Positions 1 through 39,993 are shown, numbered from the stretch's first letter. The stretch: DNA of 39,993 nucleotides from Deltaproteobacteria bacterium (GCA_021159305.1 JAGGSB010000013.1:1-39993); one strand, 5' to 3'. The notes: generated by a model not told the origin, from the letters alone. Numbers and translations are program-made.

Positions 1-203
1 GCATGTTTAGGCCAGATTTTAAATTCTTTATCATCCTCTGTATGAGAATCGCATACATATATTATGTATTCTTTGTTTTTTCTTGCTTCCTCTATTTCTT
101 TTTTTACATTTAGTATGATACCTCTTGCTTCAGGGACTTCTAATGGTGCGCCCGAAAGGATAAAATCGTTTAACATATCTATAATCAAAAGTGCTTTATT
201 CAT
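1..203 (-). CDS. Isochorismatase-family cysteine hydrolase, N-terminal part
   Basis: Only the first 67 codons lie in the window; the rest is beyond base 1. The protein opens MNKALLIIDMLNDFI, followed by GAPLEVP and, further on, YVCDSHTEDD. This is the start of the isochorismatase/nicotinamidase fold: a hydrophobic strand, a catalytic-type Asp in IDML-DF, and a CDSH segment after the next strand. Family members hydrolyse nicotinamide, isochorismate or related amides. The catalytic Cys would lie outside the window, so the substrate cannot be told. The start is set by a strong Shine-Dalgarno (aaaggagg) just upstream of the ATG at 203. It lies 46 nt downstream of the ccsB stop on the same strand and may be cotranscribed with it. 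Confidence 0.75.
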   Translation of the reverse strand, partial: MNKALLIIDMLNDFILSGAPLEVPEARGIILNVKKEIEEARKNKEYIIYVCDSHTEDDKEFKIWPKH

Positions 204-249
204 CTTTCCTCCTTTTTTTAAGGGTTTAAAAATTTTCTATATTTTTCAT

Positions 250-1227
250 TTAACCCGAACCATAACTGTGGAGGCCGGGGAGAATAAAATTTACACCGAT
301 ATAGGTGATAATAACAGCGACAAATCCTACAATGGACATGATAGCCAATGTGTAATTACTTTTTCCTCTAATTTTAAAATGGAGGAAAATTATATAGACG
401 AACCAGGTGATGAGAGACCATGTTTCTTTAGGATCCCAGCTCCAATAAGCACCCCAGGCGTATTTTGCCCAAACGGAGCCGGTAATGATACCTATGGATA
501 AAAATGGAAAGCCGATGTATATACTGCCAAGTGTGAAATCTTTGAGTGTTTTCTCCCGCGGAATGAGTTGCTGTAGTTTGTTTTTGTTGAGATAAACCAA
601 CAAAAAGATTGCTACAGAGAAGATGACAAATAATATTATAAAAGTACTTGATTTAGTGTGCCAGACCTTCATGAAAAGAAAACTAAGCATCAATCCTACA
701 CATACTGAAAAAGAAATATTTCCAATGAAAAAGGAACCTTTTTTCTCATTTGACTTTATCAAGAGCATTGCGCCTCCGATAAAGGCTAAGAAAAAAGCGG
801 CATAACTCAGGAAAGAAGTCAGGGCGTGAATGGCCAGCCAATTACTCTTTAGGGCAGGAATAAGCGGTTCTATCTCTTTGTTGAAGGGAGAAATGGAGAG
901 ATAAGACAAAATACCCAGGATTACCAGGGATATAATGAGCATGGCTAAAGAGGGAATCTTTTTGATGAGTATGCAGGTAACAAAGGCTATAGATAATGTG
1001 AAGAAAACAAATGATTCAAATGCATTGGTTAAAGGAATGTGTCCAAATCCCAGATGGTAGCTTTCTATCCACCGCCAGATAAAGTAGATGAGTTCTACTA
1101 TCGTAGCTATGATAAACAGAATGCGGGAAATATTGTCAGTATATCTTTTTTTTGTGGCTAAAGAAACGACAAACATCCATACTGTAAACAAATAAATAAA
1201 AGTAGATATGCTTAATAGTTTATCCAC
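250..1227 (-). CDS. ccsB: Cytochrome c biogenesis protein CcsB/CcsA type (heme handling)
   Basis: A 325-residue polytopic membrane protein with about eight hydrophobic segments. The signature is the tryptophan-rich WWD-type segment at residues 258-275 (WGAYWSWDPKETWSLITW), which binds heme. It is flanked by conserved histidines at about H134 (LAIHALTSF) and H320 (PGLHSYGSG). In system II cytochrome c maturation this protein works with a ResB/CcsA-type partner to carry heme across the membrane and attach it to apocytochromes; the partner is not in the window. The start is a GTG at 1227 with no visible Shine-Dalgarno. A promoter-like pair lies immediately upstream, so a near-leaderless mRNA is possible. 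The next in-frame Met is M18, which would remove part of the first membrane segment. Presence of the gene implies c-type cytochromes. Confidence 0.88.
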   Translation of the reverse strand: MDKLLSISTFIYLFTVWMFVVSLATKKRYTDNISRILFIIATIVELIYFIWRWIESYHLGFGHIPLTNAFESFVFFTLSIAFVTCILIKKIPSLAMLIISLVILGILSYLSISPFNKEIEPLIPALKSNWLAIHALTSFLSYAAFFLAFIGGAMLLIKSNEKKGSFFIGNISFSVCVGLMLSFLFMKVWHTKSSTFIILFVIFSVAIFLLVYLNKNKLQQLIPREKTLKDFTLGSIYIGFPFLSIGIITGSVWAKYAWGAYWSWDPKETWSLITWFVYIIFLHFKIRGKSNYTLAIMSIVGFVAVIITYIGVNFILPGLHSYGSG

Positions 1228-1235
1228 GAATTTGT

Positions 1236-1263
1236 ATTTTATAGATTATTTTTTAAAAGTAAA
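1236..1263 (-). promoter_or_regulatory. Possible ccsB promoter
   Basis: Read on the minus strand: TTTACT (1263-1258), a 16-nt spacer, and TAAAAT (1241-1236), ending 8 nt before the GTG of ccsB. The predicted start of transcription falls within a base or two of the start codon, and no Shine-Dalgarno is present. The region is very AT-rich, so chance matches are likely. Confidence 0.35.
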
Positions 1264-1270
1264 TGCTTAC

Positions 1271-1299
1271 TTGATTTTTTAAGTATATTTTTATATTTT
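1271..1299 (+). promoter_or_regulatory. Probable promoter of the lysC operon
   Basis: TTGATT at 1271-1276, a 17-nt spacer, and TATTTT at 1294-1299. Transcription would start near 1306, leaving a leader of about 20 nt that carries the ggagg at 1316-1320. The leader is too short for a lysine riboswitch. It lies divergent to the ccsB start. Confidence 0.5.
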
Positions 1300-1324
1300 A
1301 GTTAAACCTTTTTATGGAGGAATG

Positions 1325-2548
1325 ATGGCTTTAGTTGTACAGAAATATGGGGGGACATCAGTAGCTAATATAGAACGGGTAAGAAATGTATCCAATCATA
1401 TAAAAGAAAGCAAGGGAGAGGGAAATGATGTAGTGGTGGTTATCTCTGCTATAGCTGGAGAAACGGATAGGTTAGTTGATCTGGCTCACAGCTTGTCTTT
1501 ACATCCAGCAGAGAGAGAAATGGACCTGCTTCTTTCCAGCGGAGAAAGAATCTCCAGTGCCTTGATGGCCATCAGATTAAATGAGATAGGATGTAAAGCA
1601 ATAGCTTTAACGGGCAGGCAAAGTGGTATTTTGACCGACAACATTCACCTGAAGGCGAGAATAATGCATATAGATAAAGATAAAGTTATGCATTATTTGA
1701 AGGACGGATATGTAGTGGTGATAGCCGGTTTTCAAGGTATCAATGAGAAGGGTGAGGTGACTACATTGGGAAGGGGTGGTTCTGATACATCGGCAGTAGC
1801 CGTGGCGGCATCCCTTAATGCGGATATATGTGAGATATATACAGATGTGGATGGAATTTTCACAGCAGATCCAAGAATTGTTAATAATGCACAGAAAATA
1901 GACAGAATCAATTACGATGAGGTAATGGAACTGTCAAGTTTGGGGGCTAAAGTTTTACAAATAAGATCGGTAGAATTGGGGAAAAAATATAAGGTTCCAA
2001 TAAAGGTTTTATCCAGTTTTACATATGAGCCGGGAACATTAATAGATGATGGAGGAAAAATGGAAGAAGTGATTGTCTCTGGAGTTGTAAGCGATAAGAA
2101 CCAGGCTCGCTTGACAATAACCAGAGTGCCCGACAAGCAGGGTATAGCGGCTCAAGTTTTTGAAACAATAGCGTCTAAAAATATTGTGGTGGATATGATT
2201 GTACAGAATGTAAGTGAAGAGGGTTTTACTGATATATCATTTACAGTGCCAAAAGATGATGCAGACGATGCATTGAAGGCAACAGATGAAGTTTCAAGGA
2301 AAATTGGAGGGGGAAGGGTTACATTAAACAAAGATGTGAGCAAAGTTTCTATAGTTGGTGTAGGGATGAGAAGTCACTGGGGTATAGCGGCCCGGATGTT
2401 TCGTACGCTGGCTAAAGAAGGCATAAATATAAGGATGATCAGCACATCTGAGATTAAGATTTCCTGTGTTATTGATGAGAAATATACAGAATTAGCGGTG
2501 AGGGCATTGCATAGAGATTTTAATTTAAGTAAAGGAAACAAAGGATAG
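1325..2548 (+). CDS. lysC: Aspartate kinase
   Basis: Phosphorylates aspartate, the first step to lysine/DAP, threonine and methionine. The N-terminus has the kinase motif [10 protein letters not shown], the middle has [11 protein letters not shown] and [10 protein letters not shown], and the C-terminal third (from about residue 260) forms two ACT domains for amino-acid feedback. The length of 407 residues fits monofunctional aspartate kinases. Two ATGs are adjacent (1322 and 1325). I chose 1325 because ggagg at 1316-1320 is only 1 nt from the first, and [10 protein letters not shown] is the usual beginning. An internal in-frame start precedes the ACT region (separate entry). It is the first gene of a ten-gene plus-strand run. 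The dap genes it feeds lie at 25.8-29.5 kb. Confidence 0.96.
2060..2548 (+). CDS. lysC: Internal in-frame start in lysC: aspartate kinase beta (regulatory) subunit
   Basis: Inside lysC and in the same frame, ggagga at 2051-2056 stands 4 nt before an ATG at 2060. Translation from here would give a 162-residue protein beginning MEEVIVSGV and containing only the two ACT domains. Bacillus subtilis aspartokinase II and Corynebacterium glutamicum LysC are known to make such a beta subunit from an internal start at this place in the protein, forming an alpha2-beta2 enzyme. The site is seen in the sequence; its use here is inferred. Confidence 0.6.
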
Positions 2549-2556
2549 GAGGAATT

Positions 2557-4152
2557 ATGAACGAGGTGAAGCTATTTGATACGACATTGCGTGATGGTAC
2601 ACAAGGAGAAAAGGTAAGTTTACTGGTGCAGAATAAATTAAAAATAACAGAGTTGCTGGATGATATGGGTATTCATTATATCGAAGGGGGGTGGCCAGGT
2701 TCAAATCCAAAGGACGAAGAATACTTCCTTCAAGTAAAAAAACTAAATCTAAAACAAACCAAGATTACCGCTTTCGGTAGTACGAGGAGGGCAAAATTAA
2801 AGCCGGAAGATGATCCCAATATTCAAGCTTTGGTTGAATCAGAGGTCCCTGCTATTGCTATTTTTGGAAAAACATGGGACCTGCATGTTATAGACGCACT
2901 GAAGATTGATCTGGAAAAGAATTTAGAGATTATCTTTGACTCTGTAAAATATCTAAAGAATTATACCGATGAGTTGTTTTATGATGCAGAGCATACCTTT
3001 GATGGCTATAAGGGAAATCCGGAGTATGCCTTGAAAACTATACAAGCGGCTGTTGAGGGAGGAGCAGACAACATAGTTTTATGTGACACAAACGGGGGAA
3101 CAATAACCTGGGAATTGGAGAAGATAATAGAGGAAATCAAGCAAAAATTTCCCGGCGTTCCTCTCGGTATACATGCACATAATGACTCGGGACTGGCAAC
3201 TGCAAACACCCTTGCCTCTGTAAAGTGTGGCATAACGCAGGTTCAAGGAACATTCAATGGTTATGGAGAAAGATGTGCCAATGCTGATCTTACCTCTGTT
3301 ATACCCAATCTCAAGTTGAAGATGAATATTGATTGCATAAGTAATGAAAACTTAAAAAAGATCACACTTGTTTCTAAGAAGATTGATGAGATATTCAATC
3401 TTCCTCACAACAGTCGCCTGCCCTATGTAGGAGACAGTGCTTTTGCACATAAAGGCGGCATACATGTGAGCGCTGTTTTGAGAAACCCACAGTGTTATGA
3501 GCATGTAAATCCTGAGTTGGTAGGCAATAGAAGACGGGCGCTTATTTCCGATCTTTCTGGAATGAGTAATATTGTATATAAAGCGAGGGAGATGGGCATC
3601 GAGATAGATAAAGATACGGTGGCAGGTAAAAAAACATTAGAAGAGATAAAAAAATTGGAGAATCAGGGTTTCTATTTTGAAACAGCAGATGCTTCTTTTG
3701 AGCTTATGCTGTTAAGAAATAAAGGAGAGGTTCGTGATTATTTCGAGCTTCTATCCTATCGTGTTATTGATGGAAGAAAAAAAGTGGAGGATATTACAGC
3801 TATTGAAGCTACAGTGATGGTAAGAGTGGGTAAAGAAATAGAACATACTGCATCTGTGGGTAACGGTCCAGTAAATGCCCTGGATTATGCCCTGAGAAAA
3901 GCATTGCTGAGATTCTATCCATCATTAGAGGCACTGAAACTTTTAGATTATAAGGTGAGAATACTGTTGGGAGAAAAAGGCACAGCAGCTACGGTAAGGG
4001 TTTTGATTACATCAGGAGATGAAAAAGACACATGGGAAACAGTGGGAGTGGCAACGGATATAATAGACGCTTCCAGGCAAGCTTTAATTGATGCTGTTGT
4101 CTACAAGTTGATGAAAGATGATGGTTTAGTTTCTATCTCTTCAAAGAAATAA
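2557..4152 (+). CDS. cimA: (R)-citramalate synthase
   Basis: Condenses pyruvate with acetyl-CoA to citramalate, giving 2-oxobutyrate for isoleucine without threonine deaminase. The N-terminal HMGL-like TIM barrel starts with LFDTTLRDGTQGEKVSL (residues 6-22) and has the metal-binding IHAHNDSG near residue 205, then GTFNGYGERCANADL. The C-terminal LeuA-type allosteric domain follows. DGTQGE and the 531-residue length fit the CimA branch better than 2-isopropylmalate or homocitrate synthase, though substrate is assigned by similarity only. ATG at 2557 has aggagga just before it and lies 8 nt after lysC. Confidence 0.9.
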   Translation: MNEVKLFDTTLRDGTQGEKVSLLVQNKLKITELLDDMGIHYIEGGWPGSNPKDEEYFLQVKKLNLKQTKITAFGSTRRAKLKPEDDPNIQALVESEVPAIAIFGKTWDLHVIDALKIDLEKNLEIIFDSVKYLKNYTDELFYDAEHTFDGYKGNPEYALKTIQAAVEGGADNIVLCDTNGGTITWELEKIIEEIKQKFPGVPLGIHAHNDSGLATANTLASVKCGITQVQGTFNGYGERCANADLTSVIPNLKLKMNIDCISNENLKKITLVSKKIDEIFNLPHNSRLPYVGDSAFAHKGGIHVSAVLRNPQCYEHVNPELVGNRRRALISDLSGMSNIVYKAREMGIEIDKDTVAGKKTLEEIKKLENQGFYFETADASFELMLLRNKGEVRDYFELLSYRVIDGRKKVEDITAIEATVMVRVGKEIEHTASVGNGPVNALDYALRKALLRFYPSLEALKLLDYKVRILLGEKGTAATVRVLITSGDEKDTWETVGVATDIIDASRQALIDAVVYKLMKDDGLVSISSKK

Positions 4153-4155
4153 GGC

Positions 4156-5106
4156 ATGTTTGTATATGATTTTGAAAGACCTATATATGAGATAGAAAAA
4201 AAAATAGATGATCTAAAAAGATTATCTAAGAAGAAAGGGATAAATATTTCAAAAGAAATAAAAATATTGGAAGAGAAAAAAGACAATCTTATAAAAGAGA
4301 AATTTTCGCATCTTTCTATAGATGAAATAGTAAAAATTGCTCGTCACCCCTCAAGACCCTATACATTGGATTACATAGAAAGAATAGCAACGGATTTCAT
4401 AGAGTTTCATGGTGATAGGAGATTTGCCGATGATAAGGCAATGGTTACGGGATTGGCTAATATAGACGATTTTAAGGTGGCAATAATTGGCCAGCAGAAG
4501 GGGAAAAACACAAAGGAAAACCTGAGGCGTAACTTTGGAATGGCTCATCCTGAAGGTTATAGAAAAGCATTAAGACTGATGAAATTGGCAGAAAAGTTTA
4601 ATTTAGGCATTGTTACTCTTATAGATACCCCTGGTGCCTATCCGGGTATCGGAGCAGAAGAAAGGGGGCAGGCAGAAGCTATTGCTGTCAATCTTTATGA
4701 AATGGCAGGGTTGAGAGTGCCTATTGTGATTATCATTACAGGAGAAGGCGGTAGCGGTGGTGCTTTGGGTATCGGTGCAGGAGACAGAGTAGCCATGCTC
4801 TCTCATGCCATTTATAGTGTTATCTCTCCAGAGGGGTGTTCTTCTATTTTGTGGAGAGATGCTGAGCATACTAAAGAAGCAGCAAAAGCTATGCGGATAA
4901 TCGCTCACGACCTACACGAGGCTGGTGTTATAGACGAGATAATAGAGGAACCTGTGGGTGGCGCGCACAGGAACTATGATGAAATGGCTAAAAGAGTAAA
5001 AGCTTTCATTGTCAAAAGTTTGTCAGAGCTTGTTCCTTTAACTGAAAAAAAGATTTTGGAGAATAGATGGAAAAAGATAAGGAAAATGACCACTCAGTTT
5101 CTATAG
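4156..5106 (+). CDS. accA: Acetyl-CoA carboxylase carboxyltransferase, alpha subunit
   Basis: Transfers carboxyl from biotin to acetyl-CoA to give malonyl-CoA for fatty acid synthesis. It has the AccA N-terminal helical, charged region (residues 1-60), then GDRRFADDKAMVTG, TLIDTPGAYPGIGAEERG and the glycine-rich GEGGSGGALGIGAGDRV that builds the oxyanion site. The length of 316 fits AccA. The partner accD and the biotin subunits are not in the window. It lies 3 nt after cimA with a weak ribosome site. Its 3' end overlaps pheA by 40 nt in another frame. Confidence 0.95.
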   Translation: MFVYDFERPIYEIEKKIDDLKRLSKKKGINISKEIKILEEKKDNLIKEKFSHLSIDEIVKIARHPSRPYTLDYIERIATDFIEFHGDRRFADDKAMVTGLANIDDFKVAIIGQQKGKNTKENLRRNFGMAHPEGYRKALRLMKLAEKFNLGIVTLIDTPGAYPGIGAEERGQAEAIAVNLYEMAGLRVPIVIIITGEGGSGGALGIGAGDRVAMLSHAIYSVISPEGCSSILWRDAEHTKEAAKAMRIIAHDLHEAGVIDEIIEEPVGGAHRNYDEMAKRVKAFIVKSLSELVPLTEKKILENRWKKIRKMTTQFL

Positions 5107-6161
5107 ACAGTTTGAGAAACAGAATCTCCCGTATAGACGAAAAGATTGTTGAGCTTTTAGATGAGCGGATGTCTTGTGTACAGGAGGTTGCCCGCTTTAA
5201 AAAAGAGTCCAATTTAATGTTTTATGTACCGGAAAGAGAAAAGGAAATATATAAAAAGGTATTGACTAAAGCAAAGTTGTTTCCCGATAAGGGATTGAGG
5301 GTAATATTTAGGGAGGTGATGTCTGCCTCCTTATCCTTAGAAAAACCTTTGAAAATTGCTTATTTGGGACCGGAAGCTACATTCACTCATCAAGCGGCAA
5401 TGAAACGATTTGGCGTATCTCTAAATTATTTACCGGAGGAAAGGATAGAGGACATATTTTTGGATGTAGAGAACGATAGAGTAGATTTTGGTGTAGTGCC
5501 TATAGAAAATTCTATTGAAGGAGTGGTGAATTATACTCTGGATATGTTTATGAATGTAAATGTCTATATTGTTTCGGAAATTATTTTGGAGATAAAGCAT
5601 GCTTTAATGAATAAGTCCGGGAAGGCAGAGGATGTTAAGGCTATTTATTCTCATCCCAACGCTCTTGCTCAATGTAGGGGATGGTTGAAGAAACATTTTC
5701 CAGATGTTCCGACATTTGAAACCACCAGTACCGCAAAAGCAGCCAAAATAGCTCAAGAAAACAAAGAGGCAGCGTCCATTGCTTCTCAATCGGCGAGCGA
5801 ACTCTATGATCTTAGATTGATAGCAAATGGTATAGAGGACAGGTTGAATAATATTACCCGTTTTTTGGTTATAGGGAAATATATTTCTCATAAAAGTGGT
5901 CGGGACAAAACATCCATTATGTTTTCCATTAAGGATAGAGTGGGTGCACTCTATCATATTTTGAAACCGATTTATGAAAGTGGTGTTAACCTCACCCGCA
6001 TTCAGTCTCGACCTTCGGGAAGGGAAACCTGGACTTATGTATTCTATATAGACCTTTGTGGTCATATAGAGGATGATTGTGTAAAAAAATCTATAGACAA
6101 AATAAGGGAAGAGACGGTGTTTTTTAAAGTATTAGGTTCTTACCCTGCGGAGGAAAGATGA
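5067..6161 (+). CDS. pheA: Bifunctional chorismate mutase / prephenate dehydratase
   Basis: Converts chorismate to prephenate and prephenate to phenylpyruvate. Residues about 12-95 form an AroQ-type chorismate mutase (LRNRISRIDEKIVELLDERM). Residues 96-280 are the dehydratase (AYLGPEATFTHQAA, VPIENSIEGVVNYTLD, and NNITRFLVIG with the catalytic-type TRF). The C-terminus is an ACT domain with the phenylalanine-binding IQSRPSGRETWTYVF. The start at 5067 lies inside the end of accA, preceded by ttggag. Overlap and same strand suggest translational coupling. Confidence 0.95.
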   Translation: MEKDKENDHSVSIDSLRNRISRIDEKIVELLDERMSCVQEVARFKKESNLMFYVPEREKEIYKKVLTKAKLFPDKGLRVIFREVMSASLSLEKPLKIAYLGPEATFTHQAAMKRFGVSLNYLPEERIEDIFLDVENDRVDFGVVPIENSIEGVVNYTLDMFMNVNVYIVSEIILEIKHALMNKSGKAEDVKAIYSHPNALAQCRGWLKKHFPDVPTFETTSTAKAAKIAQENKEAASIASQSASELYDLRLIANGIEDRLNNITRFLVIGKYISHKSGRDKTSIMFSIKDRVGALYHILKPIYESGVNLTRIQSRPSGRETWTYVFYIDLCGHIEDDCVKKSIDKIREETVFFKVLGSYPAEER

Positions 6162-7246
6162 AAGTAGCATCATACATTAGGGATTTAGTACCTTATCCAC
6201 CAGGGAAACCTATTGAAGAGTTAAAAAGGGAACTGGGGCTAAAGAATGTAGTGAAAATGGCTTCCAATGAAAATCCAATAGGACCTTCTCCTTTAGCGGT
6301 TCAAGCGATAAAAGATTCTTTAAATAAGATCAACTTTTATCCTGATGGCAGTGGATATTATCTACGCAAAAGATTGGCACAAGAGATGAATGTAAAGATG
6401 GAAAATATTGTTTTGGGTAATGGTTCCAATGAGATTATAGAACTCTTGAATCGCACCTTTCTCACTGCTGAAGATGATGAGGTGATACTCTCTTTCCCTT
6501 CGTTTTCTGTCTACCGCATCGTTGCTCAGGCAATGGGTGCAAAGAAAATAGAAGTTCCACTTAAAGATTACCGTCATAATCTTCGGGAAATTAAAAATAA
6601 AATAAATAAAAATACACGATTGGTGTTTATTGATATACCAAATAACCCTACCGGAACAATCGTTTATGAAGATGAATTGAGTGAATTCATAGATGGCATA
6701 GATGATGGTTGTTTAATCATTTTAGATGAAGCATATTTCGGGTATAATACCGACAAAGATTATCCCGATATTCTCTCCTTTTTTCGCAATAATAAGAATG
6801 TTTTTGTGTTAAGAACATTTGCCAAGCTTTACGGATTGGCAGGATTAAGAATAGGATATGGTATAGGTGATGAGGAAATTGTTGATTATCTGAATCGGGT
6901 GCGTCAGCCCTTTAATGTGAACAGTTTGGCTCAAGCAGGAGCAAGAGCGGCTTTGGATGATAAAAAACATGTCAAACAGACATTAAAAACAAACAGAAGA
7001 GGAAAGGAGTTCTTGTATAAGGCATTTGAAGATATGGATATTGAATATATTCTTACCCATGCCAACTATATATTATTTGATGTGAAACAAGATGCTGAAG
7101 AAATATACAATAAACTCTTACATAAAGGGGTAATCATTCGTTTGATGAAAGGATATGGTTATGAAACACACCTCCGTGTGACTGTAGGCACAGAAGATCA
7201 AAATGGAAAATTTATAGATTGCTTAAGGGAAGTAATGGGTGTTTAA
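6158..7246 (+). CDS. hisC: Histidinol-phosphate/aromatic aminotransferase
   Basis: A PLP-dependent class I/II aminotransferase of 362 residues, typical of HisC. Visible motifs are MASNENPIGPSP, NGSNEIIELL, DIPNNPTG, the cofactor-site LDEAYFGY, and FAKLYGLAGLRIGYG with the Schiff-base Lys near residue 223. HisC makes histidinol phosphate, but the place between pheA and tyrA suggests that it also (or mainly) transaminates phenylpyruvate and 4-hydroxyphenylpyruvate. No other his gene is in the window. The ATG overlaps the pheA stop by 4 nt and has ggagg upstream. Confidence 0.92.
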   Translation: MKVASYIRDLVPYPPGKPIEELKRELGLKNVVKMASNENPIGPSPLAVQAIKDSLNKINFYPDGSGYYLRKRLAQEMNVKMENIVLGNGSNEIIELLNRTFLTAEDDEVILSFPSFSVYRIVAQAMGAKKIEVPLKDYRHNLREIKNKINKNTRLVFIDIPNNPTGTIVYEDELSEFIDGIDDGCLIILDEAYFGYNTDKDYPDILSFFRNNKNVFVLRTFAKLYGLAGLRIGYGIGDEEIVDYLNRVRQPFNVNSLAQAGARAALDDKKHVKQTLKTNRRGKEFLYKAFEDMDIEYILTHANYILFDVKQDAEEIYNKLLHKGVIIRLMKGYGYETHLRVTVGTEDQNGKFIDCLREVMGV

Positions 7247-8075
7247 ACGTGCTTTTATTATAGGAATAGGATTAATCGGCGGCTCCCTTGCCATTGATTT
7301 AAAGAAAAAAAAATTGGTAGGGGAAATCTTTGGTTATGATAATTCCTTAAAGAATTTAAATAAGGCAAAAAGTTTAGGAATTATTGACAGGAAGGCAAAG
7401 TTAGGAGAGATAAATAGGTGTGATTTAGTGATAGTGAGCGTGCCTGTTTTATCTATCCCTTCTGTTTTGCTTTCTGTTTTTCCAATGTTAAAGAAAGGTG
7501 CGTATATTCTGGATGTGGGTAGCGTTAAAGGATATGTTGTGGAAAGCGTGAAGGATAAAATACCTTCAGGAATAGATTATGTACCCCTGCATCCTGTTGC
7601 GGGAAGAGAAATCTCAGGTCCTGAATCAGCCAGGAAAAATTTATTTAAAGGGCATACGGTAATTATCACACCGATAAGAAATGAAAGATGGAAGAAGATT
7701 GAGGATCTGATTGAGGCAGTGGGGGCTGTGCCGATTTACATGGATTATAGGCTGCATGATGAGTTGTTTGCTATATCCAGCCACATTCCTCATATATTGT
7801 CGTTTGCAAATGTAAATCTATTGAGAGAAATGAATGCAGACAACATAAAATTTCTGGTGGGGACTGGGTTTAGGGACTTTACCCGCATTGCAAAATCAAG
7901 TGAAGAGATATGGGCAGATATTGTTATCGCCAATAAATCCTATGTGCTAAAAGCCATGGAAAGGTTGCTTGAGGGATGGGCTGAGGTAAAAAAGGCTATT
8001 TCTTGTGATGATAGGGCTAAACTCATAAGTTTATGGAGAGAAGCGCGACTGTTTAAAGAAAAGCTTGATGGATAA
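7239..8075 (+). CDS. tyrA: Prephenate dehydrogenase
   Basis: Oxidatively decarboxylates prephenate to 4-hydroxyphenylpyruvate for tyrosine. The N-terminal Rossmann motif is IIGIGLIGGSLA (residues 7-18), followed by VSVPV and a substrate-site segment VPLHPVAGREISGPE. The helical C-terminal domain contains SSHIPHILSFA. At 278 residues it has no room for an ACT domain, so it lacks that kind of feedback. It starts at a GTG overlapping hisC by 8 nt, with aaggga about 10 nt upstream. Confidence 0.94.
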   Translation: MFKRAFIIGIGLIGGSLAIDLKKKKLVGEIFGYDNSLKNLNKAKSLGIIDRKAKLGEINRCDLVIVSVPVLSIPSVLLSVFPMLKKGAYILDVGSVKGYVVESVKDKIPSGIDYVPLHPVAGREISGPESARKNLFKGHTVIITPIRNERWKKIEDLIEAVGAVPIYMDYRLHDELFAISSHIPHILSFANVNLLREMNADNIKFLVGTGFRDFTRIAKSSEEIWADIVIANKSYVLKAMERLLEGWAEVKKAISCDDRAKLISLWREARLFKEKLDG

Positions 8076-8688
8076 ATTGATAGTAACAATTGATGGCCCT
8101 TCGGGTTCCGGAAAAAGTACTTTGGCCAAGTTGCTTGCTTGCAGGGAAGGGTTTTTTTATATAGATACAGGCGCTTTGTACAGAAGCATTGCTTATCTAT
8201 TTTCTACAAAACCAACACCCAGGGAATTAGACAAACTAAGTGTTTTATGGAAAAAAGTAAATACAGAATATCATTTATTTGTCTCTAATAGGGATATGGA
8301 ACCTTATATAAGAGGCGAGGAAATAGGCAAAAATGCTTCTATAATAGCAAAGCTACCCTTTGTAAGAAGATTTGTGAATAGTGTGGTGAGAGAGAATGTA
8401 AACAGGGGAAAATATGTGGTAGAAGGAAGGGATGTGGGTAGCGTAATTTTCCCTGAAGCGCAGGTTAAAATATACCTTCAGGCAGACCTTAAAGAGAGAG
8501 CAATGAGGAGGGCAAAAGAACTTCATGTACAGAAAGATATGATTTTAGACAAAATTAAAGAAAGAGATGAAAAAGACATAACCAGAAAAGATTCGCCGCT
8601 GGTTATACCTGAGGGTGCTCATGTAATAGATACAACGAATAAAACACAGGAAAAAGTATACACAGAAGTAATATCATTGTTGAAATGA
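8068..8688 (+). CDS. cmk: Cytidylate kinase
   Basis: Phosphorylates CMP/dCMP. The P-loop IDGPSGSGKSTLAKLL is at residues 7-22, then YIDTGALYRSIAY and VEGRDVGSVIFPEAQVKIYL. At about 206 residues it is near the usual 215-230. An upstream TTG at 8065 is possible, but the adjacent ATG at 8068 is the better start and overlaps tyrA by 8 nt. The order tyrA-cmk-ispH is a known bacterial arrangement in which aroA often sits between tyrA and cmk; here aroA is absent. Confidence 0.94.
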   Translation: MDKLIVTIDGPSGSGKSTLAKLLACREGFFYIDTGALYRSIAYLFSTKPTPRELDKLSVLWKKVNTEYHLFVSNRDMEPYIRGEEIGKNASIIAKLPFVRRFVNSVVRENVNRGKYVVEGRDVGSVIFPEAQVKIYLQADLKERAMRRAKELHVQKDMILDKIKERDEKDITRKDSPLVIPEGAHVIDTTNKTQEKVYTEVISLLK

Positions 8689-9509
8689 AAGTAGTAGTGG
8701 CAGATAACGCAGGGTTCTGTTTTGGTGTAAAGAGGGCCATTGCTTTAACGCGTGAGGTTGTTAAAAGGGAACAGACTGTTTACTCATTGGGTCCTTTGAT
8801 TCATAATCCACAGGTAGTAGAAACACTACGAAAGGAAGGAGTAAAGGTTATTAGTAAGATAGATGGAATAGAAGAGGGTGTGGTTGTCATCCGTTCTCAT
8901 GGTGTTTCCCCTCAAATTATAAGAAAAGCACAAGAAAAAGGATTAGAGGTGGTTGATGCCACCTGTCCTTTTGTGAAAGAAACGCAGAATTTTGTGAGGA
9001 TATTAAGTGATGAAGGTTACAGGGTGGTGATCGTTGGGGACAAGAATCACCCTGAAGTAAAAGGATTATTAGGCTATGCCGAAAAAGCGGTGGTGGTCAA
9101 CAGTGCTGATGAAGCGAAAAAGATAAGGGATAAGCAAGTAGGTGTTGTTTCTCAAACCACCCAATCGACATCCAAGTTGATCAGTGTGATGGATGTACTT
9201 TTGAAGAAGGTAGAAGAGTTGCGTATATTTAACACGGTATGTAGCGCGACCGTAGGAAGACAGGAAAGTGCAGAGAAATTGGCTAAAAATGCGGATGCGA
9301 TGGTAGTTGTAGGAGGTTACAATAGCGGCAATACCCGCAGGTTGTATGATATATGTAAAGCTATATGTTCTTGTTGTTATCATATTGAGAGGGCAGAGGA
9401 AATAAAGAAGGAATGGTTTAAGGGATGTAAGGTTGTAGGTGTAACGGCTGGTGCTTCCACGCCTGATTATGTGATAAAAGAAGTGTGTAGAACATTAGAG
9501 AACATGTAA
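8685..9509 (+). CDS. ispH: 4-hydroxy-3-methylbut-2-enyl diphosphate reductase
   Basis: Last step of the MEP isoprenoid pathway, producing IPP and DMAPP. The three iron-sulfur cysteines are C12 (GFCFGVKRA), C94 (DATCPFV) and C186 (NTVCSATVGRQE). SHGVSP and TQSTSKL, and the GGYNSGNT active-site segment, are also present. Length 274 is a normal stand-alone IspH; there is no fused ribosomal S1 domain. The ATG overlaps the cmk stop by 4 nt. It shows that isoprenoids come from the MEP route, although archaeal-type isoprenoid-related genes occur at 31-34 kb. Confidence 0.95.
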   Translation: MKVVVADNAGFCFGVKRAIALTREVVKREQTVYSLGPLIHNPQVVETLRKEGVKVISKIDGIEEGVVVIRSHGVSPQIIRKAQEKGLEVVDATCPFVKETQNFVRILSDEGYRVVIVGDKNHPEVKGLLGYAEKAVVVNSADEAKKIRDKQVGVVSQTTQSTSKLISVMDVLLKKVEELRIFNTVCSATVGRQESAEKLAKNADAMVVVGGYNSGNTRRLYDICKAICSCCYHIERAEEIKKEWFKGCKVVGVTAGASTPDYVIKEVCRTLENM

Positions 9510-10318
9510 TGGAAGATAGGTGGCTTGATCTTTTTAAAACAATGGGGAAAAGGATATTTCATGAGGTAAAAAAGATTGCTGGCACCGAAAGGGCAAAGCA
9601 GACTTTGGGTAAAGGGGCCGGGGGTGATGTCACTGTATTTATAGATAAGGTGGCGGAAGATATTGTAATAGAAGAATTAAAGAGGTTCAATGTATCATGT
9701 ATGCTTCTCTCGGAAGAGATAGGAATTAGAGATTTTGGAAACAAGTTTCCAATTGTCGTTGTAGACCCGATAGATGGCAGCCTTAATGCAAAGAGGGGTA
9801 TTCCATACTATGCTTTTTCCATTGCTCTTTCAAGAACAGGTGAAACGGATGGTTTAACTGTAGGTTATGTGCTCAACATTCCTACCGGCGAAGAATTTTC
9901 AGCTATCAGAGGAAAGGGAGCTCTTTTATCCGATGTAACAGGGTCTTTTCAAAAACACATTGTTAACGAAAGTGAGAATTTTTCTTTCGCTGTTTGTGAG
10001 GGAATAGATAGAACGAAAGATATTCGGATGTTTGAAAATATAGTTAATCATTTTCATCGGGTTAGGATGATGGGTTCTACCGCACTGGATATGTGTTACC
10101 TTTCCACCGGCTTTTTTGATGTTTTTGTTCATTCTCTTCCCTCAAGAGTAGTGGATTGGTCTGCCGCAGGTATCATTTTAAAAGAAACAGGCGGAATAAT
10201 GATAGATATGAAAGGACATGAGTTTAGTCTTCCTTTAAATTTGTGTAAAAGTCATCCATTTTTTGCTCTTAAGTCAAAAAAGGATGTACAGAAGATTCTG
10301 AAAATAATGAATGCTTAA
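9509..10318 (+). CDS. Inositol monophosphatase family protein (IMPase/FBPase-like)
   Basis: A metal-dependent sugar-phosphate phosphatase. Metal-ligand motifs are LLSEEIG, VVDPIDGSLNAKRGIP and VVDWSAAGIILKETGG. Before these, the GAGGDVTVFIDKVAEDIVI region corresponds to the family's K-DG(S)P-T-D region. The GIPYYAFSIAL sequence after DPIDGS resembles the dual IMPase/fructose-1,6-bisphosphatase enzymes of archaea and thermophiles, so it may be the gluconeogenic phosphatase; substrate is not certain. Length 269 is typical. It shares one base with the ispH stop. Confidence 0.85.
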   Translation: MEDRWLDLFKTMGKRIFHEVKKIAGTERAKQTLGKGAGGDVTVFIDKVAEDIVIEELKRFNVSCMLLSEEIGIRDFGNKFPIVVVDPIDGSLNAKRGIPYYAFSIALSRTGETDGLTVGYVLNIPTGEEFSAIRGKGALLSDVTGSFQKHIVNESENFSFAVCEGIDRTKDIRMFENIVNHFHRVRMMGSTALDMCYLSTGFFDVFVHSLPSRVVDWSAAGIILKETGGIMIDMKGHEFSLPLNLCKSHPFFALKSKKDVQKILKIMNA

Positions 10319-10340
10319 TAAAGATCATCGGATGTAAAGC

Positions 10341-11930
10341 GTGCAGATTAATACTATCATTGGAATATTAGGTGGCACTGCTCTCCTTATGTATGGCGTA
10401 AATATGGTCAGCTTGAATTTTCAGATTGTTACATCAAAGGGCGTAAGAGCACTTGTGGATCGATTTGCGGGCGGTAAATACAAATCTTTTTTAATTGGAT
10501 TTTTTTTGACAGCATTGCTTCAGAGTTCTGGCGCAACGAGTGTGATGTTAGTTGGTTTTACTTCTGCGGCATTGATAGGTCTATATGATGCCATTTCTTT
10601 TATTATCGGGGTGAATATCGGCACCACAATTGCCGCTCAGATTGTTGCCTTTCATATATATGGTTTTGCGCCCTTAGCTTTTTTTCTTATTCTCCTCGTA
10701 TATCTCTTTACATTCAAAACAAGACACCGTGTAATAATTTCTATTTTTTTAGGGCTCTCACTCGTTTTTTTTGGTTTATATGTTGTCTCTACTACTGCAG
10801 GTGCAGCAGGAGATGAAGTTTCTTCTCTTGTAAAAAGATTTTCTCATAATTATTTCCTGCTTTTCTTAATAGCTATAGTATTTACCGCTCTTATTCAATC
10901 CAGTTTGGTTACGATAGGTATAACTATGATTTTGGCACATTCGGGATACCTGAGTCTAACATCTGCCATACCGATAGTTTTTGGGGCAAATATAGGAACA
11001 TGCATAGTTATATTCTTTGCCTATGCAGGCATAAGAGATAGGAGGACTTTGCAGGTAGCTGTCTCTCATCTTTTATTTAATGTCATTGGTGTAATCTTAA
11101 TTTTTCCATTTCTACACCATTTTTCTTTATTGGTAGCTGCATTTTCTCATCCCTTTGCTTTTCAGATAGACAGGCAGATTGCTACTGCTCATCTTTTATT
11201 TAATGTTTTAGTGGCAATACCATTTCTTTTATTTTTAAGACCCTTTTCTCAATTCATTTCTTTTCTTATTCCATTGAGGAGATTTCGTTATCTAAGCTTG
11301 AATGATGCGCTGATTCTTGCTCCTCAAATGGCTTTGTCTGCCCTACACAAACAAATTGCACATCTTTTAAATATAACGATAAGGGTCACGGAAGAAAGCA
11401 AGGGAGCAATATTGAAAGAGGGATTTAATGAGCAGGAACTTCTTAAAGGGATAAGTTATGTTGAAAACTATGTTCCTGAAATTATCTCTTTTTCTTCAAA
11501 GATGTCTCAGAAATCCCTTAGTGAAGCAGAATCTTTAGAGATGACAATGCTTGTTTCCATAGCCAATGAGTTGGGACATATTGTACAGCTTATAAAGAGA
11601 CGATTGCCGGAGATGATGAGAAATGATATATATTTTCGCTCCGAGAAGAGCAATGATATTGCATCCTTGCATAAACGCATTTTAGATAACTTTTCTCTTG
11701 TTAAAAAAGCCTTCGTTGAGAATAGTCGTCATATTGCTTTAACTGCTTTTGACGAAAGATTATCTATAAGAGAATTTGAAAGATCGCTCAAAAAAAAATA
11801 CTTTCAAAAAGCATATTTGGGAGAAGGTGTAGATTTGATGTTTTCTTATCTGGATGTTTTAGATTTTTATGTGCGATTAAATGTGCTTGTGGGTCACATT
11901 GCACGCATTTTGTTGGGGCAAATTTTCTAA
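10341..11930 (+). CDS. Na+/phosphate cotransporter family protein with PhoU-like tail
   Basis: Residues 1-310 form two repeated NptA/PNaS membrane units. The duplicated QSS motifs are LTALLQSSGATSVMLVGF and FTALIQSSLVTIGITM, each followed by a GANIGT-type loop (GVNIGTTIAAQ, GANIGTCIVIF). Residues about 330-529 are a soluble helical domain resembling PhoU. The family imports phosphate with sodium or is involved in phosphate efflux and regulation. Start is a GTG at 10341 (MQINTIIGILGG) with a weak ribosome site, 22 nt after the phosphatase gene. The 3' end overlaps convergent ruvC by 54 nt. The last gene of the plus-strand run. Confidence 0.88.
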   Translation: MQINTIIGILGGTALLMYGVNMVSLNFQIVTSKGVRALVDRFAGGKYKSFLIGFFLTALLQSSGATSVMLVGFTSAALIGLYDAISFIIGVNIGTTIAAQIVAFHIYGFAPLAFFLILLVYLFTFKTRHRVIISIFLGLSLVFFGLYVVSTTAGAAGDEVSSLVKRFSHNYFLLFLIAIVFTALIQSSLVTIGITMILAHSGYLSLTSAIPIVFGANIGTCIVIFFAYAGIRDRRTLQVAVSHLLFNVIGVILIFPFLHHFSLLVAAFSHPFAFQIDRQIATAHLLFNVLVAIPFLLFLRPFSQFISFLIPLRRFRYLSLNDALILAPQMALSALHKQIAHLLNITIRVTEESKGAILKEGFNEQELLKGISYVENYVPEIISFSSKMSQKSLSEAESLEMTMLVSIANELGHIVQLIKRRLPEMMRNDIYFRSEKSNDIASLHKRILDNFSLVKKAFVENSRHIALTAFDERLSIREFERSLKKKYFQKAYLGEGVDLMFSYLDVLDFYVRLNVLVGHIARILLGQIF

Positions 11931-12383
11931 ATGGCGAATATGACACAAAGCAATAGCTAAAGCATCCGTAGCATCGCTACCTTTCTCGTTTATTTTAGTG
12001 TGTAGTATATTTTCTACCGCAGTTTTTATCTCTTTTTTTGTCGCTCTTCCATATCCTGTTAGCGAGTACTTGATACTGGTAGGCGTGTATTCGTATATTG
12101 GTAGAGTACAATTTCTTACACCAGCAATTAGAGATCCCCTTACTTCTCCCAGTTTTAAAGCTGTGGTAGCATTTATGAACACAAACGCTTTTTCAATAGC
12201 CATTTCTGTGGGGTGAAAAGCGGTTATTATCTCTATAACCCTTTCGTGCAATGCATTTAGCTTATCTGCAAAATCCATTTTAGGTGATAGTTTAAAGTTT
12301 TCATACATAACACAGGTGTTTTCTTCACCTACTATGCCAAATCCCGTTACTTTTGATCCAGGATCTATGCCCAGAGTAAGCAT
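11877..12383 (-). CDS. ruvC: Holliday junction endodeoxyribonuclease RuvC
   Basis: Resolves Holliday junctions. All four acidic catalytic residues can be placed: D7 (LGIDPGSKVTGFG), E64 (AIEKAFVF), D137 and D140 (GSDATDALAIALCH). Length 168 fits the family (E. coli 173). The start codon shares one base with the preceding NlpC-gene stop (taatg), with aggag upstream. The final 18 codons overlap the convergent phosphate transporter gene. ruvA and ruvB, often neighbours, are not in the window. Confidence 0.95.
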   Translation of the reverse strand: MLTLGIDPGSKVTGFGIVGEENTCVMYENFKLSPKMDFADKLNALHERVIEIITAFHPTEMAIEKAFVFINATTALKLGEVRGSLIAGVRNCTLPIYEYTPTSIKYSLTGYGRATKKEIKTAVENILHTKINEKGSDATDALAIALCHIRHLENLPQQNACNVTHKHI

Positions 12384-13423
12384 TAGGAACCGCTCCTTAA
12401 AACCCTGCGTGCGGCTATGAAATGATTAAGGTAATACCCTCGTAATTTATTTATGGTTACATGGTGCTTCCATGAAGAGGCATGTATAAATTTATTGTTC
12501 CCTATGTACATCCCTACATGAGACGGCCTTCTGCCATGCGCTTCAAAGAATATGAGGTCTCCAATCTTCAATTGGCTTAGACGTACAGGTTTCCCTCTAT
12601 TTATTTGTCCTCTGGTTGTTCGGGGAAGATATATGCATAATTTTTTATATACAATTTGAACAAATGCCGAGCAATCCATGCCATTTTCCCCCGATCCACC
12701 ATATTTGTAAGGAATACCTAAGTATTGTTTGGCTATTTCTGCCGCTTTTCTTCCTTTTGCATTGGCTTGAAAATTTCTTTGTGCCGAAACCCTTCTTATT
12801 TTATATAAAATGCGGCTTGCCCTTTCTTTTGTTGTAACATATTCCACTTCTCCCGGAACGAGCAACATCTCTCCTTTCCTTATTGTATTTCCTTTTATTT
12901 CATTTACTAATTTAATTAAGTTCATGGGAACATTATATTGCTGAGATAAGCTATATAAACTTTCTCCTCCTTTCACAACATGTATTTTATTAAATGACAG
13001 TATAGAATAATCCTTCCTTTTTTCTGTTAAGTAAAGGTTTTTCGGCGGCAAGGTTTTTTTGATATACAACTGGTCTCCAGGAATTATTCTGTTTGTTTCA
13101 AGTCCATTGTTTTTCTTTAATGTTTCTACTGAAAGATTAAAATGTTGAGCAAGCTTTATTAGAAAATCTCCTTTTTTCACGGTATAGATGTAATCACTTC
13201 TTGGTGCATAGACCTCTTTTATAGGAATGACTATCCTCTCTCCGGGGTGTATATATTTGTTTACATCATTTGCTTTCTCTATTTTTTGTAATGGAACATT
13301 ATATAGACAGGCGATTGTTGTTAAATTATCACCTTTTTTTACTTTATATACAATATCTGCTTCTGCTGCATAACAACCAAACAACAACCATACCAAGATA
13401 ACACATACTCTTAATGCTTTCAT
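12383..13423 (-). CDS. Secreted LysM / NlpC-P60 peptidoglycan hydrolase
   Basis: Cell-wall peptidase of 346 residues. Residues 1-23 form a signal peptide. LFGC is a weak lipobox, and a cut after AEA is the alternative. There are three LysM peptidoglycan-binding repeats at about 25-68, 79-122 and 147-190, each starting with a KKGD or KGGES core. The C-terminal NlpC/P60 domain spans about 220-346, with catalytic Cys251 (GMDCSAFV), His302 (SHVGMYIG) and His314 (FIHASS). It probably cuts between D-Glu and DAP in stem peptides. The start at 13423 is preferred over an upstream in-frame ATG because it follows aaggggg and shares a base with the aroK stop. Confidence 0.92.
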   Translation of the reverse strand: MKALRVCVILVWLLFGCYAAEADIVYKVKKGDNLTTIACLYNVPLQKIEKANDVNKYIHPGERIVIPIKEVYAPRSDYIYTVKKGDFLIKLAQHFNLSVETLKKNNGLETNRIIPGDQLYIKKTLPPKNLYLTEKRKDYSILSFNKIHVVKGGESLYSLSQQYNVPMNLIKLVNEIKGNTIRKGEMLLVPGEVEYVTTKERASRILYKIRRVSAQRNFQANAKGRKAAEIAKQYLGIPYKYGGSGENGMDCSAFVQIVYKKLCIYLPRTTRGQINRGKPVRLSQLKIGDLIFFEAHGRRPSHVGMYIGNNKFIHASSWKHHVTINKLRGYYLNHFIAARRVLRSGS

Positions 13424-13926
13424 TAGCAACCCCCTTTTGGAGTTATATAACATAAAAGTGCCTTTATTCTCTTACTCACCTCTTCCACTGTTTTTTTATC
13501 TATAGATATTATAATATTTGCATTCCTGTAGAAATGCAATCTCTTTTTGAAAAGACTATCTATATTTTCTCTATTTTTAAGAAGCGGCCTGTCGAAGTGG
13601 GTTCTTTTTATTGCTTCTCTCAAGGTTATAAACAGATAAACTATTACCCCTTTTTTCTTCATTAGAGAGATATTTTCCATGTTGCATGCCATCCCACCAC
13701 CGGTAGATATGACAGTGTTTTCTGAATCGAAATTTTGTAAAAATTCCCTTTCTTTTTTCCTGAATATCTCTTCCTCGCCTTTGTCAAAGAAATCCTCAAT
13801 CTTTCTATCTGTCTGTTTTTCAATAAAGCTATCTGTGTCTATGAACTTATAGTTCATCTCCTCAGACAATTTCTTCCCTACGCTACTCTTTCCTGCTCCC
13901 ATAAATCCAACAAGAAATATGTTCAT
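13423..13926 (-). CDS. aroK: Shikimate kinase
   Basis: Phosphorylates shikimate at O3. The P-loop is GFMGAGKSSVGKKL (residues 7-20), followed by the substrate-binding IDTDSFIE and the glycine-rich STGGGMAC. The lid region contains RPLLKNRE. The 167-residue length is normal. It is in an operon with aroC upstream (4-nt ATGA overlap) and the NlpC gene downstream (1-nt overlap). aroA, which acts between aroK and aroC, is not present here. Confidence 0.95.
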   Translation of the reverse strand: MNIFLVGFMGAGKSSVGKKLSEEMNYKFIDTDSFIEKQTDRKIEDFFDKGEEEIFRKKEREFLQNFDSENTVISTGGGMACNMENISLMKKKGVIVYLFITLREAIKRTHFDRPLLKNRENIDSLFKKRLHFYRNANIIISIDKKTVEEVSKRIKALLCYITPKGGC

Positions 13927-15077
13927 TTTCTTTCAAGGTATTCATTGTAACGATAGAGGTTTTCTTTTAGTTCGTCCATTGTATCGCCACCAAATTTTTC
14001 CAGATAAAAGGATGCCAGCTCTATGGATATAGCGGCTTCACATATTACAGATGCGGCAGGCACAGCACAAACATCTGACCTTTCAAAAAAAGCAAATTCT
14101 TCCTTTTTGCTCTCTACATCTACAGAGTGCAATCTCTTTCTCAATGTGGGTATGGGTTTCATGTAAGCTTTAAGAACAATGTTCTCGCCATTGCTCATTC
14201 CTCCCTCTATGCCGCCAGCCCTGTTTGTTTTGCGAAAATATCCCTTTTCTTGAGAATAGAATATTTCATCATGCACTTGTGACCCCTTTTTTGAGGCATT
14301 TTCTATGCCACCTCCTATCTCTACCGCTTTGATGGCTTGAATGCTCATAAGAGAAAATGCAAGGTGGGCATCCAATCTTCTATCCCATTGAACATAAGTG
14401 CCGAGGCCTGGTATCACATTTTCACAGATCACCTCTATCACTCCTCCTAATGTGTCTCCTTCTTGTTTTGTTTTTTCTATTTCTTTGCACATAAGTTTTG
14501 TAGTTTCTTCATCCGGACAACGAACGGCAGATTGTTCCATTTTTTCCCTTATCATCTTTCCGCTTTTGATTTGTCCAGGGAAATTTACCTTCCCTATTTG
14601 TCTTACAAAACCTGTTACATAAATACCTAATTCTTCTAATATTTCTCTGGCTATCGCTCCCACTGCTGTACGAGTTGCTGTTTGTCTGGCGCTGGATCTT
14701 TCTAAAACATCCCTCAAATCTCTTCTGTTATACTTGAGGTAACCAGGTAGATCCGCATGACCAGGTCTGGGTTTAGTTAACCTCTCTTCAGTTATCTCAA
14801 AAGGGTCCATTTTTTCTTTCCAGTTTATCCAATCCTTATTTTCAATGAATAGAACAACAGGAGAACCGATTGTTTCTCTTCCTCTTATTCCTCCTCTTAT
14901 ATCTACGGAATCTTTTTCTATATCCATTCTCCCGCCGCGTCCATAACCTTTTTGTCTTTCTTGAAGATATTCGTTGATCTTTTTTAAATCTATTTTTAAG
15001 CCTGCCGGAATTCCATCAATGATTACCGTTAACCCTTTCCCATGTGATTCTCCACCATCCATCCACCTCAGGCTCAT
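13923..15077 (-). CDS. aroC: Chorismate synthase
   Basis: Converts EPSP to chorismate with reduced FMN. Signature segments are GESHGKGLTVIIDG (residues 8-21), RPGHADLPGYLKY, ERSSARQTATR and GGIEGGMSNGENI. Length 384 matches the monofunctional FMN-dependent enzyme. Start ATG overlaps the stop of the Lon-like gene by 4 nt, and the stop overlaps aroK by 4 nt. Confidence 0.96.
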   Translation of the reverse strand: MSLRWMDGGESHGKGLTVIIDGIPAGLKIDLKKINEYLQERQKGYGRGGRMDIEKDSVDIRGGIRGRETIGSPVVLFIENKDWINWKEKMDPFEITEERLTKPRPGHADLPGYLKYNRRDLRDVLERSSARQTATRTAVGAIAREILEELGIYVTGFVRQIGKVNFPGQIKSGKMIREKMEQSAVRCPDEETTKLMCKEIEKTKQEGDTLGGVIEVICENVIPGLGTYVQWDRRLDAHLAFSLMSIQAIKAVEIGGGIENASKKGSQVHDEIFYSQEKGYFRKTNRAGGIEGGMSNGENIVLKAYMKPIPTLRKRLHSVDVESKKEEFAFFERSDVCAVPAASVICEAAISIELASFYLEKFGGDTMDELKENLYRYNEYLERK

Positions 15078-17449
15078 TTAGTCTCCCTTTTTTGTGCTAA
15101 CTTGCTTATTTTCTGCAATTTAGTATCTACAATCCAGTGAAAAGTGTCTTTTTTGTATCCTCTCTTCAGTTTTCTGCCGGCTTTCATTCCTGTAAATATT
15201 TCTATTGCATCGTCTATAGTGTCTATACAATAGATATTAAATTTTTTTTCTTCTACCGCTTTTTTTACCTCATCATTTAAGATCAGATTATTCACATTTC
15301 TTCTTGGCATCACTACACCATGTTTCCCGTCCAACATACTTTTTAATTTGCATACTTCAAAAAATCCCTCTATCTTTTCGTTAATTCCTCCGATGGGTTG
15401 TACTGTTCCGTCTTGACTTATAGAACCGGTAACAGCAAGGTTTTGTTTCAATGGTATTTCTCCAATTGCTGAAAGTATAGATAAGAGTTCCGCCACACTG
15501 GCACTGTCTCCCTCTATCATTGCATATGATTGTTCGAATGCCAGGGTAATAGATATGCCCAGCGGTTTGTCGTAGGCATATCTCCATCCTAAGTAACCAG
15601 ATAGAATGAGCACACTCTTATTGAATATCTTACCGGCCATTTCCGATTCTTTTTCTATATTGATTATACCTGCTTTTCCTACAAAGGTGCGGGCAGTAAT
15701 TCTTGCTGGTATACCAAAGGAAAAATCACCCATTGAGATTACAGACAAACCGTTTATTTGGCCTGTCTTTGTTCCGTCTATATTTATGATAAGTGTGTCT
15801 TCTTTAATCATTTTTAAAATCTTATCTCTGATGAGATTTTTCCTGAATATGCTTTCTTCAATAGCTTTTTTGATATGTTGTCCATAAATATTTTCTGCTT
15901 TTTCTTGTTTAGCGTAGAATTTTGCTTCTTTAATTACATCTATTATCTTATCTGTATAAGCATAAAGTCGGTCTTTGTGCTCTGATATGCGGCTGCTGAA
16001 TGTTAGAATTTCTTTTAGCGCATCATCGCTGAGCTTGGGTAATGTGTTTTTCTCGCACAGGTGGTCAATTCTGGTGACATACTGAGTAAGGTTATGCGGA
16101 GTTGCTTCAATAATGGGATCAAAATCGGTTTTTATCTTGAATAGCTGCTTAAAATCCTTATCAAAGGCATATAAGAGTTCATACAAGAATGCTGAACCGA
16201 GAAGAATAATCTTTGTTTCCAATGGTGCAGGTTCTGGTTTTATGGTTTCGGAAGCAAGCATTCCATATCTCTCTGTCCATTCTTCTATTACACACTTTTT
16301 TGAAGAAATAGTTTTTTTAAGTGTTTCCCATACATTGGGATTTATCAATACAGAATATGCATCTAAGATCAAGTATCCGCCGTTTGCATACTGAATTGTG
16401 CCGGGGCGAATACGGGTGAAGTCAGTGATAAATGCTCCAAAATAGGCTTGTTTTTCTATTTTACCAAACAAATTGTAGTATGTGGGGTCTTCTTCATAGA
16501 TAATAGGCACCTCCTTTGTTTGGCTGTTATCTACAAATACATTAATTTTGTATTCTGTATATCTCGGCTTGGGTGAAAAAGCAGTAAGAAAAGAATCTGG
16601 AGTTCTTTGGGGAAGGAATGCTGATATATTTTTTAATGTATAATTTTCAATGTCATCAAAGTATTGCTGTAATTTCTCTACTCCTTCATATTTTTGCTTT
16701 AAGTCCTCTATCTTGTGAGCTACAATAAATGTACCCATCTCTTCATTTATCTTTTCTATCTTGCGACGTTTTTCTTTTTCCAGGTTTCTACTTTCTCTTA
16801 AGAAATCACTTATTTCATCCTCTAACAGTCTCTTTTTCTCCTCAATGTCTCTTTTTGTCTCAGCAGAAAGCAGACTAAACTCTCTCTCATTAATAGCTTT
16901 TCCGGCAACTACAGGATTTATGACGATTCCTGCCTGGGAAGGCTTGACGATAAAATTCAATTTGTGTGCATTTTCTTCAATATTTGTAAACAACTGTTTT
17001 TGTTTCTCACTATAATCTCTTATTATTTCCTGTATTCTTTCCTCGTATTCTTTACTTTCAAAAACAGACGGAATAGACTTTTTTAAATAGTCTAATAACT
17101 CTTCCATGTCCTTTTTTAATTCTTCTCCTTTCCCTGTGGGTAAATTAATGATGGTTGGTATCCGCGGATTTCTGAAGGTATTTACATAACACCAGTCATA
17201 TAGCTTGTTCTTGATGTTAAAATCAGTTAGTGTTTTTCTGGTGAGGTTTTTAATTGTTTCGATATCTTGTTTGGTAAAATTTCCCGAGATATAGGCATTA
17301 TATTCACTATCCTTTATGTTTAGTATAGTCTGGATGGCTTTTTCTAATCTTTTCTGAGCAACAAAACGTTCCCCTTCTTCTGTTTTCCGTTCTTTTGCTA
17401 TCTCAAACCGTGGTTGAAGCTCTTCTGGAGAAATAAGTGAAATGGACAT
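15074..17449 (-). CDS. Lon-like (LonB/COG1067-type) protease with degenerate ATPase P-loop
   Basis: A 791-residue S16-family protease. The C-terminal proteolytic domain has the Ser-Lys dyad: Ser about 649 in EGDSASVAELL and Lys about 692 in PIGGINEKIEGF. The central part holds a Walker-B-like ANGGYLILDA and the LFKIKTDFDP segment of the AAA_32/LonB family, and residues about 190-270 are strongly charged and helical. Where relatives carry a glycine-rich P-loop (just before the WCYVNTF segment), this protein reads YISGNFTKQDIETIK (about residues 53-67), with no GxxGxGK[ST]. ATP hydrolysis is therefore doubtful. No signal peptide or membrane anchor is evident. Start has aaggaga upstream, 1 nt after the small hypothetical gene. 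Confidence 0.9.
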   Translation of the reverse strand: MSISLISPEELQPRFEIAKERKTEEGERFVAQKRLEKAIQTILNIKDSEYNAYISGNFTKQDIETIKNLTRKTLTDFNIKNKLYDWCYVNTFRNPRIPTIINLPTGKGEELKKDMEELLDYLKKSIPSVFESKEYEERIQEIIRDYSEKQKQLFTNIEENAHKLNFIVKPSQAGIVINPVVAGKAINEREFSLLSAETKRDIEEKKRLLEDEISDFLRESRNLEKEKRRKIEKINEEMGTFIVAHKIEDLKQKYEGVEKLQQYFDDIENYTLKNISAFLPQRTPDSFLTAFSPKPRYTEYKINVFVDNSQTKEVPIIYEEDPTYYNLFGKIEKQAYFGAFITDFTRIRPGTIQYANGGYLILDAYSVLINPNVWETLKKTISSKKCVIEEWTERYGMLASETIKPEPAPLETKIILLGSAFLYELLYAFDKDFKQLFKIKTDFDPIIEATPHNLTQYVTRIDHLCEKNTLPKLSDDALKEILTFSSRISEHKDRLYAYTDKIIDVIKEAKFYAKQEKAENIYGQHIKKAIEESIFRKNLIRDKILKMIKEDTLIINIDGTKTGQINGLSVISMGDFSFGIPARITARTFVGKAGIINIEKESEMAGKIFNKSVLILSGYLGWRYAYDKPLGISITLAFEQSYAMIEGDSASVAELLSILSAIGEIPLKQNLAVTGSISQDGTVQPIGGINEKIEGFFEVCKLKSMLDGKHGVVMPRRNVNNLILNDEVKKAVEEKKFNIYCIDTIDDAIEIFTGMKAGRKLKRGYKKDTFHWIVDTKLQKISKLAQKRETK

Positions 17450-17450
17450 T

Positions 17451-17741
17451 TTACTCTCCTTCCAATATTTCGTCTAAGTATTTTTCTATCTCTTTAAATG
17501 TTTTTTCTCTTGTTTTTATGCGTGTTCCGTTAGGGAGAATAACTCGTGACTCTGACTGCATTTTTTCGAGAAAGTCGTAAATCTCTTTTACTGTATTTAT
17601 TGCATCTGTTTCAATGGAAATTATTGCATCTTCTAAATCAAACTCTGTAAACCATTCCCAATAGCGAATGTCAGAGGAGATAAGATGGTTCTTTAAATCC
17701 CACCGTCTTTTCTTGCTTATAATCACATCTATATTGATCAT
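17451..17741 (-). CDS. Small conserved-looking hypothetical protein, first gene of the lon-aroCK run
   Basis: I do not recognise this protein. It has 96 residues, starting MINIDVIISKKRRWDL, with a mixed alpha/beta look. A basic patch (KKRRWDLK) lies near the start, and an acidic C-terminal helix ends YLDEILEGE. It has no cysteines, signal peptide or membrane segment. I prefer the ATG at 17741 over the in-frame ATG at 17750, because the agga at 17752-17749 is spaced correctly only for the former. It stands 1 nt before the Lon-like gene, so an adaptor or substrate role for that protease is conceivable but has no sequence support. Confidence 0.7.
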   Translation of the reverse strand: MINIDVIISKKRRWDLKNHLISSDIRYWEWFTEFDLEDAIISIETDAINTVKEIYDFLEKMQSESRVILPNGTRIKTREKTFKEIEKYLDEILEGE

Positions 17742-17861
17742 TACACTCATCCTAACTATATTTTTACATCAAAATGGCTTATAAATCAACTTAATTTAGG
17801 TTTTATTTTGTTAATTTGCTTTTTGAGGGAACCCTTATATTATATAAAAACAGGAGGCATA

Positions 17862-17969
17862 ATGAAAGGGATGCCGCGGGCAAATAGCAGTAAATTAAAT
17901 AAGGTTATAGTAACTATTTATTATTTTTGCTTAGATTGCAGGCTGTCTAAAAAATGCAAGATTACTTGA
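17862..17969 (+). CDS. Possible 35-residue small protein with three cysteines
   Basis: A short ORF with a near-consensus Shine-Dalgarno (aggagg at 17852-17857) 4 nt before its ATG, one of the strongest in the window. The product is basic and ends with a CLDC pair and a third Cys (SKKCKIT). Its 3' end overlaps the start of the SpoIIM-like gene by 16 nt, and that gene has only a poor ribosome site of its own, so it could be a leader ORF coupling translation. AT-rich promoter-like boxes precede it. Coding potential cannot be judged at this length. Confidence 0.3.
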   Translation: MKGMPRANSSKLNKVIVTIYYFCLDCRLSKKCKIT

Positions 17970-18496
17970 GTATTTTAAAAACTGTTGATATGAGGTTATT
18001 TCTATTATCGGCTGTGCTTTTTTGCGTTGGAACTGTGTTGTCTTCTTTGGTAGTGAAGAAAAATTTGAGGATATTTTTGTGGTATCCTTTGTGGATATGG
18101 AATATCGTCAAAAAACATTTGAATCTTAATACTTCTTTTCTTAAGATGTTTTTTACTATATTTTTATTAAATTCTTTATCTTTGTTTGTAAATGTTATCT
18201 CTGGATTTTTAATTATATTGCCTTTTGTATTCGCCATTTTATTGGGAATGAATATAGGAATTATTATCTTGGAACAAACAAAAAAATTAAATCTTATAGT
18301 TCTTTTCTTGAATCCCGTCTCTGTTTTTGAATTTCCCGCGGCCTGGATCAGTCTGTCTTTAGGTATGAAAATCGGTATATCATCATATTCTACCGACATG
18401 CTTTCTGTTTATGTTTTTGTCGTAATTCCGCTGTTGATTATCTCCGGGATTATAGAGACTATTATGATTAAGTTGCTGGCAAGGCAAAGGGATTAG
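17954..18496 (+). CDS. SpoIIM-like (DUF95-type) integral membrane protein
   Basis: A 180-residue protein with five or so membrane helices. The order of features matches the stage II sporulation protein M family. A central FLLNSLSLFVNVISGF helix comes first, then a glycine-containing helix LLGMNIGIIIL. The last is a loop-helix, LNPVSVFEFPAAWISLSLGMKIG, resembling the family's PHGxxELPA segment with the His replaced by Val. These proteins occur in non-sporulating bacteria and archaea too, often with unknown function. The ATG overlaps the small ORF at 17862. Its stop overlaps the convergent DUF1015 gene by 4 nt. Family assignment is by pattern only. Confidence 0.6.
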   Translation: MQDYLSILKTVDMRLFLLSAVLFCVGTVLSSLVVKKNLRIFLWYPLWIWNIVKKHLNLNTSFLKMFFTIFLLNSLSLFVNVISGFLIILPFVFAILLGMNIGIIILEQTKKLNLIVLFLNPVSVFEFPAAWISLSLGMKIGISSYSTDMLSVYVFVVIPLLIISGIIETIMIKLLARQRD

Positions 18497-19647
18497 CTTC
18501 CGAAGGTATACATTATCAATCCACTTAGAACTTTGGGATAGAAAAAGGTGGATTTTTGCGGCAGGATAACACCTTTTTTCACTACATCCGTAAGTTCTTT
18601 GTACGATATGGCTTTAAGCAGGAAAGCATATTTTGCTTTTTTTCCATCTATTGCTTTTATTGCCTCAGCTGTTGAATGTGCATAGCCGATATTCTGTTGT
18701 TTTTTCATATCTTCTTCAGATAATCTCAAGATTTTCCTGTAGATAACATGATCAAAAAAGATGGGTAGAGGCTCATTTCTTTTTATCTTTGTGTTTAGAT
18801 TATAATAGTTTTTTCCATCATACATTACAATTTCACTGTCTTTTTTTGTAGATTCCTCAATATTAAAATATTGAGAGAGTCTTTTTAAGAAATTTTCATC
18901 TGTTTTTTCTATTAATCTATGAATAGGTAGAAGTAAAAGACCACTTTTTTCCATTCCCATAAACATTACGGGAATATTGTTGCATCCTGCATGCGGATAT
19001 GCTTTTTTGATGTTCAAGGCTGTTTCATACCTGTGATGGCCATCAGCGATTATTGCCTTTTTCTTTCTCATTGCAGAACATACAATGCCTATATTTTCTT
19101 TTTCTGTGATTTTCCATATCTTATGTACATCTTGCTCGTAACGGGTACATATATCAGGGTTTTTTTTATCATATAATGAGAAAATTTGCTCAATTTCTTT
19201 GTCATCTTCATACAAAGCTAAAATGGGTGAAAAGAATGTTTTGGTTTGAGTGATGAGGTTAAATCTATCAATCTTGGGACCACTTAATGTCTTTTCGTGA
19301 GGATAAACATTTCTTCCCCATTCTTCTAATTGTAATGCTCCCACAAATCCCTTTAATATTTTTTGTTTCCCTTCCCAATTAAACACTTGTTCGTATATGA
19401 AAAGAGCAGGTGTGTTTTCTTTTAATAATATGTTTTTATGTATCCATTCTCTTAAAAGATCCCCGGCACACTCATATTTATTTTTTCCTTCAGGGAGTAT
19501 GATATGGGTGATATTATACTTACTGCGTGCACACAACTGTCCCCTTTTTTCTTTATCTATCACATCATAGGGTGGGGCTATTACTGAATCGGGGCTTATT
19601 TTTTTATTATATATAGTCGCTTTGAACGGTTTTATTTCTAACATCAT
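18493..19647 (-). CDS. DUF1015 family protein
   Basis: Begins MMLEIKPFKATIYN and contains SVIAPPYDVID, YEQVF, GFVGALQLEEW, VYPHEKTLSGPKIDR and IADGHHRYETAL, the string of motifs of the DUF1015 family (about 400 residues). The function is not known; GHHR and HEKT suggest a nucleotide- or metal-dependent enzyme, sometimes noted near serine-biosynthesis genes. The start is taken at ATG 19647 inside the end of tsaB (41-nt overlap); the longer frame would need a TTG at 19659. The adjacent ATG at 19644 is an equally good choice. Confidence 0.85.
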   Translation of the reverse strand: MMLEIKPFKATIYNKKISPDSVIAPPYDVIDKEKRGQLCARSKYNITHIILPEGKNKYECAGDLLREWIHKNILLKENTPALFIYEQVFNWEGKQKILKGFVGALQLEEWGRNVYPHEKTLSGPKIDRFNLITQTKTFFSPILALYEDDKEIEQIFSLYDKKNPDICTRYEQDVHKIWKITEKENIGIVCSAMRKKKAIIADGHHRYETALNIKKAYPHAGCNNIPVMFMGMEKSGLLLLPIHRLIEKTDENFLKRLSQYFNIEESTKKDSEIVMYDGKNYYNLNTKIKRNEPLPIFFDHVIYRKILRLSEEDMKKQQNIGYAHSTAEAIKAIDGKKAKYAFLLKAISYKELTDVVKKGVILPQKSTFFYPKVLSGLIMYTFGS

Positions 19648-20248
19648 AAATAGGTACAAGCTCTTCTATTTTTGTTTCCTTCACATATTTTTCTACCTTA
19701 AGCATGTTGCTTGCATGCGGTATATTTAACAATTTATCGCTACAGATCATAGTTTCTTTGTGTAAAAACTGTTTAATCTTGTGCATTTCGGGACACAAGA
19801 CAAAAAGGCATGGTTTGATTTTCTCCCCTAATTTTTCCAATTCTGTTTTACCTATCTCTATTCTATTCAATGTATGATAGATACCATAATGTACATAAGG
19901 AAAGGAAGAAGGAATAACAGAAATTACATTTTTTGAAGGCATATTCGTTGCCAATAGATCCAGGGCGTTTATATTTAATATCATCTTTCCCTTCCCGTAT
20001 AACAGTCCTTTTAAGGTGGCAATGCCTACCCTTAGAGATGTATATTTACCAGGACCAGTGGTAATATAATATTTTTCAAAATCTGTAAAATCTCTTATAT
20101 TCAGTGTTTTTAATGTTTTGTCTATGATATCGATGAGAATCTTGGAGAGGGCAGAAGGTTTGAATAATAAGCTGTAAATGCAATCACTATCTTCGAACAC
20201 AGCAATGCTCAAAAATACAGACGATGTATCTATGGCAAAACTTAACAT
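19607..20248 (-). CDS. tsaB: tRNA threonylcarbamoyladenosine biosynthesis protein TsaB
   Basis: Scaffold partner of TsaD in making t6A37 of ANN-decoding tRNAs. The N-terminus MLSFAIDTSSVFLSIAV is the degenerate ASKHA phosphate loop. TTGPGKYTSLRVGIATLKGL is the family hallmark (usually GPGSFTGLR); here Lys replaces the usual Ser and Ser the usual Gly. Length 213 is typical. tsaD, tsaE and tsaC are not in the window. It heads a minus-strand unit with DUF1015, and its ATG is placed for a leaderless mRNA (see promoter). Confidence 0.88.
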   Translation of the reverse strand: MLSFAIDTSSVFLSIAVFEDSDCIYSLLFKPSALSKILIDIIDKTLKTLNIRDFTDFEKYYITTGPGKYTSLRVGIATLKGLLYGKGKMILNINALDLLATNMPSKNVISVIPSSFPYVHYGIYHTLNRIEIGKTELEKLGEKIKPCLFVLCPEMHKIKQFLHKETMICSDKLLNIPHASNMLKVEKYVKETKIEELVPIYDVRNKTVQSDYI

Positions 20249-20254
20249 GCGCCC

Positions 20255-20282
20255 ATTTTAGCTTATTTTTTTGAATTATCAA
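20255..20282 (-). promoter_or_regulatory. tsaB promoter, leaderless geometry
   Basis: Minus strand: TTGATA (20282-20277), a 16-nt spacer, and TAAAAT (20260-20255). Exactly 6 nt (gggcgc) separate the -10 box from the ATG at 20248. The expected +1 is therefore the A of the start codon. No Shine-Dalgarno is present. Confidence 0.6.
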
Positions 20283-20297
20283 TGCGCTTTTCATTTG

Positions 20298-20326
20298 CAA
20301 TCGATTTTGCAAAGCAAAATTGATTG
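20298..20326. repeat. 13-bp inverted repeat between the divergent tsaB and speD promoters
   Basis: Arms CAATCGATTTTGC (20298-20310) and GCAAAATTGATTG (20314-20326) pair with one mismatch around an AAA loop. The right arm overlaps the speD -35 box at 20324. No gene ends here, so a terminator role is unlikely; an operator is more plausible. Confidence 0.65.
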
Positions 20327-20352
20327 ACAATTTAGAAATTTAATGTTAAAAA
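20324..20352 (+). promoter_or_regulatory. speD-pdaD-speB promoter
   Basis: A consensus TTGACA at 20324-20329, a 17-nt spacer, and TAAAAA at 20347-20352. Transcription would start near 20359, giving a leader of about 38 nt that includes the strong aagggggtga ribosome site at 20384-20393. Confidence 0.65.
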
Positions 20353-20396
20353 AACACACGCATTTTTTAAAAACTTAAAGCGTAAGGGGGTGAGAA

Positions 20397-20795
20397 TTGA
20401 GGGCGTTAGGAAGACACATATTGGTTGAGTATTTCAACTGTGACCGGGTACTTCTCAATGATCCGGTAAGGTTGGAAAGTTGTTTAAAAGAAGCAGCAGT
20501 GAAAACTGGTGCTCATATTCTTTCTTCTACATTCAGAACATTCGAGCCGCATGGGGTAAGTGGAGTAGTAATTGTGGCTGAATCTCATTTGGCCATTCAT
20601 ACCTGGCCAGAATATGGTATTTTGTTAGGAGATTTTTTTACCTGTGGTGAACAGGCAAACCCATGGAAGGCGCATGACTATTTGAAAGGCATACTCAAAC
20701 CCACTCATTCAAAGGAGCAAGAAATTCTGCGAGGCATAATGGGTGTGGATGTGCCACACAAACCAACTGTTCTTAAAGGAGTTGGAAGTGTTTAA
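20397..20795 (+). CDS. speD: S-adenosylmethionine decarboxylase proenzyme
   Basis: Pyruvoyl enzyme supplying decarboxylated SAM for spermidine. It is of the short bacterial/archaeal type 1b (132 residues). The self-cleavage site is Glu62|Ser63 in VAESHLAIHTWPEYG. His68 and Cys83 (DFFTCG) occupy the usual processing and catalytic positions. The start is TTG at 20397, fixed by a strong Shine-Dalgarno 4 nt upstream and by the typical beginning MRALGRHIL. Its 3' end overlaps the pdaD start by 8 nt. Spermidine synthase (speE) is not next to it. Confidence 0.95.
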   Translation: MRALGRHILVEYFNCDRVLLNDPVRLESCLKEAAVKTGAHILSSTFRTFEPHGVSGVVIVAESHLAIHTWPEYGILLGDFFTCGEQANPWKAHDYLKGILKPTHSKEQEILRGIMGVDVPHKPTVLKGVGSV

Positions 20796-21261
20796 GAAAA
20801 GACCCAATATTTTTTGCCTGAGAGCTTCTGCTGGTGATGCATCTTCTAAACTCAATGCATTTGATGTGGCTTTATTTAAAGCAGGCGTAGGGAACATGAA
20901 CTTATTAAAAGTAAGTAGCATTTTGCCTCCTTATTGTGAGTATGTGGAAGAGATAAAATTTGAAGAAGGATCACTTATTCCTGTTGCTTATGGGGCAGTT
21001 TCTTCATCTGAGCCAGGAGAGCTTTTGAGTGCGGCTGTGGCTTGCGCTGTGCCAAAGGATAAAAGTAAAGCTGGGTTGATTATGGAATATGCCACTAGAG
21101 GAAAAGCAAAAGAAGATACGGAGAAACAAGTAAGAGAAATGGCTTTAAAAGGCATGCAATGGAGAGGCTATACAGTAGAAAAGATAATATCTATATCTTG
21201 TGAGCATAGGGTAGAGGAGTGTGGTGCGGCTTTTGCCTGTGTTGTTTTAGGATGGAAGTAA
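20788..21261 (+). CDS. pdaD: Pyruvoyl-dependent arginine decarboxylase
   Basis: Decarboxylates arginine to agmatine. The sequence KLNAFDVALFKAGVGNMNL precedes the self-cleavage site Ser43|Ser44 in KVSSILPP, which becomes the pyruvoyl group. SSSEPGELLSAAVACAVP and LIMEYATRGK follow, as in the archaeal and chlamydial enzymes. Starting at GTG 20788 (6 nt after aaaggag) it has 157 residues, close to the roughly 165 of Methanocaldococcus. The longer upstream frame lies in speD and is not needed. Common in archaea, patchy in bacteria. Confidence 0.93.
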   Translation: MFKKRPNIFCLRASAGDASSKLNAFDVALFKAGVGNMNLLKVSSILPPYCEYVEEIKFEEGSLIPVAYGAVSSSEPGELLSAAVACAVPKDKSKAGLIMEYATRGKAKEDTEKQVREMALKGMQWRGYTVEKIISISCEHRVEECGAAFACVVLGWK

Positions 21262-21264
21262 TTT

Positions 21265-22104
21265 ATGGACGATGATGGCAATTGTTTTATCTGTGCAAAT
21301 AAAGATTTTAGGAGATCTAAGGTATGTATAGCGGGCATACCTTATGATGGAACAAGTAGTAATAGACCTGGTGCACGGTTTGCGCCTAAGGCGATAAGAG
21401 AAGCATCACACGGCATAGAGTCGTATAGCGTTTACCAAAAAGAGAGCTTGCAGGATAAGTCTGTCTCCGATATGGGTGATATACCACTGCCTTTAGGCGA
21501 TGCAAGATTTGCAATGGGGATTATAAAATCTTTTGTCTCTCCTATTCTAAAAGAGAAAAAATGTTTTTTCCTGGGAGGAGAACATTTGATCAGCTTGCCT
21601 ATTGTGGATGTTTTATCTAATGAGCATAAGAATTTGTTTGTGGTGCAATTTGATGCTCATACAGATTTAAGGGATAGCTGGATGGGCGAAAAGCTTTCTC
21701 ATGCTTCCGTTATGAGAAGAGTGGCAGAGATTATAGGGTTTGAACATCTGCTGCAGTTGGGTATTCGTTCAGGCACAGAAGAGGAATTCAAACTTCCGCA
21801 AAGGAAACAACTTTTATGTGAAGATTTTTCCTATGTGGATGAATTTATTAAAATCATAGGGAAGAATCCTGTTTATCTCTCCATAGATTTAGATGTTTTA
21901 GACACATCGATAGCACCTGGAGTGGGAACGCCAGAGCCTGGCGGAAGAAGTTTTATAGAGTTGATTGAAACCTTGGCGAAATTTTCATCTCTTGATGTTG
22001 TGGGTTGTGATTTAGTTGAACTTTCTCCTCATTATGATTCTTCGGGTAACTCATCTATTGTAGCTGCCAGTATAGTGAAAGAGGTTATTCTCAATCTTTT
22101 TTAA
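21265..22104 (+). CDS. speB: Agmatinase / ureohydrolase
   Basis: Hydrolyses agmatine to putrescine and urea. The binuclear Mn motifs are all present: GGEHLISLP, FDAHTDLRDSW and SIDLDVLDTSIAPGVGTPEPGG. Length 279 is typical. It lies 3 nt after pdaD, completing arginine to putrescine. An alternative is that it acts on N1-aminopropylagmatine, as in the Thermus-type route; the sequence does not decide. The stop overlaps the convergent helicase gene by 14 nt. Confidence 0.93.
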   Translation: MDDDGNCFICANKDFRRSKVCIAGIPYDGTSSNRPGARFAPKAIREASHGIESYSVYQKESLQDKSVSDMGDIPLPLGDARFAMGIIKSFVSPILKEKKCFFLGGEHLISLPIVDVLSNEHKNLFVVQFDAHTDLRDSWMGEKLSHASVMRRVAEIIGFEHLLQLGIRSGTEEEFKLPQRKQLLCEDFSYVDEFIKIIGKNPVYLSIDLDVLDTSIAPGVGTPEPGGRSFIELIETLAKFSSLDVVGCDLVELSPHYDSSGNSSIVAASIVKEVILNLF

Positions 22105-24499
22105 TCATTTCGTTTAGTTGTTCAATATTACCGATATGCATCTGGCACGAAGGAAAAGCATCTAAAAAGTATTTGCCATAAGACTTGGTGAGTATTCTTT
22201 TATCTAAGACAACTATTGTTCCTTTATCTTCTTTGCTTCTAACCAACCTGCCAAAACCTTGTTTTGTCTTTATCACTGCTTTAGGCAGACTGTATTGCAT
22301 GAATGAATTACCTCCTTCCTGTTCAATTAATTTATATTTTGCACTTTCTATAGGATGAGTGGGGACCTCGAACGGTAACTTTGTGATAACCACACAAGAA
22401 AGAGCCCTTCCTTTTACATCTACTCCTTCCCAAAAGCTGCTTACACCAAATAGAATACCATTGCCTGTTTTTTTGAACAGTGTGAGCAGCTTAGACCTAT
22501 CCATATCTCCTTGTTTGAATGTTTCATGGTTTTTCACTTTTCCTTTGCATAATTCATAGACATTATTCATAAGCTTTATAGAGGTAAATAGAATAAGAAT
22601 TCCACCTTCTACTGTTTCTGTGATGTTGCATATAGCCTGGCTGAGACTTTGCGAAAAACCTTCTTCTTGTGGTAATAAGGTATTATTCGCTATGATGAGT
22701 TTTGCTAATTTTTGAAAGTCAAAAGAGGAAGGTAAAATGAGGGTTTCTGCTTTTTCGAGACCGATATTGTTCCGAAAAAAATCAAAGGAATTTCCCACAC
22801 TTAAAGTAGCAGATGTAAAGATACAACATCTTTTATGATTGAATAATATCTCTTTCATATAGGGTGCGAGTTTTAGCGGCGTGATATGAAAAAAAAGGTT
22901 CTTTTTCTGCATGGAAAACCACAGAATATCGTTTTGTTCAGGATTTTCAAATGTCTTCAACAAAGATACAAAGGAAAAAATCCTTCCCATATAAGCATGA
23001 AAGTGTTTTATATAAAACAATGCTTCTTCATTATTTTTTATCTGTTTTAATTCTTTTTCTATCTTTTCTCCATGAGAGATTATTTCCTTTAAAATCTCAT
23101 ATAATTCTTTTAATGGTTCTTTAACATGCTGAGATATATCTTCGCTGAAGGATATTTCTTTGGCATTTTGAGGAAGAAAGGTTTTTATAATATCGGTTAT
23201 GTTTGTTGATAACTCGTCTATCCGTTTTTTCTTCTCTTCTATTTCTTTGCTTAGTTTATTCAGCTTTTCATTCAAAGAGGGAAGGTCTTCTGTAAATGTT
23301 TGAAGGATAAAGATTACACCCCTATTCTTTTTTCTAAAGCGATTGTGCAATTTGGAGAATATTCTCTTTACCCCTTCTATAGACAGGCTTTCTCCAAAGT
23401 GCCTGGTTGCCACATTCTCTATGTTGTGCGCTTCATCAAAGATAATGTTCTTGTATGGAGGAAGAAGAGCAGAGGTTTTGCTGAGTTGAGAAATAACAAG
23501 GTCGGAAAAGACAAGATGATGGTTGGCTACGATTATATCACTGGCTGCGATATGCAGTTTTGCCTTGAAGTAAAAACAGCTGTCCGGAAAATATTTACAT
23601 CTCTTGTACAAACAGGTATCTGTTTGTGAACATATCTCTTCCCACAATCTCCCGCCTACAAAATCTGATATTTCCTCATACCTTCCTTCCTTTGTTTTGC
23701 TTGCCCAGTCTCTTAAGTTTTCTATCTCTTTCTTTTTCCCTTCAAAAGGGAGGAAACTGCCAGTTTTCAGCATCTCTTCAAATTTTCTTAAACATAAAAA
23801 ATGTTCTCTTCCTACTGCTAAAGATGCAGTAAAAGGTATGTTTAGATTTCTTGAAAGGAATGGTATATCCTTATTTATCAACTGGTATTGGAGATTTATG
23901 GTATTTGTAGAGACAACAATATGCTCCTTATTTTTCTTTGCCCATAATATAGCAGGCAGGAGATAGGCAAAACTCTTACCTGTTCCTGTGCCTGCTTCTA
24001 CCACCAGGTCTCCACCTTCATTCAATGTTTTTGCTACTTGTTCCGCCATCTTCAATTGTTCTTTTCTGTATTCAAAATCTTCTAACTTTCGGGAAAGCAA
24101 TCCTTTGTTTCCGAAGTAATTCTTTACCTGCTCTATACTTATCTTTTCTTCTTTTCTTGTAGGCTTTATTACAATGTGGGCAAATGAGCAGTCGTTATTT
24201 ACAATGTAAAATCCTATTCCGCTTTGAGACAAATAAGCGGCGATATCTAAGTCTTGATTTGAAGGGGTAAGTATGCCGGAGGGATGATTGTGAATTACTA
24301 CATATCCGGATGGAACATCACATACAGCTAATGTACATTCTTCGTTTCCCCAGCTTTTGGCTTCTATCTCCTCTATTTTCCCCTCATCGTTTGTCTTTCC
24401 TGTAAAGAATACCTCTCCTTTTTCATTCTTTTTGATTTCTTCTGCTATGTAGTTGCAGGCAGATGATGTAAATATCTTATTGGTGGGGATGTACATCAT
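22091..24499 (-). CDS. DinG-family helicase with N-terminal RadC/JAB-like domain
   Basis: An 802-residue fusion. Residues 1-112 form a small JAB/MPN-type domain with a complete JAMM-like set: E29 (GEVFFTG), H70-N-H72-P-S-G and D83. The pattern is as in RadC. From about 140 it is an XPD/DinG superfamily 2 helicase. Walker A is AGTGTGKS (169-176), and the Fe-S ligands are probably C236 (REHFLCL), C296, C301 and C308, with an extra C290. The DEAH box is FDEAHNIE, and a C-terminal motif VI is QGFGRLVRSKEDKG. DinG unwinds 5' to 3' at forks, R-loops and flaps. The start overlaps the purF stop by 4 nt. Confidence 0.9.
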   Translation of the reverse strand: MMYIPTNKIFTSSACNYIAEEIKKNEKGEVFFTGKTNDEGKIEEIEAKSWGNEECTLAVCDVPSGYVVIHNHPSGILTPSNQDLDIAAYLSQSGIGFYIVNNDCSFAHIVIKPTRKEEKISIEQVKNYFGNKGLLSRKLEDFEYRKEQLKMAEQVAKTLNEGGDLVVEAGTGTGKSFAYLLPAILWAKKNKEHIVVSTNTINLQYQLINKDIPFLSRNLNIPFTASLAVGREHFLCLRKFEEMLKTGSFLPFEGKKKEIENLRDWASKTKEGRYEEISDFVGGRLWEEICSQTDTCLYKRCKYFPDSCFYFKAKLHIAASDIIVANHHLVFSDLVISQLSKTSALLPPYKNIIFDEAHNIENVATRHFGESLSIEGVKRIFSKLHNRFRKKNRGVIFILQTFTEDLPSLNEKLNKLSKEIEEKKKRIDELSTNITDIIKTFLPQNAKEISFSEDISQHVKEPLKELYEILKEIISHGEKIEKELKQIKNNEEALFYIKHFHAYMGRIFSFVSLLKTFENPEQNDILWFSMQKKNLFFHITPLKLAPYMKEILFNHKRCCIFTSATLSVGNSFDFFRNNIGLEKAETLILPSSFDFQKLAKLIIANNTLLPQEEGFSQSLSQAICNITETVEGGILILFTSIKLMNNVYELCKGKVKNHETFKQGDMDRSKLLTLFKKTGNGILFGVSSFWEGVDVKGRALSCVVITKLPFEVPTHPIESAKYKLIEQEGGNSFMQYSLPKAVIKTKQGFGRLVRSKEDKGTIVVLDKRILTKSYGKYFLDAFPSCQMHIGNIEQLNEMIKKD

Positions 24500-25857
24500 T
24501 CAAATTCTGCAGGATAGTTACCTGTAAAACAGGCGTAACAAAAATTCTCCTTCTTGTCTACCGCTTTTTTTAGTCCGTCTAACGAAAGGTAAGAAAGAGA
24601 ATCGGCTGTGGAATATTTTCTTATCTCTTCTACACTATGAGAGAAAGCGATAAGTTCCTTTCTGGTAGGGGTGTCAATACCATAAAAACAGGGGGAGATG
24701 ATGGGAGGAGAAGCAATGCGTAGATGCACCTCCTTTGCCCCTGCTGTTTTTATCATTTTTACGATTTTTCTGCTGGTTGTTCCTCTAACGATAGAATCGT
24801 CTACTACAACCACCCTTTTCCCTTTTAGAAATTTTCTTACTGCATTGAATTTTAACTTTACGCCAAAATGTCGTATGGATTGTTTGGGCTCTATAAAGGT
24901 TCTACCTATGTAATGGTTTCTGATTAAGCCGAACTCAAATGGTATACCTGAGGCCTGGGCAAAACCTATGGCTGAAGCTACACTGGAATCTGGCACTGGA
25001 ACAACAACATCCGCCTCAACTGGAGATTCTTGAAACAACAATTCTCCTAATCTTTTTCTAACTATGTATACATCTTTTCCCCATAAAATGCTGTCGGGAC
25101 GGGCAAAATACACATATTCAAATATGCATTGCTTTGGTTCTACCTTTTTAAAGGGTTGCAGGGAGGTTATACCTTTGTCATTTATAATCACGACTTCTCC
25201 AGGCTTTACATCTCGTAAGAGCCTGGCTCCGATGAGTTCAAATGAGCATGTTTCTGAAGAGAGGATGATTGTGTCTTTCATCTTTCCTACGCTCAACGGT
25301 CTGAACCCATAGGGATCTCTTACCCCAATGATGCTATGCTTGGTGAGAATAACCAGTGAATATGCGCCTTTTATCTGTTTTAAGGAGTTAATCAATCTTG
25401 TTATTATATTCCCACTGCTGTGAGCAATGAGATGGAGGATTATCTCCGTATCAGATTGAGAGTTAAAGATTGCTCCTTTTGCAGTAAGACTTTTTCTTAA
25501 TTTATAGGTATTGGTTAAATTCCCATTGTGAGCGATGGCAATGTTTCCCGACGAAAGGGTGGCGGTAAACGGTTGTATATTTATAAAACTATCGTCTCCT
25601 GTTGTAGAATAGCGGTTATGACCAATGGCGACATTTCCTTTTAATTTTTTAATTGTTTCTTCATCAAATACCTCGGCGACTAATCCCGTGGATTTATACT
25701 CATAGAAGTTTTTTTTATCTGTAGATACAATGCCCGCGCTTTCCTGTCCCCGATGCTGAAGAGCATATAGTATCAAATAGGCAAAATTCGCAGCTTCTTT
25801 ATGGTTAAATACACCACATATACCGCATGCTTCTTTCAATTTATAATCCGAGAACAT
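24496..25857 (-). CDS. purF: Amidophosphoribosyltransferase (Fe-S, Bacillus type)
   Basis: First step of purine synthesis: PRPP plus glutamine to phosphoribosylamine. Ten propeptide residues precede the nucleophile Cys11 (EA|CGICGVF), then LQHRGQESAGI and NGNLTN. The PRPP loop is VVVDDSIVRGTTSRK. Four cysteines at the places known in Bacillus PurF (EPKQCIFEY, ISPCFYG, and the C-terminal CYAC) indicate a structural 4Fe-4S cluster. Length 453 fits. ATG overlaps the end of dapB by 17 nt. purF in a DAP operon is unusual but plausible as cotranscription. Confidence 0.96.
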   Translation of the reverse strand: MFSDYKLKEACGICGVFNHKEAANFAYLILYALQHRGQESAGIVSTDKKNFYEYKSTGLVAEVFDEETIKKLKGNVAIGHNRYSTTGDDSFINIQPFTATLSSGNIAIAHNGNLTNTYKLRKSLTAKGAIFNSQSDTEIILHLIAHSSGNIITRLINSLKQIKGAYSLVILTKHSIIGVRDPYGFRPLSVGKMKDTIILSSETCSFELIGARLLRDVKPGEVVIINDKGITSLQPFKKVEPKQCIFEYVYFARPDSILWGKDVYIVRKRLGELLFQESPVEADVVVPVPDSSVASAIGFAQASGIPFEFGLIRNHYIGRTFIEPKQSIRHFGVKLKFNAVRKFLKGKRVVVVDDSIVRGTTSRKIVKMIKTAGAKEVHLRIASPPIISPCFYGIDTPTRKELIAFSHSVEEIRKYSTADSLSYLSLDGLKKAVDKKENFCYACFTGNYPAEFE

Positions 25858-26623
25858 TCTTCATTGTATACAACCCCGAAGGTTTGTTTATTATCCACAA
25901 AGCGGCTTTTACCGCTCCTTGAGCAAAGGTTTCTCTGGATTGGGCACGATGGGTAATCTCTAACCTTTCTCCTATGCCGGCAAAGGTAACGGTGTGTTCT
26001 CCCACTACATCACCTCCTCTCAAAGAGAGAATGCCGATTTCCTTATCCTTCCTTTCTCCTACTATGCCTTTTCTCCCATATACTGCTACATTTTCTAATT
26101 CTTCTCCCATTGCCTGAGCAATGATTTGTGCTATCTTCATCGCCGTTCCTGAAGGAGCATCCTTTTTTAATCTATGGTGCATCTCCATTATTTCTACATC
26201 AAAATCCTTTATAAGAATAGGTGCTATCCTTTCTACGATGGTAAATAAGGTATTCACGCCCACACTCATGTTTGGAGACATAACAATGGAAATATTTTTA
26301 GATGCTTCTTTAATTTTTTCTATTCCTTTTTCGTCTATACCCGTGGTGCCGATGACCATTTTCTTGCCTACTTTTAGATGAGAAATTGTAGCCTCTGGTG
26401 TAGAAAATTCTATTATTACATCTCCTGCAGCCTTTCCTATATCACCGGTGATTTGTATGTCTTTTTTTGGCAAGCCTGCAATTTCTCCTATATCCATTCC
26501 GATATAGGAGGAACCTGTGGCTTCGACTCCTCCAGAAACTTCTATTCCCTCTGCATTTTCAACGGCTCTTGTGATCATTCTACCCATCCTTCCGCCTGCT
26601 CCGCAGATTATGACTTGAATCAT
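25841..26623 (-). CDS. dapB: 4-hydroxy-tetrahydrodipicolinate reductase
   Basis: Reduces HTPA in the lysine/DAP pathway. Nucleotide-binding CGAGGRMGRMI (residues 7-17), catalytic EMHHRLKKDAPSGTA with the His-His and Lys, GRKGIVGERKDKEIGI and GEHTVTFAG are all present. Length 260 is normal. The start has ggggaga upstream, 9 nt after dapA. Confidence 0.96.
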   Translation of the reverse strand: MIQVIICGAGGRMGRMITRAVENAEGIEVSGGVEATGSSYIGMDIGEIAGLPKKDIQITGDIGKAAGDVIIEFSTPEATISHLKVGKKMVIGTTGIDEKGIEKIKEASKNISIVMSPNMSVGVNTLFTIVERIAPILIKDFDVEIMEMHHRLKKDAPSGTAMKIAQIIAQAMGEELENVAVYGRKGIVGERKDKEIGILSLRGGDVVGEHTVTFAGIGERLEITHRAQSRETFAQGAVKAALWIINKPSGLYTMKNVLGL

Positions 26624-26632
26624 ATCTCTCCC

Positions 26633-27511
26633 CTAAATGAGATTATAAGACTGAAGAACAGCCTTTAATTTTTCCTTACTTGCATTCCCCATTTTGCACA
26701 AAGGTAGTTTAAATTCCTCTTCTACCAGTCCCATCAAATGACATGCCGTTTTTACAGGAATGGGATTTGTTTCAATGAACATTGCCTCATGCAGAGGATG
26801 GAGATAATGGTGCAGCTCTTTTGCTTTTTCAAAATCCCCGTTAAGAATAGCATCTACCTGTTCTGAAACAGGTTTTGGAGCAACATTTGCCGTTACAGAA
26901 ATAACACCTACTGCCCCCAGAGCCATCATAGGAAAGGTGAGAAAATCATCTCCGCTGATAACAACAAAATCGGACGGCGTATTTTCAATGATCTGGCTCA
27001 CCTGCCTCAAACTTCCGCTTGCTTCTTTTATTCCAATGATATTCTCTATTTGTGACAGCCTAATTACTGTTTCGGGTAATATGTTTACACTTGTTCTTCC
27101 AGGAACATTGTATAGAACAATAGGAATATCCACTTCTCTTGCAATATATGCATAGTGTTCATACAGTCCTTGCTGCGTGGGTTTATTGTAATACGGGGTG
27201 ACGGAAAGAATAGCATCTGCACCTGCCTCTTTTGCATTTTCTGCCAATTTTACTACCTTTTTAGTATCATTTGTTCCTGCGCCGGCTAAAACCCCTATAT
27301 TTTTTTTACTGCATTCTTCCACTGTAATTTCAACCAGCCTCCTGTACTCTGAGATATCCATTGTTACGGCTTCGCCCGTTGTTCCGGCAGGAACAATAAC
27401 ATCTATACTATTGTCTATCTGTCTTCTTACTAATTTCCTATATATTTCCTCATCTATCTCGCCATTCCTAAAAGGGGTAATAATGGCGACCATCGCTCCT
27501 TTAATGTCCAT
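26633..27511 (-). CDS. dapA: 4-hydroxy-tetrahydrodipicolinate synthase
   Basis: Condenses pyruvate with aspartate semialdehyde. A TIM barrel with AIITPF, GTTGEAVTM, SVTPYYNKPTQQGLYEHY (catalytic Tyr), Schiff-base Lys in IIGIKEASG, and VISGDD. I take ATG 27511 as the start (292 residues) because ggaggtg ends just upstream and dapF stops 2 nt before it. The longer frame from 27523 would begin inside dapF and contain the Shine-Dalgarno. Confidence 0.96.
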   Translation of the reverse strand: MDIKGAMVAIITPFRNGEIDEEIYRKLVRRQIDNSIDVIVPAGTTGEAVTMDISEYRRLVEITVEECSKKNIGVLAGAGTNDTKKVVKLAENAKEAGADAILSVTPYYNKPTQQGLYEHYAYIAREVDIPIVLYNVPGRTSVNILPETVIRLSQIENIIGIKEASGSLRQVSQIIENTPSDFVVISGDDFLTFPMMALGAVGVISVTANVAPKPVSEQVDAILNGDFEKAKELHHYLHPLHEAMFIETNPIPVKTACHLMGLVEEEFKLPLCKMGNASKEKLKAVLQSYNLI

Positions 27512-27513
27512 AT

Positions 27514-28320
27514 TCACCTCCATGCCTCATCACTCATAACTCCCTTACAAACAGAATTTGTTTTCCCCTCCAACATTACCTCTTCCATGCCTTGAAAATA
27601 TACGGTAAGTTCTTCTCCCCCTCTTGTCTTCACTAAAACGGGGGTTTTCAACATACCTAAAGCACCCCCTATCAGTGCACTGGCTACAGAGCCCGTTCCG
27701 CAAGCCAGTGTTTCTCCCTCTACACCCCGTTCATATGTTCTTATTATTATGTATTTTTCACCGATAATCTTCATGAAGTTCACATTTGTTCCTTGTTTAA
27801 ACATCTTTGAATATCTGGTTTCCCTTCCTATCTTCATTATATCTATATTTTCTACATTCTCTACAAGATAAACTACATGGGGGACACCAGTATTTATGAA
27901 GTAGCCTTCTCTACCATTTATGTCTATTTTCTTAAATGAGGATGGTTTGGTAAGTTCCACCTTTACTCTATTTTCATTAACAATCCAGGCATGAATGGGG
28001 CCAGCTTGAGTGCGAAAACACATCTTATCCTTAGCTATCCCCTTTTCATGGGCAAAACGGGCGGCACATCGGGAGCCATTTCCGCACATTTCCACCTCAC
28101 TGCCATCATTGTTAAAGAATCTCCAGGCAAAATCTAATTCATCATCATTTTCTACGAGTATCACACCGTCTGCACCAATGGATAATCTTCTCCTGCATAT
28201 ATTTACAATAAACTGTTTTAAACTTACATCAATTGTTTTTTCCACCATCTTTGAACGGTTATCAATGATGATGAAATCATTCCCACTACCATTCATCTTC
28301 CAGAATTCAATCTGTCTCAT
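27514..28320 (-). CDS. dapF: Diaminopimelate epimerase
   Basis: Interconverts LL- and meso-DAP. The N-terminal WKMNGSGNDFIIID is followed by catalytic Cys in MCGNGSRCAARFA and the second catalytic Cys in LACGTGSVASA. Length 268 is typical. Its start overlaps lysA by 14 nt. Presence of dapF implies an LL-DAP route (succinylase, acetylase or DapL), whose enzymes are not in the window. Confidence 0.96.
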   Translation of the reverse strand: MRQIEFWKMNGSGNDFIIIDNRSKMVEKTIDVSLKQFIVNICRRRLSIGADGVILVENDDELDFAWRFFNNDGSEVEMCGNGSRCAARFAHEKGIAKDKMCFRTQAGPIHAWIVNENRVKVELTKPSSFKKIDINGREGYFINTGVPHVVYLVENVENIDIMKIGRETRYSKMFKQGTNVNFMKIIGEKYIIIRTYERGVEGETLACGTGSVASALIGGALGMLKTPVLVKTRGGEELTVYFQGMEEVMLEGKTNSVCKGVMSDEAWR

Positions 28321-29551
28321 AAGCTGTCAAATCCTCTAATGATTCCCTTCTCCTTATAATTCTCCAGTTTTTCCCATTTACTAAAACCTCACACGCCTTT
28401 AAGCGGGCATTATAGTTGCTGGACATAGAGAAACCATAAGCGCCGCAGGAGTGCACTGCTAAATACTCCCCCTCCTCTACATCTTCTATAAAGCGTTCCT
28501 GAGCCAGGAAATCACATGATTCGCAGATAGGACCTACAACATCCATTTTTTCTTTGTTTCTTTTCTTGGTGATTACAGGGAGTATTTCATGGTAGGCATT
28601 GTAAAGAGCAGGTCTTATAAGGTCATTCATTCCTCCATTGGTGATAAGAAATCTTTTTGCTCCATTTTCTTTTTTATACAGGACTTTTACTACCAATATA
28701 GCACTATTTCCTGCTAAAAATCTCCCCGGCTCAAATATCCATACAATTTCATCTCTTAAGGGAGAAAATGCACTTACTATCGCTTTTTTATATTCATTTA
28801 AGGAAGGAATCTTTTCATCTTTATATGTTATGCCCAATCCCCCTCCTACATCTATATATCTTATGTTTATATCCTTTTCTTTCAATTTCAAAACAAGTTG
28901 AAAAATCTTTTCGCTGCTTTCTCTTAAAGGGGACAGGTCTGTAAGTTGTGAACCGATGTGAAAGTGAATGCCTGCCACATCTATACAGCTTAGGCCTTTT
29001 GCATGCTGGTAAATATTTAGTGCCTCATCATAGGGAACACCGAATTTATTTTTTTTCAAACCGGTGGAAATATAAGGATGCGTTTTGGGGTCTATCTCCG
29101 GATTGACACGCACCGCGATTCGGGCTTTTTCCTTTTTGGAACAGGCAATTTTATTTATTTTTTTTAGTTCACTTAAAGATTCTACATTGAACATGAGTAT
29201 ATCTTTATCCAGTGCATATTCAATTTCCCAATCTTCTTTTCCTGCCCCGGCGAAGACAATTTTAGAAGATGGGATATTTGCTTTTTTTGATATGTAAAGT
29301 TCTCCACCTGATACGATATCTGCGCCACTCCCCAGGTTAGAAAGTATTTTTAATAGTGATAAATTGTTGTTTGCCTTCACTGCAAAGCAAATGATATGTT
29401 TTTCTGAAAATGTTTTGGAAAAGTCCAAAAACTGCTGTTTTAGATAATTTTCAGAATAAATGAAGACTGGTGTTTTTATTTTTTCGGCAATCTCTCTAAC
29501 TGCCACATCTTCGCAAAAAAGCTCTTTATTCCTGTAATGAAAGGCATCCAT
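28307..29551 (-). CDS. lysA: Diaminopimelate decarboxylase
   Basis: Decarboxylates meso-DAP to lysine. A PLP alanine-racemase-fold protein with Lys in CFAVKANNN, GIHFHIGSQLTDL, DVGGGLGITY, EPGRFLAGN, GPICESCDFLA and the C-terminal HSCGAYGFSM. Length 414 is typical, and MDAFHYRN is the usual beginning of the family. No Shine-Dalgarno precedes the ATG, and a near-perfect promoter ends 6 nt before it. First gene of lysA-dapF-dapA-dapB-purF-helicase. Confidence 0.96.
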   Translation of the reverse strand: MDAFHYRNKELFCEDVAVREIAEKIKTPVFIYSENYLKQQFLDFSKTFSEKHIICFAVKANNNLSLLKILSNLGSGADIVSGGELYISKKANIPSSKIVFAGAGKEDWEIEYALDKDILMFNVESLSELKKINKIACSKKEKARIAVRVNPEIDPKTHPYISTGLKKNKFGVPYDEALNIYQHAKGLSCIDVAGIHFHIGSQLTDLSPLRESSEKIFQLVLKLKEKDINIRYIDVGGGLGITYKDEKIPSLNEYKKAIVSAFSPLRDEIVWIFEPGRFLAGNSAILVVKVLYKKENGAKRFLITNGGMNDLIRPALYNAYHEILPVITKKRNKEKMDVVGPICESCDFLAQERFIEDVEEGEYLAVHSCGAYGFSMSSNYNARLKACEVLVNGKNWRIIRRRESLEDLTAYETD

Positions 29552-29557
29552 GTGAGA

Positions 29558-29586
29558 AATATAGAAGAGATAAGATTTTTTGTCAA
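29558..29586 (-). promoter_or_regulatory. lysA operon promoter, leaderless geometry
   Basis: Minus strand: consensus TTGACA (29586-29581), a 17-nt spacer, and TATATT (29563-29558), then 6 nt (tctcac) to the ATG at 29551. The +1 is predicted at the start codon. This is the best sigma70-like match in the window. Confidence 0.7.
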
Positions 29587-29633
29587 ACTTAAAGTCTTAA
29601 AGTTTGTAAAAATTTGAAATTTTTGTCAAACTT
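29577..29633. repeat. Repeat cluster upstream of lysA: 14-nt direct repeat and two palindromes
   Basis: TTTTTGTCAAACTT occurs at 29577-29590 and again at 29620-29633, 43 bp apart (about four helical turns). Between them lie an 11-bp-arm inverted repeat (29584-29606, one mismatch) and a perfect 17-nt palindrome, AAAAATTTGAAATTTTT (29608-29624). Each direct repeat carries a TTGACA on the minus strand; the downstream one is the lysA -35 box. This may be an operator, or partly a weak marC terminator. Confidence 0.6.
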
Positions 29634-30256
29634 TATGATAATAGAAAAAACTCTTTTATTCCATCAATAACAAACTGCACGGATATAACGGCTAAGATAA
29701 GTCCCATTAATCGGGTAAAGATATTTAGTCCTGTAGGTCCCAGGATGCGATGGATGGAAACAGCCTGTTTTAATATAAAGAATGCGAAGAATAGTGTAAG
29801 CATGATTGCAGCTATTGTTATATATGTATCATATTGCCGCGAACTACTTGTAAAAACAATGACAGTGGTAATGGCGCCTGGACCAGCCAGCATCGGTATG
29901 CCTATGGGAACGATACCCACCTCTTCTTGTTCAAAACCCTTTTCTTCTTCCTCTGGTGTTGTTTTCAGTCGTGTTCTCTTTGCCTGAAGCATCCCTAATG
30001 CAATGATGAATATGATTATTCCGCCTGCAATGCGGAAGGCAGGTATGGTTATACCAAAAAATTCCAATATGATATCACCTGCAAAGGCAAAAATTATTAA
30101 AACAAAAGCAGCTGTTAAACAGGCAAGCTGAACGGTATGTTTGATGCGTTTTTTAGAATAATTGTGAGTAAGTGCAATAAACAATGGTAAAAGACCGATG
30201 GGATCAACAATAATAAAAATAGCGACAAATATTCTTAAAAAATCTACAATCATCAT
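29633..30256 (-). CDS. MarC (UPF0056) family membrane protein
   Basis: A 207-residue protein with six membrane segments. Family motifs are FVAIFIIVDPIGLLPLFIALT (shown by its DPIG core), GITIPAFRIAGGIIIF, VPIGIPMLAGPGAITTVI and ILGPTGLNIFTRLMGLILA. MarC proteins were once linked to antibiotic resistance, but this is not supported; the function is unknown, with a transport role suggested. Two adjacent ATGs (30256, 30253). The second fits a leaderless mRNA from the promoter just upstream. It lies 81 nt before lysA on the same strand. Confidence 0.9.
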   Translation of the reverse strand: MMIVDFLRIFVAIFIIVDPIGLLPLFIALTHNYSKKRIKHTVQLACLTAAFVLIIFAFAGDIILEFFGITIPAFRIAGGIIIFIIALGMLQAKRTRLKTTPEEEEKGFEQEEVGIVPIGIPMLAGPGAITTVIVFTSSSRQYDTYITIAAIMLTLFFAFFILKQAVSIHRILGPTGLNIFTRLMGLILAVISVQFVIDGIKEFFLLS

Positions 30257-30259
30257 TCA

Positions 30260-30289
30260 AATATGCCCTATGTGATGTTTTTGTGTCAA
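30260..30289 (-). promoter_or_regulatory. marC promoter, leaderless geometry
   Basis: Minus strand: TTGACA (30289-30284), an 18-nt spacer, and CATATT (30265-30260). Six nt separate the -10 from the second ATG at 30253, and 3 nt from the first at 30256. There is no Shine-Dalgarno. Confidence 0.55.
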
Positions 30290-30320
30290 GGAAAGTAAAA
30301 CTTTTGTTTTATTTTCCTTG
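30287..30320. repeat. 15-bp inverted repeat between the divergent marC and M29 peptidase promoters
   Basis: Arms CAAGGAAAGTAAAAC (30287-30301) and GTTTTATTTTCCTTG (30306-30320) pair with one mismatch (a G-T wobble in RNA) around TTTT. The left arm overlaps the marC -35 box. No gene ends here, so an operator is more likely than a terminator. Confidence 0.7.
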
Positions 30321-30341
30321 CAACTGCTAAAGGCAAGATAG

Positions 30342-30370
30342 TTGACTTACTCAGGAATTTGTTTTAAAAA
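30342..30370 (+). promoter_or_regulatory. M29 peptidase operon promoter, leaderless geometry
   Basis: TTGACT at 30342-30347, a 17-nt spacer, and TAAAAA at 30365-30370, then 6 nt (taaagc) to the ATG at 30377. The +1 is predicted at the start codon. There is no Shine-Dalgarno. Confidence 0.6.
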
Positions 30371-30376
30371 TAAAGC

Positions 30377-31477
30377 ATGAAAGCGATAGAAAATCTATTC
30401 AGAACAAACTTGGATGTAAAAAAGGATGAAAGAGTTCTCGTATTTACAGATACAATAAATGAGAAGGAAAAACTATCTTCTAAGGAAAAAGAAAGAAGAG
30501 AAAGATTGCCCCTGTTGGCTAAACAAATACAAATGGTAGGAGAAAAATATTGTCATATTTCCTTCTTCTCTTATCCTGCTTTGATGTCTCATGGAAAAGA
30601 ACCGCCAAAAGAAATGTGGGAAGAAGTATTTGGAAAAGAAAATATAAGAAAGATAGAACAATTCTGGCAAAAGATAGAGGGAAAAACACTAACAGAGGAT
30701 GAAGAAAAGAAGATAAAAAATACACTGCGCAATACTCATTATGATGCCTTTATTGCATTATCAAACTTTTCTACCACCCATACCCTATTCAGGCGCATAC
30801 TAACAGATGTATGCAAAACAAGGTATGCCAGTATGCCACTGTTTGATGAAGAAATGTTTTCTGGTCCTATGGCTGTAGACTGGCAGAAGATGTGGCAAAG
30901 AACAGAAAAGGTAAAAAATATATTGAATGAAACAAAAATGGTAGAGATTTTTACACCTCAGGGTACACATCTTGAAATCTATCTGAATGGAAGGAATATC
31001 CTTTCTGATACCGGTGATTTGAGTAAAAGGGCCTCCTGCAGCAATTTGCCAGCAGGTGAGGTATACTTTGCTCCTAAGGAAGGAAAAACAAAAGGAACAA
31101 TGGTTATTGAGTATTCACCTACATATAGATTAAAAAACCCTCTTATACTGCATATAGAAAAAGGAAATTTGTCAAGCATAGAAGGTGATGACTCCTTTAA
31201 GGAAAGATTAAATGCTATCTTTGAAAGAATGCCCTTAGCTAAGAATGTAGCAGAACTGGGTATAGGAACAAATGATAAGGCAAAAAGGGCAGATAATATA
31301 TTAGAAGCAGAAAAGATATTGGGCACGGTGCATATAGCATTTGGAGACAATGCATCTTTCGGTGGTAATGTTTCTGTCCCCTTTCACGAAGATTATATCC
31401 AATTTTATCCCACTGTAGTTTTGCACAAAGAAACAGGCAATTTTCTTCTCCTACAGGGAGGAGAATTGTGCATATAA
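30377..31477 (+). CDS. M29-family (AmpS-like) metallo-aminopeptidase
   Basis: A 366-residue protein. The C-terminal half carries the M29 metal-site segments: NLPAGEVYFAP (Glu ligand), VAELGIGTN, then AEKILGTVHIAFGDN (Glu and His ligands) and a late His in VVLHKETG. The N-terminal half is more divergent, with a lysine- and glutamate-rich stretch (residues 30-45). Family members release N-terminal amino acids and depend on Co, Zn or Mn. First gene of the unit reaching to 35203; the downstream gene overlaps by 10 nt. Confidence 0.85.
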   Translation: MKAIENLFRTNLDVKKDERVLVFTDTINEKEKLSSKEKERRERLPLLAKQIQMVGEKYCHISFFSYPALMSHGKEPPKEMWEEVFGKENIRKIEQFWQKIEGKTLTEDEEKKIKNTLRNTHYDAFIALSNFSTTHTLFRRILTDVCKTRYASMPLFDEEMFSGPMAVDWQKMWQRTEKVKNILNETKMVEIFTPQGTHLEIYLNGRNILSDTGDLSKRASCSNLPAGEVYFAPKEGKTKGTMVIEYSPTYRLKNPLILHIEKGNLSSIEGDDSFKERLNAIFERMPLAKNVAELGIGTNDKAKRADNILEAEKILGTVHIAFGDNASFGGNVSVPFHEDYIQFYPTVVLHKETGNFLLLQGGELCI

Positions 31478-32433
31478 TATACTTTATACTCTTTATTTTT
31501 TCTTTCATTGTTGCTTTTATTCTATTTCCTTATCACATTAAATGTTTTGTTAGAAGGAAAATTACAGGAAAGGACATGCACAAAAAAGGTGAAAGGATGG
31601 TCCCGGAGATGGGGGGTATGGTTACCGTCTTTTCCTTTTCCTTAGGTATTGTTTTACTTATAGGATGGAAAACATTCTTACAGAAGGATCTTCCAGTAGA
31701 TATTTCTTCTTTACTTTCCGTTTTGTCTGTTGTTCTTATGATAGGTTTGATAGGTGTTATGGATGATTTTTTGAATATTAGACAAAAAATTAAAGCCATT
31801 CTCCCCTTATTCGCTGCCTTGCCACTATCTGCCATTAAAGCCGGTACACCAACCATGTTTCTTCCCTTTATAGGTCAGGTTTATTTTGGTATTTTTTATC
31901 CACTTTTACTTGTTCCCATCGGTGTAACAGGTGCTTCTAATGCATGGAACATGCTGGCAGGATTTAACGGACTGGAAGTAGGAATGGGCATTGTAGCTAT
32001 GATTTTTTTATCTGTTGTTGCTTACCTGGTAGGATCTACAACTGCACTCTATATTTTAGCCGTAGCATTGGGGGCGCTTTTTGCTACTTTATATTACAAC
32101 TGGTACCCGGCCAAGGTTTTCATCGGTGATGCAGGAACACTATCCATAGGGGCAATTATCGCCTGCTGTGTAATTTTAGGTAATTTTGAAAAGGCAGGTG
32201 TCATTATCGTTATTCCCCATATTGTTGATTTTTTAATAAAATTGCCTCATAGGTTACCAGAGAGTTTTGGTTTGTATAAAAATGGTAAACTCTATTGCCC
32301 CAATAATAAGCCCGTAGGCTTATGTCAGCTTATTATGAAGATTTTCAAAGGCATCAGTGAAAGGAATCTAGTTTTACTCCTGATGGGTATTGAGACAATA
32401 TTTGGGGTAGTAGCGGTTCTGGTTTATCTATGA
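31468..32433 (+). CDS. GPT-type (archaeal/eukaryal-like) polyprenyl-phosphate GlcNAc-1-phosphate transferase
   Basis: A 321-residue membrane protein of the MraY/WecA/GPT superfamily with about ten helices. Motifs in order: Asp pair at about 99-100 (GVMDDFLNIRQKIKA), ASNAWNMLAGFNGLEVG, YPAKVFIGDAGTLSIGA, and IPHIVDFLIKLPHRLP. The NMLAGFNGLE and PHIVDF segments, and the tail with GKLYCPNNKPVGL, are closer to archaeal and Alg7/DPAGT1-like enzymes than to MraY or WecA. The likely reaction is transfer of a sugar-1-phosphate from a UDP-sugar to a lipid phosphate. GTG start with gggagga upstream. Confidence 0.85.
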   Translation: MHIIYFILFIFSFIVAFILFPYHIKCFVRRKITGKDMHKKGERMVPEMGGMVTVFSFSLGIVLLIGWKTFLQKDLPVDISSLLSVLSVVLMIGLIGVMDDFLNIRQKIKAILPLFAALPLSAIKAGTPTMFLPFIGQVYFGIFYPLLLVPIGVTGASNAWNMLAGFNGLEVGMGIVAMIFLSVVAYLVGSTTALYILAVALGALFATLYYNWYPAKVFIGDAGTLSIGAIIACCVILGNFEKAGVIIVIPHIVDFLIKLPHRLPESFGLYKNGKLYCPNNKPVGLCQLIMKIFKGISERNLVLLLMGIETIFGVVAVLVYL

Positions 32434-33155
32434 TTACATTTAAGATTTTGCAACAGTTTTTACTTCCCAGTGTATTTTTATTTGTATTACTTATCATTGG
32501 TTTAATTCTCTTCAGTAAAAGGATAGGGAAGATTTTAGTGATACTTTCTGTTTTTTTATATTATATCTTTTCTATTTCCCCTACTGCTGATCTAATCATT
32601 TACCCTCTGGAAGGAAAATATAGACAATGCAGGAAGCATCTAAATACAGTTGTTGTTTTAACAGGTGGTGTGAAACACGGCGATCTGCCTTTAACCAGCA
32701 AATTGAGTAAAAGCATGCTGTATAGAACAATAGAGGCATTACGCATATCTTTTGAAAACAATAAAAATGTAAGAATCATTATCTCTGGCAGAAGTCCCAT
32801 GAATGAAAAGGAAAGAGAGGCAATATTTGTAGAAGAATTCATGAAGAGATTTGGTGTTCCAGAGGAAAAGATAATAGTGGATACAAGGTCAAGGAATACA
32901 CGGGAAAGTGCCTTTAATTTGAAACTATCTTTAAGAAAAAAACCATTTCTTCTGGTAACCTCTGCTTATCATATGCCCCGTGCTCTATATATATTTAAGA
33001 GGTATGGCACAAATCCTATACCCTGTCCCTGCGATTTTGAGAGAGACAAACAATACAACATTTTAGATTTTTTCCCTAATCCCCGAAACTTGAGAAAATG
33101 CAACTTAGCATTTCACGAATATTTTGGCATTCTGTGGTATCATGTGGGATTTTGA
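32430..33155 (+). CDS. YdcF/ElyC-like DUF218 family membrane protein
   Basis: Two N-terminal membrane helices (about 10-28 and 33-50), then the DUF218 fold. Motifs: VVVLTGGV, an IIISGRSP strand-loop, VDTRSRNTRESAFN and LLVTSAYHMPRAL. These match the ElyC/SanA/YdcF group (241 residues, typical). ElyC is known to affect envelope polymer synthesis dependent on the undecaprenyl-phosphate carrier, which suits its place behind a lipid-phosphate sugar transferase. ATG overlaps the preceding stop by 4 nt. Confidence 0.87.
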   Translation: MITFKILQQFLLPSVFLFVLLIIGLILFSKRIGKILVILSVFLYYIFSISPTADLIIYPLEGKYRQCRKHLNTVVVLTGGVKHGDLPLTSKLSKSMLYRTIEALRISFENNKNVRIIISGRSPMNEKEREAIFVEEFMKRFGVPEEKIIVDTRSRNTRESAFNLKLSLRKKPFLLVTSAYHMPRALYIFKRYGTNPIPCPCDFERDKQYNILDFFPNPRNLRKCNLAFHEYFGILWYHVGF

Positions 33156-34287
33156 TGTAGTCATAATTGGAGGTGGACCTGCAGGGTGCATCTTAGCAGA
33201 AGAAATAGGAGATGAGATCTCTACCTTAGTGGTGGAGGAGGACAAAGAGATAGGAAAACCCATAAGATGTGCAGGTTTTGTCAGTGAAAGATGTATAAAG
33301 GAAGCAAATGCATACAAATCAATACTAAAACAAACCAGTAAAATAGTCATTCATTCACCTAAGAGATCCGTGGTTGTAAATACAAAGGAAAAATTATTTG
33401 TTATAAAGAGAGACAGGTTTGATCAGATTATATTCAAAAGAGCAATAAAAAGGAAAAAAGTAGAATTTGAATTAAATACAAAAGCCATAAGAAATGATGG
33501 AAATGCTATTTTTTTAAAGAATAAAGATGGATTAAAGACTGTAAGAGCAAAAGTTGTTGTAGGTGCGGATGGGGCTTTGAGCAATGTGGCAAAATGGTTT
33601 TCCTTTCCACCTGTAGGCGCACTCCTCTATGCATTTCAGACATATATACCCTACAATAAAGATGAGATAGAAGTGTTCTGGGGAAAAGATATTGTTCCTT
33701 CATTTTTTTCATGGATTATACCAGAAAATGGTACGGCGAGAGTTGGTCTGGCTTCTCAAGAAAATCCATATTTTTATTTTAAAAATTTTTTAAATAGATT
33801 TACGGATGAAAGGTTAAAGATTACAGGAGGAGTTATTCCTATTGGGGCAAGAAAAAATACGGTGAAGGGAAATGTAATACTTATAGGCGATGCGGCAGGA
33901 CAGGTGAAACCCACCTCGGGAGGAGGACTGTATACCGGCGTTGTTTGTGCAAAGGAAGCAGCCAATGCAATTAAAGAGGCGATATTTTCTGAAGACATAA
34001 AAAAGCTTTCAAATTATGAAAGAAATTGGAGAAAAAAGATAGGAAAAGAACTTTATTTTGGAATGCTTATTCACAAAATAAGATGCAGGATTTCAGATGA
34101 AGAGAGAGATAGATTTGTATCTTTTGTTTCCCATTACAAAAAATTGGTAGAAGACAATGCAGATATAGATTATTTGAGTAAGATAGCAAAGAAAATATGG
34201 AGATATCCTGCTGCCTGGAATGAAATATTGCACATTATTCCTCCCTACAGGTTTATTCCTTTAATGATTCGCTCTATATTTAAGTGA
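33142..34287 (+). CDS. Geranylgeranyl-reductase-family flavoprotein
   Basis: FAD-dependent oxidoreductase of about 381 residues. Motifs: FDVVIIGGGPAGCILAEEI (FAD Rossmann), VVEEDKEIGKPIRCAG (the family's CxG-like substrate segment), VVVGADGALSNVA, and VILIGDAAGQVKPTSGGGLY. It resembles archaeal geranylgeranyl/digeranylgeranyl reductases that saturate isoprenoid chains. Substrate here may be a lipid or a polyprenyl carrier. I start at ATG 33142 (MWDFDVVII), 14 nt inside the DUF218 gene; 33124 adds only six non-conserved residues. Confidence 0.82.
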   Translation: MWDFDVVIIGGGPAGCILAEEIGDEISTLVVEEDKEIGKPIRCAGFVSERCIKEANAYKSILKQTSKIVIHSPKRSVVVNTKEKLFVIKRDRFDQIIFKRAIKRKKVEFELNTKAIRNDGNAIFLKNKDGLKTVRAKVVVGADGALSNVAKWFSFPPVGALLYAFQTYIPYNKDEIEVFWGKDIVPSFFSWIIPENGTARVGLASQENPYFYFKNFLNRFTDERLKITGGVIPIGARKNTVKGNVILIGDAAGQVKPTSGGGLYTGVVCAKEAANAIKEAIFSEDIKKLSNYERNWRKKIGKELYFGMLIHKIRCRISDEERDRFVSFVSHYKKLVEDNADIDYLSKIAKKIWRYPAAWNEILHIIPPYRFIPLMIRSIFK

Positions 34288-34288
34288 T

Positions 34289-35203
34289 ATGCAGATAGAA
34301 ATACTCGGCGCAGAATCATTGGGTGTCAGGGGTCTTTCCTGTTTAATAAAAACAAAGAACCGCAGAATAGTCATAGACCCCGGGGTTGCATTGGGTTATA
34401 GACGATATGGTTTACTTCCTCATCCAGTTCAAGTCGCAGCTTCTGAAATTGTAAAAGATAAAATCAGAGAAGCACTCAAAGGTGCAACAGATGTTGTCCT
34501 TAGCCACTATCATGGCGATCATATACCTTTGGCAAATGCCAATCCTTATCAGCTTTCTGCGCAAAGTGTAGTTGAGCTTTTTAAAACTGCAAAAATTTGG
34601 GCAAAAGGAAAAGAAGATGTTTCTTATCATCAGCTTCAGAGAACAAAAGCCTTAGAAAAGATACTGAACAGGGAATTATTTAATGCAGAGGGTTTAAACG
34701 ATGGAATACTGTCATTTTCTCACTCCGTTCCTCACGGAGAGATAGATAACGGATATGTGATGATGACACGCATTGAAGAAGGAAAAGAGGTTTTTGTTCA
34801 TGCCTCAGACATAGAGATGCTAAACGATGAATCCATAGAAACAATATTAAAATGGAAGTCCACTACAGTGTTGGCATCTGGTCCGCCTATTTATTTGCCT
34901 CGTCTTACCAGAAAAATGAGAGAAATTGCCTGGCAGAGGGCTTTAAGATTAGCACAAGGGGTTAAAATCTTAATACTTGACCATCATCTATTGCGCTGTC
35001 TGGAAGGAGAAAGATGGCTAAACCGTCTATCCTATGTTACAGGAAAAAGGGTTATATGTGCTGCCGATTTTATGGGCCGCCGCCGCAAATTGCTTGAGGC
35101 AAACCGCAGGTTATGGTATAAAAAGATGCCCGTGCCTGAAGGGTGGCACGAGGCTTACAGCAGGGGTGAAATAGACGCACAATCTTATAGGAAATTTCTC
35201 TAA
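34289..35203 (+). CDS. UPF0282-family metallo-beta-lactamase-fold protein
   Basis: A 304-residue protein beginning MQIEILGAESLGVRGLSCLI, with VIDPGVALGYRRYGLLPHP, the metal-binding SHYHGDHIPLAN, HSVPHGE, HASDIEML and a late LILDHHLLR. This is the UPF0282 family, which I know mainly from archaea. Its substrate is unknown; the fold suggests a hydrolase with a di-metal centre. The start is 1 nt after the preceding stop. It probably closes the unit. Confidence 0.85.
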   Translation: MQIEILGAESLGVRGLSCLIKTKNRRIVIDPGVALGYRRYGLLPHPVQVAASEIVKDKIREALKGATDVVLSHYHGDHIPLANANPYQLSAQSVVELFKTAKIWAKGKEDVSYHQLQRTKALEKILNRELFNAEGLNDGILSFSHSVPHGEIDNGYVMMTRIEEGKEVFVHASDIEMLNDESIETILKWKSTTVLASGPPIYLPRLTRKMREIAWQRALRLAQGVKILILDHHLLRCLEGERWLNRLSYVTGKRVICAADFMGRRRKLLEANRRLWYKKMPVPEGWHEAYSRGEIDAQSYRKFL

Positions 35204-35206
35204 AGA

Positions 35207-35223
35207 TTTCTATATCATAGAAA
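35207..35223. repeat. Short inverted repeat after the UPF0282 gene
   Basis: TTTCTAT (35207-35213) and ATAGAAA (35217-35223) around ATC, just behind the UPF0282 stop. The stem is AT-only apart from one G-C pair and has no T-run, so it is a weak terminator at best, or an operator of the next gene. Confidence 0.35.
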
Positions 35224-35245
35224 CTTAGAATAAAGGAGCAAATGG

Positions 35246-36013
35246 ATGAAAACCAAAAAAGTCTTTAAATGGATAAGCATTTCAGTAGTAATCATAATAA
35301 TTGCTCTACTATTAGGCAGAAACGTGCTTATAAAACACGCAGTACAACTGGGAATAAAAAAAGCAATAGGAATAAATACATCTATTGACAAAATTAATAT
35401 TGGATTATTTCAGAGCACTATCCAGATTAAGGGATTAACAATCTATAACCCTGAGGGGTTTAAAGGAGAAACACTTGCAAAGGTGCCATTGATATACCTG
35501 GATTACGAACCTGGATCATTACTTCACCGTAAGATACACTGCACTGAAATGAAGATAAATGTCAACGAGATAACAATAGTCAGAAATAGAAAGGGAGAGA
35601 TAAACTTGAATCGGCTAAAGTCAATTGCTGAGGAAACAGGTTCTCCCCAAAAAGCTAAAAAAAAGAAGGAAACAGAAGTAAAGATTGACAAACTAATTCT
35701 GACTGTTGATCATGTAAAATTTGTAGATTATTCAAAAGTGCCTAAACAATTGACAATACCTATTGGCCTTAATCGTGAAGAATTTAGAAATATCAATAGC
35801 ACAGAGGAAATAGTCCGGGTAATAATTTTGAAAACAATAGTATCCGCTGGCTTGTATAATATCGGAATATCTATAGATAAAGTATCCGCTGGACTTGAAC
35901 ATGTTGGTGGAAAAGGCATGGAAACATTAAAACAAGGGTTGGGAAAATATAGCAAGAGTATTAAATCCAAAATCCACAAAATTCTGAAGAAATTAAAAAT
36001 GCTTAGCGATTAA
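35246..36013 (+). CDS. Small AsmA-like membrane-anchored protein
   Basis: A 255-residue protein. It has one N-terminal membrane anchor (residues about 10-27, IISV-type hydrophobic run after MKTKKVFKW). Behind it is a beta-rich part with the AsmA-like sequence INIGLFQSTIQIKGLTIYNPEGF and a lysine-rich linker near 135-145. The C-terminus is helical and basic. AsmA-like proteins are thought to move or order lipids between membranes, which suggests a two-membrane envelope. The start follows aaaggag with 7 nt spacing. The Shine-Dalgarno and the 42-nt gap suggest it can be separate from the upstream unit. Confidence 0.65.
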   Translation: MKTKKVFKWISISVVIIIIALLLGRNVLIKHAVQLGIKKAIGINTSIDKINIGLFQSTIQIKGLTIYNPEGFKGETLAKVPLIYLDYEPGSLLHRKIHCTEMKINVNEITIVRNRKGEINLNRLKSIAEETGSPQKAKKKKETEVKIDKLILTVDHVKFVDYSKVPKQLTIPIGLNREEFRNINSTEEIVRVIILKTIVSAGLYNIGISIDKVSAGLEHVGGKGMETLKQGLGKYSKSIKSKIHKILKKLKMLSD

Positions 36014-36016
36014 ACA

Positions 36017-36040
36017 AAATTTACCATCAGCGGTAAGTTT
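36017..36040. terminator. Possible bidirectional hairpin between convergent genes
   Basis: AAATTTACC (36017-36025) and GGTAAGTTT (36032-36040), one mismatch, loop ATCAGC, in the 33-nt gap between the AsmA-like gene and the convergent CoA-transferase gene. Short T-rich stretches follow on both strands, but neither is a clean T-run. Confidence 0.4.
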
Positions 36041-36046
36041 ACAATT

Positions 36047-36820
36047 TCATCTCTTAAGGAATTCGATGTTTCTTACCTTATGGGGATCAATTTTCTCAAT
36101 GAACCTTGCTTCTTTTTCCGTAGGTAGTTTTGTTACTTTCAGATTTTCTGGAATCATTAAATTGAATCCTGTATTTTCTATTACCTCTTTTAATTCTACA
36201 CCGGGATGAATAGATTCTATCCTCATTTTCTTTGTTTCTTCATCGAAATCCAAAACGCACAGATTTGTTATCACCTTTCTTGGCCCACCGTCTAATCTCT
36301 TTATTTTTCTCGCTTGTTCCCCCTTTAAATATCCCTGTCCCGTGATAAAATCCAATTTTTCTACAAAAACCCTTCTGTTATGGTTTGGTATCCATATAAT
36401 TGTGGGAATAATCGCACAGAGATGGGCAGTTGCCGCTCCACCGGGGAGTCTTACCTTTGGTTTTTTGTAGTCTCCAATAACGCTTAAATTCGTGTTTCCA
36501 TATCTGTCTATCTGAGCAGCTCCTAAGAATATCAAGTCTATCTTTTTTCTTTGAGCAAGATCGAAAACATCAGATAGTGGGATATAGGCTACAGCTCTTT
36601 CTTCCAGCTTTGGACCTGCCGTTGAAAATGGAACAAAATCCGGCTCGGGGTCTATCGTGTCTGCCGTATTGAAATATACCATATTCGGAGCATGAAAATT
36701 TTTTGCCAATAGGCAAGCGATCATGGGCATTGGTGAATAAAGTCCCTGCAAGACCATATTTCCATCTGCTATCTCCCTTGCCATGCATGTTATCATCAAC
36801 TCTGCAATACTTACCATCAT
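36047..36820 (-). CDS. Class I CoA-transferase-like protein, beta-type subunit
   Basis: A 257-residue relative of glutaconate CoA-transferase GctB. Shared segments are IADGNMVLQGLYSPMPMIACLLA, FLGAAQIDRYGNTNLSVIGDY, KVRLPGGAATAHL and LKEVIENTGFNL. By my hand alignment, the catalytic Glu of GctB (HIIVESG) falls on Thr in VYFNTADTID, so a normal glutamyl-CoA thioester cannot form there. The Mycobacterium IpdAB hydrolase also belongs to this fold and is reported to lack the canonical transferase mechanism. ATG overlaps the alpha-type stop by 4 nt. Confidence 0.85.
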   Translation of the reverse strand: MMVSIAELMITCMAREIADGNMVLQGLYSPMPMIACLLAKNFHAPNMVYFNTADTIDPEPDFVPFSTAGPKLEERAVAYIPLSDVFDLAQRKKIDLIFLGAAQIDRYGNTNLSVIGDYKKPKVRLPGGAATAHLCAIIPTIIWIPNHNRRVFVEKLDFITGQGYLKGEQARKIKRLDGGPRKVITNLCVLDFDEETKKMRIESIHPGVELKEVIENTGFNLMIPENLKVTKLPTEKEARFIEKIDPHKVRNIEFLKR

Positions 36821-37632
36821 TCTTCCTTTTCAAAACAGTATTTATCTAAATATTCCTTAAATCCTTCCTCTGTTTTTGTAGCTTGCGCATAGAGTTTTAT
36901 GTGCTCGTCATCACTATCATAAAAACCGTCACAGGATGTAGGCCATGCTCCCTCAGGTTTATGCACCAGAGCAGTTACATAGATATACGGTATCGTTGTC
37001 AGGTAAGGATTCTTCCTTATCTCTTCTGAAGACAAAATTTCTTCTACTGTTACTATTGTTCTTTCTGCTGCCTGTGCCATAAGCACATCTTCAAACGGGG
37101 GACCAACTGTTATAATGTTTCCATACCTGTCTGCACCATGAGCATGAATAAGAGCAACATCAGGTTTTATTGCTTTTACCGCAACAAGGTGCTGTCCCGT
37201 AAAAGGGCAGCTTATCTCTTTCATATTTTTGTTTACCTTCAAAACATCGGATTCAAGCATTCCTCCAATAGGCAGGAAAGGAACACCCATTTTCGCAGCT
37301 CTTAAGGCAGAGATAATGGAATAACAGGCGTGTTCATCTACCTCAACTTCTCCCTTTTCGATTTTCCTTCTAAAATTCATAGCCAAACCAAATTCTTCCA
37401 GAGATACCATAGCGAATGAAACCTTTTTTACACAATTTGCCCCTATCAGTATGTCGAAATCCATGCCCTTTTCTCTGCCTACGATGTGGAGATTTTTCTT
37501 GTTTTGCCTTATAACTTCTCTTATCAAAGCCATAGGCAAACGATTTCTTCCACAGCCACCAATAGCAACTGTGTCTCCATTCTGAATAAACCGACTTATT
37601 GTTTCCTTCAGATCCATAAGTTTTTCTTGCAT
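36817..37632 (-). CDS. Class I CoA-transferase-like protein, alpha-type subunit (GctA/IpdA-like)
   Basis: A 271-residue partner of the next gene. It has NGDTVAIGGCGRNRLPMALIRE at the start of the fold (GG loop), VSLEEFGLA, EVDEHACYSIISALRAA, MGVPFLPIGGMLESDV and ALIHAHGADRYGNI. The VDEH-to-FLPI stretch recalls IpdA, whose catalytic Glu lies in this region, as well as GctA. It may form a heterodimer or heterotetramer with the beta-type protein acting on a cyclic or branched acyl-CoA. It starts 9 nt after the prpD stop. Confidence 0.85.
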   Translation of the reverse strand: MQEKLMDLKETISRFIQNGDTVAIGGCGRNRLPMALIREVIRQNKKNLHIVGREKGMDFDILIGANCVKKVSFAMVSLEEFGLAMNFRRKIEKGEVEVDEHACYSIISALRAAKMGVPFLPIGGMLESDVLKVNKNMKEISCPFTGQHLVAVKAIKPDVALIHAHGADRYGNIITVGPPFEDVLMAQAAERTIVTVEEILSSEEIRKNPYLTTIPYIYVTALVHKPEGAWPTSCDGFYDSDDEHIKLYAQATKTEEGFKEYLDKYCFEKEE

Positions 37633-37641
37633 GTCTTTTAT

Positions 37642-39015
37642 TTACTCCATTGAAAGCAGGTTAAACAATGATTCGAAATCTTCCAATTTTTCAATGTTCC
37701 ACAATATATTTAACATCTCATTTATTCTGTTTTTATCTATCATGTTTTTCACATTGCTTCTGAATTTTTCTTCAACTTCAGAATCTGTCATGGGATTTTT
37801 GGCATGTCCTTTTGGATAACGCACCTCTTCTGAAAACACCTTTCCATCTTTTGTCCTTACGATAATCCTGTTGGGTATCCCATCAGGGTAAAGTTTGGAT
37901 AGGTCCTCGCAGCTGTTCAATTTGACATTATTCTTTAGAAAATTCATTGTTTTTTTATCATTCAATCTCTCTTTACTGAAAGACTCCTTTGTAACCTTTC
38001 CATCTAAAAGTGCAACCAAAGTAATATAAGGCAAAGAGTGATCCGCCGTTTCTCTGGTTTTAGGCTGCCATTTCTCCGGGTCTTTGGCCAGTATCTCATA
38101 GGATACATCAAATGTATCAATGGTGAGTTCTTCCATTTTTTCTATATTTAGATTTTCCTTCAGGTTGACAGCTGCTTCCACTGCACTCTGAGCATGATAC
38201 TCAACAGGCCAGAATTTGATATATGTGTCCATTATCCTTTCTGGAGGTCTCTTTTCTGAAATAGTTCTCAATCCTTCCATATGGATAGAATCTTTTAACA
38301 ATAATTTGTTGAAACCCATTTCACCTTCAAATGGCCTGCTCGGTCCAGTAAAACCTTTTTCTGCCAGTAGAGAGGAAAATATTGCATTTTTAGAAGCATT
38401 TGAAGCGGCAGCTCCTTTCCACATGGAGAGTTCTCCTGCTCTGGTTTGTCTCATTGCCGCATGCGGCACAACCGTTAGAGCGATGGCGTTTTTTGTGTTT
38501 TGAACATTCATATTTAGAAGTTTTGATGCCCCTAAAACCACACCAATTGCTATAAAGTTTACATGGTCCCAGCCGTTCTTTCTTAAAGATCCACTATCAC
38601 AGAGAGAAACCACTACCTCATATGCTGTGGCAATGGATGTAACCAGATCTCTTCCATTGTTTTTATTATATTCTGCAAGAGCTAAAAGGGGCATTATGAC
38701 ATCTGATGGATGAATGGGCTCCAATGACAGATAGGTATCGCTGAAATCGAGATATCTTACATGAAGACCATTTATGAAGGCGGCAAGTCCTGGCATAGTC
38801 TTAACAGGCGTGCCAATGACTATTGCCCCGTTGGATAATTTGAAGTCGTATCCCATCTTCCTTGCAATTTCTGGTGCCTGCTCGGGATATGCGGCAACAG
38901 CCACCCCTACGGAATCTATTATGCGCCTCTTTACCTCATGTATGACCTCCGAAGAGATTTTCTCAAAACTTACATTTTTTGTATAATCCGCAAATAAACT
39001 GGAAAACTTGTCCAT
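37642..39015 (-). CDS. MmgE/PrpD family protein
   Basis: A 457-residue member of the 2-methylcitrate dehydratase / cis-aconitate decarboxylase family. Motifs: RRIIDSVGVAVAAY near residue 30, HVRYLDFSDTYL, HPSDVIMPLLALAEY, MWKGAAASNASKNAIFSSLLA, WPVEYHAQSAVEAAVNL and a C-terminal region with ADHSLPYI. The family lacks Fe-S clusters and dehydrates or decarboxylates tricarboxylates. The exact substrate cannot be read. Shine-Dalgarno aaggga is well placed. It follows prpF with 11 nt between them. Confidence 0.9.
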   Translation of the reverse strand: MDKFSSLFADYTKNVSFEKISSEVIHEVKRRIIDSVGVAVAAYPEQAPEIARKMGYDFKLSNGAIVIGTPVKTMPGLAAFINGLHVRYLDFSDTYLSLEPIHPSDVIMPLLALAEYNKNNGRDLVTSIATAYEVVVSLCDSGSLRKNGWDHVNFIAIGVVLGASKLLNMNVQNTKNAIALTVVPHAAMRQTRAGELSMWKGAAASNASKNAIFSSLLAEKGFTGPSRPFEGEMGFNKLLLKDSIHMEGLRTISEKRPPERIMDTYIKFWPVEYHAQSAVEAAVNLKENLNIEKMEELTIDTFDVSYEILAKDPEKWQPKTRETADHSLPYITLVALLDGKVTKESFSKERLNDKKTMNFLKNNVKLNSCEDLSKLYPDGIPNRIIVRTKDGKVFSEEVRYPKGHAKNPMTDSEVEEKFRSNVKNMIDKNRINEMLNILWNIEKLEDFESLFNLLSME

Positions 39016-39026
39016 ATAAAACTCCC

Positions 39027-39993
39027 TTATTTAAAAATGATGTCAGGAACATATACCCTACCATCCATCAGGCGGCGCGCTGTTCTTCCCATGGAAACAC
39101 TCTTTACATTTGTCTCTTTATTAAATTCTATTTCTGTTTTTACATCCATGATGCCAGAGGGATGAAGAATGTTCAGTTTATCTCCACTTTTTCTGGCAAG
39201 TTCATATACGACAGTCCCTGGAATTTTAGATGCTGCTCCTATGCATACCGCAGCTGTTGCGGCGTAACTTTCATGCACTCTGCCCATAGAGAGCATAAAA
39301 GAGATAATATCGGCATTTTCGTCCTTTGAAGACTGAACCAATGCTATTTTGGGAATGGCTGCTGACTTTGAAGATGCTTCTTCTAAATTCTCTGCAAATC
39401 CTAAAATACAGGCCACATAATCCCTTATTTCATTCAGTCTATCAATTGAGCTTTTCTTATCCCATATTTTCAAATCTATATTCACATCCTCGGCTCTTAC
39501 AAAAACCATAGGATTTGATACATCCAGGATGGATACCTCAATTGCTTTTTCACCTATATTTAATGTTTCTTTTCTCTTTCCAGTGGGAAATAGTTTCCCC
39601 GTTTTTGCCCCTGCAGGTTCAATGTATTTTATATCTATCCTTGCGCTACTTTTTTTAACGCCAGCAATAGAATAGTTTCCCTGGCTAACAGACTTTCCAT
39701 TCTTTACAGGGACAATAATCTCAAACCTCTTTCCCGTGTTAACATTTAATACCTTTACGCTTGTCTTTGGCTCTTCTGCCTCTATCAAACCCTCATCTAT
39801 GGCAAATGGTCCTACGGCAGAAAGCAGATTCCCGCACATCCCCTTATAATCAACAATAGGTTTATCTATTCCTACCTGTGCAAAGAGGTAATTTATATAT
39901 TCATCCTTTTTTGAAATTACCACCACTTTACTGGTATGTGAAGTTGCACCACCCAAACCATCTATTTCTCTCCTATCGGGACTTCCTAAGGCA
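39027..39993 (-). CDS. PrpF-family isomerase/tautomerase, 5' end cut by window
   Basis: Open to the window end: ALGSPDRREIDGLGGATSHT is read in frame before the first internal Met codon, so the true start is outside. PrpF (DapF-fold) proteins isomerise 2-methylaconitate; relatives act on 4-oxalomesaconate and similar unsaturated acids. SPDxRxIDGLGGATSxTSK is the family hallmark. The Cys of KGMCGNLLSAVGPFAI is the probable catalytic residue, and SMGRTARRLMDGRVYVP closes the protein. With PrpD and the CoA-transferase-like pair it forms a minus-strand catabolic-looking unit. Confidence 0.9.
   Translation of the reverse strand, partial: ALGSPDRREIDGLGGATSHTSKVVVISKKDEYINYLFAQVGIDKPIVDYKGMCGNLLSAVGPFAIDEGLIEAEEPKTSVKVLNVNTGKRFEIIVPVKNGKSVSQGNYSIAGVKKSSARIDIKYIEPAGAKTGKLFPTGKRKETLNIGEKAIEVSILDVSNPMVFVRAEDVNIDLKIWDKKSSIDRLNEIRDYVACILGFAENLEEASSKSAAIPKIALVQSSKDENADIISFMLSMGRVHESYAATAAVCIGAASKIPGTVVYELARKSGDKLNILHPSGIMDVKTEIEFNKETNVKSVSMGRTARRLMDGRVYVPDIIFK

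Follow-up and report, generated by a model that had tools for sequence, protein, structure and literature searches.

About one in eight operon heads in the genome of this deltaproteobacterium very probably give rise to leaderless mRNAs. At these genes, among them tsaB, lysA, the M29 peptidase gene and probably marC, an ordinary sigma70-type promoter would lie very near the coding region, transcription would begin at the start codon or within 1-2 nt of it, and ribosomes would load straight onto the 5'-terminal AUG of the message. The remaining heads and the genes internal to operons would be led by Shine-Dalgarno (SD) sequences or other leaders. The underlying signal, a promoter whose -10 box ends 6 nt before the start codon, is genome-wide but limited to operon heads, excludes SD sequences and persists in related genomes, all of which leaderless transcription would predict. 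Promoter geometry and its statistics, SD exclusion, start-codon positions and conservation are read directly from the DNA; from them we infer that transcription starts at the A of the ATG and that translation is leaderless.

The earlier note had quoted four promoter-start arrangements with a 6-nt gap in the window, that is, the whole 39,993-nt stretch of DNA that was analysed. All four are present in the sequence (Table 1), but that of marC requires the second of two ATGs and the M29 "-10" lacks its final T. As also claimed there, no SD-like match precedes tsaB, lysA, marC or M29. Promoter scores under an E. coli-like matrix were lowest for M29. At tsaB, an in-frame stop lies upstream at -12 and there is no alternative upstream start; the corresponding stop at M29 is at -6. 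Treating lysA as a separate operon head is our reading, because it lies on the same strand as marC and only 81 nt downstream of it; in G002, one of two other genomes of the genus (G001 and G002) compared with this one (G000), the lysA stretch from -35 through ATG is identical, beside a 44-nt length difference in the upstream DNA. The -10/two-ATG arrangement of marC also recurs in G002; marC is probably leaderless, which requires that translation begin at its second ATG. At the M29 locus, the -35 box and the TTTGTTTTAAA region are retained between genomes while the surrounding intergenic DNA has diverged; G001 carries TAAAGA at the -10 position.

Table 1. Promoter elements, genes and palindromes discussed in the text (positions counted from the first letter of the window; scores from the E. 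coli-like matrix)
Feature	Position	Strand	Basis or remark
tsaB promoter, -35 box TTGATA; 16-nt spacer to -10	20277..20282	-	sequence; score 9.0
tsaB -10 box TAAAAT; ATG after 6 nt	20255..20260	-	sequence
tsaB, head gene predicted to be leaderless; ATG at 20246-20248	19607..20248	-	PF00814 (TsaD-family domain); SD absent
lysA promoter, -35 box TTGACA; 17-nt spacer	29581..29586	-	sequence; score 12.5
lysA -10 box TATATT; ATG after 6 nt	29558..29563	-	sequence
lysA, predicted leaderless gene	28307..29551	-	PF02784/PF00278 (Orn/DAP decarboxylase)
marC promoter, -35 box TTGACA, at palindrome edge; 18-nt spacer	30284..30289	-	sequence; score 9.4
marC -10 box CATATT; first ATG after 3 nt, second (30251-30253) after 6	30260..30265	-	sequence
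marC coding region from first ATG	29633..30256	-	PF01914
M29 peptidase promoter, -35 box TTGACT; 17-nt spacer	30342..30347	+	invariant in G000, G001, G002
M29 -10-like box TAAAAA, weak, without final T; ATG after 6 nt	30365..30370	+	sequence; score 6.9
M29 aminopeptidase gene, predicted leaderless	30377..31477	+	PF02073
Palindrome CAAGGAAAGTAAAAC/GTTTTATTTTCCTTG between marC and M29; edge overlaps marC -35	30287..30320		sequence
Palindrome CAATCGATTTTGCAAAGCAAAATTGATTG between tsaB and speD; right edge enters speD -35	20298..20326		sequence
speD promoter TTGACA-17-TAAAAA; TTG start 44 nt on; leader and SD	20324..20352	+	sequence
speD (AdoMet decarboxylase), SD-led	20397..20795	+	PF02675
lysC (aspartate kinase); GGAGG immediately 5' of ATGATG	1322..2548	+	PF00696 and ACT domains

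The genome-wide test covered ~1.04 Mb, read in stretches, of an assembly of 89 contigs and 1,077,642 bases, whose DapA is 88% identical to that of the Deltaproteobacteria bacterium AUK015 MAG, the closest named relative. Genes (997) were called by codon-pair statistics only, with promoter and SD information unused and starts chosen on coding potential only. Operon heads (n = 273) were defined as genes divergent from their upstream neighbour or separated from it by 100 nt or more, and internal genes (n = 521) as those at most 30 nt from it. Sigma70-type -35/-10 pairs with spacers of 15-19 nt were scored with the E. coli-like matrix, a caveat for promoter recognition here, and an SD-like match was one of at least 4 nt to an anti-SD assumed to be standard, the 16S 3' end not having been found in the contigs read.

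When the operon heads were scanned, the -10-to-start gap peaked sharply at 6 nt, an outcome that the earlier note would count as support. At a score of at least 6, promoters numbered 6, 17, 9 and 7 at gaps of 5, 6, 7 and 8 nt, respectively, against 1.0-1.5 per gap in dinucleotide shuffles of the same regions (~1.4 at gap 6). The AT-matched control thus does not equal the observed gap-6 count, and at a score of at least 8 the difference was 12 heads to 0.2. Removal of the window genes left 15 promoters at gap 6 with scores of at least 6 and 11 with scores of at least 8, whereas other gaps yielded 2.9 and 1.2 (Poisson P 4e-7 and 6e-8, respectively). The gap is nonetheless not "exactly 6", as had been proposed, since gaps of 5, 7 and 8 nt are enriched too; its range is 5-8 nt with the mode at 6, and gaps of 7-8 nt could leave a leader of 1-2 nt. 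The same pipeline, applied to 300 kb of E. coli K-12 in six stretches (157 heads), returned 0 promoters at gaps 5-8 with scores of at least 6, which rules out a generic product of the pipeline as the source of the peak.

An AT-rich genome might be expected to yield TTGACA/TATAAT look-alikes everywhere, from which four cases could have been chosen by eye. With ~63% A+T, weak matches are indeed frequent: at a score of at least 2, gaps 5-8 gather 68 heads, as compared with 59 at other gaps and 49 in shuffles. Counting TANNNT alone, position by position, gives no more than a slight rise at -12 to -14; joint scoring of -35 and -10 is needed to bring the signal out clearly. Strong promoters behave otherwise, with about one per other gap at a score of at least 8, and the geometry is restricted to operon heads; the internal genes gave 4, 1, 4 and 1 promoters at gaps 5-8 with scores of at least 6, that is, 1 of 521 at gap 6. 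Together with the footprint in the sister species described below, these figures render the compositional account exceedingly improbable. The claim that the shared gap is hard to assign to AT-richness therefore holds for the set as a whole, a composition artefact being refuted by shuffles and internal genes, but individual weak cases such as M29 could be chance matches.

We then considered the 34 heads, among the 273, with gaps of 5-8 nt and scores of at least 6, where ~6 would be expected by chance. An SD-like match is absent from 31 of these 34, as compared with 134 of the remaining 239 heads (odds ratio 8; P 5e-5), and their start codons comprise 31 ATG, 3 GTG and no TTG (195, 27 and 17, respectively, in the other heads). 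The hexamer lacks its final T in four of them, M29 included. Sampled genes of the set are mostly housekeeping, namely dnaA, thymidylate kinase, rimP, nadA, carbamoyltransferase, exonuclease VII and a cysteine-synthase-like enzyme.

Since starts were chosen on coding potential only, the promoters could be real and the start codons wrong, with ordinary leaders running to an SD-led start further downstream. Nine of the 34 heads do have alternative starts upstream; the other 25 have none, an in-frame stop lying at most 30 nt upstream. However, for 33 of the 34 more than 30 nt separate the predicted start from the following in-frame ATG, and for 14 of 20 proteins sampled the first ~12 residues already include the onset of a Pfam domain (residue 3 in archease, ArsA and carbamoyltransferase, 4 in ROK, 5 in the exonuclease VII OB domain, 9 in NadA and 10 in thymidylate kinase). 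Many predicted starts also match those of G001 orthologues. Systematic start misassignment is therefore highly unlikely, and the predicted start codons appear to be mostly right; with the -10 box ending 5-8 nt before them, an SD-bearing leader has no room.

Less readily set aside, yet still unlikely, is that these genes carry very short leaders of 1-5 nt, or mixed start sites, instead of true leaderless mRNAs. RNA polymerase start-site choice varies by a few nucleotides, and the spread of gaps over 5-8 nt would fit this alternative, whereas the mode falls exactly at 6 nt; an SD has no room in either case.

Conservation likewise favours leaderless initiation at these heads. The sister genome G001 (125 heads) has 3, 7, 6 and 3 promoters at gaps of 5, 6, 7 and 8 nt, against 0.3-1.0 in shuffles. 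Eleven leaderless-type genes have G001 orthologues with matching starts, and the gap is unchanged in nine of them at scores of at least 5.8; of the other two, one retains a match that is weaker and displaced, and in the second the match has disappeared. Across the 11 pairs, identity is mostly 0.6-0.9 from the -35 box to the start codon, with a dip in the spacer, and ~0.4 further upstream; in one pair ATG is replaced by GTG at an unchanged position. Further afield, in 25 genomes of the phylum, all of one class, the strict pattern TTGACN-(16-18)-TANNNT-6-ATG occurred 254 times, as compared with 125 and 144 at gaps of 10 and 14 nt and 52 for the reversed-pattern control at gap 6; by these pattern counts, to which close relatives do not contribute independently, the gap-6 geometry is enriched across the class. 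Three delta-like genomes reached by way of other loci gave 13, 12 and 15 strict matches against 0, 0 and 4 reversed, while in three Campylobacter genomes the strict gap-6 pattern was not in excess of its controls (3, 1 and 4 against 3, 3 and 4).

The broader proposal, leaderless mRNAs for the first genes of this lineage and SD sites within its operons, is not supported in that form. Only 34 of the 273 heads (~12%) are of the leaderless type, and most other heads use an SD or neither signal. Being confined to a minority of heads, leaderless initiation would serve some first genes in this lineage, not first genes as a rule, so that the situation differs from that in Sulfolobus, where leaderless first genes and SD-led distal genes have been reported as a general rule (background in PMC3160421) and most operon heads would be leaderless. 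SD-like matches do precede 294 of the 521 internal genes (56%), but other heads are not far below (105 of 239, 44%), both above the 22% of shuffled upstream regions. Approximately 10 more candidates lie among 109 genes located 31-99 nt from their neighbour, bringing the total to 44 of 957 analysed genes (~5%). As for the two genes cited by the earlier note for leaders with a strong SD, speD has the promoter, a 44-nt gap and the SD-like GGGGGTGAG, while lysC has an SD-like sequence that is closely spaced, with only 1-4 nt between GGAGG and its two ATGs.

The architecture itself is known in many bacteria, and this lineage is a further instance of it; in the literature library covered we met no report of leaderless mRNAs for the lineage, and among the papers listed none linked leaderless mRNAs to Hippea or Desulfurella or named the MAG codes. 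Bacterial leaderless genes carry a TA-like (TANNNT) signal ~12 bp upstream of the start, and in the same survey 8 of 33 delta-proteobacterial genomes had them, at 5.7-20.6% of genes (Zheng et al. 2011, PMC3160421). The present candidates resemble those genes in the -10-like hexamer, its distance, SD exclusion, restriction to operon-proximal genes and AUG/GUG starts, but they usually have a clear -35 and make up a modest fraction of genes. In Deinococcus-Thermus, a -10 motif ~6-7 bp before the ORF, in most cases unaccompanied by a classical -35, drives leaderless transcription of an average of ~30% of ORFs (PMC12340547); the -10-to-ORF distance is shared, whereas here a minority of genes is involved, and with a -35. 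Campylobacter jejuni and Helicobacter pylori have 23 mapped leaderless genes over both species, little conserved (PMC3847290), which likewise involve few operon heads, a TAnAaT box, no SD and, in C. jejuni, ATG starts; here, a single genome contains ~34-44 candidates, and the gap is usually retained between sister species. The controlled genome-wide test extends predicted leaderless gene expression to a small uncultured lineage, at whose operon heads roughly one start in ten may be misplaced by gene-finding programs that look for an SD.

The palindromes at the marC and speD promoters (Table 1) raise a further explanation, namely that the shared geometry was carried from gene to gene by a mobile palindromic repeat landing upstream. 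Of 120 scored promoters, 17 have an inverted-repeat arm that terminates at the -35, both leaderless (6/44) and leadered (11/76) ones, and the profile by position reaches its maximum there, 9-12% as compared with ~0-7% elsewhere. Such a repeat is, however, absent from most leaderless promoters, and the spacer, the -10 box and the 6-nt gap lie beyond it and vary from gene to gene. As the repeat reaches no further than the -35, we reject a repeat-borne origin of the whole geometry as very improbable; the 6-nt gap is not explained by the palindromic repeat.

Genome-wide, the dispersed repeat takes the form TTGTCAAG-palindrome-CTTGCAA, with at least 27 distinct interiors. Interiors of equal length are 58% identical to one another, but self-complementarity is 90% (48% when shuffled), and in the palindrome between marC and M29 a compensatory change between this genome and G002 preserves pairing. 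The strict form occurs 38 times in this genome, 17 in G002 and 7 in G001, and 0-4 times in other genomes of the class. Given that a Y1-type transposase domain is present, a single one in the genome, a REP-like, transposase-associated element is a natural guess for what this sequence may represent. Read outward, the repeat end, CTTGACAA, includes a perfect -35; it is conceivable, albeit rather doubtful, that this genus-specific repeat furnishes operon heads with ready-made -35 boxes and that promoters, leaderless ones included, were partly seeded by mobile palindromes.

Copies of a palindromic repeat are scattered through the genome, and share the architecture TTGTCAAG-[variable palindrome]-CTTGCAA; their interiors vary in sequence yet remain palindromic, and CTGCCAAAGGCAG frequently links copies of the repeat into arrays. 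Strict copies number 38 in this genome, 17 and 7 in G002 and G001, the other genomes of the genus, respectively, and 0-4 in each remaining genome of the class. The genome also carries a match to the Y1 transposase domain, lying within a 351-aa open frame that may encode a REP-associated transposase. TTTACA and TAACAA precede the candidate start ATGGCACGACAG of this frame, which suggests from sequence that the gene could also be leaderless.

Palindromic repeat copies and the Y1 transposase match (L numbers, stretches of the genome)
Feature	Location	Remark
Palindromic repeat	window 30287-30320	
Palindromic repeat	window 20298-20326	
Palindromic repeat	L108:350-624	example elsewhere in genome
Palindromic repeat	L159:132-432	example elsewhere in genome
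Palindromic repeat	L145:9738-9856	example elsewhere in genome
Y1_Tnp (PF01797)	L117 (G000:C37) 2805-3128	sole PF01797 match in genome

Other 8-mers strongly over-represented in the intergenic regions, namely GGAATGAC/GTCATTCC (124 vs 1.9 expected), TACGACCA/TGGTCGTA (45 vs 0.6) and CCGTGTCA/TGACACGG (31 vs 0.9), point to additional repeats.

Immediately upstream of the lysA promoter (window 29577-29634), this genome and G002 differ in length by 44 nt, a difference that holds an inverted repeat and a second AAGTTTGACAAAAA copy. Leaderless-type promoters occur on both genes of the divergent pairs at L173:3303-4710, L113:4872-8135 and L161:11180-13040. At lysC (window 1322), GGAGG immediately precedes ATGATG, and the Shine-Dalgarno spacing is thus unusually short for the first ATG.
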